This document shows, piece after piece, positions 1-55,168 of a stretch of 55,168 nucleotides of DNA. The notes under the pieces were generated by a model, which was not told the DNA's origin, searched no databases, and saw only the letters and a list, made by a program, of their open reading frames with translations. This stretch comes from an uncultured Planctomycetia bacterium (GTDB taxonomy: Bacteria > Planctomycetota > Phycisphaerae > Phycisphaerales > SM1A02). The position numbers and the translations under genes are program-made. The stretch is from assembly GCA_937919205.1 (NCBI GenBank), contig CALFOZ010000141.1:1-55168 (forward strand). Reading direction: 5' to 3'. Position 1 is the first letter of the stretch, and each line of letters starts with the position of its first letter.

Positions 1-202
1 TTGCGTGGGTGCTCAACTTGCTTGTGGCGCCAGCATTTCTGCGACGCGGGAATTTGCAACGGTTGCGTGGGTGCTCAACTTGCTTGTGGCGCCAGCATTT
101 CTGCGACGCGGGAATTTACAACGGTTGCGTGGGTGCTCAACTTGCTTGTGGTGCCACCCTTTCTGCGACGCGGGAATTTGCAACGGTTTCGTGGATGCTC
201 AG
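1..202. repeat. 62-bp tandem repeat array, cut by the window edge
   Basis: Three full head-to-tail units lie at 1-62, 63-124 and 125-186, followed by a decaying fourth start at 187-202. Units 1 and 2 differ by a single base; unit 3 has a few substitutions near its middle. There are no spacers between units, so this is not a CRISPR array. The first unit begins at base 1, so the array probably continues outside the window. It sits just downstream of the adenine deaminase stop codon. The unit length is not a multiple of three, and reading frames stay open across the array in all three forward frames. I treat that as a consequence of composition rather than coding. Confidence 0.9.
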
Positions 203-225
203 TTCACACTTTTTGGCGGGCTTTT

Positions 226-1902
226 TTATTTCGCGGTGTCAAGTTGCACATTGGTGAAGTGGAATTCGCGCGCGTCAAATAAACCAAGGTCGCTTAATTT
301 CAGCGCAGGAATTGGAAGTAATGCCAAAAAACTTAGCGTCATAAATGGCGCCTTGAATGTGGCGCCAACTTCGCGGGTCATTGTTTCGTAACCCAATCCC
401 ACTTGCTCGGCGGGTTGATCGCTCATCAATCCTGCAATTGGCAGAGGCAACACATGCGTGCGATCGCCATCAATAAGAACCAAGCCGCCGCGCGCTTGAA
501 ATACGGCGTTTGCCGCTTTTGCCAGCGCATAGCGCGTGCCCGCGGCCACAACAACATTGTGGCTGTCATGCGCCACGCTGGCGGCGATGGCTTTTTCACC
601 AAGGCCAAGCCCGCGAATAAATGCGACCGCGGGTGGCGTATCCGTGTAGCGATTGATCACCGCCAAAAACGCTATGTCGCGTGGGTCGCTTGAATTCAAT
701 TCGATCACGCCGTCGCTCACGGCAAGAGATTCTATTGCCTCACTTGTCACCAACTCGCCATCATGGGGAACAATCACGCGCGCTTGCACTTGACCCGTCG
801 CTTTAGTCCCCACGCAAAAATCATTCGCCGAAAATGTGGCCTTGCGAAATCGATTTGGTGTGTCCACTGCAAGTCTCGTAAATGTTGCCTGGCCATTGTC
901 GGCCACCAATTCGCCAGCGATCCAAGTTTTTACGGCATGAAATTGCCGCATATCTTTCACCAAAACCATGTCGGCGCGGTCGCCCACGCGCAACAATCCG
1001 CTTCCAATGTTGTAATGCTCGATCGGATTCACAGTCGCGCATCGCAATGCGTCAAAGACATTCACTCCACGCTCAACCGCGCGCGCCACAAGCACATTGA
1101 TGTGTCCTTTGAGCAACATGTCGGGGTGCGCGTCATCTGTGCAAAACATGCATAAATGCGGGTATTCAAGCACAATCGGCCACAACGCCTCAAAGTTTCG
1201 CGCCGCCGAACCCTCACGAATTAAAATCTTCATGCCTAGGCGCGCCTTGCCACGCGCTTCTTCCAAAGTGACACATTCATGATCGGTTGAAATGCCGGCG
1301 GCAATATATTTGGCGGCGTCCGCGCCCATGAGTTGCGGCGCGTGCCCATCCACTGGCTTTCCAAGCGCCTTGGCCGCGGCAATCTTTGCGAACACTTCCG
1401 GATCGCCATGCAACACTCCAGGCCAATTCATCATTTCGCTTAAGTAGTGAATGTCGGGGCGCTTTAAAATGTCCGCCACTTGTAGCGCATCAATGGTGGC
1501 GCCAGAACTTTCAAATGCTGTGGCCGGCACGCATGAAGGACATCCAAAACAAAATTGAAATGTTCTTCGCCGCGCGTCACTCAACATGAATTCAATTCCA
1601 GCCACGCCTAAAACATTGGCGATCTCATGCGGGTCACTGACCGTACCCACGGTGCCATGGCGCACAGCAACACGCGCGAACTCACTTGGCGGCAACATAC
1701 TGCTTTCAATATGCACATGCGCGTCAATCAGCCCTGGAATTAAAATTCCTGCGTCCACTTCACCCGTGGTCGGCCGCAGTGCGACAATGCGTCCTTGTTC
1801 AATATCAATTTCCTTGGGCTCAATGCTGTCGGCAAATACATCGACCACCATGTGTCGCAGTGTGATGCGAGACTGCGATATTTTTTGCGCATCGGCGGGC
1901 AT
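226..1902 (-). CDS. ade: Adenine deaminase
   Basis: Predicted to convert adenine to hypoxanthine and ammonia in purine salvage, in the cytoplasm. The 558-residue protein shows the amidohydrolase metal site DAHVHIESS (His62, His64), then DPHEIANV, DGHAP (near 185), STDHE (near 206) and CTDDAHPD (Asp256/257), followed by the C-terminal domain typical of bacterial Ade; length is normal for the family. I chose the ATG at 1902. An in-frame TTG at 1923 would add seven residues (MWSILKH) but is a weaker start. The gene stands alone, reading towards the tandem repeat array, with a PAPGA-tail protein divergent on the other side. No terminator hairpin was seen after its stop. Confidence 0.93.
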   Translation of the reverse strand: MPADAQKISQSRITLRHMVVDVFADSIEPKEIDIEQGRIVALRPTTGEVDAGILIPGLIDAHVHIESSMLPPSEFARVAVRHGTVGTVSDPHEIANVLGVAGIEFMLSDARRRTFQFCFGCPSCVPATAFESSGATIDALQVADILKRPDIHYLSEMMNWPGVLHGDPEVFAKIAAAKALGKPVDGHAPQLMGADAAKYIAAGISTDHECVTLEEARGKARLGMKILIREGSAARNFEALWPIVLEYPHLCMFCTDDAHPDMLLKGHINVLVARAVERGVNVFDALRCATVNPIEHYNIGSGLLRVGDRADMVLVKDMRQFHAVKTWIAGELVADNGQATFTRLAVDTPNRFRKATFSANDFCVGTKATGQVQARVIVPHDGELVTSEAIESLAVSDGVIELNSSDPRDIAFLAVINRYTDTPPAVAFIRGLGLGEKAIAASVAHDSHNVVVAAGTRYALAKAANAVFQARGGLVLIDGDRTHVLPLPIAGLMSDQPAEQVGLGYETMTREVGATFKAPFMTLSFLALLPIPALKLSDLGLFDAREFHFTNVQLDTAK

Positions 1903-2039
1903 ATGTTTTAAGATAGACCACAACCTGATTTAGAATGATTCCATAAGCCTTGCCAACTGGCTCGACTTTGTGCTTGAAAATCCATTCCAAAACCATCTTA
2001 TGTCCAATAATATATGTCTTATTTGACCAATTAAATAAT

Positions 2040-2077
2040 ATTTAATTTACAATATCCAATAATATTGTAAATTAAAT
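2040..2077. promoter_or_regulatory. Perfect 16-bp AT-only-rich inverted repeat upstream of a secreted protein gene
   Basis: Arms at 2040-2055 and 2062-2077 are perfectly complementary over 16 bp around the 6-nt centre CCAATA. The surrounding 1980-2090 stretch is far richer in A and T than the rest of the window. A second, smaller dyad (GCACAT / ATGTGC) follows at 2080-2096. The site lies about 110 bp before the ATG at 2185 and in the divergent gap with ade. It could be an operator, a cruciform-forming site or a transcript hairpin; there is no T-run placing it as a standard terminator. Confidence 0.6.
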
Positions 2078-2184
2078 TTGCACATGCTAAATGTGCTGCC
2101 ATATTTCTAGTACTTCCCTTTACTTAACGTTCCCCTTTACGTTCCCTCACTTCAAAAATTCGATTAACGGTCTGGAGTATTTCT

Positions 2185-2778
2185 ATGCGCACGTTCCCTT
2201 TCGTCGCCACAATTGCAACTTTTATTTCCTCAACAACTTTTGCTAGTGTTTTGGTGTTTGACGACGCTCAAGTTTTCAACGCTGGCCTATTAGATAGCTC
2301 GCTTGCAAACTACGGTCAAACATTTGAATCCTATTCAGGAAGCTCCGCATTCTTCACCGGAGGCAGTGGTGATTATGCGTGGAAGGCCTCTTCCGCCAAT
2401 GGCGTTCTTGGACAAGCTGGAGTTGTTCAAACTTTAACTGCCGCTGACACTCTTAAATTTGAATTCTCATCTGGCAACGTCTACGGAGTTGGCGGACTAT
2501 TCCATTATGTTGACGCAGCGGGCGCGTACAAGAGCGGTCTTATGAAGATCAAGTTGAGTGATGGAACAACTTTCATTCGATCCATCTCCTCACAAACCAC
2601 ATTCAGCGGTTTCATTACCACCGGCGCAAGCATTTCCTCGCTTGAGTTGAGCCACATTGGCTCAACTGGCGTCACATTCTCCGCCGCTGAATCACTGACC
2701 ATTGGTTATGTTCCTGCTCCAGGCGCTTTTGCCCTGCTTGGACTTGCTGGTCTGGTCAGTCGTCGTCGACGAGCCTAA
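2185..2778 (+). CDS. Secreted protein with PEP-CTERM-like (PAPGA...RRRR) sorting tail
   Basis: A 197-residue exported protein of unknown function. Residues 1-20 form a signal peptide (MRTFPFVATIATFISSTTFA). The middle is Ser/Gly/Thr-rich and looks like a beta-sandwich, with no catalytic motif recognised. The last 20 or so residues have the three-part tail PAPGAFALLGLAGL-VS-RRRRA: a short Pro motif, a hydrophobic helix and an Arg cluster. This is the layout of PEP-CTERM/exosortase substrates, although the motif reads PAPGA rather than PEP. TCTGGAG sits a few bases before the ATG. A strong terminator follows at 2798. A protein of the same plan is encoded at 31638. Cell-surface location is inferred from the tail. 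Confidence 0.8.
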   Translation: MRTFPFVATIATFISSTTFASVLVFDDAQVFNAGLLDSSLANYGQTFESYSGSSAFFTGGSGDYAWKASSANGVLGQAGVVQTLTAADTLKFEFSSGNVYGVGGLFHYVDAAGAYKSGLMKIKLSDGTTFIRSISSQTTFSGFITTGASISSLELSHIGSTGVTFSAAESLTIGYVPAPGAFALLGLAGLVSRRRRA

Positions 2779-2797
2779 CTTCAGATTTAAATTTTCA

Positions 2798-2835
2798 CAA
2801 CAGCCGTGGCATTTCGCCGCGGCTGTTGTTTTTTT
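2798..2835 (+). terminator. Rho-independent terminator
   Basis: Arms CAACAGCCGTGGC (2798-2810) and GCCGCGGCTGTTG (2816-2828) pair over 13 bp with one G-T wobble around a 5-nt loop, followed by a T-run. It ends the transcript of the secreted protein gene at 2185-2778. Confidence 0.92.
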
Positions 2836-2905
2836 GCGAACCAAACAGCGAATGAATCGTTGACGCATCATGCTCGTTCAAATGTATCGAAGGTAGAATG
2901 GATCA

Positions 2906-4027
2906 ATGCGATTCAACATTTCACAGTATGCGTGGTTTGGAGTTGCGCTTGGCGCCCTTGCGCTCGCTCCCGCGCCAACAACCATCATCATTGCAAATCA
3001 TCTCGCTTCAAAGTCTCCAAGTGGTGTGCAACTATTCCTGGCATACACCCCAGAGCAGGGGGAAGTAAAAGCGACCACCCAACTCTGCTGGAATGGAGAA
3101 CGCGGGCTCTTCGCTAAATCATTCCGTTTAACTTCGCTTGATGCTTTCAATGCGGCGGGAAATGCCGTGAACCTCCATGCGGTTTTGCCCGACTCCAATC
3201 ATGCGGCGTGGCGCGAGGCGAGCAGTGATCCCACAAAATGTGGCGACACTTTGGCATTTTCTCTTGCCTTGGAAACCGAACCAACCAGCGCGGTTTCCGA
3301 AATCACCAAAATAAATGGAATGCTTGAGCTGAAACTTGGAAAGAGCGTGATACGAATTCCACCTGAATCCAGGGGAAAAAATAAAATTGCTCAAAGCAGT
3401 TTATTGCAAGGGAAGGGCTTCAAACTTTCTGAGTTGGGCGAGCAACAACGTTTCAATTTGCAATTTATTTATTCGGCCGATAAAAAAGGATTGGCGCCAA
3501 CACTGTTTCTGCTTGATGGCAATGGCAAGCCTTTCTATTCCAGCAAGCCGCGTCCGGATGGCTTGTTTATGGTCAAGGTGTTGCCCACGGATACGATTCC
3601 AGCAGACTGTAAAATTCGCATAGGAACTGGAACGGACAAGAGCAATCTGATTCCCGATGCCGAAAATTTGTTCCAATCTAAGGAGTTACTTGGCTCGGCT
3701 TTAAGTAAACGTGGCATACGACTGACGGAATTTAACTACCACACATCCAATGTGTTCACGGTTGAAATCACAAAAGCTCCGGAGATCACGTTGGTTCCAG
3801 AGCTTCTGCTGGATTTTTCCGGCGTGCGAATCAAGGGACAAAATCGCTTGTCCACCATGCAACAAGATCCCATGATGGCAATAACGACCGTATGGAGCTT
3901 TGAAATTCCCGCCGAATTTTCTGGCAAACGCCCTGATATTTTAGTTCTGCTTCCTGGCGACGAGGGGTCGCGCACGATTCCATTTGAGTTTCAAGATCCA
4001 TTCGCCCAGCACCTCAAGTCGCAGTGA
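2906..4027 (+). CDS. Exported protein of unknown function
   Basis: 373 residues. The first 30 look like a signal peptide or membrane anchor (MRFNISQYAWFGVALGALALAPAPTT written in part: hydrophobic stretch WFGVALGALALAPAP). The rest is a mixed, beta-rich sequence with several dispersed cysteines, no transmembrane segment and no motif I recognise. A recurring pattern of short strand-like segments such as LVPELLLDFSGVRIKG suggests repeated beta-sandwich domains, but this is only an impression. It follows the terminator at 2798 and so has its own promoter. Its 3' end faces the MscS-type channel gene, with the folded intergenic element at 4031-4075 between the two. Confidence 0.7.
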   Translation: MRFNISQYAWFGVALGALALAPAPTTIIIANHLASKSPSGVQLFLAYTPEQGEVKATTQLCWNGERGLFAKSFRLTSLDAFNAAGNAVNLHAVLPDSNHAAWREASSDPTKCGDTLAFSLALETEPTSAVSEITKINGMLELKLGKSVIRIPPESRGKNKIAQSSLLQGKGFKLSELGEQQRFNLQFIYSADKKGLAPTLFLLDGNGKPFYSSKPRPDGLFMVKVLPTDTIPADCKIRIGTGTDKSNLIPDAENLFQSKELLGSALSKRGIRLTEFNYHTSNVFTVEITKAPEITLVPELLLDFSGVRIKGQNRLSTMQQDPMMAITTVWSFEIPAEFSGKRPDILVLLPGDEGSRTIPFEFQDPFAQHLKSQ

Positions 4028-4030
4028 TGC

Positions 4031-4075
4031 TGGATACGTGACCATGTGTTGATCCGTGTATCCATCAACACATGG
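4031..4075. other. Interleaved inverted repeats between convergent genes (possible pseudoknot)
   Basis: CCATGTGTTGAT (4042-4053) pairs perfectly with ATCAACACATGG (4064-4075) across a 10-nt loop. Seven of those loop/edge bases, GTATCCA (4058-4064), also match TGGATAC at 4031-4037 outside the hairpin. The two pairings interleave as in an H-type pseudoknot, or compete as alternative hairpins. No T-run follows on either strand, so it is not a simple terminator. It sits between the convergent genes ending at 4027 and 4082. Confidence 0.6.
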
Positions 4076-4081
4076 CGACAA

Positions 4082-5671
4082 TCACCACGGTTGAAGCGAA
4101 ACGATGATTCTTTTGGCCAACCCTGCCACGCGTTCCTTGAATGAAAGAATACGTTGTGTCTCGTCCCGCAAGCCAGAGGCGATACGCCTCTCATCTGAAA
4201 TCTGACGCAGTTGCTTGGCAAATTCCGGTCGCCGCTTCAACACTGGCAACACGCTTGTCTTTGCAAATCGCAACAGCGTCACGCCGCTCTGGCCCGCCAT
4301 CACATCCGCCGAGCGCGGTTGATTCAACAGCAACGCCATTTCGCCAAACCAATGCGGAGCGTGAACTTCGATCGGATCCTTATCCTTGAGCACCACACAC
4401 ACTGAGCCGCGCACGATGAGATACATGTGGTCGCTCACTTCGCCTTGACGCACGGCAAGTTCTCCAGGCTGTAGGTCGATTTCTTGCGCGTCACGCGCGA
4501 GTTCGCGTCGCTCCAAACTTCCCATATGCGCCTCATCAAATAAAGGACACTTGGCCACGATCTGTTCCATTTTGGCAACACGTTCCTCAATCACCGCCAC
4601 GTGCTCGGCGTCGGCTTTCATGTCCACCATGCGAATGGTTCGCAGTGGAAATGGAATCTCAATATCACTTTCGCGCAACGCATACCACACTCGGCTGAGC
4701 ACGCTGTCCACAATATCATCCAACATGCGTCGATCTGGCACCCAGAAACGCAATTCATAATTGATTGAAGAATCGCCATAATTCAATACAAGCACAGCAG
4801 GCGCGGGCGATTTCAACACCGCGGAATCTTGCCGCAACACTTGCAACATGACATCCTTGGCGCGCATGGGCGGCGTGGTGTAGGAAATGCCAACAGTGCG
4901 CCGCACGCGCAAGGCGCGCGTTGGTTGATCCAAATTCAAAACTTCTTTTAACAACAACTCGCCGTTGGCCACGATCAACATTTGTCCATCAAGCGTGTGA
5001 ACGCGCGTGGAGCGCAAACTGGTGTCCCACACTTCTCCTTCAAGACCGCCAATACCAATTTGCACCATGTCGCCTTTTTTAAACACGTGATCGGCCTGCA
5101 GGTCGAAACCAGAGAAAAGATTGGTGAGCGTGCGTTGCAAACCAAGACCCACCACAAACACCAACGCGCCACCGACGCCAATCACCAAGGTTCTGATTGA
5201 ATATTGCCCCGCAAAGTGCACTTGATAAATAATGGAAAGCCCAAGAACCCAAAGACCAAATCGCAACAACGCTTTTTGCAGGCGGATTAAATCGCCGCCT
5301 TGAAGCGTGATACAGACATTGCTTAACACCACCAGCGCGAAACTGACCAGCGCTATCAACAATCCAAACTCCATAGTTGTTCGAAAAACAGGAACACTGA
5401 GAGTGCTTGTTTCATTAGGATTTTGAATGACAATGCTGAGGACATATTCCCAACCCGCGGCGATGCAAGCCCAGCCCAGAACGGCGATAAGCAAACCCAA
5501 ACCCAAACCGCGGGAATCCCCTTTGGTCTTTAGAAATAGTTTCACGCCTAGCACCGTGCAATACACGGCAAGCAACCAAATCACGGCGTGAAAGAGTGGG
5601 TGCATTGGCGGAATTGACTCGATCGCCGACTCCACTTGGACTACGGGTTGCATATTTGCATTCTGACGCAT
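4082..5671 (-). CDS. Cyclic-nucleotide-gated mechanosensitive-type channel (bCNG, MscS superfamily)
   Basis: 529 residues. Four or five membrane helices occupy residues about 25-190. The MscS pore-lining helix and beta domain follow at about 165-350, with LGLQRTLTNLFSGF and the strand region after KKGDMVQIG. A cyclic-nucleotide-binding domain sits at about 375-485. Its phosphate-binding cassette reads FGEMALLLNQPRSADV (442-457), with the Glu and Arg (444, 453) expected of a real cNMP binder. The organisation matches the bacterial cyclic-nucleotide-gated channels, which open on ligand and respond poorly to membrane tension. The ATG at 5671 is preferred. The frame stays open to 5983, but that part is hydrophilic, low in plausibility and overlaps the divergent gene at 5726. 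A class III nucleotide cyclase is encoded at 27330, a possible source of ligand. Confidence 0.88.
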   Translation of the reverse strand: MRQNANMQPVVQVESAIESIPPMHPLFHAVIWLLAVYCTVLGVKLFLKTKGDSRGLGLGLLIAVLGWACIAAGWEYVLSIVIQNPNETSTLSVPVFRTTMEFGLLIALVSFALVVLSNVCITLQGGDLIRLQKALLRFGLWVLGLSIIYQVHFAGQYSIRTLVIGVGGALVFVVGLGLQRTLTNLFSGFDLQADHVFKKGDMVQIGIGGLEGEVWDTSLRSTRVHTLDGQMLIVANGELLLKEVLNLDQPTRALRVRRTVGISYTTPPMRAKDVMLQVLRQDSAVLKSPAPAVLVLNYGDSSINYELRFWVPDRRMLDDIVDSVLSRVWYALRESDIEIPFPLRTIRMVDMKADAEHVAVIEERVAKMEQIVAKCPLFDEAHMGSLERRELARDAQEIDLQPGELAVRQGEVSDHMYLIVRGSVCVVLKDKDPIEVHAPHWFGEMALLLNQPRSADVMAGQSGVTLLRFAKTSVLPVLKRRPEFAKQLRQISDERRIASGLRDETQRILSFKERVAGLAKRIIVSLQPW

Positions 5672-5725
5672 TTTTAGTTTCTTTGCCACCACGCCAGGAA
5701 ATTCAAATGTGATTATGCTTGAATT

Positions 5726-6259
5726 ATGATTCGAACCACATGCATCACCGTTGTTAGCTCGATTGCCGCAATGAGTTGTGCTTCCGCAACGCAACCTTTC
5801 GCTGGCGCGCCCGCCACGCGGCTCACGCCCGCGCCCGCAATCACGGCCGACATCAATACAAAAATGGACAAGTGGCAGACTGTGGTCTACGCCAACCGCC
5901 GCCCTGGCGCCGACGTGATTTTTTATGGCATTGCAGATTGGCGCGACGCTGTTGCGCAGGCGAAAGCCGCTGGCGCCAAGCAAGTGAGTTTGATATTTGT
6001 TTTCGATGGTCCAGCGCTGGTGCTGGCGTTGAACGACGCGGCGTTTAACCGCGTCATGGGAACCACCACTGGTAATCCATGGAAAAGTTTGGTGGGTGAT
6101 CTTCAGAAATCTGGCGCAGACATTGAAGTATGCGGCGGACGCATGAAGGATTTAGGCGTGGGCAACGCCGATCTTTTACCTTCAGTGAAAGTGGACACCG
6201 ACGGTTGGTTGCGCGTGATGGAATTGCAATCCAAGGGCTACACGCTGTTTCAAACTTGA
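5726..6259 (+). CDS. Exported DsrE-like protein
   Basis: 177 residues. A signal peptide (residues 1-21, MIRTTCITVVSSIAAMSCAS) precedes a DsrE/DsrF-type fold. The strand-helix pattern includes QVSLIFVFDGPALVLAL, then GADIEVCGGRMKDLGV with a cysteine at the position often conserved in this superfamily, then LLPSVKVDTDGWLRVMEL and a C-terminal GYTLF. Sulfur relay is known for cytoplasmic DsrEFH; exported single-domain relatives have no settled function, so a role in periplasmic sulfur or redox chemistry is only a guess. The gene is divergent from the bCNG channel, 54 bp away, and convergent with the chemoreceptor at 6354. Confidence 0.75.
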   Translation: MIRTTCITVVSSIAAMSCASATQPFAGAPATRLTPAPAITADINTKMDKWQTVVYANRRPGADVIFYGIADWRDAVAQAKAAGAKQVSLIFVFDGPALVLALNDAAFNRVMGTTTGNPWKSLVGDLQKSGADIEVCGGRMKDLGVGNADLLPSVKVDTDGWLRVMELQSKGYTLFQT

Positions 6260-6353
6260 TGACGCCTGCGCGCACATTCAAGCTGGACAGAATCAAGGAG
6301 TATTGCTTGCGCACCGCGTCACAAACATAATCAAATCATGCGGCGGATTGGTG

Positions 6354-8492
6354 TTAGCGCTTGTTGTGATCCGAAAGGCGAAACAGCGCCACGGCCTCGC
6401 GCAACGAACTGATGGAATGAAGCAGAGACTGCGCGGCCTCTGAAAATTCCTTGGTGGCGTCACGCGCGCGCGACGCGTTGCCTGACAAACCATCCATGCT
6501 TTGGCGAATTTGCTCCGCGCCTTGCACTTGGCTTTGCATGCCGGTGGTCACCTCGCCAAATTGTCCGTCAATTTCGCCCACGCCTTGAATCACGCCCGCA
6601 AGCCGCTGTCCAATGGTTTTCACTTGTCCAACACCGCGGCGCACTTGATCGGCGAAGCGATCCATTTCCATCACGCCGCCAGACACCGCGGTCTGCATTT
6701 GCTCAACCATGCGTTCAATGTCCAGCGTTGCCGACGCGGTCTGATCCGCGAGTCGGCGGATTTCACGCGCGACCACCAAGAAGCCCTTGCCGCTTTCGCC
6801 GGCTTTTTCCGCCTCAATCGCCGCGTTCACCGAAAGCAAATTAGTTTGATCCGCGACTTTTGTAATGGCAATCACAATCGCGTTGATGTTGGACGCCTTC
6901 TCATTGATGGCGGACAATCGGCCAGAAATATCACCGGTGGCCGTGGCAAGCGCGTTCATGGTCACGCCCATGTCTTGCAAGTCCGTGCGACCTTCGCTGG
7001 CCAAGCGCGCGGATTCCTTGGCGCTGGATGAAACGGTTTCCATGGTGCGGAACAACTCGGAGCCCGTGGTGGAAATTTGGCGAATAGCCGCGGCAATTTC
7101 ACTGGAACTTGCGCCAAATGATTGCGCCACCTCGTCTTGTTGACGGCTGGCCGCGGTCATTTCATTGGCGGTGCCTGTGATAGTGATGGTGGCTTCGCGA
7201 ACTTTTCCAACCAAACTCGAAAGACGTTGACCCATGACATCCATGGATTCCAAAAGTTGACCGGACTCATCCAGATTGTTTGGATCCGTGTAGCGACGAC
7301 TTAAATCACCCTGCGCCACAAACGCGGCGGCGGCGGCGGCGTTTTTAATTTTGCCCGCAAGACGCTTTGCCAATCGCATAAGAAGAAGCGCGACAACAAT
7401 AATGCCGGCGCCTTCCACCAATGAATTGGTCCACGTAAAATTGGCGATCGTGGCTTGAATGGTTCCCGGTGGAACCTCCACCAAGACGGTCCAATGACCA
7501 GACGGAATTTGGGCGACGGCGAAAATAGTTTCGCTTTTGCTCATGGGATCTTCCATCCACACGGCCTTGGAATCTTTCAACTCAAGCAGTGGCTGGAAGA
7601 TTACACCCCATGTAGTGGTGGCCACTGACTTGGTTTTTAAATCTGAAAAGTCGGTCAAAGGCTTGCCGCTCTCATCCAAGGGAGAAACCGCCCCGATAAA
7701 TTTTCCGCCGCTTGAAATTAGAAATAGATTGTTTCCAGATTCGTTGGCCAAGTTCTGAAGCGCGGTCTGAATGCCTGTAAGCGAGCGATCCACGCCGGTT
7801 ATTCCCGCGAACTTTCCATCAATGACAAAAGGCACCGTGCACTCGGTCAACATGGTGCCCTCATAGGTGTAGGGCTCGGTCAAAGTGGCGTCACGACTTT
7901 TGCGGTCGCGCCAATTTCTCAGTGGACTTTGGTACCAGGAATTTTCAAATTCAACCAAAGGTTTCAGCGCAATCTTGTCGCCTTGGGATGAGTCGCGAAA
8001 CCAATACGGAATAAATCTGCCGTTGGAGTCAATGGCCGCCGCGGGCAATGACGCGCCCGCATTTTTTTCACCCGCAACACCATGCGCGTCGATGCCATTC
8101 GTTGGCGCGTTGGCCGCGGCGTTCGCCTTGAGATACAGAGAATCTTTTCCATCGGCGTTGGGTTCGTAGCAATAATACGCACTATAAAAATTTGGCGATT
8201 GCTCCAAGACTTGGCGGGTGAACGCCATGCTTTCCTTACGCTTGCCAAAGAACCCATGCTCGGCGGCGCTGGCCAAAGTCTGCGCCACATCGATCGCAGA
8301 ATTATTTTGATCATTGATGTTGGCGGCAATTCCTCGAGCATTCACAAGCACTTCCTCTTCACTAAGGCCGCGTAGCAAGGTTGCAATTCGTGTTCCGCCA
8401 ACTGCCGCGCTCAGCACAGCCACGGCAATAAATGGCGCAATTCCAAAAACAATAAATTGCCCAAGAAGACTGCGGTGAAAGCGAATATTCAT
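6354..8492 (-). CDS. Methyl-accepting chemotaxis-type receptor, dCache sensor, WspA-like signalling tip
   Basis: 712 residues. Order: transmembrane helix about 10-33; a periplasmic double-Cache sensor about 40-345, with paired Tyr/Trp/Asp segments such as PYTYEG and GVDRSL; second helix about 357-375; HAMP about 376-430; and a long coiled-coil signalling domain to the end. The hairpin tip at about 546-586 has VADQTNLLSVNAAIEAEKAG and IRRLADQT. The following DIERMVEQMQTAVSGGVMEMD closely resembles Pseudomonas WspA, the receptor that drives c-di-GMP output, as I remember that sequence. No CheA/CheW/CheB/CheR or GGDEF gene is in the window, so its partners are elsewhere. There is no C-terminal CheR-docking pentapeptide. 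It is the last of three same-strand genes after the kinase and the coiled-coil protein. Confidence 0.92.
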   Translation of the reverse strand: MNIRFHRSLLGQFIVFGIAPFIAVAVLSAAVGGTRIATLLRGLSEEEVLVNARGIAANINDQNNSAIDVAQTLASAAEHGFFGKRKESMAFTRQVLEQSPNFYSAYYCYEPNADGKDSLYLKANAAANAPTNGIDAHGVAGEKNAGASLPAAAIDSNGRFIPYWFRDSSQGDKIALKPLVEFENSWYQSPLRNWRDRKSRDATLTEPYTYEGTMLTECTVPFVIDGKFAGITGVDRSLTGIQTALQNLANESGNNLFLISSGGKFIGAVSPLDESGKPLTDFSDLKTKSVATTTWGVIFQPLLELKDSKAVWMEDPMSKSETIFAVAQIPSGHWTVLVEVPPGTIQATIANFTWTNSLVEGAGIIVVALLLMRLAKRLAGKIKNAAAAAAFVAQGDLSRRYTDPNNLDESGQLLESMDVMGQRLSSLVGKVREATITITGTANEMTAASRQQDEVAQSFGASSSEIAAAIRQISTTGSELFRTMETVSSSAKESARLASEGRTDLQDMGVTMNALATATGDISGRLSAINEKASNINAIVIAITKVADQTNLLSVNAAIEAEKAGESGKGFLVVAREIRRLADQTASATLDIERMVEQMQTAVSGGVMEMDRFADQVRRGVGQVKTIGQRLAGVIQGVGEIDGQFGEVTTGMQSQVQGAEQIRQSMDGLSGNASRARDATKEFSEAAQSLLHSISSLREAVALFRLSDHNKR

Positions 8493-8652
8493 AAGGCTAG
8501 ATTAGACCAAAGATGCTGACTTGATGATTTGCAAAAATGGATAATTCACGCAGTACCAGGCGCGAGGAAAAACGTTGTAAAATCATGCCTGTATGAAGGT
8601 TTTTACAATCGAGGCGATCGCTTGAAATACCGGCCGAATTGAGTGCCGTCCA

Positions 8653-10959
8653 TCAAGCGATTTTAGGTTCAACAGTATTGTGCGACATGTCATGCAGTTC
8701 ACTGCGAAGTTGGCCAGCGCGTTGGCGGGCCTCTTGCTCACGCTTGCGCGCGCTGTCCACGCGTTGCGTCAACTCCTGGTCCAGTTCCACTTGTCGGCGC
8801 AACGCTATGGCCTCTTGATCGGCTAATAGTTCATGCTCCGCTTGAACAGCAATTCGTTGTTGTTGAATTTGATTGGCCGCATTTTGCGCCTCGCTCAACG
8901 AGCGTCCAAGTCGTTCCAGTGTTTCGGTGGCGGCCGCGCCTTCACGCACGGCTTGCTCCTCCAAAGACATGGCCTCCAATTCTAACTTCAATGATTTTTC
9001 GGCGGCGTCCACGGCATGGCGCAAGCGCTCACACGCATCGCTTCTTTCGCGCAACCGATTGGCCTGCTCCTTGGCCATGGCACGGCGACGATCAAGGTCG
9101 CGTTCCACTCGCTCAACTTCTTGCTCCAACCGCGCGGCTTCGGTTTGGGCCAACTCCGCTTCGGCCAGTAATTTTTCCATCCGCGCCTGCGCCTCGCTGG
9201 CTTGACGTTGCTTTTCTTGGCTTAACGCTGTGGCTTCTCGCGCCTGAGCGAACGCGGTTTCAGCTTGCGCATCCGCTTCGCGAATGGCTTCAATTTCCTT
9301 GTATAACCGGCTGTTCGCAATCTCCACCGTATCACGTTCGCGCCGCGCACTGCGCTCGGCTTCTATGGCGACGGTTCGCTCCCTATCGGCGCCGGCGCGA
9401 GCTTCAATTTCAGCATTGCGATCGCGTTCAAGCATTGCGATGGCTTGCCCAAGTTCGGCGCGCGCGATGCTGGCCTGATCTCCTGCCGATTTCGCCGTGA
9501 CCAACAATTCATCCGCGCGGCGCATGGCCTCCACCGCCAACTCGCGTTGCTTCTCCACATTTTCAATCAGCTCGCGCTCGCGCGCCGCGGCAGTATCGGC
9601 TCGGGCAAATGCCTGTTCGGCCGCGATGCGTTCAATATCAGCGCGCCGCGCCGCTTCTTCGGCGACCACTCGTTGTTCATTGGCGCGCCGTTGCGCGGAG
9701 TCCGCGGCGATGCGCTCCTCATTCGCGCGTTCACGCGCCTCCTCCACGGAAGCCCGCTCACGCTCCACGCGATCAATCATGGTTTGCACAAGCGCGCGCT
9801 CTTGCAACGCTTGCTCAGTGGCCAATCGCACGGCCTCCTCAAATCGTGTTGACCTGCTCTCGGATTCCCGCGCTAAAATTTGCGCGCGCTCGGCGCGTTG
9901 TTGTGCTTCGGTCACAATGGAGCGGGTTGCTTCGCATCGCTCGTGCGCTTCCTTGGCCACAATTTGATCGCGCATCCAGCGGCTCTCGGCTTCTTGCGCG
10001 GCCTCGCGATCGGTTTGCGCGGCGGCGCGCATTGACTCGGCGTGGGCCTTTGACGCCGCGGCGGTGGCGCGAAATTGCTCCGCCTCTTGCATCAGGCGCT
10101 TGGCCTCGCATGTGGCGCTTTCAGAGGCGTTTCGCAATTGATTGGCATTTTCCTTGGACTGCACGGCTTGGGCTCGAACCTGATCGGCCGCACCGCGCGC
10201 TTCGGAAACTTGATGATGCATTTGCTCCGCTTGATCAATTCGCTCCTCAATTTCGCGCAGAGTTTTCTGGGAACCTTGGCGCTCCTCTTGCGCCAGTTGA
10301 ATCTCACTTTGCAATTGAGTGATCGAGGCGGCGTGAGTGGATTTCATCGACTCCAGTCGTTGCGCGCGGGCGGCAAGATGGGCTTCTTGAATTGCATTTT
10401 GCTCCGCCACTTTTTGCTCATGCGCCAAGCGCGCTTCAACTTCGGCGCGCGAGCGAGCCTCAAACTCCTCTTGCTTTTGTGCTTCAATGCGAAGCTGATC
10501 CTCCGCCGCACGTCGCGCGCGATCAGCCCGGCTTTGCTCTCGCTCCCTGCGCGTGCGCGCGAGTTGGTCGCGCCATGAGCAAATTTCCGCCTTGAAAAGT
10601 TGAATCTTTTCATCGCTTGCGTCGCGCGCCTTCATGGCCGACATGCGCAATTGCAATAGTCGTTCAAAGGCGGCGTCGTGCACATCTCGCCAACTGCGTC
10701 GATACAGATCCAATTCAATGGCGCTGGTTTCAAATCGTTCGGCCAATATTTGCAACGCGCCCGCGGCGTCATTTTGATGGCGTCGCAAAATGTCCACCAA
10801 CTCGGGGGAAACGTCGGATGGCAAACGCAAGCGCGCTACCAATTCACCAACCTCCAGCACCACGGCATGCTCGGCCTCGGTCAATGCACGACCACCACTC
10901 ATGCGCTTGGATTCCCAGGCGTCAAGATAGGCGTCTAAAGTTCGAGTGTTCTTTGTCAT
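8653..10959 (-). CDS. Large cytoplasmic coiled-coil protein
   Basis: 768 residues with no signal peptide or membrane segment. The first 110 residues look globular and helical; residues about 110-755 are an almost uninterrupted Ala/Glu/Arg/Gln-rich coiled coil. A 14-residue (two-heptad) repeat is visible at 411-466: RANEERIAADSAQR, RANEQRVVAEEAAR, RADIERIAAEQAFA and a weaker fourth. No hydrolase or binding motif is seen. Such proteins act as scaffolds, cytoskeletal filaments or spacers, and which applies here cannot be told. It lies 110 bp after the kinase gene and 160 bp before the chemoreceptor gene on the same strand. Because its codons are GC-rich, long open frames appear on the opposite strand; these are artefacts. 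Confidence 0.8.
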   Translation of the reverse strand: MTKNTRTLDAYLDAWESKRMSGGRALTEAEHAVVLEVGELVARLRLPSDVSPELVDILRRHQNDAAGALQILAERFETSAIELDLYRRSWRDVHDAAFERLLQLRMSAMKARDASDEKIQLFKAEICSWRDQLARTRREREQSRADRARRAAEDQLRIEAQKQEEFEARSRAEVEARLAHEQKVAEQNAIQEAHLAARAQRLESMKSTHAASITQLQSEIQLAQEERQGSQKTLREIEERIDQAEQMHHQVSEARGAADQVRAQAVQSKENANQLRNASESATCEAKRLMQEAEQFRATAAASKAHAESMRAAAQTDREAAQEAESRWMRDQIVAKEAHERCEATRSIVTEAQQRAERAQILARESESRSTRFEEAVRLATEQALQERALVQTMIDRVERERASVEEARERANEERIAADSAQRRANEQRVVAEEAARRADIERIAAEQAFARADTAAARERELIENVEKQRELAVEAMRRADELLVTAKSAGDQASIARAELGQAIAMLERDRNAEIEARAGADRERTVAIEAERSARRERDTVEIANSRLYKEIEAIREADAQAETAFAQAREATALSQEKQRQASEAQARMEKLLAEAELAQTEAARLEQEVERVERDLDRRRAMAKEQANRLRERSDACERLRHAVDAAEKSLKLELEAMSLEEQAVREGAAATETLERLGRSLSEAQNAANQIQQQRIAVQAEHELLADQEAIALRRQVELDQELTQRVDSARKREQEARQRAGQLRSELHDMSHNTVEPKIA

Positions 10960-11069
10960 AAATAAATGAACCGATCAAGAATCGGTGAAGTTTGATTATG
11001 ACATAAACCAATTCCTAAAATCAATTGCATTTTGCTACACCGCGCCTATTCCAAAGCCAAAGCGCAAAA

Positions 11070-14000
11070 TTATTGCGTCCATAGGCTCAAAATCATGCCA
11101 TTTGGCCGCTTGGGAACCTCTACTGGAGGCTGAACTGGCTCTGAAGGAATTTCTTCTGCCGCTGGTGGCGGCACTGGTGGCGCATGTGTGCCTTTGAGCG
11201 AGCCGGCTGGGGTGTTGCTTTTGGGCGCCTCGGGAGTGGCGGCGCCTAGAATTTTTTTCATGATTGCGTCAACGCGCGGTCGCTTGATTTGCGTGGAAAC
11301 TTTGTTGATATTCGCGATTTCCAACTTCAATTCTTGCGCGGGGCCAATTTTTTTCAATACCTCAATCAGTATTTCACGCGATTCTATTTCCAACATCAAG
11401 TCCTTGGTCTTCTGGGCAAACTCAACACCGAGGCGCGACAATCTCAGTGCCTCTACTGGATCGTTCGTGACAAGGGCGATGTGCGAGTATGCAGTTGAGA
11501 TTGCGGCGTACCAACTCGCGCCCTCTTCTGGCCTTGCGGTCAGCGCCAGGGTTTCTTGGGCCACAAGACGAGTCTCATCGATGCGCCCCAACAAACGCAA
11601 TGCCCAAATTTTATTTGCGTTCATCATCAACTGAAATTCATCGGAAAGCGCGACTCCAGTAATTTGCACATTTGAATTTTTCCGATAATTTTTGGCGCTT
11701 AACACAGTGGAGTCAATCAAGTCAAGCGCGCCCTCGGCATCCTGGGTTTCAAGCATGATCCGCGATTTCATAACTCCGGCTTCAATGAACGTATTCAATG
11801 AAGTGCTCAGCGCATTGGACAACTCCACGCTTTGACGCGCCGCTTTGCACATTCGGTTGGCGCTGGCCACTGCATTTTTCCAGTCTTGTTTGTCAAGATA
11901 AATTTTACAAAGCAATCCCTCGCCCCAACTCAATTCATCTTGTTTTCGAGCTGAATCACCACTCTGAGCCCTGGCATTTGCCATCGCAAGATATTGCGTC
12001 ATTTGGCCTTGTGCTTCGTCAAGACGGTCCAGATTGCGCAGATCTTCCGCATGCCAAAGACATGCCAACAACCAGTCATATTCCACCTTGGATGTGTCAC
12101 CACCCTTGGCTTGCTTTAAATTTTTAGAACGTACATTCACCAACCGAGTGGAGTAATTCAAGTTCGCCTCAAGGTTGCCCTCTTCGATGGAGAGTTCCCG
12201 CATGCGGACGATGGCCAATCCAACCGCGCGCGCGGCGTCTAAATCATCGGGCTTGTCCTTTAAAATTTGTTCGCGAGCGCGCAAACTCTCCTCGTACATT
12301 TTTTTAGCTTCGACAAACTCTTTGCCGGCAAATAAAATATCGCCGCGACTTTGCAGAGCCCGAGTCACTTTAATTTGATCATCGCTCTTTTGAGTGAGGG
12401 CGTACAGTTGATTTGTAAGAGCAAGATATTCGCCTGAAACACGCAACCCATCTTTGATATTTTTGGAATCATTGTGAAGCGCAACCTGCCGCTGTAAATT
12501 GGCCGCCAGTAGACGCAGGACAGTGGAGTTCTTTGAATTTTTTTGCAAATCAGATCTATAAATTTTCTCCTGCTCACCAAGCGCCATCAAAGATTTTTCT
12601 GGCGATTTTAAAAATGAATCCCCAGTTCCAAGATCAACCACTCGTTGATTCACAGCCTTGCGATTTTCGTCAATCTGCTTTTGGGCATTCCTGGCCAATC
12701 CTGCAAAAATCGCCCAACTAATTCCCAACACAATGGCCGCGCTCATTCCCACCGCCAGAATAGATTTGTTGCGATGCGCCCACTTTTGCGCGCGGTAACT
12801 GGTGCTGTTGGGCCGCGCCGAAACCGTCATGTCGGCCGCATGTGCGTCTAAATCCGCAATCAGCGCGTCCACTGTGGCGTAACGGCGCCCTGGCTCTTTG
12901 CGCATGGCCATCAACACAATATTGTCAATGTCGCCGCGCAATCGGCGGCGCAACTTGTCTTTACTGCCCTCGGGAATTGTGGTTCTGCCCAGCTCGCCAG
13001 GCTTGTGGGTCTCGCCAACCGAAACGCTTGTCTTTGCGCATGCGTTGCTTGGCAATGGTGGTTCGGACTCGCACGCCTTGCGGCGAATTTCGTCAAAGGA
13101 CAAATTGGTGAAATCAAACGGAAGTTGCTCCGTCAATGTCTCGTACAAAATCACGCCCAATGAATAAATATCCGTGCTGGCCACAAGCGGCTCGCCACGC
13201 AACTGCTCTGGACTTGCGTATATGGGTGTGAGTGGTCCAATATCGCCGGGCAAAGTCTGCGCGCTGTCCGCGGCGCTGACTTCTGAATTGATAATTTTTG
13301 CGATGCCAAAGTCCAACAACTTTGGAACGCCATCCGGGCCAACAATCACATTGGCTGGCTTTAAATCCCGATGCACAATTCCAAGAGAGTGCGCGTGGGC
13401 AACCGCCGAGCACACTTGGCGAAATATTGCAAGACGCTCAGAAACGCTTAGATTTTGGCGCTTACACCATATATCCAGCGTTAAGCCCTCAACAAATTCC
13501 ATGATGAAATAAGAACGCCCATCCTCTGTCATGCCCGCGCCAAGAAGCCGTGAAATATTTTGATGATTGAGCGTGGAGAGCACCTTGCGCTCAAGATCGA
13601 ATCTGCGCAACACGGATTCAGAATCCATTCCGCGCTTCAGTAATTTAATGGCCACGCGCCGCTTCAGCAGATCGCTTTCCTGAGTGGCAAGCCACACTTC
13701 ACCAAAGCCGCCAACGCCCAATCTTTTTTCTATTTTGCAATCACCAATGCGTTCCAACCGCGGCGCGAAAGATTGAACCGCCTCGTTCCTTTGATCGTCC
13801 GCAGAAGCGCCACGCGTTGCGGGAGCAATTGTTGCATCGATGTCGCTGTCGCTGTCGGGCTTCGCTGTTGCTTTGGGTTGGGATGCTCCACTTCCACTGG
13901 GCGCAATGGTGGCGTCTAAATCCACGGGGTCGCGATTTTTGTCTGGCGGAGATGGGTCTGGTTCTAAGGTCATCCGTTGAATTGATCTTTCAAGCAAAAG

Positions 14001-14084
14001 GCTACCAAGCAGGCCTCTATCAGCAAAGTTATAAGACAATGCTTCAAGTAATTGAGGCATTTCATCAGCAATTTGAGATTTCAT
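11070..14084 (-). CDS. Transmembrane Ser/Thr protein kinase with long exported C-terminal region
   Basis: 1004 residues. An N-terminal low-complexity linker carries the twin motif DATIAP (57-62, 83-88). The kinase domain runs about 113-410: glycine loop GVGGFGEVW (123-131), catalytic Lys147 in VAIKLLK, HRDLKPAN (238-245), DFG (258-260) and SPEQL (291-295), so all key residues are intact. One transmembrane helix lies at about 441-464. The remaining 540 residues are helical, TPR-like in part (SRGDILFAGKEFVEAKKMYE), and end in a Pro-rich tail. This is the kinase-TM-sensor plan common in planctomycetes. The ATG at 14084 is used; Met38 is an alternative. It shares a roughly 80-bp divergent promoter region with the protease at 14164 and heads a three-gene same-strand block. 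Confidence 0.93.
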   Translation of the reverse strand: MKSQIADEMPQLLEALSYNFADRGLLGSLLLERSIQRMTLEPDPSPPDKNRDPVDLDATIAPSGSGASQPKATAKPDSDSDIDATIAPATRGASADDQRNEAVQSFAPRLERIGDCKIEKRLGVGGFGEVWLATQESDLLKRRVAIKLLKRGMDSESVLRRFDLERKVLSTLNHQNISRLLGAGMTEDGRSYFIMEFVEGLTLDIWCKRQNLSVSERLAIFRQVCSAVAHAHSLGIVHRDLKPANVIVGPDGVPKLLDFGIAKIINSEVSAADSAQTLPGDIGPLTPIYASPEQLRGEPLVASTDIYSLGVILYETLTEQLPFDFTNLSFDEIRRKACESEPPLPSNACAKTSVSVGETHKPGELGRTTIPEGSKDKLRRRLRGDIDNIVLMAMRKEPGRRYATVDALIADLDAHAADMTVSARPNSTSYRAQKWAHRNKSILAVGMSAAIVLGISWAIFAGLARNAQKQIDENRKAVNQRVVDLGTGDSFLKSPEKSLMALGEQEKIYRSDLQKNSKNSTVLRLLAANLQRQVALHNDSKNIKDGLRVSGEYLALTNQLYALTQKSDDQIKVTRALQSRGDILFAGKEFVEAKKMYEESLRAREQILKDKPDDLDAARAVGLAIVRMRELSIEEGNLEANLNYSTRLVNVRSKNLKQAKGGDTSKVEYDWLLACLWHAEDLRNLDRLDEAQGQMTQYLAMANARAQSGDSARKQDELSWGEGLLCKIYLDKQDWKNAVASANRMCKAARQSVELSNALSTSLNTFIEAGVMKSRIMLETQDAEGALDLIDSTVLSAKNYRKNSNVQITGVALSDEFQLMMNANKIWALRLLGRIDETRLVAQETLALTARPEEGASWYAAISTAYSHIALVTNDPVEALRLSRLGVEFAQKTKDLMLEIESREILIEVLKKIGPAQELKLEIANINKVSTQIKRPRVDAIMKKILGAATPEAPKSNTPAGSLKGTHAPPVPPPAAEEIPSEPVQPPVEVPKRPNGMILSLWTQ

Positions 14085-14163
14085 TTTGACATATAAAATC
14101 CTGGTCTATTGTGTAATTACGTTCGCCATCATCTGGTTTGATTTGTCATATGGGAAAAAATGT

Positions 14164-16317
14164 ATGCCTTTGACCTTCAATTCATTTTTAACTGTTGTTG
14201 TGGCTTTGCCTTGCATTGCGTGCTCAGTTGCGCAGGCTGGTGAAGTGCAATCCGAAATTGACGCCCCGTTGATCTGGTCGGATGTCGCCATCAACGCCTC
14301 ATCTGGAATTCAGCAAGGCTCACCCACTGAGGAAACTCTCGCGTGGTACTCCATGGTTCAAGCGCCAAACGCGAATTGGCTTCGCCTTGAATTTAGCGAT
14401 GATTCCACATTGGCCTTGGCCGCCAACGACACTGAAACAGATAGCTACATTCGCATCACAAGTTTATTTGATGGCGCGGAGCAAATTCTTAACGCGCAAA
14501 GTTTGGCGCAGTGGCACAACACCAGCGCCTACTTCAATGGTGACATGGTGATCATTGAGTTGATCTCGGGCAAGAATAATTCCACCAGCAGTATTTCCAT
14601 CAAGAGCACGCAAGTGGGCGAAGACATTGTGATCAGCAAATCCCAATGCGGCAACACCGACGATCGAATCGCATCGATTGATCCACGTGTTTGCAGACTC
14701 ACCCCAGTGGGTTGCACGGGTTGGATGATCAACGATGCAAACCACATGTTTCTTAGCGCGGGCCACTGTGTCGGAACTTCTATGTCCGTGGCTCAATTCA
14801 ATGTGCCGCTTTCGCAAAGTTCTGGAACAATCGTGAATCCCCCGCCAGAAGATCAATATCCCATCGACAGCACAAGCATTCAATATTCCAACGGTGGAAT
14901 TGGCAATGACTGGTGCTACTTTGGAGTGTTTCCAAATTCAAACACCGGACTCACGCCGTATCAAAAACAACAAGCCGCTTTCACCTTGGCGGCCCCGCCA
15001 GCGGCCAGCGGAAAAACCATTCGCATCACCGGCTTTGGCGTTGACACCGGCACCGCAAGCCAGACCAATCAAACACATACCGGTGCGTTCACCAGCAACT
15101 CAGGAACCACACTGCGATACACCGCCGACACAACCGGAGGCAATTCGGGCTCTCCAGTTATTGTTGAAGGCTTAGGCGTTGCAGTTGGAATTCACACCAA
15201 CGGTGGTTGCACCACAAGTGGTGGATCCAACTCTGGAACCAGTTACAACCAAACCGCGCTCAAAAACGCCCTGGCCAATCCCACTGGCGCTTGCAAGTCA
15301 ATCACCTTCACCTATCCAAATGGATTGCCAACACAATTCAACACGGCGGGTGGTGATCAAATTACGGTGACATTCACATCTTCGGGTAGCGCCGCGGCCC
15401 TGCCAAAAATGATTTGGAAATACGAGAACGCCAGCACCACTTCATCCATGAGCGGTGTTCTTGTTTCTGGAAACACATACACATTCACCACGCCAGCATT
15501 CGCCTGTGGCTCGCGCGTTCTCTTTGGCTTCTCAGCAAGAATGGGCTCAACTGGCGGCCTTTGCACTTCTCCATCCGCGCTACCACAACAGTGGCATGCC
15601 GCTGTCGCCACATCCATCAACCTTGTCCTGTGGTCCGACTCATTTGAAACCGATCAATCATGGACCACAAGTTCTTCGGCAACCACAACGGGTCTGTGGA
15701 CTCGCGCCGCGCCAAATGCAGGTGGCTTCAATGGTGATCCATTGGTCGACTCGGATGGCAGTGGAAAATGCTTTGTCACAGGAAATATCGAAGGCAACAG
15801 CGTGCGCTCTGGAAATGTAACGCTGACAAGTCCCGTGATGGATGCCACAAACGCGTTCACGCCTTATTTGAGTTACTCAAGATGGGCCGTGAACAAGTCC
15901 ACAACTTTGCCAACGCAAGCCGTGATGAAAGTGCAATTGTCTGATGACAACGGACTCAATTGGGTTGATGTGGAGAGTGTTCAATCCGATGGAACAAACA
16001 CTGGATGGGTGAGCCGCCAGATTGCCGTACAAAATTTCGTGAATGCCACCAACCAACTACGCGTTCGCTTTATCGCTAGCGACACTACGGGCAATAGCGT
16101 TGTTGAGGCGGGTGTTGATGGTGTTCGCTTGCTGGCGGACGACGGCTTGGGTTGGTGCGGTCCGCGAGGCGATTTCAATAATGACTATGAAATTAATGCG
16201 GCCGATCTTGGCGTAATGTTGGTTCGCTATGGCCAAGGCGGCATCACCGATCTTGATAGCGATGGTGATACAAATTCCACCGACCTTGGATTGTGGTTGT
16301 TGCTTCTTCCCGAATAA
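14164..16317 (+). CDS. Secreted trypsin-like serine protease with dockerin-like tail
   Basis: 717 residues. The signal peptide is at 1-25. After a pre-domain, the chymotrypsin-fold protease spans about 160-390, with catalytic His201 in FLSAGHC, a probable Asp249 in GNDW and Ser328 in TTGGNSGSP. A beta-rich region (about 400-660) follows, resembling an IPT/beta-sandwich plus a MAM- or lectin-like domain. The last 50 residues hold two EF-hand-like loops, DFNNDYEINAADLG and DLDSDGDTNSTDLG, as in dockerin type I, a frequent planctomycete C-terminal module. I chose the ATG at 14164 because it begins directly at the signal peptide; the frame is open from 14086 but reads through a poor leader. It is divergent from the kinase gene, which suggests shared control. 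Confidence 0.9.
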   Translation: MPLTFNSFLTVVVALPCIACSVAQAGEVQSEIDAPLIWSDVAINASSGIQQGSPTEETLAWYSMVQAPNANWLRLEFSDDSTLALAANDTETDSYIRITSLFDGAEQILNAQSLAQWHNTSAYFNGDMVIIELISGKNNSTSSISIKSTQVGEDIVISKSQCGNTDDRIASIDPRVCRLTPVGCTGWMINDANHMFLSAGHCVGTSMSVAQFNVPLSQSSGTIVNPPPEDQYPIDSTSIQYSNGGIGNDWCYFGVFPNSNTGLTPYQKQQAAFTLAAPPAASGKTIRITGFGVDTGTASQTNQTHTGAFTSNSGTTLRYTADTTGGNSGSPVIVEGLGVAVGIHTNGGCTTSGGSNSGTSYNQTALKNALANPTGACKSITFTYPNGLPTQFNTAGGDQITVTFTSSGSAAALPKMIWKYENASTTSSMSGVLVSGNTYTFTTPAFACGSRVLFGFSARMGSTGGLCTSPSALPQQWHAAVATSINLVLWSDSFETDQSWTTSSSATTTGLWTRAAPNAGGFNGDPLVDSDGSGKCFVTGNIEGNSVRSGNVTLTSPVMDATNAFTPYLSYSRWAVNKSTTLPTQAVMKVQLSDDNGLNWVDVESVQSDGTNTGWVSRQIAVQNFVNATNQLRVRFIASDTTGNSVVEAGVDGVRLLADDGLGWCGPRGDFNNDYEINAADLGVMLVRYGQGGITDLDSDGDTNSTDLGLWLLLLPE

Positions 16318-16515
16318 ATGAACGCTTTGATCCTGAATGGCTGATGCGCCAAGAGGTTTCGTGGAATGTCTTTGCACCACAGCAATCTTTTGCGCGCGCC
16401 GAAATGGTCTCGCACGCACAATGAATTTCGGCGAAGATAAAGGTGTGTTCGTAGACATCATGTTCAATTCATGCACTGCCTGCTTGTGTATGCCCTGCTC
16501 GATAAAGGCGCTATC

Positions 16516-17529
16516 GTGAAAAGTGGCACAGTTCAATCTTCCGCAATCCAAGCTCGGCGCGAGGCCTGCGAACTACTTTGTATTGGAATCGCTGGCACTG
16601 AATTGCTTGAGCAAGAGGCTGTGTTGCTCGCGGGCGGTGTACGCAACGTCATCCTGTTCGCGCGCAATTACCGGGACAGTTCGCAACTTACTCAACTTGC
16701 CGCGGACATTCGCGCCGCGGCACAAGGTCCCGTGCTGATCAGCGTTGATCAAGAAGGCGGGCGTGTGCAACGATTTTGCGGCGCGCCGTTTCCAGATCAA
16801 CCCGCCGCGCGTGACTTGGGTCATCAAGGCGAGAACGCGGTTACAAAGTGGACTTGCGAAACCGCGTTGGCATTGCGCGCATGCGGCGTGAATATGAACT
16901 TGGCTCCGGTGCTTGATGTGGACAGCAATCCCAAGAATCCTGTGATTGGCGATCGGTCATTTAGCCGCGACGCGAATGTTGTGGCCCAACTTGGCGCGGC
17001 GTGCGTGCAAGCAATGCAGGGTTGCGGCGTGGCGGCGTGCGGGAAACATTTTCCTGGCCATGGCGATACCGATGTTGACAGCCATTTTGATTTGCCAAAA
17101 CTAACGCACTCACTCACGCGCTTGGACCAACTTGAATTTGTTCCATTTCGCGCGGCAATCAAAGCCAATATCGCGGCGATCATGTCGGCGCATGTCGTGT
17201 TTGAAGCCATCGATCCACACGTGCCTGCAACACTGAGCGCGCGCGTGATCACAGGATTACTGCGCGACGCGCTTGGATTTGATGGATTGATTTTGACCGA
17301 CGATTTGGAAATGAAAGCTGTCGCTGACCGCTTTGAAATTGGCGATGCCGCCGTGCGAGCCGTGGAGGCTGGATGCGACATACTTCTTGTGTGCAAGAAT
17401 CTACCCGTGCAAATCCAGGCGATTGATGGTCTTTCGCGGGCCATTGCCAGTGGCCGCATTTCACAGGAGCGACTGGCGCAATCAAGGCGGCGTCTTGAAT
17501 TGGTTTTAAACACGCACACCAAAACTTAA
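16516..17529 (+). CDS. nagZ: Beta-N-acetylhexosaminidase, NagZ type (GH3)
   Basis: Predicted to remove N-acetylglucosamine from GlcNAc-anhydroMurNAc fragments in peptidoglycan recycling. The 337-residue protein shows SVDQEGGRVQRF, NLAPVLDVDSNPKNPVIGDRSF and the diagnostic KHFPGHGDTDVDSH, whose His and Asp form the NagZ catalytic pair, then GLILTDDLEMKA with the nucleophile Asp. The GTG at 16516 is preferred because AAAGG lies 7 nt upstream and the residues before it (MHCLLVYALLDKGAI) do not belong to the family; the frame opens at 16471. No signal peptide follows this start, consistent with a cytoplasmic enzyme. It is convergent with the ThrE-type gene; no clear terminator lies in the 63-bp gap. 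Confidence 0.9.
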   Translation: MKSGTVQSSAIQARREACELLCIGIAGTELLEQEAVLLAGGVRNVILFARNYRDSSQLTQLAADIRAAAQGPVLISVDQEGGRVQRFCGAPFPDQPAARDLGHQGENAVTKWTCETALALRACGVNMNLAPVLDVDSNPKNPVIGDRSFSRDANVVAQLGAACVQAMQGCGVAACGKHFPGHGDTDVDSHFDLPKLTHSLTRLDQLEFVPFRAAIKANIAAIMSAHVVFEAIDPHVPATLSARVITGLLRDALGFDGLILTDDLEMKAVADRFEIGDAAVRAVEAGCDILLVCKNLPVQIQAIDGLSRAIASGRISQERLAQSRRRLELVLNTHTKT

Positions 17530-17592
17530 TTTCGCTTGTGCAAGTTATGAAAAAATATTTTTCCAAGGCGCGCGAACTCGTTCACGCTTGAG

Positions 17593-18840
17593 TTACGCCG
17601 TTCGCCGCGGCGGAACAAACACGTTCGCCGCCAGAAGTCCTGCGACTAACGATCCAGCGACAACAAGCGCCGCAATGGCCCAACTCGCTCCGCTTGCCGC
17701 GTCATTGTGAAACAAGGCCGACGCTCCGCGCATTCCCAACGAACCTGGCACCAATGGAATCAATCCGGGCGCGATCACCATGTTGGGGGAGCGCTTGGTG
17801 ACATGGCTGAAAATATTTCCAGTTAAACTTACAAGAAACGCGCCAATGCACACGCCAAGTTGCGGGCCAACCAACACCGCGCCAAACCTTGCGCCGTACA
17901 AGCCCAACAACACCGCGCACAAAATAATAAAACTGTCTCTAATTTTTGCCTGAAGCAAAATCAACATTGCAAACGCGATTGAAAATGCGGCGGGAAGAAT
18001 GGTCCAAGGCAACAGCGGTTCGCTGACAATGTTTTGAATGGCGGGCAAATGCTCGACAATTTTGTCGCCAATAGCCACGCCAAATCCAAGTGCTAGCAAG
18101 GTCATGGCGGCGCCAACAAATCTACTTCCGCCGCTGGCTAAATTGCGCGTGGCCACCTCGGTCAGCGATGTGGTGAGCGTGTACCCCGGCAGTAGCGACA
18201 CAATGCTGGCAAGCACAACAATGTTTGTGCCTATTGGCGGAACGATCCACGCGATCATCCACGCGCCCATGGTGGCCAGAATTCCCGCGATGAACTCGGT
18301 GACCGCGGCGCGGTCCCTTCGCATGTTCAATAGAACAACCAAAGTTCCAATCATCATTCCCAAAATCGCGCTTGCCATAATTTCACGGATGCCCCCGGAG
18401 AAAAATCGCGCGGCGGCCGCGGCGGACAAACCGTACGCCAGCATTTGCCACAGCAATCCAAAATCATTTGGACGCAAATGCAATTCACGGAATGCGCGCG
18501 TTCCTTGGGCGCATGTCAAATCACCCTCCAGCACTTGGCGTTGAATCGCGTGCATTGTGTCGCGGCTACTTAATTGAATGAAGCCAGGATCCACCCGCAA
18601 ATGAAAGGTGCGCTGACGATCCAGTGGTCCAATGGATATGGCCAGATACGTGGGCAGACTAAAAATTTGCACAGCCAGACCAAGGCGCGATCCGGTGCGC
18701 ATCAACTCCGCCTCTAGAACATGCGCCGGCGCGCCAAATCGGTGCAATGTTCTGGCGCACTCCACCAAAAAAATTTCCGCGTCGGCCTTGTTGTCCGTGG
18801 GTGGCTTTGGCTCATCGACTCGTATGACACCTTGCGTCAT
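17593..18840 (-). CDS. Threonine/serine exporter family protein (ThrE)
   Basis: 415 residues with both halves of the ThrE family in one chain. The N-terminal half (about 25-265) begins with a soluble helical part (FLVECARTLHRFGAPAHVLE) and then five membrane helices. The C-terminal half (about 285-405) has roughly five more, including FGAVLVGPQLGVCIGAFLVSL and VIAPGLIPLVPGSLGMRGA. Family members export threonine and serine by proton antiport; the real substrate here is not known. The ATG at 18840 gives a normal family start. It faces NagZ tail to tail and has a 225-bp divergent gap upstream containing the palindrome at 18909. Confidence 0.88.
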   Translation of the reverse strand: MTQGVIRVDEPKPPTDNKADAEIFLVECARTLHRFGAPAHVLEAELMRTGSRLGLAVQIFSLPTYLAISIGPLDRQRTFHLRVDPGFIQLSSRDTMHAIQRQVLEGDLTCAQGTRAFRELHLRPNDFGLLWQMLAYGLSAAAAARFFSGGIREIMASAILGMMIGTLVVLLNMRRDRAAVTEFIAGILATMGAWMIAWIVPPIGTNIVVLASIVSLLPGYTLTTSLTEVATRNLASGGSRFVGAAMTLLALGFGVAIGDKIVEHLPAIQNIVSEPLLPWTILPAAFSIAFAMLILLQAKIRDSFIILCAVLLGLYGARFGAVLVGPQLGVCIGAFLVSLTGNIFSHVTKRSPNMVIAPGLIPLVPGSLGMRGASALFHNDAASGASWAIAALVVAGSLVAGLLAANVFVPPRRTA

Positions 18841-18908
18841 TGCTTGGCCTGCGCCGCTGGCATTAAAAATCCTTGGCTTGCCGCCGATTGCCGCACATCA
18901 ATTGGACC

Positions 18909-18922
18909 AAGTGGATCCACTT
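18909..18922. promoter_or_regulatory. 14-bp perfect palindrome in divergent gap
   Basis: AAGTGGATCCACTT is perfectly self-complementary and lies 69 bp upstream of the ThrE-type gene and about 145 bp upstream of the small membrane protein at 19066. A repressor operator is possible; a chance palindrome of this length is also plausible. Confidence 0.35.
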
Positions 18923-19065
18923 TCATCGCTCAACACCATCCATACGCGGTTGATGTACACCAACGTAGGCGAGGCGCAATAGAACGATTTTAATTTGATT
19001 GAACATGGCGCATTCTTGAATAGTTGCGAGTGTAGCCAAGGCGTGGCTTTGACCGATATGTCAGC

Positions 19066-19386
19066 ATGACTCGATGGTGGCTTATCGTAAACGCACTCGC
19101 TGGCGCATGGTTGCTTGCAATGGGCGCGTATCAATTTGGCATTCTCACACAAGTATGGATCACCGACGCGGATGGATGGCTACGTCCAAGTTGTTGTTGC
19201 GTGGCTGGCGTTAGCGCGTTTTTAGCCGCGCGCAATCAAAGCCCACTTTGGTGCGGCATATTCGCCGCGCTTCTGATTTTGCTTAACCCATTAGCGACAA
19301 CTCAATGGCCCAAGGGATGGGAGAAGCCATTTGCCGTGATTGGCGGCGCGCTCTTTCTTGCATTCACCGTGCGTTGGTGGAAATAA
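19066..19386 (+). CDS. Small four-helix membrane protein, unknown
   Basis: 106 residues with four hydrophobic segments (about 5-22, 41-54, 63-77 and 88-103), Trp-rich, with the cysteine cluster CCC at residues 43-45. It ends in VRWWK. The hydrophobic spacing resembles small uncharacterised DUF6804-like membrane proteins, but I cannot confirm that family. The gene stands alone between the ThrE-type gene (divergent) and the propeller protein (convergent, 6 bp away). No ribosome-binding site stands out before its ATG. Confidence 0.6.
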   Translation: MTRWWLIVNALAGAWLLAMGAYQFGILTQVWITDADGWLRPSCCCVAGVSAFLAARNQSPLWCGIFAALLILLNPLATTQWPKGWEKPFAVIGGALFLAFTVRWWK

Positions 19387-19392
19387 ATCGAT

Positions 19393-20787
19393 TTAATTTG
19401 GATCAGATTGCGCGCCCGCGGCCGATCCATCTTGTTGTGGCGCGCGCTCCTCTAATTTGTAAAGCAACGCTCCGCCTGGCTCAATTCCAAGCCGCTCACT
19501 ACGCGTTCTGCCAACCGCCAGCCATGGCCAGTGAAACGCGATGGTGTTTCCAAATGAATTTGGCGATACAAAAACTTTCGGCGCAAGTCGCCATTCTTCC
19601 TGCCAACCCTTGTCGGTTTTTTCAAACACATAGACGCGTCCATTGCTGTCCGATCCCTCCACTGTCATCGCGTCGCTCACAATAATGCGATCGTGATCGA
19701 TGGCCAACGCGTAGCCATATGCCTTGCTTTTCATCACGCCTTGCGCGGGAGTGAGCGAGCCCTCTGGTATCCATTGTCCGTTCACGCGGCGCAACACACC
19801 CACGTCAACTTCGGCTTCTCGGTCGTACGGATTCATCGATCGCACCACAAGCAAGTCGCCCTTCAAAGCGATGTTCATTCCAAATCCATGCCACGGACTT
19901 AATCCACTGTTATTAATTTCCTGCTCAAGTTTCCAGCCTTCGGGCGTGCGTCTGTATATGCACACCATGGCGGGCGCTAGGCTGGAACGAATTTTTTCCG
20001 TTGTAAATGGAATCAACGCCTTTGGATTTCCCACGGCCAATGTGTCGCCGTCCATGGCCAAAGAAATTCCAAACCACCAAGGCTCGTACCTTGCATCACG
20101 CTGGATCACGCCTTGGGCTTTCCAACCTTCAACGGTGCGTTGAAAAATAAACACGCGCGGATTTGTTGGAAAGTCCTGGTCTTTCTGATTGGGTCGGACA
20201 CTGACTTCGCTGACGGCCAGCAACGTGTCGCTGAGCGCCATGGCCGACGAAAAATTTAATACAGTTTCATTTTGCGGTGGCTTGATTGAACCCGATTGCT
20301 TCCACGCCTCGCGTCCTTCGGTTGGCGCGAAGGAAATAATCTCGCTTGATTTTCCTTTTCGGGAAATGTTTGTGAGTAGAAATTCCGGGTCGGCCAGAAT
20401 GCGCTGAATGGCGACCTCATCTGGAGCCAATCCCTGCACCTGCACCATCTCCGATACCGATGTCCATGTATTATTTTTCAACTCAAAGGTGAAAATTTGT
20501 CCATCGGCGCCAATTCGCCGCGAGATTACCGCGCCGCTGATGATCAAGCGGTCTCCAGAAAATGCCAGCACGTTGCCGAACGCCATCGACACTGTGGGAC
20601 CAGGCGCCTCCACAACTTGCGTTTCGTAAGTCACAGCAATGGGCGGACCGCGAAATCCAACAGTCGGTCGACTTGGCGCAACAGCGTCGTTGGATAAAGA
20701 AGGAGTGGGCTTTGGGGACTTGGTTGGCGCGGGAGTGGGTGGAAGGGCTTGCGCAAAAACAAACGAGATCAGTATCGAACAAATCAT
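19393..20787 (-). CDS. Exported FG-GAP beta-propeller protein
   Basis: 464 residues. The signal peptide is MICSILISFVFAQ, followed by a Pro/Thr linker. At least six FG-GAP-like repeats follow, each with a phenylalanine/tyrosine-glycine and a hydrophobic strand, for example AFGNVLAFSGDRLIIS, WFGISLAMDGDTLAVGNP, GFGMNIALKGDLLVV, AYGYALAIDHDRIIVS and SFGNTIAFHWPWLAVG. The expected fold is an integrin-alpha-like propeller, used in binding rather than catalysis; canonical calcium loops (DxDxDG) are mostly absent. The ATG at 20787 is chosen because AAAGGA lies just upstream and it begins the signal peptide. A paralogue in plan is encoded at 48400. Confidence 0.8.
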   Translation of the reverse strand: MICSILISFVFAQALPPTPAPTKSPKPTPSLSNDAVAPSRPTVGFRGPPIAVTYETQVVEAPGPTVSMAFGNVLAFSGDRLIISGAVISRRIGADGQIFTFELKNNTWTSVSEMVQVQGLAPDEVAIQRILADPEFLLTNISRKGKSSEIISFAPTEGREAWKQSGSIKPPQNETVLNFSSAMALSDTLLAVSEVSVRPNQKDQDFPTNPRVFIFQRTVEGWKAQGVIQRDARYEPWWFGISLAMDGDTLAVGNPKALIPFTTEKIRSSLAPAMVCIYRRTPEGWKLEQEINNSGLSPWHGFGMNIALKGDLLVVRSMNPYDREAEVDVGVLRRVNGQWIPEGSLTPAQGVMKSKAYGYALAIDHDRIIVSDAMTVEGSDSNGRVYVFEKTDKGWQEEWRLAPKVFVSPNSFGNTIAFHWPWLAVGRTRSERLGIEPGGALLYKLEERAPQQDGSAAGAQSDPN

Positions 20788-20853
20788 TTTAAAATTCCTT
20801 TCGGTGTGAACAAAGAGTGCCAACCATACTTGCAAACTTGAAATGCGATGGAA

Positions 20854-21474
20854 TTATCCGCGACGCAATCGTAATGCAGACACGGCATTGCATACTTCCG
20901 AGACCAAGGTGGACTCATCGGGTAAATTATGTTTTCCATACGCGTCGCGCGGAGGAATGATTCGCACGCCAATATCGTTGAGTTCGCCGAGCGCCTTGAC
21001 TAAAATAGAATTGTGCATGGTGCCGTGCATGGTTGGAGCCACCAAAACTTTCGCCCTGCCCTGCTCCATTCTTCCAATCGCGCAGGCAAGCGTGGCGCCG
21101 ACCGCGCCCTCGGCAATGCCATGCGCCATGCGACCAATGCTTGCGGCGGTGGCGGGCGCGACCAAGTACACATCAAACGGCGCGTCGTCGCTGAGGTGCT
21201 CGGCGCTGGCGGAAAGTTTGGTGATCACGGGTGAATTCGTGCTCCACGCCAAGGCGTCCTGCGCCACATAGCGCAGAGCTTCTTCAGTGCAAAATGCGGT
21301 CACGCTGGCTCCATGGCGGCGAAGCGCGCGCGCCACAAACGGAGTCTTCATGGCGGCAATTCCACCCGTGACAAGCAAGGCAACGCGAACGCCATCGAGC
21401 GCGTCGCTTTCACGGACAATTTCTTTGTCGCCCAAATCGCTAGGCGTTGGTGGTGGAAATTCAAATTCATCCAT
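20854..21474 (-). CDS. CoaC-like flavoprotein (HFCD family)
   Basis: 206 residues. The N-terminal VALLVTGGIAAMKTP, the central YLVAPATAASIGRMAHGIA and the APTMHGTMHNS segment are the FMN- and substrate-binding blocks of the HFCD flavoproteins (phosphopantothenoylcysteine decarboxylase, UbiX-like and lantibiotic decarboxylases). The active-site His of CoaC is not obvious, and the usual APAMN is altered to APTMH. There is no CoaB synthetase domain, unlike the fused Dfp/CoaBC of most bacteria. It may be a stand-alone CoaC or a flavoprotein of other function. Starts at 21474 or 21483 are both ATG; earlier in-frame codons give an Arg-rich leader and are unlikely. Confidence 0.75.
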   Translation of the reverse strand: MDEFEFPPPTPSDLGDKEIVRESDALDGVRVALLVTGGIAAMKTPFVARALRRHGASVTAFCTEEALRYVAQDALAWSTNSPVITKLSASAEHLSDDAPFDVYLVAPATAASIGRMAHGIAEGAVGATLACAIGRMEQGRAKVLVAPTMHGTMHNSILVKALGELNDIGVRIIPPRDAYGKHNLPDESTLVSEVCNAVSALRLRRG

Positions 21475-21676
21475 GCGGATCATTCTAACAATGTCCGCGT
21501 GTTCTTCACGGCGCCGCGCATGCGTCTGAACGCAATTTTTGTGGCGACCAATTTCAATACAAGCCAATGCACGCCCGCGTCTTTCTTACAAAGTTTGCAT
21601 GATCAAGTCTGTTGGGTGAAACAATCGCCGCTATCTTCACGCCATGTGCGGCGTGCAAAATTCTCACGGCGGAGAA

Positions 21677-23638
21677 ATGAATTCCAATGAAGCGTCACCC
21701 GCATGGTGGCGCAATGATTTGTGGATTCCATGTGTCGCTGGAATTTTTCTTGCGCTTGCATGGTGCTTGCAACGCGATTGGATTGTGGTGAATGACAACG
21801 CGTTCCTGCAATGGGGCCTGCCAAGCGGATGGGTGGTCACCAATCGCGGATTTTTTCTGGCGTGCTTGACGGTGGTGTATGTGGTGGCGGGTTGGAACGC
21901 ATTTTTAGTTGGCCTGCGCTTGGCGTTAAGGGCGCGGCTTGATGTTGATTTTCTCATGGTTGTCGCCGCGATCGCGGCGGCGTGGATTGGCGAAGGTATT
22001 GACGGCGGATTACTGCTGTTTTTGTTTTCGCTAGGAAACGCGCTGGAACATTACGCCATGGGCCAGTCGCGTAAAGCCATACGCGCGCTGGGAAAGTTGG
22101 CGCCCAAATTTGCAAAGGTGAAACGCGACGCGCAAGAAATTGATATCGCCGTGGAGCAACTTGTTGTGGGCGATGTCGTGGTTGTGCGCCCTGGCGAGCG
22201 CCTGCCCGCCGACGGAATTATTTTGGCGGGCAGTGGTGACATTGATCAAAGTCCAATCACTGGCGAAAGCGTGCCCGTTGAAAAAGATGTGAACGACGAA
22301 GTTTTCGCCGGCACCGTGAATGGCGATGGCAGTCTTGAGATTCGAGTATCGCGTCCAAGTTCGCAATCCACCATGTCACGCATGATTCTTTTGGTGGAGG
22401 ACGCGCAACAACAGAAGGGGCAAACCCAACGCGCCGCGGAAGCGTTCACGCGCGTGTATGTGCCTTGCGTTGTTGTGGGCACAGTGTTGGCGCTTGTCAT
22501 TCCAACATATTTTGGATGGCTTCCCTTTGATGAATCATTGCTACGCGCCATTGCCATGCTTGTTGGAGCAAGTCCATGCGCGCTTGCCATTAGCACGCCC
22601 GCCGCGGTTCTTTCTGGCGTGGCACGCGCCGCGCGATCTGGCGTGTTGATCAAAGGCGGTTTGCATTTGGAGGGTCTGGCCATTCTGCGCGCCATTGCGC
22701 TTGATAAAACTGGCACACTAACCAATGGTCGTCCGCAAATTGTGGGCCTGTTCACCGCAGATGGCGTGAGTGAGCGTGAACTTTTAGAAATAGCCAGCGC
22801 TATTGAGCAACGTAGCGAGCACCCCATTGCGCGCGCCATTGTGCGCGCCGCGGAGGCGAAAGATATTCGTGTTGCCGCCGCCGAAAATGTAAGCGCCATT
22901 AAAGGCAAGGGCGTAACGGGAACTGTGGCGGGAAAAATAATTGAAGTGGGTTCCGCGCGGCTTATGCGCGAAAGCGGCGCGACGCTGAGTGACTCCATGA
23001 ATAGCGCGTTAGCTCAGAATGATGCCAGCGGCCACACCGTGGTTGTGTTGAGTTGTGGTGACAAGGTTTTGGGTTTCATTGCGCTTGCGGATCGTCCGCG
23101 CGCAGAAGCCGCGCAAGCCATTCGCATGTTGCACGCCTTGAATGTTCGTCCCGTGATCATGCTCACAGGCGATCGCAAAGGAGTGGCGCAATCCATTGCC
23201 AACGAAATTGGCGTTGACGAAATCGAAGCGGAACTTTTGCCCGAGGACAAGATCAACCGCGTGAAAGCCTTGCTGGAAAAATATCACGCCATTGGCATGG
23301 TGGGCGACGGCGTGAATGACGCGCCCGCGCTGGCCATGGCCACGGTTGGAATTGCCATGGGCCGCGGCGGCACGGATGTGGCGCTTGAGGCCGCGGACAT
23401 TGCGCTGATGGCCGATGATTTACAGCGCATTCCATTTGCGATCGGCCTGGCGCGTTTCGCGCGCACAGTGATCCGCCAAAATGTGGCGGTGAGCATGGGC
23501 ATGGTTTTTATTCTGATTCCGCTGACTTTAAGCGGCCTGATTGGCACCACTCTGGCCGTGATCATGCACGAAGGAAGCACTGTGGCGGTGGTCATCAACG
23601 GCTTGCGACTGCTGGCATTTCGAGAACCAAAAAAATAA
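21677..23638 (+). CDS. Heavy-metal P-type ATPase, SPC motif (P1B-4-like)
   Basis: 653 residues. It has TGES (195-198), the ion-binding SPC motif (299-301) instead of CPC, phosphorylation site DKTGT (Asp343), HP (382-383) and a GDGVNDAPA hinge. No N-terminal HMA metal-binding domain is present. A late membrane-segment motif MHEGSTVAVVINGLRLL matches the HEG(S/G)T signature that, with SPC, marks P1B-4 pumps reported to export Co, Zn, Cd or Fe. The ATG at 21677 is chosen because GGAG lies 2-6 nt before it; the frame opens at 21644. The gene is monocistronic, with no metal-responsive regulator beside it. Confidence 0.92.
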   Translation: MNSNEASPAWWRNDLWIPCVAGIFLALAWCLQRDWIVVNDNAFLQWGLPSGWVVTNRGFFLACLTVVYVVAGWNAFLVGLRLALRARLDVDFLMVVAAIAAAWIGEGIDGGLLLFLFSLGNALEHYAMGQSRKAIRALGKLAPKFAKVKRDAQEIDIAVEQLVVGDVVVVRPGERLPADGIILAGSGDIDQSPITGESVPVEKDVNDEVFAGTVNGDGSLEIRVSRPSSQSTMSRMILLVEDAQQQKGQTQRAAEAFTRVYVPCVVVGTVLALVIPTYFGWLPFDESLLRAIAMLVGASPCALAISTPAAVLSGVARAARSGVLIKGGLHLEGLAILRAIALDKTGTLTNGRPQIVGLFTADGVSERELLEIASAIEQRSEHPIARAIVRAAEAKDIRVAAAENVSAIKGKGVTGTVAGKIIEVGSARLMRESGATLSDSMNSALAQNDASGHTVVVLSCGDKVLGFIALADRPRAEAAQAIRMLHALNVRPVIMLTGDRKGVAQSIANEIGVDEIEAELLPEDKINRVKALLEKYHAIGMVGDGVNDAPALAMATVGIAMGRGGTDVALEAADIALMADDLQRIPFAIGLARFARTVIRQNVAVSMGMVFILIPLTLSGLIGTTLAVIMHEGSTVAVVINGLRLLAFREPKK

Positions 23639-23743
23639 ATCGATTCTCTCCATGCCGCTTCGTGTTCTAGCACATTGATAGTGAGTGAATTGCACAGAGC
23701 CTACGCGCGAGACATGCCAGCCAATCAATTGCGCAAGACTATT

Positions 23744-25348
23744 TCAATATGTGGGATTGTAAATCTTGCCGCGCACAAACGCGTCAATGTCATTGGGTCG
23801 CGCAACGCCGGCAAGACCCTGATCAAAAATTAAAGTCGCAACATCTACCGCCTCCTTGATCAGCGTTGGATGAATTTCCGCCACGGGTGGATAGATCAAA
23901 CCAACTTGCAAATCTTCCTCGGTAACCTGCGCCGCCAAACTTTCCGCGGCCCGCAGGAACATGTCGTCGGTCACGCGCTTGGCTTCGGTGGCGTACACCG
24001 CTAAACCAACCGCGGGATAAATGTAAACATTATTTCCCTGCCCCGGCACAAAAAGTTTGCCTTGATAATGCAGTGGCGGAAATGGACTGCCCGCGGCAAA
24101 AATGGCGCGGCCTTGTGAATGCTCAATGGCGTCCTTGGCCGTGCACTCGCTCTTGCTGGTGGGATTGGAATACGGAAACAAAATCGGCCGCGGATTTAAT
24201 GTTGCCATGGCGGCAATGACGGCCGGCGTGAACGCGCCGGCTATTGTGCTAACGCCAATCAACGCGGTGGGCTTGACCATTTCAACCACGTGCAACAACT
24301 CTTTTGTTGGCGTGTTGGCATGCGCGTAGCGACGTTGTTGATCACTTAAACCAACGGATTCCGCGGTCACAAGGCCCTTTGAGTTCATCAAGAAACAGCG
24401 CTTCAGCGCCTCCGCCTCTGGCAAACCTTCGCGTGTCATTTGCAACACGCATAAATCCGCAATACCAATCGCCGCGCTACCGGCGCCATAAAACAGCACG
24501 CGTTGGTCGCGCACTTTGTTTTTCATAATGCGACACGCGCCAAATAATCCAGCCACCGCCACCGCGGCTGTGCCTTGAATGTCGTCGTTGAAACAACACA
24601 CGCGCTTGCGATGGCGCTCCAGCAACGGAATGGCGGTCTTGTTGGTGAAGTCCTCGAATTGAATACAGCAATGTGGAAAAACTTCCTGCACCGCGTCCAC
24701 AAATTCATCCACGAAGGATGTGTACTCATCACCCGTAATTCTTCGCTGGCGCATGCCTGGATAGAGCGGGTCTTCTAGAAACACTTCGTTGTTAGTTCCA
24801 ACATCAAGCGTCACTGGCAGTGTGACACTTGGCGGCACGCCACCTAGGCCGGCGTACAGCGCCAACTTTCCAATTGGAATTCCCATGCCGCAGACACCCT
24901 GATCGCCCAAACCAAGAATGCGCTCGCCGTCGGTCACCACAATAAAGCGCACATCTTTTTCCGGCCAGTTGCGTAGCACATCTTTTATTTTTCCACGGCG
25001 CTTCAAACTTACATACAAGCCACGCGGTCGGCGCATGATGTGCCCAAATTGCTGACACGCTTCGCCCACTGTTGGCGTGTACACAATCGGCATCAACATT
25101 TCTGGTTCCGCGCGCAAGAGCATGTAGAACAAACGCTCATTGCGGTCGGCCAACTCGCTTAAATACACATATTTTTCCAACTGCGAGGTGCAATGACTCA
25201 GTTGCGTGTTCACCCTGTGAATGTGAGTTTGACTGGTCTCAATTCCGTCGGGAAGCAAACCGATCAATCCTAATTTTTCACGCTCAGCCTCCGTGAATGC
25301 CGTGGCTTTGTTCAGTCGTGGATCCAGTAAAAGTGTGCGGCCTTGCAT
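23744..25348 (-). CDS. Malic enzyme, NAD-dependent large type
   Basis: Predicted to decarboxylate malate to pyruvate with NAD(P)+ reduction. The 534-residue chain has YTPTVGEACQQF with the catalytic Tyr, DQGVCGMGIPIGKLALY with the catalytic Lys, the metal-binding QFEDF, DDIQGTAAVAVAG, the dinucleotide loop GAGSAAIGIA and PYSNPTSKSE. Length and motif order match the roughly 540-residue malic enzymes of the MaeA/SfcA group, not the shorter or phosphotransacetylase-fused kinds. Cofactor choice cannot be read safely. The ATG at 25348 (MQGRTLLLDP) starts the family region; the frame is open to 25414. It is convergent with the metal ATPase. Confidence 0.92.
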   Translation of the reverse strand: MQGRTLLLDPRLNKATAFTEAEREKLGLIGLLPDGIETSQTHIHRVNTQLSHCTSQLEKYVYLSELADRNERLFYMLLRAEPEMLMPIVYTPTVGEACQQFGHIMRRPRGLYVSLKRRGKIKDVLRNWPEKDVRFIVVTDGERILGLGDQGVCGMGIPIGKLALYAGLGGVPPSVTLPVTLDVGTNNEVFLEDPLYPGMRQRRITGDEYTSFVDEFVDAVQEVFPHCCIQFEDFTNKTAIPLLERHRKRVCCFNDDIQGTAAVAVAGLFGACRIMKNKVRDQRVLFYGAGSAAIGIADLCVLQMTREGLPEAEALKRCFLMNSKGLVTAESVGLSDQQRRYAHANTPTKELLHVVEMVKPTALIGVSTIAGAFTPAVIAAMATLNPRPILFPYSNPTSKSECTAKDAIEHSQGRAIFAAGSPFPPLHYQGKLFVPGQGNNVYIYPAVGLAVYATEAKRVTDDMFLRAAESLAAQVTEEDLQVGLIYPPVAEIHPTLIKEAVDVATLIFDQGLAGVARPNDIDAFVRGKIYNPTY

Positions 25349-25484
25349 GACGGCAAGTCTATACCCTGAATTGGACAAGCGACAGTAATTTGAACGATGA
25401 AAAATAAATGCCAATCATCATCGCCGTCCATTGAAACAAGACACACAATAATTGATCACGGAGAAATGACGCGAGCCAAATAAA

Positions 25485-25883
25485 TTATTGCGCTGGCGAT
25501 GACACCGCCGTCGCGTTCACGCGCGTCCACGAGTGATCCATTTGCTTTTCACGCAACGGGCAAAAGTCTTTCACTTTGCGCGCGATCAACAACGAGCCAT
25601 CAATCTTAATTTCATAGACGCCAGTTTCATCCACGCACAATTTGGTCTCTGGCCGATTACGAAAGGTGAGGATTTTCCCATCAAAGGTGTAGTCGCCCAC
25701 AATTGGCCTGGTCTTTGGCCCCGTGAAAGTGAGCGTGAACAAGCCCGTGTCTTCGCAGGTGAGCGTGGTGGAGTCAAAATCACTTTTCCAAGAGCCAATT
25801 AAATTGAGGCTGGAAACCTTTTCGGGCTTCGCGGCGCAACTGGCCAACAAAAGTATCGCCACGATTTGAAGAATGCGCTTCAC
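25485..25883 (-). CDS. Small lipoprotein, last gene of the cupredoxin-cyclase operon
   Basis: 132 residues starting with GTG at 25883, one nucleotide after the porin stop codon, which implies coupled translation. The signal peptide ends in the lipobox LLLASC, so lipidation is expected at Cys16. The mature part looks like a small beta-barrel or lipocalin-type domain (LIGSWKSDFDSTTLTCEDTGLFTLTF, shown here only as landmarks LIGSWKSD and LFTLTFTG), with four further cysteines that may form disulfides. The upstream frame is open to 26081 but lies inside the porin gene. Function is unknown; position in the operon suggests it works in the envelope with the porin. Confidence 0.72.
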   Translation of the reverse strand: MKRILQIVAILLLASCAAKPEKVSSLNLIGSWKSDFDSTTLTCEDTGLFTLTFTGPKTRPIVGDYTFDGKILTFRNRPETKLCVDETGVYEIKIDGSLLIARKVKDFCPLREKQMDHSWTRVNATAVSSPAQ

Positions 25884-25884
25884 G

Positions 25885-27333
25885 CTAGAACTGTATAACA
25901 AGTTCGACCGCGAAGAGGTTTTGTCCTGGATCAATTGTGCCCGCCTCCTCCGTGTAGCTGTACTGCACCTTGAATTGCGTGAAGCGATTGATCTTGAAAC
26001 CAAGACACGCGTCCGCACGCCACAAATTGTTGTACCAAGGAGTTTCAGACCCAGCTCCCGGACCCGTTGCGGGAGTGACATTGGAATACATCTGCTGATT
26101 CCAGCGCCCCGAAAGCCAAAATTGCGGCATGAACTTCCACTTGCTCTCTATGAAATAACTGTAAGCGCCAATGTTGCCAACCGCCTTGCCAGTTCTCGCA
26201 TCTGGAACCTCATATTGACTCCACGCAAATTCGCTCCAGAGTTCAATCGGACCATGCGCGTAGGAAATATCCGTGCCCACCACATTTTGACGCGACTCGC
26301 CAATGGAAGAACCCGCTTTGCTTGTGGTTGAAAAACGATCGTACGCCGCCTGACTTATATATGAACCACTGCTTCCACTCACTCCAATATTCCACGCGGC
26401 ATCGGGTCGATATCCCGCGCGCCCTGTGAACGTTGGGTAGTTGAAACCGCGGTTCCACAAGTCCCACTCACTAGGCCGGCTTGAAAGCGAGGCGTTCTTC
26501 ATTTCAAATGCCCAATCAAGTTGTTGCAGCGTTCCCACCGTGCCGTTCAGTTGAAAGCCACTGGCGTAACTGGGTCCCCACACGATTGGAATCCATTTTG
26601 TGACTGGTGGAGAAGCACTATTTTTTCTGTTCACCAAGGATGTTGTGTTGGGCGCGATGCCCGCGCCAGCGTTGCCATCCGTAACAGAAGTCATTTGCCC
26701 ATACATCATGGGCGCGTTAATAAGCGAGTTCTGCGTGGAGAAATGCCTGTTGGTCCATTGACCAAATGCGGTCTGGAACTTTCCGCCTTTAAAATTTAAC
26801 ACCGGCGTGTCAAACGGCGTGAGCTGTGTGTAATACTCCGCCGGTTGCGATTGCACGGAAGTTTCAGTGGGATCAAAGCCGCGATTCACCAATCCCAAGA
26901 ACACAAATTCAAGGTGCTTGGAAATATCCAATGTGAACAAGCCACTTAATGTTGGCGCAAAGATTTGTCCGTTGGTGGTTTGAATAAATCCAGGCGGCGG
27001 CGTGCTGAACACCATGTAATCCAATGTCAACCACACATCGGCGTTGAAACTTATTTGTCCATCTTCGGTGCCAAAGGATTGAAAATCGCGCAAGCGTTCA
27101 AGAAATGATTCCATTGGATCCGCCGCATCCGTGGTGGTGGTGATTTGCTCAACCGCCGACTCCGCGGCCACAACTTGCGCGATCGTTGCAGGCGTGCCCG
27201 CCGAAGTCGTTGGCGCATCGGCAGTTTGCGCGCTGGCGGTCTGCGAATTTGTTGTCGCGGGAACAACAGGCGCAACTTGCGCGGCGCGCACGGAACTTGC
27301 GCACAGAAGCAACGCGAGCATTGTCTGGTTCAT
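25885..27333 (-). CDS. Outer-membrane beta-barrel (porin-like) protein
   Basis: 482 residues. Signal peptide MNQTMLALLLCASSVRA; an Ala/Thr-rich linker to about residue 70 follows, then alternating amphipathic strands to the C-terminal Phe (AVELVIQF), the classic last-strand signature recognised by BamA. Strand-like stretches near the end include FKVQYSYTEEA and WWLSGRW-type aromatic girdles. It resembles phosphate/anion or carbohydrate-selective porins in length, but no selectivity residue can be named. Its start overlaps the cyclase stop by 4 bp (ATGA), and the lipoprotein starts 1 nt after its stop, so the three are clearly one operon. Confidence 0.82.
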   Translation of the reverse strand: MNQTMLALLLCASSVRAAQVAPVVPATTNSQTASAQTADAPTTSAGTPATIAQVVAAESAVEQITTTTDAADPMESFLERLRDFQSFGTEDGQISFNADVWLTLDYMVFSTPPPGFIQTTNGQIFAPTLSGLFTLDISKHLEFVFLGLVNRGFDPTETSVQSQPAEYYTQLTPFDTPVLNFKGGKFQTAFGQWTNRHFSTQNSLINAPMMYGQMTSVTDGNAGAGIAPNTTSLVNRKNSASPPVTKWIPIVWGPSYASGFQLNGTVGTLQQLDWAFEMKNASLSSRPSEWDLWNRGFNYPTFTGRAGYRPDAAWNIGVSGSSGSYISQAAYDRFSTTSKAGSSIGESRQNVVGTDISYAHGPIELWSEFAWSQYEVPDARTGKAVGNIGAYSYFIESKWKFMPQFWLSGRWNQQMYSNVTPATGPGAGSETPWYNNLWRADACLGFKINRFTQFKVQYSYTEEAGTIDPGQNLFAVELVIQF

Positions 27334-29144
27334 ATTGGCGCTCCCACTGATTGATTTTTATCAACGCTCAATTCAAACGCTTGCACTGGATCGTGAAAAC
27401 CTTTGACTTTCAACGGCGGCAAATCCGCGACAATAAATGTGCTATCTAAATATTGCCGCACACCTTGATCAATATAAAGCGTATTCGCTGGCGCCATGGA
27501 ACACAATCGCGCCGCAAGATTCACGCGCTCGCCAAGCACCGTGTAATTCAAGCGCTTCTTGGAACCCATGCAACCCACAATGATCACGCCAAAGGCCACG
27601 CCAATTCCAATTTCAAATGGATTTTTGGCGTCCTTGTTTAACTGTTGTCGCACTCGCAACATATCCAGGGCGCACGCGGCGGCGCGCGCGGCGTCATCGG
27701 GTTTGCCATTTGGAGCGCCAAAGATGGCCATGACCATGTCGCCCACAAATTTGTCCACCACTCCGCCGTGGCTATAAATCACATCGGTCATGGCGCTCAT
27801 GTGGTCGTTCAACACCGCCACAATTTCGTGCGGCGTAAGGCGATTGGTGAGCGGCGTGAAGCCACGAATATCGGCGAACAACACGGCAATTGGCGCCGCC
27901 GTTCCGCTGACATCAAGCGCGCCAGAAAGCAATTGATCCGTTACCGTGCGATCCGTGACCGCGTCAAGCACGCCGCGATACTTGTCGCGCAACGCAAGGC
28001 CCTCACACATAGTGTTAAAGCGCTCGCCCAATACACCAAGTTCATCGCGCCGAGTCACGGTCACTCGCCCCGTATAGTCGCCGCCGGCAACCTTGCTTGA
28101 TAACAGCGACAGTTGCTTGATTGGTTTGGCTAACCCAATCCCCAGCAAGAACGCCAATACAATGGCGCAGAATGCACCAACAAGCACGGCGACCAGATAT
28201 TTAAAGCCAAGTTGTTGTATTTCTTTCTGCAGAGGCGCCAAACTTGCGGACACCACAAAATACGCTGGCGGAACTTGCTCGTTCAAAACATACGTATGGG
28301 TTAACCAATCCGTGTTCTCTATAGATATTTCTAATTCCATTTGTGACGCTTGTTCAACACCTCTGTCGTCAGCGGGCTGTCCCTGCTTTAGCGAATTCGC
28401 GTCACTTGTTGCATGCGTCTCGCCGATGCGATTGGCATTTGCAACAGCAATGGCGGCAACCAATTTGGCGGCGACCTTGTTCGACTCCAAAATTTGCCCG
28501 CCATACAACTGCGCTCCCAGCAACAACCCATTTTTCATTTCTCCGCCATCCGCCATACGCATTGGCTTGGTTGCGGCGTTTTCAAAAATCAAGGCAAGTG
28601 TTCCTAAAAAACCTTCGCCGTCCACATCGTCAATGGGCGTGCAGATCATTTCATAGGCTTTCTCCTCAAAGGCGATATACACAATGCGTTGGGTTGGAGC
28701 GCCAGGTTGCAACTTCAACTGCTTCACGGCCACAATCACCGCGTCGTCAAGTTTGGGCAACCCAGTTCCTGGTGCAATCACTTCATTGCTGGCGTTAAGA
28801 AATAAATATGAATTCGCCTGTCGCTTACCAACCGCGGTTTCGCCTTGCGCCGCGAAGAATTCTCGAAGCTCGTCGTCTGCAACGCCATACAGTAAGCCGC
28901 GATCACTTTGTTGCAGTGCCGCAAAAATTCTTGTGGATCGCGCAAGTCTTGCGCACCTGGCTTGAATCAGTCCAAGTTCTGCTTCACGAATTCTAATCAC
29001 GCCTTGAAAAGTGGAACGAAATAAATCATTCATTTTCTGTATATACAAATCCCGCGCCGAAACAATGCTATGCACAGAAACAATCGATGTTGAAATCAAC
29101 ATGATGGTCAACATGGCCAAGACAATGCGCGTGGAAAATTTCAC
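27330..29144 (-). CDS. Membrane class III nucleotide cyclase with HAMP domain
   Basis: 604 residues. Transmembrane helix about 7-27, a large periplasmic sensor of about 280 residues (PAS/Cache-like), a second helix about 315-339, HAMP about 340-392 and the cyclase domain about 415-570. Metal-binding Asp425 (FADIRGFT) and Asp469 (VGDMVMAIFG) are present. Lys465 and Thr535 are at the purine-selecting positions typical of adenylyl cyclases, and transition-state residues Asn542 and Arg546 are intact. An active cAMP-forming enzyme is expected. It is preceded by the cupredoxin gene with a 191-bp gap and overlaps the porin gene by 4 bp. The sensor faces the same compartment as the cupredoxin and lipoprotein, suggesting the enzyme senses a state of the periplasm. 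Confidence 0.9.
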   Translation of the reverse strand: MKFSTRIVLAMLTIMLISTSIVSVHSIVSARDLYIQKMNDLFRSTFQGVIRIREAELGLIQARCARLARSTRIFAALQQSDRGLLYGVADDELREFFAAQGETAVGKRQANSYLFLNASNEVIAPGTGLPKLDDAVIVAVKQLKLQPGAPTQRIVYIAFEEKAYEMICTPIDDVDGEGFLGTLALIFENAATKPMRMADGGEMKNGLLLGAQLYGGQILESNKVAAKLVAAIAVANANRIGETHATSDANSLKQGQPADDRGVEQASQMELEISIENTDWLTHTYVLNEQVPPAYFVVSASLAPLQKEIQQLGFKYLVAVLVGAFCAIVLAFLLGIGLAKPIKQLSLLSSKVAGGDYTGRVTVTRRDELGVLGERFNTMCEGLALRDKYRGVLDAVTDRTVTDQLLSGALDVSGTAAPIAVLFADIRGFTPLTNRLTPHEIVAVLNDHMSAMTDVIYSHGGVVDKFVGDMVMAIFGAPNGKPDDAARAAACALDMLRVRQQLNKDAKNPFEIGIGVAFGVIIVGCMGSKKRLNYTVLGERVNLAARLCSMAPANTLYIDQGVRQYLDSTFIVADLPPLKVKGFHDPVQAFELSVDKNQSVGAPI

Positions 29145-29335
29145 GCGTTTTCACCTGGTAGTGTTGGTCGCAATCGAATTAACATTCTTTCATTCCTTGC
29201 AAACACAATTGGGCGCACGACACGCCGCTACACTGAAAATTAATTTTTGCAACACGGTTTCGCGTGTTGCCATGTGGTTTATAAAAGCGCTGATGCTTGT
29301 GACTTTTGTTGGTTGTTGCTTGGACACGCGAATAT

Positions 29336-30298
29336 TTATTTTGGTTTCGCGCCTCCTGGCGCTTGATTGGACCAATCCACTTTTGCGGTGGCCCCTTCCT
29401 TTAAGTCGACCGTCATTTCAAAAGATTCCTTGGGGCCAAGCCACACGTGGAATGTGTGCGATCCCGAGGGCAATTTTGGCAATGTGAAATTGCCTTTGGC
29501 GTCGGTCAATACAAAGTACGGCGTATCAACCACCACAATTTGCGCGCGCATGTGCTCGTGAATTTCACAAAACAAACTCACCGTGCCTGGCTTGTCAAAC
29601 ACCACGGCGTCAGGCTCCTCGCCTGCGCGGTAGCGCCCCAAATCAAATTTGCGCGCCGCGGAATAACTAAATACCGAGTGGTACATGGGGTCCTTGTTTG
29701 GAAACGAAACAGGCGTTCCTATTTGCACCGCCATCACACAGGGACGAAATTGAAATCCGCGCTGATCCATGGCTGGCGCTTTCGCTATTGGCACGGACTT
29801 GGAATCAAGCGGCGGGAAAGAACCCACCATCCACACCACGCTTGTTGGCGGATCTGGTGGGTCGACAACCGTTGTAGTGCGCGCGCCGTATTTTTCTTTG
29901 GTACTGGGCGCAACTTTCAGAGGTCGCACGGGTACAACGCCTTCAAGAGTGGCCGTGCCCGCGGGCTTTACAGCACTGACCGCGGGCGCAGTTGGCGTGC
30001 TTGTTGTTGCTGACGTTGCAGTTGCTGGCGCCGCAGTTGTTGTTGCTGACGTTGCAGTTGCTGGCGCCGCCGTTGTTGTTGCTGAAGTTGAAGTTACTGG
30101 CGCCGTCTGCGCCGCGGATTTTTGCTCTGGAGATTGTTGATTTATTTCTTGCGATTGCCGCCGTCCTTCGACACTTGCAATTGCGCCGTTGAACAAGGTA
30201 TTTGAGGCATTCGGGCCATCCGCCACAACATTTTTTGCGGCAAATAGAAACGCCGCAATAATTCCTAGCCTGCCTATGAATAGACACTTATGAATCAT
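29336..30298 (-). CDS. Exported cupredoxin-like protein with Ala/Thr repeat linker
   Basis: 320 residues. Signal peptide at 1-26; an Ala/Thr/Ser-rich linker at about 60-110 includes a 12-residue repeat (APATATSATTTA). The cupredoxin domain at about 115-258 keeps a full type-1 copper ligand set: His207 in MYHSV, then Cys244, His247 and Met250 in CEIHEHM. A short carboxypeptidase-regulatory-like beta domain follows (VLTDAKGNFTLPKLPSGSHTF). Proteins of this two-part plan are often labelled methylamine-utilisation or plastocyanin-like, but substrates are mostly unknown. It is first in a same-strand set with cyclase, porin and lipoprotein; dyads upstream at 30312-30353 and 30390-30408 may control the operon. 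Confidence 0.85.
   Translation of the reverse strand: MIHKCLFIGRLGIIAAFLFAAKNVVADGPNASNTLFNGAIASVEGRRQSQEINQQSPEQKSAAQTAPVTSTSATTTAAPATATSATTTAAPATATSATTSTPTAPAVSAVKPAGTATLEGVVPVRPLKVAPSTKEKYGARTTTVVDPPDPPTSVVWMVGSFPPLDSKSVPIAKAPAMDQRGFQFRPCVMAVQIGTPVSFPNKDPMYHSVFSYSAARKFDLGRYRAGEEPDAVVFDKPGTVSLFCEIHEHMRAQIVVVDTPYFVLTDAKGNFTLPKLPSGSHTFHVWLGPKESFEMTVDLKEGATAKVDWSNQAPGGAKPK
30001..30108. repeat. Three 36-bp in-frame tandem repeats inside the cupredoxin gene
   Basis: Units at 30001-30036, 30037-30072 and 30073-30108; the first two are almost identical, the third is diverged. Each encodes 12 residues of the Ala/Thr linker (residues about 64-99), so copy-number change would alter only linker length without shifting the frame. 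Confidence 0.85.
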
Positions 30299-30311
30299 TG
30301 TGCAGAAAGCC

Positions 30312-30353
30312 TACACAATTTTTACCCAAATAACTTGGGTTTTACACTTGTGT
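30312..30353. promoter_or_regulatory. Nested imperfect inverted repeat upstream of the cupredoxin operon
   Basis: Inner arms ACCCAA (30324-30329) and TTGGGT (30335-30340) around 5 nt, with outer arms ACACAA and TTGTGT at about 30313 and 30348. It starts only about 15 bp before the cupredoxin ATG at 30298, so it would lie in the 5' leader or core promoter. Operator or leader hairpin; undecided. Confidence 0.4.
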
Positions 30354-30389
30354 GCTTGCATTTTGTTTTTTGAATTAGATAGTCAATGT

Positions 30390-30408
30390 GTTGAGTGAGT
30401 CACTCAAC
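30390..30408. promoter_or_regulatory. 19-bp dyad GTTGAGTGA-G-TCACTCAAC, candidate operator
   Basis: Two perfect 9-bp arms flank a single G. The dyad lies about 92-110 bp upstream of the cupredoxin ATG, where a transcription factor could act on the cupredoxin-cyclase-porin-lipoprotein operon. Symmetry and position support an operator; the factor is unknown. Confidence 0.55.
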
Positions 30409-30454
30409 CTTGGCTTGGCGATGCAAAGTATTTCAACGCATCCAACCGAGCCTG

Positions 30455-30485
30455 AAGGATCCAGCTCGAGGTGAGCTGGATCCTT
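30455..30485 (-). terminator. Strong hairpin at the 3' end of the 30492-31235 gene
   Basis: Perfect 13-bp arms AAGGATCCAGCTC (30455-30467) and GAGCTGGATCCTT (30473-30485) with a 5-nt loop, starting 7 bp past the stop codon. No T-run follows on the minus strand; the T-rich bases lie on the plus side. It may be a Rho-assisted end or a 3' stabilising hairpin rather than a classic intrinsic terminator. Confidence 0.6.
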
Positions 30486-30491
30486 TCATTT

Positions 30492-31235
30492 TTATTCTGC
30501 CTCTTTCATTTCGCCACCTTCTGGTTTGGGCAAGAAGCGATCACGATCCACTTTCTTGCCGCTTTCAGTTGCATTTCCTTCATCGTGCGTCCGTGCCGCG
30601 CCACCAAGCAAGTCAATGAATTCGCTCACGCCTTCGGTTGGTGGCAAATCACGTACGGGCTCCGTCAAGATTTCGTGAAACAGTCTGGAATATAATTCAC
30701 GATCGCTCAAACCGTCCGTATGCAAAAGGAACACGCCCAAGTCACCAAGCGACTCCACCACCTCCCACAATTTCTCATGCAACTCGCGCTCATCAAGATC
30801 ATCAGGCGCGGGTACCGCCAACCCCAGATCCATAAGTTGCTTCAAGTTGCTAGTCATGGGCGCCATTTCCAGGTCGTACACCAGCATCCAGTAAAATCGA
30901 TCCACGCAATCGCCGCGCTCCGTTGCGTCGACCACCAATTGATCAATCGCCTTCTCGCGCAACTTTGAAACATCCAAGCGCAACCCACGCTTGCGCGGCC
31001 GCGTTGGCGGCGCCACTTCACCAGCATCTTGCGCGCCATCTTCGCCAGCATTCATTTGATGCGCCAATGCGCCTGGTTGGTTCACTTGGTCATGCGCCTG
31101 AACCTCACCCACCTTGCCAAATTTGCCGCGCCCCCCCGCGCTTTGTGCGCGCGCGCGCTTCTGCTGCTCTGTGCCATTTGCGCCCTCTTGCATTGCTGCC
31201 TCCGTGCCCCCATGTAAAGATTTAATCGCGACCAT
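30492..31235 (-). CDS. Cytoplasmic protein of unknown function
   Basis: 247 residues beginning MVAIKSLHGG; the ATG at 31235 is fixed by a near-perfect AAAGGAGG sequence just upstream. Residues 1-85 are polar, Gln/Gly/Ala-rich and probably disordered. Residues about 90-200 form a compact acidic helical domain, with landmarks DVSKLREKAIDQLV, DRFYWMLVYDLEMAP and LHEKLWEVVESLGDLGVFL. The C-terminus is again polar. No family was recognised. The strong ribosome-binding site suggests good expression. It is divergent from the second PAPGA-tail protein across a 402-bp gap. Confidence 0.7.
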   Translation of the reverse strand: MVAIKSLHGGTEAAMQEGANGTEQQKRARAQSAGGRGKFGKVGEVQAHDQVNQPGALAHQMNAGEDGAQDAGEVAPPTRPRKRGLRLDVSKLREKAIDQLVVDATERGDCVDRFYWMLVYDLEMAPMTSNLKQLMDLGLAVPAPDDLDERELHEKLWEVVESLGDLGVFLLHTDGLSDRELYSRLFHEILTEPVRDLPPTEGVSEFIDLLGGAARTHDEGNATESGKKVDRDRFLPKPEGGEMKEAE

Positions 31236-31637
31236 TTTTTGGCCTCCTTTCAAAGAAGTCGCACCATAAATGGATTCACAACGATAAAAAAATTTGCTCC
31301 CTTTTTTCCGCAACTAATTTTTGCGCGTGCGAAAGCGTGCGCGACTGCACTTTATGACCCGCCACCTCTGGTTTCATTGAAATATGCTTGAATGCAAGAC
31401 CGTTAGCGGATACTAAACTATGTCCAAGACAGAGTTTGGCGCACGCGTCGTACTAGAAGTCCTATAACAATATTTCCCGCGACTGCCTCGCCGCTGAATA
31501 TAAAAATTAAAAATGTACTATTTTCGGACAATTTATTTGCCTCACCACATTCTTAAGGCAAGTTACTAGTGAATCGTTCACTTTCACTACGCTTCAATTT
31601 CATTTCCTTTTTCACTCACTAAATTAAGGATTACACA
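31236..31637. other. 402-bp divergent intergenic region
   Basis: No gene is credible here. It must hold the promoters of the unknown gene (minus strand) and of the PAPGA-tail gene (plus strand). The only structure I see is the dyad AGTGAA-TCG-TTCACT at 31568-31582, about 56 bp before the ATG at 31638. The stretch after 31480 is richer in A and T than its surroundings. Confidence 0.5.
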
Positions 31638-32387
31638 ATGATCAAATCAAGTCTATTTGCCTTTGGATTAGCTTCAATCGTGGCTTCAGTTGCCTCGGCT
31701 GACATGATTGCCCAATGGGACTTTCAAACAACCACAAATGGCGGAACTGCTATTGCAGCCTCGCCATCGACACCAAAATTGTTTGTGGCCAACTTTGGAA
31801 CTGGATCTTTGTATCTGAACGGAACCAATGGTTCTAGCGATTTCTATGCGCCACCCACTGGTTCAACCAACACTGAAATCAACGCATTCGGTGGAACAAC
31901 CCTGAATGCGACAGGCAGCATGTCAACCGTAACATCTGGTCCAGCGGCCCTTGCGATCGTGGGTGGCGCAGCGAGTGATCCAGCAGGAACTTTCGGAGCC
32001 AACGGAAAGTCCATGGTATTTGCCTTCAGCATGAGCGGATATTCAAATTTGGCTGTTTCCTACGCTGTGCAACGAACTTCGACAGGTTTCTCAACCCAAC
32101 AATGGGATTACAGCAGCGACGGAACAAATTGGAGCTCAGCGGCGACTATCACAGGAATCCAAGCCAGCTTTTTTAATAATGGAACCAATGTTGTCACAAG
32201 CCTTGGAGTTGCTTCTGGTTTAGACAATGCAGCTACTGCCTACATGCGCGTCACCTTTACAGGTGCTACCTCCTCAACGGGTAATAATCGCGTGGACAAC
32301 TTCCAATTCAATGCCACTGCGCTTCCAGCCCCAGGCGCCATCGCCTTGATCGGCTTGGCTGGCTTGATCGCGCGTCGTCGACGCTAA
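31638..32387 (+). CDS. Secreted protein with PEP-CTERM-like (PAPGA...RRRR) sorting tail
   Basis: 249 residues. Signal peptide MIKSSLFAFGLASIVASVASA; mature part begins DMIAQWDFQTTTNGG, followed by a Ser/Thr/Gly/Asn-rich beta region resembling the jelly-roll domains often found ahead of such tails. The C-terminus LPAPGAIALIGLAGLIARRRR repeats the plan of the protein at 2185: Pro motif, hydrophobic helix, Arg block. AAGGA lies upstream of the ATG and a strong terminator follows at 32431. The two proteins share the tail but little else, suggesting a common sorting route for different cargo. No exosortase or rhombosortase candidate is in the window. Confidence 0.8.
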   Translation: MIKSSLFAFGLASIVASVASADMIAQWDFQTTTNGGTAIAASPSTPKLFVANFGTGSLYLNGTNGSSDFYAPPTGSTNTEINAFGGTTLNATGSMSTVTSGPAALAIVGGAASDPAGTFGANGKSMVFAFSMSGYSNLAVSYAVQRTSTGFSTQQWDYSSDGTNWSSAATITGIQASFFNNGTNVVTSLGVASGLDNAATAYMRVTFTGATSSTGNNRVDNFQFNATALPAPGAIALIGLAGLIARRRR

Positions 32388-32430
32388 AAACAATAGTTTG
32401 ACAATATTCGCTTACTGATATGACCTAATG

Positions 32431-32466
32431 ACAACGCCGCCTTCAACAGGCGGCGTTGTTGTTTTT
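32431..32466 (+). terminator. Rho-independent terminator
   Basis: ACAACGCCGCC (32431-32441) pairs perfectly with GGCGGCGTTGT (32449-32459) around a 7-nt loop, followed by TGTTTTTA. It ends the second PAPGA-tail gene. Confidence 0.93.
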
Positions 32467-32495
32467 ACGCCACGGTATCGGCTACCTTCTTTGGC

Positions 32496-32747
32496 ATGTC
32501 CATAACCGCGATTGCTTTCACCTTTGTCAGCATGGGCGCCTTTGCGTTTTTAATGTGGACAATTGTGCAAAAGCAGGAAAAGAACGATCCAAAGTTTGAG
32601 GAGAAATTGGCCGCCGATGACCGCCGCGCCAAGGCGAATAGGCAGGCGGCTGGGATGGAATCCGCGCAAACAATTGGGCAAGTAGGGAAAGCGTCTAAGC
32701 AAGTGCAGGATCAATCGACGCAAGAACCGCCAAAACACGCGCCGTAA
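32496..32747 (+). CDS. Small single-pass membrane protein, unknown
   Basis: 83 residues. One N-terminal membrane helix (about 4-23, ITAIAFTFVSMGAFAFLMW) is followed by a charged, Lys/Ala/Gln-rich cytoplasmic tail likely to be helical and partly disordered. No family was recognised. It lies alone between the terminator at 32431 and the convergent amidase gene. The lack of a strong ribosome-binding site and its short length lower confidence, but the helix plus charged tail is a protein-like pattern. Confidence 0.55.
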   Translation: MSITAIAFTFVSMGAFAFLMWTIVQKQEKNDPKFEEKLAADDRRAKANRQAAGMESAQTIGQVGKASKQVQDQSTQEPPKHAP

Positions 32748-32781
32748 CGTTTGCGACCAGTTTAAAGCGCTCTTAAGGGGC

Positions 32782-33582
32782 TTACGCCAGGGTCGCCGCG
32801 TTGCCATCACGCAAAGTAAGGCGCTTCATGCGCATTTGACGCATTTCCGCCTGCAAACTGCGACCGGGACACGCGGTGTGCGCTGGCGCCCATTCCTGAT
32901 GCGTCTTCACGCGCGAAACGGACACGCCGTACTTGTTCATCAAGACATTCAGCAGTTTTTCAAGCGCCGCAACTTGCTCGTCGCTTGGGCTTTGCTCGTC
33001 AAAATTGCCAAGACAGCAAATGCCTAAATTATTTTCGTTGCACTCTTTCACGTGAGCGCCTTGGTACTTAATGTCGCGGGCTTCCCACACGCGCCCGCCA
33101 CGATCAACCACATAGTGGTAGCCAATATCGCCCCAACCCTTGCCGCGGTGACCCGTGCGAATTAGCTCCACACGAGCCGCGCTTGAGCGCTCATCCTTGG
33201 CAAGAAACGGGCTCATTCCGTCGTGATGCACGGTGATGTATTTCACCGGAAGCATGGGATTAAGACGCGGAACCGATGGGGAACCAGAACTTGGGCACCA
33301 ACTATCGCGGTCAACAACAAAGGCCAGATCTTTGGATTTAGGCGTTTTCACTGCGGCAATTGCTGGCTTTGGCTGGTTGGTTGTTGGCGGGGCATCTTTC
33401 AGCTCGGGCCACACGGGATCGGGCATGCGCGCGGACTTGGTGTTGGACACGCAACCCGCGGCGAACAGCAAGGTAAGTGAAAGAAAGCCGCGGCGATTTT
33501 TGATCGCTGATTCAGGCGCGCACTTAGGCTGGTTTTGGCCAGAGGTATTTGCGGACGTGGAAGTGTTGGCGTGGTCGCTCAT
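32782..33582 (-). CDS. N-acetylmuramoyl-L-alanine amidase (Amidase_2/PGRP fold), lipoprotein
   Basis: 266 residues. It has an unusually long N-region before KNRRGFLSLTLLFAAGC, which combines a twin-arginine-like RR with a lipobox ending in Cys; a Tat-exported lipoprotein is possible. The amidase domain (about 115-255) shows YITVHHDGM (first Zn His), GYHYVVDRGGRVWEARD, NNLGICCLGNFD and HQEWAPAHTACPG with the second Zn His and the Cys ligand. It should cut the bond between MurNAc and the peptide stem in the periplasm. The ATG at 33582 is used; the open frame up to 33702 is not protein-like. Divergent from gyrB. Confidence 0.88.
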   Translation of the reverse strand: MSDHANTSTSANTSGQNQPKCAPESAIKNRRGFLSLTLLFAAGCVSNTKSARMPDPVWPELKDAPPTTNQPKPAIAAVKTPKSKDLAFVVDRDSWCPSSGSPSVPRLNPMLPVKYITVHHDGMSPFLAKDERSSAARVELIRTGHRGKGWGDIGYHYVVDRGGRVWEARDIKYQGAHVKECNENNLGICCLGNFDEQSPSDEQVAALEKLLNVLMNKYGVSVSRVKTHQEWAPAHTACPGRSLQAEMRQMRMKRLTLRDGNAATLA

Positions 33583-33925
33583 AAAGAAATGCTTGCTTTC
33601 AATCGGTTGAAAGTAAACAAAGGCAATAGACTTTACGCCACAAAGTTGCGTTGGTGAAATCCAAGTGCAAACTTTCCGTAAATTGATGCCGAAAAAGACC
33701 ATGTATATGGGACGATTTGTTTGACTATTTTTTCAAGTTTTTGGCGAGAAAATTTCAATAAATTTCGACGCATTTGCGCAAGAAAAACCGCCGATTTTCT
33801 TACCTTGAAGTGGCGTTTAGCGTAGAATAAACCATCACAAAAAAGACGGCGTTGCGGGTGAAATTTTTCCTCCGACACGTGTCGCGCTTGATGTGCAAAT
33901 GAAAGCCTTTTTCATCGTGCCAAGT
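33583..33925. other. 343-bp divergent region between amidase and gyrB
   Basis: No gene seen. It contains A/T-rich tracts at 33720-33780 and the perfect 12-bp palindrome CGACACGTGTCG at 33873-33884, 41 bp before the gyrB ATG. In-frame GTG and ATG codons at 33893 and 33899 could lengthen GyrB by up to 11 residues. Confidence 0.5.
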
Positions 33926-36466
33926 ATGACCAAACAAGACAAGACGCCAACAATTTCAGACGCCGCCAACGGCTCCTACAACTCCGATTCCATTCAAGTG
34001 CTTGAGGGGCTTGACGCTATTCGCAAGCGACCTGGCATGTATGTGGGCGGCACGGGCTTGGAAGGCCTGCACCATTTGGTGTACGAGTGCGTGGACAACG
34101 CCATTGATGAAGCCATGGCGGGCTACGCAAGCAATGTCACTGTTCTGCTAAGCGTGGACGGCAGTTGCACGGTTGGCGATGACGGCCGCGGAATGCCCGT
34201 GGACGCGATGAAGCATGAAAATCCCGCGATTAATGGCCGCCCCGCGGTGGAAGTGATTTTGACGGAGGTGCATGCGGGCGGAAAGTTTGACAGCGGTGCG
34301 TACAAGGTGTCCGGCGGCTTGCACGGCGTGGGCGTGAAGTGCGTGAACGCGTTAAGCGAGTGGACGGAAGTTGAAGTCTCCAAAGACATTGGTCTTTACA
34401 AAATTACATTCGCCCGCGGTGAATTGGCGGAGCCGCTGCATGTGGTTGAGAAGCGCACGGGTGGCAGCACGGGCACGCGTATTTCGTTCAAGCCCGATCC
34501 AACTATTTTTGCTGACACCACATTGCGCTACGAACTTTTGCAACATCGTTTGCGCGAGTTGGCGTTTCTAAATCCAGGCGTGCATATTCGCCTGATCGAC
34601 GAGCGCGTGGACGCGCAGGGCCAGCAACGCGATGAAACATTCCACGACGGAACCGGTATTGGCGGATATGTGAAGTTCATCAACACCAGCAAGACCACCA
34701 TGAGTTCGGTGATGGTGGTGCGCCGCGAGGACGCGGAAAGTGGAATGAGCTGCGAATTGGCCCTGCAGTACACCGATGGAATTCCCGAGATTTTGCTGGC
34801 ATTTGGCAACAATATTCCAAACCGCGACGGCGGCACGCATGTCACGGCGTTTCGCAAATCACTGACTACCGTGATCAATAATTATGGACGACGCATGGGC
34901 TTGTTCAAGGAAAAAGATTTCATTCCAACCGGCGAGGATTTGCGCGAAGGTTTGACGGCCGTGGTCAGCGTGAAGTTGCCCAATCCAACGTTCAACAATC
35001 AGACCAAGGAAAAATTGTTGAATCCAGAGGTGGAGACATTTGTCAGCGCCGCGGTGACGGAGCAACTTGGCGCGTGGCTGGAAGAGAACCCCGCCGAAGC
35101 CAAGGTGATTGTGAACCGCGCGAAGTTGGCGGCCGAGGCGCGCGAGGCGGCGCGCAAGGCGCGTGATTTAATCAAACGCAAAGGCGCGCTGGATTCTGGC
35201 GGCATGCCGCACAAGTTGTCCGATTGCTCAAGCAACGATGTGGAACGCACCGAGTTGTTCATCGTGGAAGGTGACTCCGCCGGTGGAAGCGCCAAGGGTG
35301 GGCGCGATCACGTGTTGCAGGCCATTCTTCCACTGCGTGGAAAGTTGCTCAACGTGGAGAAGGCGCGCTTGGACAAGGTGTTGGGCTTTGAGGAAATTCG
35401 CACGCTGATTCAGGCCCTGCAATGCGGCATTCGCGAGGACTTTGACGCGTCCAAAATTCGCTACGGGCGCATCATCATCATGACGGACGCCGATGTGGAC
35501 GGAAGCCATATTCGCACGCTTTTGCTCACGTTTTTCTTCCGCCAAATTCCGGAGTTGGTGCGCCTTGGAAGAATTTACATCGCGCAGCCGCCGCTGTATC
35601 AAGTGGCGCGTGGCAAGAGCGTTGAATATGTGTTGAACGATCACCGCATGAACGAAGTGCTTGTGAGTTTGGCCATGCGCAGTAACGCCGCGCTGATTAT
35701 TCGCGATAGCAAAGGCAAGGAAACCAGCCGCATTGACGGCGACGCGCTGAAACGCGTGATCCGCGAGTTGACGCGCTTGGAAGAATTATGCCTGGTCAGT
35801 CAATATCGCGGTCTGCAATTTGCGCGCCTGCTTGAGACGCGCGCCAAAGATCCCGAAAGCAAGAATCGTTTGCCAAGTTTCATACTTGCGTGGCGAGGTC
35901 ACGACGCGCTGTTTCATCGCGAGGCCGACGCAATGGCGGAGTTGGTCAACCAAAAACTAAAGTTGATCGCGGTTGGCGCAAGCACCGAAGGCGAGGACTT
36001 GGCGAAGTTGGCCACGTTGCGTCCACTGCATGAGAACCGCGAGATCGACAAGATTTTTGAGTCGCTTGAAAAGTCCGGCATGGACATGAATCACTGGACG
36101 CTTGTGCAAGAGGAAGGCGTGACCGGCGAGCGCTTGCCCACGCGCTACGGCTGGCTTGTGCAGAACGAGAAATCCAAGGAAACCGAAATGGTTGAAGTGG
36201 CAAATATCCCTTCAATCTTGCAGAAATTGCATGAAGTTGGTCGCCGCGGCATTGAAGTGAAACGCTTCAAAGGTCTGGGCGAAATGGAGGCCATTCAACT
36301 GTGGGACACCACTATGGATCCCGCGCGGCGCACTCTGCTGAAGGTGACTTGGGATCAGGCCAGCAATGCCGACAATTTGTTTTCCATTCTGATGGGTGAG
36401 GATGTTGAGCAGAGGCGCAACTACATTGAGAAGCACGCGCTTGAAGTGAAGAACTTGGATATATAA
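33926..36466 (+). CDS. gyrB: DNA gyrase subunit B
   Basis: Carries the ATPase and part of the strand-passing core of DNA gyrase. The 846-residue protein has the GHKL site ECVDNAIDEA (Glu54, Asn58), DDGRGMPVD, the GGLHGVGVKCVNALS lid, the transducer, and TOPRIM motifs EGDSAGGSAKGGRD and DADVDGSHIRTLLLTFFFR. The C-terminal part ends with RRGIEVKRFKGLGEM and the QRRNYIEKHA helix. It is about 40 residues longer than E. coli GyrB. Some of the extra length lies between the TOPRIM core and the tail, around residues 600-740, where sequence such as NRLPSFILAWRGHD is not familiar. gyrA, dnaN and recF are not adjacent. Convergent with queC, 10 bp apart. Confidence 0.96.
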   Translation: MTKQDKTPTISDAANGSYNSDSIQVLEGLDAIRKRPGMYVGGTGLEGLHHLVYECVDNAIDEAMAGYASNVTVLLSVDGSCTVGDDGRGMPVDAMKHENPAINGRPAVEVILTEVHAGGKFDSGAYKVSGGLHGVGVKCVNALSEWTEVEVSKDIGLYKITFARGELAEPLHVVEKRTGGSTGTRISFKPDPTIFADTTLRYELLQHRLRELAFLNPGVHIRLIDERVDAQGQQRDETFHDGTGIGGYVKFINTSKTTMSSVMVVRREDAESGMSCELALQYTDGIPEILLAFGNNIPNRDGGTHVTAFRKSLTTVINNYGRRMGLFKEKDFIPTGEDLREGLTAVVSVKLPNPTFNNQTKEKLLNPEVETFVSAAVTEQLGAWLEENPAEAKVIVNRAKLAAEAREAARKARDLIKRKGALDSGGMPHKLSDCSSNDVERTELFIVEGDSAGGSAKGGRDHVLQAILPLRGKLLNVEKARLDKVLGFEEIRTLIQALQCGIREDFDASKIRYGRIIIMTDADVDGSHIRTLLLTFFFRQIPELVRLGRIYIAQPPLYQVARGKSVEYVLNDHRMNEVLVSLAMRSNAALIIRDSKGKETSRIDGDALKRVIRELTRLEELCLVSQYRGLQFARLLETRAKDPESKNRLPSFILAWRGHDALFHREADAMAELVNQKLKLIAVGASTEGEDLAKLATLRPLHENREIDKIFESLEKSGMDMNHWTLVQEEGVTGERLPTRYGWLVQNEKSKETEMVEVANIPSILQKLHEVGRRGIEVKRFKGLGEMEAIQLWDTTMDPARRTLLKVTWDQASNADNLFSILMGEDVEQRRNYIEKHALEVKNLDI

Positions 36467-36476
36467 ATTTGGATAT

Positions 36477-37190
36477 TTAAACGCGCGGATCAAGCACGCC
36501 GGCTTCGCCAAAACCTTTGGCGCGCAGGCGACATGAATCGCATAGTCCACATGGTTTTGCGTTCACACCTGGGTCGTAGCAACTTGTTGTCAGCGCAAAG
36601 TCCACGCCAAGTTTTTTTCCCAGCAACACAATCTGCGCCTTGCTCATGCGCAGTAATGGTGCGTGCACTTTAAACCATGCCTGCCCCGCCGCGGCGGCTT
36701 GCACGCCATCACGCGTGGCAACATTGGCAAGGCGCTCAAAGGCTTCAATAAAATCCGGCCGACAATCTGGATAGCCCGAATAATCCAAAGCGTTGGCGCC
36801 GAAAGCGATGTGACGCGCGCCCACGGATTCGGCGAAGCCCAGCGCAACGGAAAGGAAAATCGTATTGCGCGCCGGAACGTAGGTCACTGGAATATCAACA
36901 CCCGCAAGGTCGCGGTCCTTTGGAACGGCAATGTCCGCGGTGAGCGCGCTTCCACCAAGCGTGCGTAAATCAACCGTGACTTGGCGGTGCTCGCTCGCGC
37001 CAAGAGCGCGCGAAACACGCTGGGCAAATTCCAATTCCACCCGGTGGCGCTGGCCGTAATCAATGGCAAGCGTGGCGCATGTGAAACCATCCGCGTGCAG
37101 GGCCGCAAGCGTGACCGCGCTATCAAGACCGCCGGAAAGCAGGACAATTGCCTTGCGATTGTCGGATTTTTTATCTGTGGCACTGCGCAT
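36477..37190 (-). CDS. queC: 7-cyano-7-deazaguanine synthase
   Basis: Converts 7-carboxy-7-deazaguanine to preQ0 with ATP and ammonia, a step in queuosine and 7-deazaguanine biosynthesis. 237 residues: the PP-loop SGGLDS (19-24), then VPARNTIFLSVALGFAES, GANALDYSGYPDCRPDF and the zinc-binding C-terminus with CYDPG...CGLCDSC. The ATG at 37190 starts the family region; the frame is open to 37337 but overlaps the divergent gene. No other que gene is nearby, so the rest of the pathway must lie elsewhere. Confidence 0.94.
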   Translation of the reverse strand: MRSATDKKSDNRKAIVLLSGGLDSAVTLAALHADGFTCATLAIDYGQRHRVELEFAQRVSRALGASEHRQVTVDLRTLGGSALTADIAVPKDRDLAGVDIPVTYVPARNTIFLSVALGFAESVGARHIAFGANALDYSGYPDCRPDFIEAFERLANVATRDGVQAAAAGQAWFKVHAPLLRMSKAQIVLLGKKLGVDFALTTSCYDPGVNAKPCGLCDSCRLRAKGFGEAGVLDPRV

Positions 37191-37217
37191 ACAAGAATAA
37201 GTATAACTTTCAACTTC

Positions 37218-38072
37218 ATGCCCACGCTTGCAACACATGTTCGCTGTGATCGTTGCAAATATGATTTGCACGGGTGTGATCTTTTTAATGTGTGTCCCGA
37301 ATGCGGACTTGCCGTGGCCACGACATTGGCGGGACATTCTGATTTACAAATACGCGCGCTGGTGGCGTTGCAACGGCCCGCTCGCGTGGCGACCTTCTTG
37401 GTGGCCATTCCCCTGGCGTGCATGTTGTGCGCCGTCTTGCAATCGGCGGGACCAATGATTGCGTTCTTTGATTCCATGTCGGGACAATCCACTAAAATTG
37501 CAGAGCAAATTCGGGCTTTTGGATGGAGGGCTTCGTGCGTGTTGATGGTCGTCGCGCTTGTGATAGCGTGTATGGGATTGCTTGCAAGCGAATTTTCACT
37601 GCGTGCGGAAATGCGCAAGTGGCGCGTGTGGCTCAATGGCGGCTTGTTGTTGTGGGTGGCAACACTGATTGTGATCATCGTGAGCGCCATCAAATTACAG
37701 CCGCAAGAATGGGTGATGGATTGGCTGAAGATGTCCGCCCCCGCTTTGCAACTTCCAGCGTTTGCGATGGTGTTGATCAGCTATCGAAGATTGTTGTTGG
37801 TGTGCGGCCGTCGCTCGCAAGCGTTTCGCGAAGCTGGATCAGCGCGCCAAAATATAAATTTACTGATTTATACTTTGGGATTGGTTGCGCTTGGCGCATT
37901 TGCGTCGCCCATTCTTATTCACAAATTGGGATGGGAGGTTGCCGCCATGGTGTCCGACAGTTTGGTGGCCGTAGAAAGCGCCGTGCTTATTTTTGGGCTG
38001 GCTTATTTAGTCGCCAACGCATGGTGGATCGCCAGAAGTTTGCTGTTACCGCCCATGAAATTTGAAGTGTGA
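37218..38072 (+). CDS. Zinc-ribbon membrane protein of planctomycete type
   Basis: 284 residues. Residues 9-29 form a zinc ribbon, CDRCKYDLHG and CPECG; this CxxCxYDL...CPxCG layout is common in Phycisphaerae membrane proteins of unknown role. Six or so membrane helices follow (about 54-75, 100-125, 138-160, 168-186, 208-232 and 243-270). No enzymatic motif is seen. The ATG at 37218 lies only 27 bp from the divergent queC start. The frame extends upstream to 36981, but that part is antisense to queC and rejected. Confidence 0.75.
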   Translation: MPTLATHVRCDRCKYDLHGCDLFNVCPECGLAVATTLAGHSDLQIRALVALQRPARVATFLVAIPLACMLCAVLQSAGPMIAFFDSMSGQSTKIAEQIRAFGWRASCVLMVVALVIACMGLLASEFSLRAEMRKWRVWLNGGLLLWVATLIVIIVSAIKLQPQEWVMDWLKMSAPALQLPAFAMVLISYRRLLLVCGRRSQAFREAGSARQNINLLIYTLGLVALGAFASPILIHKLGWEVAAMVSDSLVAVESAVLIFGLAYLVANAWWIARSLLLPPMKFEV

Positions 38073-38502
38073 AATGTAGATTTGCGCCATGCGCCAGCCC
38101 GGCGTGGAGTGCTTGAACCCTACTGCGAGGACCTTGCAATTTGAAACTGCACGGACTTGTGCCAACCATGGTCCAATCTGTGCGTTTTGGTGCTGTCAGG
38201 TTGGCAGACCGACTTGAATAAGTGCGGTATTGGAATCAATTCAAAATTTGTGGCCGGATCATGTACGGGCTTTTAGCGCTAATTTTTGACCTAAACACGG
38301 CGAGAATTGCGCTGATTTAACGGCTTAAACTCATGTTTTGCAATTACTTAGGTGTGGATTTGCCATCATTTGCACTCAGCCAGCCTATCCGATGCGCTTT
38401 GGCATCCCATTTGTATCTACAGAAAGGCTCCCTCATTTTTGAGGATTTCGAGCGTCAAGACACTTCACCAACTTTCCAACACTCTCACGGAGAAAAAATC
38501 CA
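38073..38502. other. 430-bp region upstream of the groEL cluster
   Basis: No credible gene. It should contain the promoter and possible heat-shock control of the groEL-groES-groEL set. I looked for a CIRCE element (TTAGCACTC-N9-GAGTGCTAA) and found none; the nearest motif is the 10-bp palindrome TTAGCGCTAA at 38273-38282. A small hairpin CCTCA-TTTT-TGAGG lies near 38432. GGAG precedes the groEL ATG. Confidence 0.5.
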
Positions 38503-40131
38503 ATGTCCGTCAAGCAACTCTCCTTCGATATTGAAGCCCGCAAATCACTTTTGGCTGGCGTAGAAAAACTCTCCGCCGCCGTCAAGAGCACGCTTGGTCC
38601 ACGCGGACGCAACGCGGTGCTGGATAAAAGTTGGGGCGGACCAACCGTGACCAAGGACGGCGTAAGCGTTGCCGAAGAAATTGAACTTTCAAACAAGGCA
38701 GAGAACATGGGCGCCAAGCTTGTGAAGGAAGCCGCGAGCAAGACCAGCGATGATGCCGGCGACGGAACAACCACCGCCACCGTTCTTGCCGAGGCGATTT
38801 TCCGCAGTGGTCTGAAGTTCATTGCCAGCGGCGCCGAAGCCAATGCGTTGGTGCGCGGCATTCGTAAGGCCGTTGCAGTTGTCACAAAGAACATTGAGTC
38901 GCTGGCCAAGCCAGTGGCAAGCGTGAACGGTGGCATTGCCGCCGTCGCCAGTATTTCCGCCAACAATGACGAGGAAGTTGGCGCCATGATGGCCAAGGCT
39001 TTCGAGAAAGTTGGCAAGGACGGCGTGATCACGGTTGAAGAAGGCAAGGGCCTGGAAACAATTGTTGATGTGGTTGAGGGAATGCAATTTGATCGCGGCT
39101 ACCTCAGCGCGAACTTCATCACAGACACCGACGAGATGACGGTTGAATTCAGCAAGGCGCTGGTTCTGATTTACGAGGACAAGATTGATTCCATCACAAA
39201 ACTAGTGCCTTTCCTTGAGAAAGTGATGGACGTGAAGAAGCCATTGCTGATTATCGCGGAGGATGTTTCCGGCGAGGCACTGAGCACGTTGGTTATTAAC
39301 AAGATGCGCGGCGTGTTGAATGTGTGCGCGGTCAAGGCGCCTGGTTACGGCGATCGCCGCAAGGCCATGCTTGAAGATCTGGCCATTCTGACTGGTGGCC
39401 AAGCCATCATGAAGGATCTTGGTATTGATTTGGACAAGATCACCATCGCGCAACTTGGTCAAGTGAAGAAGATCACCATTGACGCCGACAACACAACGAT
39501 TGTTGAAGGCGCCGGTAGCACCAAGAGCATCAAGGATCGTTGTGAACAAATTCGCGGCGAGATGGACAAGACTGATAGCGACTACGACCGCGAGAAGTTG
39601 CAAGAGCGTTTGGCCAAACTGGCCGGCGGCGTGGCGCAAATTAAAGTTGGCGCCAGCAGCGAAACGGAACTGAAAGAAAAGAAGAGCCGCGTTGAAGACG
39701 CGCTTCATGCGACGCGCGCGGCCGTGGCCGAAGGCGTGGTCGCTGGTGGCGGCGTGAGTTTTGTGCGCAGTATTGCCGCCGTGAAAAAAGCGCGCGCCAG
39801 TGTTGAAGGCGACGAGGCCTTTGGCTTTGATGTGATCGCCGAGGCGCTTACTGTTCCACTGCGCGTTATCGCTGAAAATGCGGGCGAAAAGGGCACCGTT
39901 GTGGTGTCCAAAGTCGCGGCCATGACTGGCAACAACGGCTTCAACGCTCTCACTCGCACCTACGGCGACTTGATCAAGGACGGCGTGATCACGCCAGCCA
40001 AGGTTGATCGTTGCGCTTTGCAAAATGCGGCCAGCGTGGCTGGTCTACTGTTGAGCGCTGACTGCGTGATCACCGAGGCTCCAAAGGCCAAGGACGGGAC
40101 AGCGGCCCATGATCATTCACACGCCCACTAA
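38503..40131 (+). CDS. groL: Chaperonin GroEL, copy 1, His-rich C-terminus
   Basis: 542 residues, full length. ATP site TLGPRGRNAVLD and DAGDGTTTATVLAEAI with the catalytic Asp, [22 protein letters not shown] in the apical/intermediate region, and the equatorial return GGGVSFVRS. The C-terminal tail does not end in the usual GGM repeats but in a His-rich AAHDHSHAH, as seen in some secondary GroELs. It starts with MSVKQLSFDIEARKSLLAG, unlike the common AKxIxF(D/G) start of housekeeping GroEL in detail but alike in plan. GGAG lies just before the ATG. It is first in the groEL-groES-groEL order, 48 bp before groES. Confidence 0.96.
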   Translation: MSVKQLSFDIEARKSLLAGVEKLSAAVKSTLGPRGRNAVLDKSWGGPTVTKDGVSVAEEIELSNKAENMGAKLVKEAASKTSDDAGDGTTTATVLAEAIFRSGLKFIASGAEANALVRGIRKAVAVVTKNIESLAKPVASVNGGIAAVASISANNDEEVGAMMAKAFEKVGKDGVITVEEGKGLETIVDVVEGMQFDRGYLSANFITDTDEMTVEFSKALVLIYEDKIDSITKLVPFLEKVMDVKKPLLIIAEDVSGEALSTLVINKMRGVLNVCAVKAPGYGDRRKAMLEDLAILTGGQAIMKDLGIDLDKITIAQLGQVKKITIDADNTTIVEGAGSTKSIKDRCEQIRGEMDKTDSDYDREKLQERLAKLAGGVAQIKVGASSETELKEKKSRVEDALHATRAAVAEGVVAGGGVSFVRSIAAVKKARASVEGDEAFGFDVIAEALTVPLRVIAENAGEKGTVVVSKVAAMTGNNGFNALTRTYGDLIKDGVITPAKVDRCALQNAASVAGLLLSADCVITEAPKAKDGTAAHDHSHAH

Positions 40132-40179
40132 ATTATTTTAATTCATCCAACCTACAAAAACTTTTACGGAGAAAACACC

Positions 40180-40473
40180 ATGTCAAACATTCGTCCTCTT
40201 GAAGATCGCATTCTTGTGAAGCCACTCGACGCTGAAACCAAAACCGCATCCGGACTTTTTCTGCCCGAGAGCGCCAAGGAAAAACCAATGCAAGGCAAAG
40301 TGGTCGCCACTGGTCCAGGCAAGTTGCTAGATAACGGCACGCGCCAAACACCGCTTGTAAAAAAGGGTGACACCGTTGTGTACGGAAAATATTCTGGCAC
40401 CGAAATTGAAATCAAAAACACCAAGCACCTCATTGTTCGTGAGAGTGAACTTCTAGGAATCATTGAAGGCTAA
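40180..40473 (+). CDS. groS: Co-chaperonin GroES
   Basis: 97 residues, normal length. IRPLEDRILVKPLDAETKT begins the fold, a mobile loop follows at about 16-35 (with SGLFLPESAKEKP), and VYGKYSGTEIEI and the C-terminal LIVRESELLGIIE complete it. It caps GroEL rings. It is the only GroES gene here and sits between two groEL genes, so it presumably serves both. CGGAG precedes its ATG, and the second groEL starts 24 bp after its stop. Confidence 0.97.
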   Translation: MSNIRPLEDRILVKPLDAETKTASGLFLPESAKEKPMQGKVVATGPGKLLDNGTRQTPLVKKGDTVVYGKYSGTEIEIKNTKHLIVRESELLGIIEG

Positions 40474-40497
40474 GTCGCACACATAAAGGAAACAAAA

Positions 40498-42111
40498 ATG
40501 AGCAATAAACAAATGAAATTCAAGGCTTTGGCGCACGCGGAACTGAAGCGTGGCGTGGATCAAATCGCGCGCGCGGTCGCCGTGACCATGGGCCCAACTG
40601 GCCGCAATGTGATCGTGCAAAAATCATTCGGCAATCCAAGCGTGACCAAGGACGGCGTCAGCGTTGCCAAGGAAGTTGAGTTGCCATGTCCTTTCGAGAA
40701 CATGGGCGCGAAGCTTGTGCATCAAGTGGCCAAGAAAACCGCCGACGTCGCTGGTGATGGAACCACCGCCGCCACGGTTCTTGCCGCGGCCATCTTTAAT
40801 GGTGGTTTGAAATTTGTCGCGGGCGCGGTGAATGCCGTCGCTTTGCAACGCGGAATTAATCTTGCGGCGACCGCCGCCAGCAACGCGCTGATTGAAATGG
40901 CGCAGAAGTGCAAGGGTCGCGCTGATCTGGAAAAGATTGCGACCGTGAGCGCCAACCATGACGCGCACCTGGGCAAGCTGATCGCGGAGGCCATTGACCG
41001 AGTTGGCGCAGATGGCGTTGTCGAAGTTGAGGAAGGCAAGACCGCCGACACCACTCTTGAATATGTCGAGGGCATGAGCTTTGATAAGGGCTATCTGTCG
41101 CCGTACTTCATGACGGATCCAAAGAAGGCCGAGTGCGTTCTTGAAAATCCGCAAATTCTGATCCATGAGAAAAAGATCTCAAATTTGGCTGATTTACTGC
41201 CTCTTTTGAACAAGATCGCGCAATCGGGCAAGCCCCTGCTGATCATCGCGGAAGAAGTTGAGAACGAGGCGCTGGCCGCTCTTGTGGTGAATCGCTTGCG
41301 CGGCGTGTTGCAAGTGTGCGCCGTGAAGGCTCCTGGTTTTGGTGATCGCCGCAAGGCCATGCTTGGCGACATCGCCACGCTGACTGGCGGAACATTTATC
41401 GCTGAAGATCTTGGACGCAACTTAGAAGATGTTGCGCTGAGTGAACTTGGCAGTGCCAAGCGCATTGTGATTAGCAAGGAAGAAACTGTCATCGTTCAAG
41501 GCGCGGGCAAGAAGAGCGATGTCACCGCGCGCGCCGAGCAAATCAAGGCGATGCATGACAAGAGCACCAGCGAATACGACCGTGAGAAGTTGATGGAGCG
41601 TTACGCCAAGCTCACCAGTGGCGTGGCGGTGATCAATGTTGGCGCGGCTACGGAGATCGCGCTGAAGGAAACCAAGGATCGTGTTGATGACGCCATTCAC
41701 GCAACACGCGCGGCGGCCAAGGAAGGCTATGTTCCTGGCGGCGGCGTGGCGTATCTGCGCGCCATTGATGCCGTGACCAAGGCGCGCGGCAAGGCCGAAG
41801 GCGATGAGAAGTTTGGCTTTGATATTGTCATCAGCGCCATGCGCATGCCTTGCTGGCAAATCGCCCAGAATTCGGGCGTGGACGGCGATGTCACCGTTGA
41901 GAACATTCTTGAAGGCAAGGGTGGTTACGGCTACAACGCGGGCATTGGCGAGTACCAAGATTTGGTGAAGGCGGGAATTATTGATCCCGTCTTGGTCACG
42001 CGCACCGCGTTGCAAAATGCGGCCAGCATTGCCGGTCTTATGCTCACCACTGATGTGTTGGTGACGGACTTGAAGGACGACACTGATCCTGTAGAGGACA
42101 GCATTCACTAA
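40498..42111 (+). CDS. groL: Chaperonin GroEL, copy 2
   Basis: 537 residues, full length. [68 protein letters not shown] and GGGVAYLRA are all present. The AGDGTT Asp and apical substrate-binding hydrophobics look intact, so an active ATPase is expected. The tail ends [11 protein letters not shown], with neither GGM repeats nor the His cluster of copy 1. The differences from copy 1 are spread along the chain, indicating an old duplication rather than a recent one. AAAGGA lies 7-12 nt before the ATG. The terminator at 42170 ends the three-gene unit. Confidence 0.96.
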
Positions 42112-42169
42112 TAATCCATGCGTGATGCAATTGGCAAAATGCAAATGGATTTGATTCGGTCTTGACCCA

Positions 42170-42209
42170 GGGACCGAGTCGGCAATAAAAACCGGCTCGG
42201 TCCCTTTTT
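42170..42209 (+). terminator. Rho-independent terminator after the groE genes
   Basis: GGGACCGAGTCGG (42170-42182) pairs with CCGGCTCGGTCCC (42192-42204), 13 bp with one wobble, loop of 9 nt, then TTTTT. It separates the groEL-groES-groEL transcript from dnaJ. Confidence 0.94.
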
Positions 42210-42234
42210 CTTTCTTAACAACAGCGGAGCCACA

Positions 42235-43395
42235 GTGGCGCAACCACGCGACTATTACGAACTATTGGGAATCGCAAAAGATGCTTCCACCGAAGACATC
42301 AAGCGCGCTTATCGCCGTCAAGCAATGAAGTACCACCCCGACCGCAATCCCGGCGATGCCGCGGCGGAGACGGAATTCAAAGCGTGCGCCGAGGCCTATG
42401 AAGTTTTGTGCGACAGCGAGAAGCGCCAGTTGTATGACCGACATGGCCACGCGGGCTTGCGCGGCAATCCGCACCATGATTTTCGCTCGATGCATGTGGA
42501 GGATATTTTCTCCATGTTCAACGATATTTTTGGTGGCTCTGGTGGTGGCGGTGGCGGCGCGCGTCAACGCGGTCCGGCGCGCGGCTATGACTTGGAAACT
42601 GAAATAGAGCTTGAATTAAAGGAAGTTCTTGATGGCTGTGACCGCGATGTGGAATTCTCGCGCCAAGATGTGTGCACCGCGTGCGCTGGAAGCGGCGCGC
42701 GCCCAGGATCATCGCCTGTGTCGTGCCCCACATGCCAAGGACGCGGACAAGTGCAACAGAATGGCCTTGGCGGAATGTTTCGCATGGTCACAACATGCCC
42801 CAATTGCCAAGGCGCGGGAAAAATTGTCATTGACAAATGCACCGCATGTCGCGGGGCGGGACGCATGCGCACCAACAAACGATTGCGCGTGAAGGTGCCA
42901 GCGGGAATCGCAGACGGGCAAGTGATTCGCGTGGCCGGCGAAGGCGAACCGCCACGGCGCGAACTAAGCATGGACGGCAGTGGCGTGCGCGGAGATTTGC
43001 ACGCCGTGGTGCGCGTGAAAGAGCACAAAGATTTCGAGCGCGACGGCGACGACTTGGTCATGGCGCTCACGATTGGTTTCTCGCGCGCGGCCCTTGGCGG
43101 CGTGGTGGAAGTGAAATCAATTGATGGACCAGTTGCAATTGAAATTCCAAACGGCTCGCAACAAGGTGACACGGTGCGCGTGGATGGCCGCGGCATTCCA
43201 AATTTGCGCTCCAAGAAACGCGGCGACTTGGTGGCTGTATTGCTGTTGCAAGTGCCGCACAAACTCACTGATCGTCAGCGACAATTGCTGGAAGAATTTG
43301 CCAAGACGGAAAAGATCGAGCCACGTAAAGGCGCTTCAAAAGGCGGCTTTTGGGACAAAATGAAGGACTTGAAAGATTCAATTACTGGTGGATGA
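42235..43395 (+). CDS. dnaJ: Chaperone protein DnaJ
   Basis: 386 residues starting with GTG; CGGAG lies 7 nt upstream. J domain 1-70 with HPD in KYHPDRNPGD, then a short Gly-rich linker (GGSGGGGGGARQRG), four zinc motifs CTACAGSG, CPTCQGRG, CPNCQGAG and CTACRGAG, and the two C-terminal beta domains. All hallmarks of a full-length (type I) DnaJ are intact. It acts with DnaK and GrpE; grpE follows after 32 bp, but dnaK is not in the window. Confidence 0.96.
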   Translation: MAQPRDYYELLGIAKDASTEDIKRAYRRQAMKYHPDRNPGDAAAETEFKACAEAYEVLCDSEKRQLYDRHGHAGLRGNPHHDFRSMHVEDIFSMFNDIFGGSGGGGGGARQRGPARGYDLETEIELELKEVLDGCDRDVEFSRQDVCTACAGSGARPGSSPVSCPTCQGRGQVQQNGLGGMFRMVTTCPNCQGAGKIVIDKCTACRGAGRMRTNKRLRVKVPAGIADGQVIRVAGEGEPPRRELSMDGSGVRGDLHAVVRVKEHKDFERDGDDLVMALTIGFSRAALGGVVEVKSIDGPVAIEIPNGSQQGDTVRVDGRGIPNLRSKKRGDLVAVLLLQVPHKLTDRQRQLLEEFAKTEKIEPRKGASKGGFWDKMKDLKDSITGG

Positions 43396-43427
43396 CATTC
43401 GATTGATTTGAAAGAAGGAGCCACACA

Positions 43428-43955
43428 ATGAACAATGAACAAACCAACAATACGCAAGACCCGGACATGGACGGCAACAAGCAAGACGCCGCGCTGACCG
43501 TGGAAGATGTGATCGCCAAACTTGAGCGCGAGATCACGGAGTTGAAAGATTCCAGATTGCGCGCGGTGGCCGACTTGCAGAACACGGCGCGACGTGGCGT
43601 GGAGAATGAAGCGCGCGCCCGCACGCAAGGCATCATGGGCGTGGCCCGCGGCGTGGTTCCTGTGCTTGATCAATTTGAGTTGGCACTGGCGCAAAAAGGC
43701 TTGACCGCGGAGCAAGCGGCGCAAGGATTGCAATTGTTGCAAAGCGAACTTTGGAAATCACTGGCGCGCGTGGGCGTTGAAATGATCGAGCCAAATATTG
43801 GCGACGCGTTTGAGCCAGGCAAGCATGAGGCGGTTATGCAACAGCCAGTCGATGGCGTGGAGGCCGGCGCGATCAGCATGAAGATGCAAAACGGATATCG
43901 CATTGGCGACACGGTGTTGCGCCCCGCGAAAGTGGCTATTCAACCCAACGCCTAA
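43428..43955 (+). CDS. grpE: Nucleotide exchange factor GrpE
   Basis: 175 residues. An acidic, disordered N-terminus (1-20) leads to the long coiled-coil helix (about 23-70, VIAKLEREITELKDSRLRAV as landmark), then the four-helix part with VPVLDQFELALAQK and the beta domain with GDAFEPGKHEAVMQQPVDG and NGYRIGDTVLRPAKVAI. GAAGGAG precedes the ATG. Gene order dnaJ-grpE with a 32-bp gap suggests one transcript. It releases ADP from DnaK, whose gene lies elsewhere. Confidence 0.95.
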   Translation: MNNEQTNNTQDPDMDGNKQDAALTVEDVIAKLEREITELKDSRLRAVADLQNTARRGVENEARARTQGIMGVARGVVPVLDQFELALAQKGLTAEQAAQGLQLLQSELWKSLARVGVEMIEPNIGDAFEPGKHEAVMQQPVDGVEAGAISMKMQNGYRIGDTVLRPAKVAIQPNA

Positions 43956-44006
43956 GCGCGCCACGTGGCGCGCGCGATTCGCGCTGATATTTATTTCACA
44001 ACCACC

Positions 44007-44696
44007 ATGCCAACCTACGAATACATCTGCGACGCTTGCGCCAAGGAATACGAAAAGTTCCAGTCGATCATGTCCAAGCCTGATCGCGTCTGTCCCAGTT
44101 GCAAAGCGCGCAAAGTGCGCAGAAAAATTGGTATTGGCTCCGCGGTTATTTTTAAGGGCAGTGGATTTTATGAAACTGATTATCGCAGTGAGGGCTACAC
44201 CAAGGCCGCCGAGGCGGACCGGCAGTCTTCACAAAAAGCCTCACAAGAGGCTTCGGGCGCAAGCGCGGGAACAGGCGATTCAAAACCGACAGCGGCTGGA
44301 CCGGCGAAGTCGGATTCAAAGTCAGATTCAAAGTCGGGCGCAATAAGCGGCGCGGTTGGCGCAAGCAGTGATGGAAAATCAAGCGCGTCAACTTCAAATT
44401 CAAGCGGCGAATCTAGTGCATCAACCAAACGCGGCGCGGCTTCGGCCAGCGAATCTGGCGCATCAACTCAGGGCGGAAATTCCAACGCACATTCTGCTGG
44501 CGGAAATTCTGCTGGCGCCACAACAGGGTCAAATTCCGCGGCATCTGGCGTAAAATCATCATCCGCTTCCAGCGAAAGTTCTTCAAGCAATGCGCCGCGA
44601 TCCGCGGCTTCAAACAAACAACATATGGCTTCCAAAGCCGTGCATCCATCACGCGTTGGCCGCGGCAAAGGCAACTTGCGCCGCAAGAAAAAGTGA
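44007..44696 (+). CDS. FmdB-family zinc-ribbon protein with long Ser/Ala-rich tail
   Basis: 229 residues. Residues 1-55 are the FmdB-type zinc ribbon: MPTYEYICDAC, CPSCKARKVRRKI and the closing FKGSGFYETDY. The usual FmdB protein stops at about 70-110 residues; here about 150 residues of Ser/Ala/Gly/Lys/Thr-rich low-complexity sequence follow, ending in the basic patch RVGRGKGNLRRKKK. The tail is probably disordered and may bind nucleic acid through its basic end. The ATG at 44007 starts the ribbon; the frame opens at 43965. Position after grpE and before rnr may hint at an RNA- or stress-related role, which is inference only. Confidence 0.85.
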   Translation: MPTYEYICDACAKEYEKFQSIMSKPDRVCPSCKARKVRRKIGIGSAVIFKGSGFYETDYRSEGYTKAAEADRQSSQKASQEASGASAGTGDSKPTAAGPAKSDSKSDSKSGAISGAVGASSDGKSSASTSNSSGESSASTKRGAASASESGASTQGGNSNAHSAGGNSAGATTGSNSAASGVKSSSASSESSSSNAPRSAASNKQHMASKAVHPSRVGRGKGNLRRKKK

Positions 44697-44725
44697 CCGC
44701 GCTGACAACGCCGCTCGCAACCACG

Positions 44726-44795
44726 CCCACCATTACCCCACTCACAACCTCAATCATCATCACACTCACACCCCTCATCCACAAACCATTTCACA
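44726..44795 (+). promoter_or_regulatory. 70-nt stretch without any G in the leader of rnr
   Basis: Between 44726 and 44795 the plus strand has no G at all and consists of C, A and T. It ends 14 bp before the rnr ATG at 44810, and no Shine-Dalgarno sequence follows it. An RNA of this composition cannot form ordinary stems, so the leader would be single-stranded up to the start codon. Confidence 0.75.
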
Positions 44796-44809
44796 GATAG
44801 ACTCATCCA

Positions 44810-47239
44810 ATGCCACGCAGATTTACTGACCGAATTATTCAACACCTGTCCCATGACGGCGAACGCGCCCTTGAAGCCGATGTGGTTGCGCACCGCTTGC
44901 GCATTGATGACAACGAGCGCGTGGCGTTTCACAAAGCCGTGACCTTGCTCACCGAAGATGGTCGCATTGAACTTGACGCCAAGGGTCGTCTGCGCCTTCC
45001 AACCCATGAGGATGAAATTTGCGGACGCCTGTTTGTCACGCAGAAAGGCCATGGATTTGTGCGGCCAGACCGCATCACGCGCGATGGCGATTTATTTCTG
45101 CCCGCGGGAAATCTGGGCGACGCCATGAGTGGCGATCGCGTTCGTTGCTCGGTCAGCCGCAAGCAACGCGGCTGGACTCCGCCTGTTCGCGGCGGCGCCA
45201 GCGACTCTGGAATGACGGGCCGCGTGATTGAAGTGATCGAACGCGGTCGCACGCGCTTCACTGGAACTTTGGTGCAAGAAGGCAAGCGATGGATTGTGCA
45301 ACCCGATGGCAAAGCGTTTCGCGGCGAGCCCATCATGGTGCGCGATCCGCACGCCAAAGATGCCAAGGCCGGCGACAAGGTCACGCTTGATCTTGTGCGC
45401 TTTCCATCCGAAGGCGTGTATGCCGAAGGCGCGATTGTTGAAGTGCTTGGCATTGCCGGTCAGCCCGCCGTTGAAACCGCCGCGGTCATGCACACATATC
45501 AATTGCGCGAAGGCTTCAGTGAAAAAGTTTCTTCGGAAGCGGCGCTTGCCGCAATTTCTTTCGAGGGCGAAAGTTCTGGTCCGTGGGATAGGACTGAGCG
45601 ACTGGACCTTACAAAAACTTTGACGTGGACCATTGATCCACCCGACGCGCGCGATTATGACGACGCCTGCTCGGTCAGTTTCGATCCCACCAACAGCACC
45701 TTTGAACTGATGGTGCACATCGCCGACGTCAGCCACTTTGTCACGCAAGGATCCGAGCTTGATCAAGAGGCCGCCGCCCGCGGAAACAGCACGTATTTGC
45801 CGCGTCGCGTGGTGCCCATGCTTCCTGAAACTCTTTCCAACGGCGTGTGTAGTTTGCAAGAGGGCGTTCCGCGATTTTGCAAAACTTCCATCATGCGATT
45901 TGATTCGCGCGGCAAACCGCTTGAGTCGCGCTTTGCCAGCACCGTGATTCAAAGTTCCAAGCGCCTCACTTATTTAGAGGCGCAACATCTCATCGATGGC
46001 CGCACCGAAGAAGCCAAGACGTACGCGCGCAACATCACGGAACCAACTGACGCGCTTGTGGCCAATCTTCGCCTGGCCGATCAGCTTGCAAAAATTCTGA
46101 AGAAGCGCCGCGTTGCGCAAGGCCAACTTGTTCTTGATCTTCCAGTTTCAGTTTTGGTTTTTGACGAGGCCGGCCATGTGATTGACGCTGTTCCAGAAGA
46201 CAACGCCTTCACACACACGCTGATTGAAATGTTCATGGTCGAGGCCAACGAATCCGTGGCGCGCCTATTCGCTGAACTTTCTATTCCGCTTATTCGCCGC
46301 ATCCATCCGCCTCCAGCGTTTAAGACCATGGAGGAGTTGCGCACATTCGCGCGCAGTGTTGGCTTTCGCTTGCCCGATGAACCGGAGCGTGAGGATTTAC
46401 TCACACTGCTGGAGAAAACCCGCGGCACCGATTCCGCGCGCGCCGTTCACATGGCGGTGCTCAAGACGCTTTCCAAGGCCACGTATTCGCCAGCGCTGAT
46501 TGGCCATTACGCGCTGGCCAGCGAGCAATACACGCATTTCACAAGCCCAATTCGCCGCTATCCAGATTTGCTTGTGCACCGCGCGTTGCAAGCGTGGCTT
46601 GATCTTTCGTCCAATGGCACCAACCTGCCTGGCGGAAAAAAGTTCAAGGAATTTATTCACAAACTTGAAGGCGACACGCGTTGCTTGGGCGAGGTCGCGC
46701 TTGCGGAAGCCGGTCGACATTGTTCCGAAACAGAAGTGAACAGCGAAGGCGCCGAGCGCGATTTGCGCGCGTTCTTGGTGTTGCAATTCTTGAAGGAAAA
46801 CCATCTGAGCGACGAACTGGACGCGGTGGTGACCAACTTGGCCACGCAAGGCGTGTGGGTGAGCATCAATAGATATCTCGCCGATGGTTTGGTGAAATTC
46901 AACGCACTGCCTTCAAGCCGCGACCGCGCTGATCGCTGGTTGCTGAATGAGCGCACTGGCCGTTTGGTCAGCGCGCGCAGTGGCGCCACAATTGGTCTTG
47001 GCGATCCGGTGAAAGTGAAGATATTGTCGATCAATTTGGCCAGTCGCTCAATGGACCTTGCCATCACGCAACTTGGCCGCAAGAAAGATGCGACCGCTTC
47101 AAAAATCACCATGCAAGATGTTCAGCGCGCCGAGGGCGGTCGTGATTCGCGGCGCGATTTGTTCACGCGCGATGACGTTGCCAATGTGAAGGGACACAAG
47201 CGCGGATTCAAGCGTGGGCGGCGAAGTCAGCGGCCGTAA
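44810..47239 (+). CDS. rnr: Ribonuclease R
   Basis: 3'-5' exoribonuclease able to degrade structured RNA. 809 residues: N-terminal winged-helix part (1-70), two cold-shock domains (about 70-260, starting GRLFVTQKGHGFVRPDR), the RNB catalytic domain (about 270-620) with metal-binding Asps in DPPDARDYDDACSV, then HIADVSHFVTQGSELD and ASEQYTHFTSPIRRYPDLLVHR, and an S1 domain near 670-765. A basic tail (KGHKRGFKRGRRSQRP) closes the chain, as in true RNase R rather than RNase II. The start at 44810 has no Shine-Dalgarno; see the G-free leader. Confidence 0.95.
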   Translation: MPRRFTDRIIQHLSHDGERALEADVVAHRLRIDDNERVAFHKAVTLLTEDGRIELDAKGRLRLPTHEDEICGRLFVTQKGHGFVRPDRITRDGDLFLPAGNLGDAMSGDRVRCSVSRKQRGWTPPVRGGASDSGMTGRVIEVIERGRTRFTGTLVQEGKRWIVQPDGKAFRGEPIMVRDPHAKDAKAGDKVTLDLVRFPSEGVYAEGAIVEVLGIAGQPAVETAAVMHTYQLREGFSEKVSSEAALAAISFEGESSGPWDRTERLDLTKTLTWTIDPPDARDYDDACSVSFDPTNSTFELMVHIADVSHFVTQGSELDQEAAARGNSTYLPRRVVPMLPETLSNGVCSLQEGVPRFCKTSIMRFDSRGKPLESRFASTVIQSSKRLTYLEAQHLIDGRTEEAKTYARNITEPTDALVANLRLADQLAKILKKRRVAQGQLVLDLPVSVLVFDEAGHVIDAVPEDNAFTHTLIEMFMVEANESVARLFAELSIPLIRRIHPPPAFKTMEELRTFARSVGFRLPDEPEREDLLTLLEKTRGTDSARAVHMAVLKTLSKATYSPALIGHYALASEQYTHFTSPIRRYPDLLVHRALQAWLDLSSNGTNLPGGKKFKEFIHKLEGDTRCLGEVALAEAGRHCSETEVNSEGAERDLRAFLVLQFLKENHLSDELDAVVTNLATQGVWVSINRYLADGLVKFNALPSSRDRADRWLLNERTGRLVSARSGATIGLGDPVKVKILSINLASRSMDLAITQLGRKKDATASKITMQDVQRAEGGRDSRRDLFTRDDVANVKGHKRGFKRGRRSQRP

Positions 47240-47333
47240 CCCACTGATGCGTCTGATCACTCACCGTTGAATTGATTGATGGCGCGCGCGGACCCGTTTG
47301 AACACCACACGTTGGATTGATTCATGACACGCG

Positions 47334-47533
47334 AATGCGCTTGAAATCAGCGGCGCACTGCGGTTACAAATATTTTATTTCGGCGTTCACGCCGGCGTTT
47401 GACACGCGCCCATTTTTGCTGAAGGCGTGCTATTGAAATGCGTTTGAAATAAACGGCGCACTGCGGCTACAAATAATTCGTTTCGACGTTCACGCCGGCG
47501 TTGGACATGCGCCCATTTTTGCTGAAGGCGCGC
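47334..47533. repeat. Duplicated 97-bp element spaced at 103 bp, overlapping the 3' end of a hydrolase gene
   Basis: Unit 1 at 47334-47430 and unit 2 at 47437-47533 match closely over 97 bp, with scattered substitutions. Each contains the palindrome ACGCCGGCGT and a further GC-rich dyad (GCGCC...GGCGC) around the A-rich core AAAAATGGGCGC. Unit 2 supplies the last 14 codons and stop of the dienelactone hydrolase gene; unit 1 would give the same residue pattern (PSAKMGAC-TPA) but is outside the gene. Either the gene end was duplicated, or a short repeat element was inserted and then copied. Confidence 0.85.
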
Positions 47534-48266
47534 CGGATAATTTTTCTTGCAATGTCTCGTGTAAAAAATCTTCCATGGCCGCATAGGCGCGGCGGTTGGC
47601 CAACTCGCAAAATTGCATTCCATTGGCCGCTTCGGCGGCTTGTGGATTTGTGAACGCATGGCCGCGGTGGCCAAATGCTTCAAGCGTCCAATCACAACCA
47701 GCGGCGGTAAGTTCATTCGCCCATGCCACAACATCGGCGGGCTTGGCCATTGGATCATTCCAACCATGCAACGCCAAAATTTTTGTATGCAAAGGTTTTG
47801 CGCCGCCGGGAACGCCAACAGGCGCGCCAAGCAGACCATGAAAACTGACCGCGGCGCGAACGCCTTCAAGACCCGCGCGCGCCACATCCATAGCGCACAA
47901 ACCGCCAAAGCAAAAACCGATCGCGCCAATGCGGTGGCGATCCACTTGCGGATGATGTTGCAGTGTGTTCAAGGCACACTTGGCACGCGCCAACAACATG
48001 GCGCGGTCATTCATGAATGGTTGCATGAGCGCGTTATTTTCCTGCGCGGAATTTCCGCGCTGGCCCTTGCCATACATATCAACCGCAAAACCCACATAGC
48101 CAAGCGCCGCCAGTTTTTCCGCCTGCACGCGCGCGAAATCATCTTGACCGGCCCACGCGTGAAAAACCAACACTCCAGGACGCCGCGTTGTCACGGCACC
48201 GTCAAAAGCCGCGTAGCCCTCATATTCCATTTGCGAATCGGCGTACGAAATAAAATCTGTTTGCAT
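47490..48266 (-). CDS. Dienelactone hydrolase family protein
   Basis: 258 residues with an alpha/beta hydrolase fold. The nucleophile is Cys in GFCFGG, the acid Asp is in HGWNDPM and the His is in FGHRGHAFTNP, giving the Cys-Asp-His triad of the DLH family; the YVGFAVDMYGKGQRG loop is typical. There is no signal peptide. True substrates of such homologues vary and no aromatic-degradation genes are near, so the substrate is open. The last 14 residues (PSAKMGACPTPA in part) come from the 97-bp repeat and look like an added tail. It is divergent from the propeller protein at 48400. Confidence 0.88.
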   Translation of the reverse strand: MQTDFISYADSQMEYEGYAAFDGAVTTRRPGVLVFHAWAGQDDFARVQAEKLAALGYVGFAVDMYGKGQRGNSAQENNALMQPFMNDRAMLLARAKCALNTLQHHPQVDRHRIGAIGFCFGGLCAMDVARAGLEGVRAAVSFHGLLGAPVGVPGGAKPLHTKILALHGWNDPMAKPADVVAWANELTAAGCDWTLEAFGHRGHAFTNPQAAEAANGMQFCELANRRAYAAMEDFLHETLQEKLSGAPSAKMGACPTPA

Positions 48267-48399
48267 TTATTTCATATTAACGCAAGAAAAAAGGCAACAC
48301 ATTTTAAATACGCCCCGCTTCAACGATACGTTGCTCATGGATCAAGGACGAGCCGCGCGCGCGGCGCATAGATGCCGCGACACGGTTAAGGAGGTAGCC

Positions 48400-49863
48400 A
48401 TGGAAGGCTTCAGGGTCATTGTGAATTGCATTGTTGTTGGCGCATCCGCGCTGATTCCCGCGCAGTTCAACCACATTTCATATTTTGGCAACAACAACCT
48501 GGGCGGAGGAATCCCCATGGCACCGCTGGTTCATGGCGGCCCGGCGCCCACGGATATTTCCTCCGCCTTCATGCCAGACAGGCAATCACCGAGCGCGGTC
48601 ATGCCAACCACGCATATAGAGAGAGCGCGCGCCACACCTGCGTGGCGCTGGCAATCCACCATAGAACCGGATGCGAATAATTTCCAATGGAAGTTTGGCG
48701 CCGCGGTTTCAATCCATGAACGCAGTATTGCGATTGGTCCCGCGCGCGATTGGGATCTTTGCGTTGATCAAACCGGAGTTCGCACCTACACGCTAGCGGG
48801 TCGACAGTGGCTTTGCGATGGCGCAATTTCACATCCATCTGGCGATGTGCACGCGCAATTTGGAGTGTGTGTGGCTCTTAAAAATAAAATGCTGTTGATT
48901 GGTTCACCGCGCGATAGTGACGGTGCGTTTGAAACCGGCGCGGCGTTTCTATATATAAGAGTTGGCCAACGCTGGGATCTGCAAGCCACGCTGAAGCGAT
49001 CTGTTTGCAACGCCGCCGATCAATTTGGCGCGGCGATTGCCTGCGACGAGCACACGTTGGTGATTGGCGCGCCCAAAGCTGATGAAGGCGTGATCGACTC
49101 CGGCGCAGTTGAAGTTTTTGAGCGCGATCAAAATGGTTGGCGCAATGTGGCCACGTTGGTTTCCAATCCACCAAGAGCGGGCGCGTTGTTTGGATTGTCG
49201 GTGGCGCTTGATTCAGGCCGAATTATTGTTGGAGCGCCCGGCGACAAATCCGACGGAAACTTTTCAGGCCGCGCATTTATTTACACCCGCGGCGCAACAG
49301 GTTGGGTTCTGGATACGGAACTATCTTGCCCATCTGGAACGCGTGGATGGTTTGGAAGCGCTGTTGCCGGCGATCAAAGCCGTGTTCTGATTGGAGCGCC
49401 GCGCCTCGTTCGCCCAAATCAAACGGACCTTGATGCCAGGGGAATGGCATTTGAGTATCGACGTTCCAGCGATGGTTGGCACGTTGCGGCAACTATTATG
49501 CCTGCAAATGTGCGCGAAGCGGATTCGTTTGGCTGTTCTCTTGCGCTACATCAACATCATGCGGTGTTTGGCGCCAGTATTGATTCACTGGCGGGCCGAA
49601 TGTCTGGCGCCGCTTTCGCTGGCGTCAGAAATTCTCTTGATCAATGGTCGGTGGAAAGACTTGTGGCGCCCGATGCGGCGCCGGATCAACTTGCGGGCCA
49701 CATGGTGGGCATCTTTGGATCGCGAATTATTGTGGGGCGCATGGGAAATCCAGAGGAAGATCCCGCTCTAGGAGCCGTGTCCGTGTTTGTAATTGCCCCG
49801 CCTCGAATCGCTCAAGAAGATGGAAGCGACACTTCATCAACCCGAGTGCTTGTGAAACCATAA
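48400..49863 (+). CDS. Exported FG-GAP beta-propeller protein
   Basis: 487 residues. A signal peptide lies in residues 1-22. Seven FG-GAP-like repeats follow, one per propeller blade: FGAAVSIHERSIAIGPARD, FGVCVALKNKMLLIGSPRD, FGAAIACDEHTLVIGAPKA, FGLSVALDSGRIIVGAPGD, FGSAVAGDQSRVLIGAPR, FGCSLALHQHHAVFGAS and LAGHMVGIFGSRIIVG. Seven repeats fit a complete integrin-alpha-like propeller. The ATG at 48400 is set by AAGGAGG at 48388-48394, one of the strongest ribosome-binding sites in the window. Its 3' end overlaps the dihydrouridine synthase gene by 52 bp on the other strand. Confidence 0.85.
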   Translation: MEGFRVIVNCIVVGASALIPAQFNHISYFGNNNLGGGIPMAPLVHGGPAPTDISSAFMPDRQSPSAVMPTTHIERARATPAWRWQSTIEPDANNFQWKFGAAVSIHERSIAIGPARDWDLCVDQTGVRTYTLAGRQWLCDGAISHPSGDVHAQFGVCVALKNKMLLIGSPRDSDGAFETGAAFLYIRVGQRWDLQATLKRSVCNAADQFGAAIACDEHTLVIGAPKADEGVIDSGAVEVFERDQNGWRNVATLVSNPPRAGALFGLSVALDSGRIIVGAPGDKSDGNFSGRAFIYTRGATGWVLDTELSCPSGTRGWFGSAVAGDQSRVLIGAPRLVRPNQTDLDARGMAFEYRRSSDGWHVAATIMPANVREADSFGCSLALHQHHAVFGASIDSLAGRMSGAAFAGVRNSLDQWSVERLVAPDAAPDQLAGHMVGIFGSRIIVGRMGNPEEDPALGAVSVFVIAPPRIAQEDGSDTSSTRVLVKP

Positions 49864-50990
49864 AATTGCTCGATCACAACACGCCACTGCTCCATGGTTT
49901 CACACTGAATGAATCCATTCTTCACCTCATGTTGCTTGGGGTGATGCGCCGCGAACTTGATTCCAAATTTTCGCATTCGTCTGCCGGCGTTTCGCTCGCC
50001 ATGAATTGTTTCCGCGAACATGCAATGTTTCAGCAAAGCGTCTCGTTGCTCTTGAATTGTGGGCGCGCGCGGAGTGCGACCCGCCATTAAATCCCGGGCT
50101 TGCGTGAAAATCCAAGGATTGCCAATACAGCCGCGGGCCACGCTGACCGCGTTCACTCCACACACGCGCAACATGTGAAAAATATCCGCCGCACTCCAAA
50201 TATCGCCAGATCCCATGATGATTCGATCGGGACGCCGCGCCACAAGATCCGTGAGCACTTCCCATTTGGCGAAGCCTTGATATTTTTGCAGAACCGTGCG
50301 CGCGTGCACTACCGCCCAAGCGAAACCAATTTCATACGCGGCGTCGAACACGGTTTCAAAATTGCGCGCCATTTCAGAAGTGTCATCCCAAGCGCGCCGC
50401 ATCTTCACGGTGCACGGAATACTTGCGGGCACCGCGGCGCGAACCGCCTTCAAGACCGCGATGGCCTCTTGCGGATGCGCCAGAAAATGTCCGCCACGAT
50501 TCGACTTCTGAATTTTCTTCACGGGACACGCCAGATTCACATCGATCACGTCGTAGCCCATCTTCACCAAAATCAACGCGGCCTTGGCCATCTCATCGGG
50601 AAGCGTTCCCATCACTTGGCCCGCGATTGGATGATCATCCAAACCGGCGACGCGATTTTCTTCCACCTCGCCAAGCCCGCATTCACTGGCGATCAAATCC
50701 GGATCTTCCTTGCGCCTGCCTTTGCCGCCGTTAATCAGCGTGCGATCAAGCAACGCCTCCGTGATGCAAAACGGCGCACCGTGCTGGCGCGCGATCAAGC
50801 GCATGGCTCCATCGCTATAGCCCGCAAGTCCCGCCTGAAAAAACGGCGCATTAAAACCAGGAACCGTGGCGGAAATGCGCGGATCCAGTTGATAATTGCG
50901 CGCAACTTGCGCCGCTGATTCGAGCGAACCCCTAGGCGCATGATGCGCTGGATCTTCTGGTTCAAGTGAAACACTCACGCCGCCAAGCAT
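49812..50990 (-). CDS. tRNA-dihydrouridine synthase (Dus family)
   Basis: Reduces specific uridines in tRNA with FMN and NADPH. 392 residues: the TIM barrel starts PFFQAGLAGYSDGAMR after an unusual 45-residue N-terminal extension. QVMGTLPDEMAKAA, DVNLACPVKK with the conserved family cysteine, TVKMRRAWDD, VVHARTVLQKYQG, MGSGDIWSA and VARGCIGNPWIF (FMN phosphate) follow. After ACPVKK the usual glycine-rich step reads KSNRGGHFLAHP. The C-terminal helical part is the tRNA-binding domain. DusB-like by overall pattern, but the subfamily is not certain. The last 17 codons overlap the propeller gene tail to tail, and a lipoprotein gene starts 27 bp upstream on the other strand. Confidence 0.88.
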   Translation of the reverse strand: MLGGVSVSLEPEDPAHHAPRGSLESAAQVARNYQLDPRISATVPGFNAPFFQAGLAGYSDGAMRLIARQHGAPFCITEALLDRTLINGGKGRRKEDPDLIASECGLGEVEENRVAGLDDHPIAGQVMGTLPDEMAKAALILVKMGYDVIDVNLACPVKKIQKSNRGGHFLAHPQEAIAVLKAVRAAVPASIPCTVKMRRAWDDTSEMARNFETVFDAAYEIGFAWAVVHARTVLQKYQGFAKWEVLTDLVARRPDRIIMGSGDIWSAADIFHMLRVCGVNAVSVARGCIGNPWIFTQARDLMAGRTPRAPTIQEQRDALLKHCMFAETIHGERNAGRRMRKFGIKFAAHHPKQHEVKNGFIQCETMEQWRVVIEQFYGFTSTRVDEVSLPSS

Positions 50991-51017
50991 ATTCCAGCCG
51001 CTATCCTTTGCGATGTG

Positions 51018-51473
51018 ATGATTGAAACTTTTTTAGGAAAGTATCTCGGCTTCAGTTTGGTTCTTGTGGCCGCATGCGTGTTGCCAACCGCCTGCACCAT
51101 GGTTCCATATGAGCCGCAAAAAGCCACACGCCCCTACCCATTTGAACTGACCCAGGGCAGTATTGCGCAAATACAAGTTATTCCCGACGCAAGCTCATTG
51201 AAGATCATCAACGCCACGGCAGTGAACTACAAAGATTTTGATCTGTGGCTGAATCAACGCTATGTGGTGCGAATGCCGCAATTGCTGGCTGGTGAAACCG
51301 TGGAAGTTCCACTGGACTCCATGTGGGATCAAGCGGGCGGAACACCTTTTGCCGGCGGCTTGTTGCGATATTTTCAACCCACGCCTTTGGTGTTGGTGCA
51401 AATTCAAACCGACGACAAGTCGCCCTTGATTGGCTTGGTGGCAACATTGCCTGAATTGGTGCGCGAACGCTGA
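51018..51473 (+). CDS. Small lipoprotein, unknown
   Basis: 151 residues. An N-terminal hydrophobic segment ends in the lipobox LPTAC, predicting a lipid-anchored Cys near residue 26. The mature part is about 125 residues of mixed beta character, with landmarks IQVIPDASSLKIINATAVNY and WLNQRYVVRMPQLLAGETV; it looks like a single small immunoglobulin- or FixG-like beta-sandwich. No family named. The ATG at 51018 follows an in-frame GTG at 51015. Convergent with the oxidoreductase gene. Confidence 0.72.
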   Translation: MIETFLGKYLGFSLVLVAACVLPTACTMVPYEPQKATRPYPFELTQGSIAQIQVIPDASSLKIINATAVNYKDFDLWLNQRYVVRMPQLLAGETVEVPLDSMWDQAGGTPFAGGLLRYFQPTPLVLVQIQTDDKSPLIGLVATLPELVRER

Positions 51474-51556
51474 GCAGATTGCGCGCGGATTTAAATTTAA
51501 ACTAGTAAACACCGCCCAAGCGCTCAAGCGATCCGTGAACTTTATTTGCGAGCGCG

Positions 51557-53011
51557 CTACGAAAGTCCCTTCACGCTCCAACCGTTTCGATACTTCGTCT
51601 TTAAATATTGCGCGCCCAAGGGCTCGTTCACGAACGTGAAGTTCTTAGGGTCATATTGCAAATCACGATTGGCGAAGTGGCTAGCCGCCGCGCCCACGCT
51701 CAAGCTTTCGCACATCAAACCCGCGAACGCAAAATTGGCCTGCGGAGTGGTCTTTCCAAAACATCCATCCACCCAATGAAAATAATGGTTGCGCGTTTCC
51801 AATGTGGGCAAATTTAGTTTCACGGGTGATTTTGCATTGTCCCACACCAATGGCTCATCTGACAAAGTCACTTTGCCAGTGTCTTTGTCGTGTTCTGGAT
51901 CAAGCGGACAGAGCATCACGCCCTTCTCGCCGATCACCACCGAGGCGTTGCCGCGAATATCCACGCCATCGGGAATTCCAAGCAAGCCGTTGCTTGGCCG
52001 CAGACCCCCGTCGTACCACATCACCGTCACTCCTTCGGCAACGGTGCGATCGGTGGCCGCGTATTTCAGCGTGATGGTTTCCTTGGTTGGAAATTCGTCC
52101 TCGGTGGCGTCGGTGCAATCGCACCGCACCGAAATGGGCAAGCCAAGCTTCGCGGCCATGAATGGATAATCCAAAATGTGGCAACCCATGTCACCCAGCG
52201 CGCCGCAACCAAAGTCGTAGGTGCCGCGCCACATGAACGGTGCGTAGGCCTTGTCAACATATGGCCGCGTTGGCGCAACGCCCAACCACAAATCCCACGC
52301 CAACCATTTGGGCGGAGTCTCGCCGCCAGTTGGCATTGGATTTCCTTGCGGCCACCAACCCATCGGTCGATCGCTCCATGCGTGAATGGATTTGATCTTG
52401 CCAATCACGTTGTCGTTGAGCAATTCCAATTGCTGTCTGCGGCCGATCATTGCAGAGCGTTGCGTTCCCATTTGCGTGACAATTTTGGAATGCCCCTTGG
52501 CAAAATCCGCCAGCATTCTATTTTCATACGCCGAGTGCGCCAATGGTTTCTGGCAATACACATGCTTGCCCATATTCATGGCGCTCATGGAGATTGGCGC
52601 ATGCATGTGATCTGGCGTGGACACCGACACCGCGTCAAATTTATTTCCCAGCTTGTCAAACATCTCGCGCCAATCGTTAAACCACTGCGCCTTGGGAAAT
52701 TTCGTCGCGTATTTTTCTTTTCCACGTCCATCCACATCGCACAGAGCGACAATGTCAACATTTGGGTGCTTGGATAATTCCTCAAGATCCGATTCACCCA
52801 TTCCGCCCACGGCCACCTTGGCAAGTTGAAGGCGTTGATTTGGCCCCAGTTGAAATCGCGGTAGTGCGCGCGCTGAAAATCCTGGAAGCATTGGAAACGT
52901 TGCGAAGGCGGCGGCACTGCGAATAAATGTGCGGCGCGACGGATTCATGTTTGCAAATGCAAGGTGATCATTTACGTTTGCATTGACCGGTGGCTTAGAT
53001 GAATTGCTCAT
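51557..53011 (-). CDS. Tat-exported Gfo/Idh/MocA family oxidoreductase
   Basis: 484 residues. A twin-arginine signal SRRTFIRSAAAFATF (residues about 24-38) follows a 21-residue N-region; Met22 is an alternative start. The Rossmann half begins LAKVAVGGMGESD, with VDIVALCDVDGRG, FDAVSVSTPDHMHAPI and the family EKP step as CQKPLAHS. The C-terminal alpha/beta domain has DMGCHILDYPFMA. Such Tat-exported oxidoreductases are numerous in planctomycetes and thought to act on sugars or their derivatives in the periplasm with tightly bound NAD(P). No substrate can be inferred: no sugar genes adjoin it. Confidence 0.88.
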   Translation of the reverse strand: MSNSSKPPVNANVNDHLAFANMNPSRRTFIRSAAAFATFPMLPGFSARALPRFQLGPNQRLQLAKVAVGGMGESDLEELSKHPNVDIVALCDVDGRGKEKYATKFPKAQWFNDWREMFDKLGNKFDAVSVSTPDHMHAPISMSAMNMGKHVYCQKPLAHSAYENRMLADFAKGHSKIVTQMGTQRSAMIGRRQQLELLNDNVIGKIKSIHAWSDRPMGWWPQGNPMPTGGETPPKWLAWDLWLGVAPTRPYVDKAYAPFMWRGTYDFGCGALGDMGCHILDYPFMAAKLGLPISVRCDCTDATEDEFPTKETITLKYAATDRTVAEGVTVMWYDGGLRPSNGLLGIPDGVDIRGNASVVIGEKGVMLCPLDPEHDKDTGKVTLSDEPLVWDNAKSPVKLNLPTLETRNHYFHWVDGCFGKTTPQANFAFAGLMCESLSVGAAASHFANRDLQYDPKNFTFVNEPLGAQYLKTKYRNGWSVKGLS

Positions 53012-53164
53012 GCGAGAATGCTACATACAAGACAACTTGCGCCGTTGCCTTTGCGCACAACGCGTCTGAAATTTTTAGAATGCAGGGGCAAATCTAATTC
53101 GCGTTTCAGTGGATGTATGACTGACATCACGCATGGTCACGGCCGAAGGCTTAGTCAATACGTC

Positions 53165-53195
53165 AAATAAAAAACGGCGCAAACAAAGCGCCGCA
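53165..53195 (-). terminator. Rho-independent terminator (works on both strands)
   Basis: CGGCGC (53175-53180) and GCGCCG (53188-53193) form a 6-bp GC stem around 7 nt. On the minus strand it is followed by a run of six T, ending the gene at 53223-55025; on the plus strand by CATTTTT. Confidence 0.85.
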
Positions 53196-53222
53196 TTTTT
53201 GCATATCGATGATTATGCCCCC

Positions 53223-55025
53223 TTAGCCTCCAGTATTTGCAGGCGCCGCCGCACCCTGATTGCCGCCGCGCTGACGACCTCCACTATTGCCGCCGGTTTG
53301 ACCGCCACCGTTTGCTCCACCATTGCCGCCACCATTGCCGCCAGCATCGGCTGGTCTCATTGAGCGGAACAATTCACGGCGCTCATCGCCCTCAATAATT
53401 CCATTGCCGTCTTTGTCAACGGCCTTGGCCATGGCGCGATTTTCCTCGGGCATGTCGGAGATTGTCCACGAACCAAATGGTCCTTGATTGCGCCCGTCAT
53501 CACGGCTAGTTCCCTTTGGAAGCATTGCAATCTGCTCCGTGGTCAACAAGGACTTCAAACGCTCGACATATTTGTCGGTCATATCGCCGCGCTTGGACAG
53601 CATTTCGTCGGCGATATCAGGATCATTTCTGCCAAACATGCGCGACGCGCCACCGTTGAGCAAACCTGCGGAGCGCACTGCTTCTTCCTGCAAACGAGCG
53701 GGCTCGCCTTTGCGAATTGTTTGCGCGATTTTTTCATTCATGGCAACAAGCTCCAACAACATCGCGGCTCGCATTTCGGTGATTGCGGTCTGAATTTCAG
53801 AAGTCAAACCCTCAATGGCCACCGCTTTTTCAAAGGCGCGCTCCGCACGTGTTGGCCGATAGACGCGGGCAAACCCAGACGCAAGGGCCGCTTGCGTGAA
53901 TCGCTTGGCTTCATCAACTGGAAGAACTCCGGCAATCGCCGTGCGATATTGCTCGTTCACATTTCGCACGCCATTTCTCAAATCAATTCCCTTTGTGGCA
54001 AGGATCTCGATGGCTTTGGCATCGCTGTTCTGAATGGCTGTGAACACCTTGGATTCATTTTGACCCAAGAAGTCACTGCGCTTCTTCAGCGCCTCATCAA
54101 GGCGCAACTCATATTCATCCAGCGTGGGAGTGACAAGTGTGATTTGATCTTTGGTCAAACCGGCCTCATCAATCACCATGAATAAATTCACATTTTCGCC
54201 ACTCAAGCGACCGCGCCCGAGCAATTTTTCGCGGCGCATAAACCGCTCAAATGATTCCCACTTGGTTGCTTGATCAGTTTGAAGGGCGGTCTTGATCTCA
54301 TCCATAACCTGTCGATCCAAGACCGCGCGTTCCTTGCGCCACTTTTCAGACCCGGCATTCATTTCACCCACAATCCTGCGGGTTTCCGCGGCTTCCCCGC
54401 TGGTTTCGCGCTCGGCGGCAATTTGCTGGGACATCTTGTCCATTTGATCGCGAAAGTATTGAGAGCGTTGTTCAGGTGACATTTCTGTGCCTGAATCTTT
54501 TTCAATTTGCTCGATATCTTTTTGCATGTTCTCGCCAAAGCTCTGGTATCGCTCACGCATATTTCCACCCATGAAACTTTGGAACATGGAGCGCATCAAA
54601 TCTTGTTGGGCCTGCGAAGCCTTGTCGCTGGCGGCGGTGAAGTTTGTATCGTAATCGGTGACAAATGTTTCCACCACGGAAACTTGTCCATCATCAAGTT
54701 TCAATTGCTCTTTGATCAGCGGAACATCTCGCTTGACAAGGTACGGTTGAAATTGCTCGCGCATTTCCGTGACCGCGCCAAGGGAGCGCCCAATGCCTCC
54801 GCCCATTCCACCACCACCCATTCCAAAGCCACGACCGCCTTGACGATTGCCGCCGCGATTTTGCTGATTGCTTGTGGAATCTTTTGCAGTAGCGTCAGTT
54901 GGGGCCGCGGCTGGTTGCGTTGGCGGAGCGCCGCTTGGAGTTGCGGAGGAAGCGTTGGGCGTGGTTTGCGCCAACACAACACAAGCCATTGCAAGAGGAG
55001 CGGTGACGAATAGGAATTTGTTCAT
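53223..55025 (-). CDS. Large exported helical protein with EF-hand and Gly-rich tail
   Basis: 600 residues. The signal peptide MNKFLFVTAPLAMACVVLAQ sets the ATG at 55025; the frame is open to 55151, but the extra part is Cys-rich and unlike a signal. A Pro/Ala/Thr and Gly/Arg-rich linker (to about 85) leads to a long, mostly helical region with repeated LTxxQ/LxxDQ-type helix turns (KLDDGQVSVVETF, GLTKDQITLVTPTLDEY, LLTTEQIAMLP), like Spy/LTXXQ proteins in flavour. An EF-hand loop DKDGNGIIEGDE lies near residue 550, and an Asn/Gly-rich low-complexity tail ends the chain. Function unknown; periplasmic binding or stress protein is one possibility. An imperfect hairpin (GGCGCA/TGCGCC) lies upstream at 55113-55146. 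Confidence 0.78.
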   Translation of the reverse strand: MNKFLFVTAPLAMACVVLAQTTPNASSATPSGAPPTQPAAAPTDATAKDSTSNQQNRGGNRQGGRGFGMGGGGMGGGIGRSLGAVTEMREQFQPYLVKRDVPLIKEQLKLDDGQVSVVETFVTDYDTNFTAASDKASQAQQDLMRSMFQSFMGGNMRERYQSFGENMQKDIEQIEKDSGTEMSPEQRSQYFRDQMDKMSQQIAAERETSGEAAETRRIVGEMNAGSEKWRKERAVLDRQVMDEIKTALQTDQATKWESFERFMRREKLLGRGRLSGENVNLFMVIDEAGLTKDQITLVTPTLDEYELRLDEALKKRSDFLGQNESKVFTAIQNSDAKAIEILATKGIDLRNGVRNVNEQYRTAIAGVLPVDEAKRFTQAALASGFARVYRPTRAERAFEKAVAIEGLTSEIQTAITEMRAAMLLELVAMNEKIAQTIRKGEPARLQEEAVRSAGLLNGGASRMFGRNDPDIADEMLSKRGDMTDKYVERLKSLLTTEQIAMLPKGTSRDDGRNQGPFGSWTISDMPEENRAMAKAVDKDGNGIIEGDERRELFRSMRPADAGGNGGGNGGANGGGQTGGNSGGRQRGGNQGAAAPANTGG

Positions 55026-55168
55026 GGGAAAGGAAACGTTCATAGGATGTGTATATTGGCGTGAATCAAAGAGATTTGTATGAAAGCACGCATATATTTT
55101 CGCGCATCCGTTGGCGCAGGGACTGCATTTCAAAGTGCATTGCGCCTTCATTTTGAAGTCTTATAACC

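Follow-up and report, generated by a model that had tools for sequence, protein, structure and literature searches.

Domains of the dCache type commonly bind small molecules directly. In the autoinducer-2 receptor of Vibrio, the dCache sensor LuxQ reads a separate periplasmic protein, LuxP, which is of the sugar-binding type and is not a cupredoxin, and to our knowledge no porin gene belongs to this system. A periplasmic cupredoxin which works with an outer-membrane barrel protein is known from the iron-oxidation chain of rusticyanin and Cyc2, in which Cyc2 bears a haem domain and no signalling enzyme is known to take part. For a gene pair found in Pseudomonadota, encoding a so-called 'methylamine utilization protein' and an EAL-domain protein, no functional description was identified in the titles and abstracts of the open-access literature.

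The cassette presented here combines known parts in a new way, and it is broader than one window shows. Its conserved core consists of three genes, encoding a cupredoxin, a sensor and a porin, and is present in Planctomycetota and Verrucomicrobiota. A published description of such a cassette was not found in open-access titles and abstracts, a source outside which most subscription journals lie; within that scope, this agrees with the sequence-only reading of the locus, in which no described system with this gene set was known.

Gene layout and predicted proteins of the locus

The window, a stretch of 55,168 nucleotides, belongs to an assembly of 2.49 Mb in 241 contigs which is 95.6% complete, and its closest named relatives are planctomycete bins. 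The locus contains the following features:

29336-30298, minus strand, cupredoxin gene, 320 aa
29145-29335, minus strand, gap of 191 nt between the cupredoxin and sensor genes
27330-29144, minus strand, gene for a dCache-HAMP-class III cyclase sensor, 604 aa, GTG start
25885-27333, minus strand, gene for an OprP/OprO-like porin, 482 aa
25485-25883, minus strand, lipoprotein gene, GTG at 25883, 132 aa, lipobox LLASC
30454-30486, strand not assigned, hairpin of 15 pairs, its T-rich tail being on the plus strand

The four open reading frames on the minus strand, the 4 bp shared by the cyclase and porin genes (27330-27333) and the spacing of 1 nt between the porin stop and the GTG of the lipoprotein gene were all found as described before. 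The tight packing ascribed to the whole group applies to the cyclase, porin and lipoprotein genes, but not to the cupredoxin gene, owing to its distance from the cyclase gene. A promoter scan revealed no consensus promoter in the region 29145-29335. The hairpin is located between the cupredoxin gene and a minus-strand gene at 30492-31313, just downstream of the latter, and may mark where the transcription unit is bounded, with terminator-like hairpins being about as frequent in the region as in shuffled sequence according to a terminator scan.

The cupredoxin is composed of a signal peptide, a linker rich in Thr, Ala and Pro, an amicyanin-like type-1 copper domain and a C-terminal carboxypeptidase-regulatory-like domain. 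It contains the two His, one Cys and one Met of type-1 copper sites in cupredoxin order, and the four ligands noticed before in the window protein, H207, C244, H247 and M250, were shown by alignment to be invariant in 32 of 32 cupredoxins. The motif C-x2-H-x2-M, the spacing of which we take to be that of amicyanin, is common to both proteins, whereas the additional C-terminal domain distinguishes the window cupredoxin from amicyanin. The amicyanin chain 1sfd was obtained as a distant HMM match (E 2.7e-4), and the cupredoxin relative at locus L239 passed the Pfam Copper-bind cut-off. Judged from its sequence, the window protein is predicted to be exported and to bind one copper ion. Evidence for a role in methylamine metabolism was not obtained: PF02975, for methylamine dehydrogenase, had no match in the assembly, and the control search likewise matched nowhere and is uninformative. 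In other planctomycete lineages (L055, L058, L059 and L065), relatives of the cupredoxin gene were seen among genes for cytochrome c oxidase and cytochrome c, and one of them also adjoins a porin_O_P-like gene.

For the sensor, Pfam identified the domains Guanylate_cyc (3.7e-28) and HAMP (5.6e-10). In the predicted model (pLDDT 79), about 280 residues separate the two membrane helices, which bears out the periplasmic sensor part of 280 residues proposed earlier. This part is modelled as a dCache fold, with a long N-terminal helix and two PAS-like subdomains between the membrane helices, and solved dCache structures were among the top matches. No Pfam Cache domain was matched in the window sensor itself, and a PDB sequence search with the sensor and porin profiles gave no match, so that the two proteins are placed by fold comparison only. 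LuxQ was among the best fold matches (Z 12.4-13.2), its structure 3c38 being aligned over 195 residues with Z 13.2 and an rmsd of 4.0; the further matches 2hj9 and 1zhh are complexes of LuxQ with LuxP. The closest dCache folds are those of binders of amino acids, amines, uric acid or citrate. Among 68 sensors, no widely conserved His/Met metal site was identified. The only sensor cysteine kept, in 48 of the 68, is C64 (28953-28955, minus strand), which is located in the membrane-proximal periplasmic helix and could form a disulfide across the sensor dimer.

The porin was modelled as a 16-strand outer-membrane barrel (pLDDT 77) and ends in Phe, so that both the strand number and the C-terminal aromatic residue are those of an OprP-like porin. 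The phosphate porins OprP and OprO were its best structural matches (Z 26.7-27.2), with OprP aligned over 325 residues at Z 27.2 and an rmsd of 4.0. While the fold is common to these proteins, the identity is 14-15%, and none of the Pfam porin models matched the window porin; a search of plasmids likewise gave no match to it. The combination of a cupredoxin with an outer-membrane barrel is shared with the rusticyanin-Cyc2 chain, a likeness to be taken as a lead only; however, a CXXCH motif was absent from the window porin on reading.

Linkage and inheritance of the three genes

The porin alignment was used to scan a collection of 84,980 genomes, which identified 152 relatives, the best 80 of which were kept. 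Sixty porin loci had 3.3 kb or more of sequence upstream of the porin, and HMM mapping showed the order cupredoxin-sensor-porin in 57 of them, a count which describes this porin subfamily, since the loci were picked by porin similarity and many of them are interrelated. Exceptions are L141 and L159, with no partners upstream, and L182, with the same genes in a different order. A 4-bp overlap of the sensor stop and the porin start is present in 51 of 68 loci. The tree distances of cupredoxin, sensor and porin are correlated pairwise at 0.94-0.96, as expected for a co-inherited unit, with common descent also giving correlated trees. The origins given as 'Proteobacteria' for L193 and 'Bacteroidia' for L125 were not accepted, since in the porin tree they fall with Verrucomicrobiota (a Limisphaerales) and with planctomycete sequences, in that order; they are probably mislabelled bins. 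The record title of L159 (Klebsiella pneumoniae) also looks wrong for its sequence.

In the genus of the window, the genes for cupredoxin, cyclase, porin, lipoprotein and malic enzyme are kept in G001, G004, G006 and G009, and in G014 all of these except the cyclase gene, which is absent. In G002, G005, G007 and G011, the site holds the upstream gene, the lipoprotein gene and the malic enzyme gene, and the three cassette genes are absent. In G032, from another genus of the same family, the three cassette genes occur together, with neither the flanking genes of the window nor the lipoprotein gene. The absence as a block from otherwise syntenic sites and the stand-alone trio in G032 identify cupredoxin-sensor-porin as the unit which is gained or lost. 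The lipoprotein, counted as a fourth member in the sequence-only reading, was therefore removed from the unit and belongs to a resident lipoprotein-malic enzyme locus; of the four-gene neighbourhood proposed for a search among genomes, the order of three genes is conserved and the lipoprotein gene lies outside.

A P-type ATPase (21644-23638) was considered as a copper exporter linked to the cassette. This link was dismissed, since the ATPase gene keeps its place in genomes that lack the cassette, being found at the same site in G002, G005, G007 and G011 where the contig extends far enough, and since cadmium/zinc models outscore copper models. Outside the cassette itself, none of the flanking families is conserved widely, and response regulators come nearest. 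A gene for a ferritin-like protein was seen to recur downstream of kinase-type cassettes, at L139 (10001-11179) as well as at roughly nine further loci.

The distribution of the cassette is patchy. The porin was identified in 29 of 181 genomes of the window's family, spread over four genera, and in 19 of 289 genomes sampled from the phylum of Brevifollis, to which G205 also belongs. Among 61 sampled genomes, mostly from the genus, family and order, 8 contain the porin and 18 a member of the cupredoxin family. Parts of the cassette were also found separately. Pairs of cupredoxin and porin without the sensor are present in G014, G448, G451 and G426, and the loci L242, L243, L244 and L052 show the two genes adjacent with no sensor gene. 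A lone sensor in G205:C12 (L238, 7060-9057) has neither partner for about 6 kb around it on a 15-kb stretch. In G208, the cupredoxin gene adjoins the sensor gene, with the porin gene elsewhere in the genome.

Exchange of the signalling output

The window sensor contains the residues of class III adenylate cyclases. D425, D469, N542, R546 and T535 are present in 27 of 27 cyclase versions and K465 in 23 of them, the window included. In such enzymes, two Asp bind metal, an Asn and an Arg act on the transition state, and a Lys together with Asp or Thr serves adenine recognition; the K465/T535 pair fits the adenylate-cyclase type (Lys/Thr). With these catalytic residues observed, the output of the window sensor is predicted to be that of an adenylate cyclase. 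According to Pfam, the 68 sensors comprise 27 with a class III cyclase and HAMP, a number in which the filter for N542/R546 concurs, and 41 with HisKA-HATPase_c, three of which also contain a receiver domain. An OmpR-type regulator often adjoins the kinase-version cassettes. On the porin tree, the exchange between cyclase and kinase appears as one change, and cyclase versions occur in both Planctomycetota and Verrucomicrobiota, so that, with a root placed between the phyla, the change would more simply have run from cyclase to kinase. A cAMP output, as it had been proposed for the locus, is in line with the residues in the window but too narrow for the family, given the 41 histidine kinases and a GGDEF-EAL output in Pseudomonadota. 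An MscS-like mechanosensitive channel (4082-5983, minus strand) with a C-terminal cyclic-nucleotide-binding domain was the only match to PF00027 in the assembly and is a candidate target of cAMP. A CRP-type regulator was not found in the 95.6%-complete assembly, and may thus be missing from it.

For the Pseudomonadota, a tblastn search of a cupredoxin against plasmids gave 43 records, and the cupredoxin homology reached E values down to 6e-47. In six annotated plasmid regions of Burkholderiales and Sphingomonadales, the cupredoxin homologue is located directly before an EAL-domain gene, and in a seventh it precedes a truncated cache gene. The homologues are mostly annotated as 'methylamine utilization protein', and genes for DUF3034 and truncated haemoglobin lie near most of the pairs. 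A Sinorhizobium homologue has a different context, beside an SCO family gene. Two of the EAL proteins were scanned by Pfam and have the architecture dCache_3-HAMP-GGDEF-EAL, with one dCache_3 score under the curated cut-off. Comparison of the sensor regions of these two proteins with the window sensor profile by hhalign gave 99.4% with the membrane segments included, and a probability of 86% (E 4.6e-6) when only the periplasmic part was compared, which is suggestive but not conclusive for a remote homology of the periplasmic parts.

These pairs share with the cassette a cupredoxin homologue whose gene directly precedes that of a dCache-HAMP sensor and, in most cases, a nearby gene for a barrel-like protein. 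They differ from the cassette in the GGDEF-EAL output, in the truncated haemoglobin gene present in most and in the barrel, DUF3034 or in one case a DUF4394 protein, which is unrelated in sequence to the window porin. The DUF3034 proteins at these loci end in Phe or Tyr, like outer-membrane barrels; a homology between DUF3034 and the porin was considered and gave no sequence signal.

The cupredoxin as putative input of the sensor

With about an even chance of being correct, the cassette can be read as a signalling module of the envelope, with the sensor responding to the cupredoxin's redox or copper state and the porin serving as the outer-membrane partner. The dCache domain would dock the cupredoxin, comparable to LuxQ and LuxP, and report its copper-loaded or redox state, while the porin would admit a substrate or metal or tether the cupredoxin to the outer membrane. 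The window organism would answer the cupredoxin signal by making cAMP via the cyclase half of the sensor, relatives would couple the same input to a histidine kinase, in many cases accompanied by a response regulator, and in Pseudomonadota a similar cupredoxin would act beside a GGDEF-EAL receptor. A wider version, put forward tentatively, makes a type-1 copper protein the dedicated periplasmic input of a receptor family, by which the redox or copper state at the pore would be passed on to cAMP, a phosphorelay or c-di-GMP in different phyla.

The cupredoxin as input is supported by LuxQ, the precedent for a dCache sensor that reads a protein, and by the position of the cupredoxin gene beside the sensor gene when the porin gene is elsewhere (G208) or replaced (Pseudomonadota). 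The sensor-less pairs in G014, G448, G451 and G426 and the lone sensor in G205 count against it, and the module as such is weakened by the sensor's lack of a widely conserved His/Met metal site, by the unrelated barrels of Pseudomonadota and by the small-molecule binding common in dCache domains. In the lineages with sensor-less pairs, cupredoxin and porin work in the absence of this sensor, which suggests a function proper to the two proteins that the sensor monitors or controls. The idea put forward in the sequence-only reading, that the sensor reads the cupredoxin/porin pair, would fit the linkage. Copper and redox are putative signals, and the cupredoxin relatives beside cytochrome oxidase genes favour a redox or copper signal or task.

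Alternatively, the dCache domain would bind a small molecule entering via the porin, and the cupredoxin would be an enzyme partner or electron carrier for this substrate and not the input. Such a solute receptor would suit the ligands of the closest dCache folds, the nearness of the porin fold to the substrate-selective OprP and OprO and the existence of sensor-less pairs; it is rendered somewhat unlikely by the cupredoxin, which adjoins the sensor even with the porin elsewhere in the genome or swapped for an unrelated barrel. In a second alternative, cupredoxin and porin would be the controlled genes and would handle redox or copper jointly in the outer membrane region, and the sensor would only control their expression or activity in response to an unrelated periplasmic cue. 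This agrees with the sensor-less pairs in several lineages, with the response regulators next to kinase versions and with the cytochrome oxidase genes near cupredoxin relatives, in one case together with a porin_O_P gene. However, the cyclase version shows no dedicated regulator, and the MscS-like channel is the only cNMP-binding protein found in the assembly; we consider this explanation unlikely. Plain proximity in an operon with no joint function would be compatible with the patchy occurrence of the cassette in the window's family and in the phylum of G205, but is disfavoured by the linkage and very improbable, as the order is constant across two phyla despite changing flanks, the genes are present or absent as a block and the 4-bp overlap is conserved.

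With the cupredoxin as input, the cassette points to an undescribed way in which bacteria would sense, at their surface, what state a copper protein is in. If this is true, a copper redox protein would be the receptor subunit feeding two, probably three signalling systems from one input. This would also provide a function for the proteins now labelled 'methylamine utilization protein', explain the recurrent neighbour of DUF3034 and make copper or redox sensing in the envelope testable in cultured strains, for example, Brevifollis gellanilyticus and Caballeronia.
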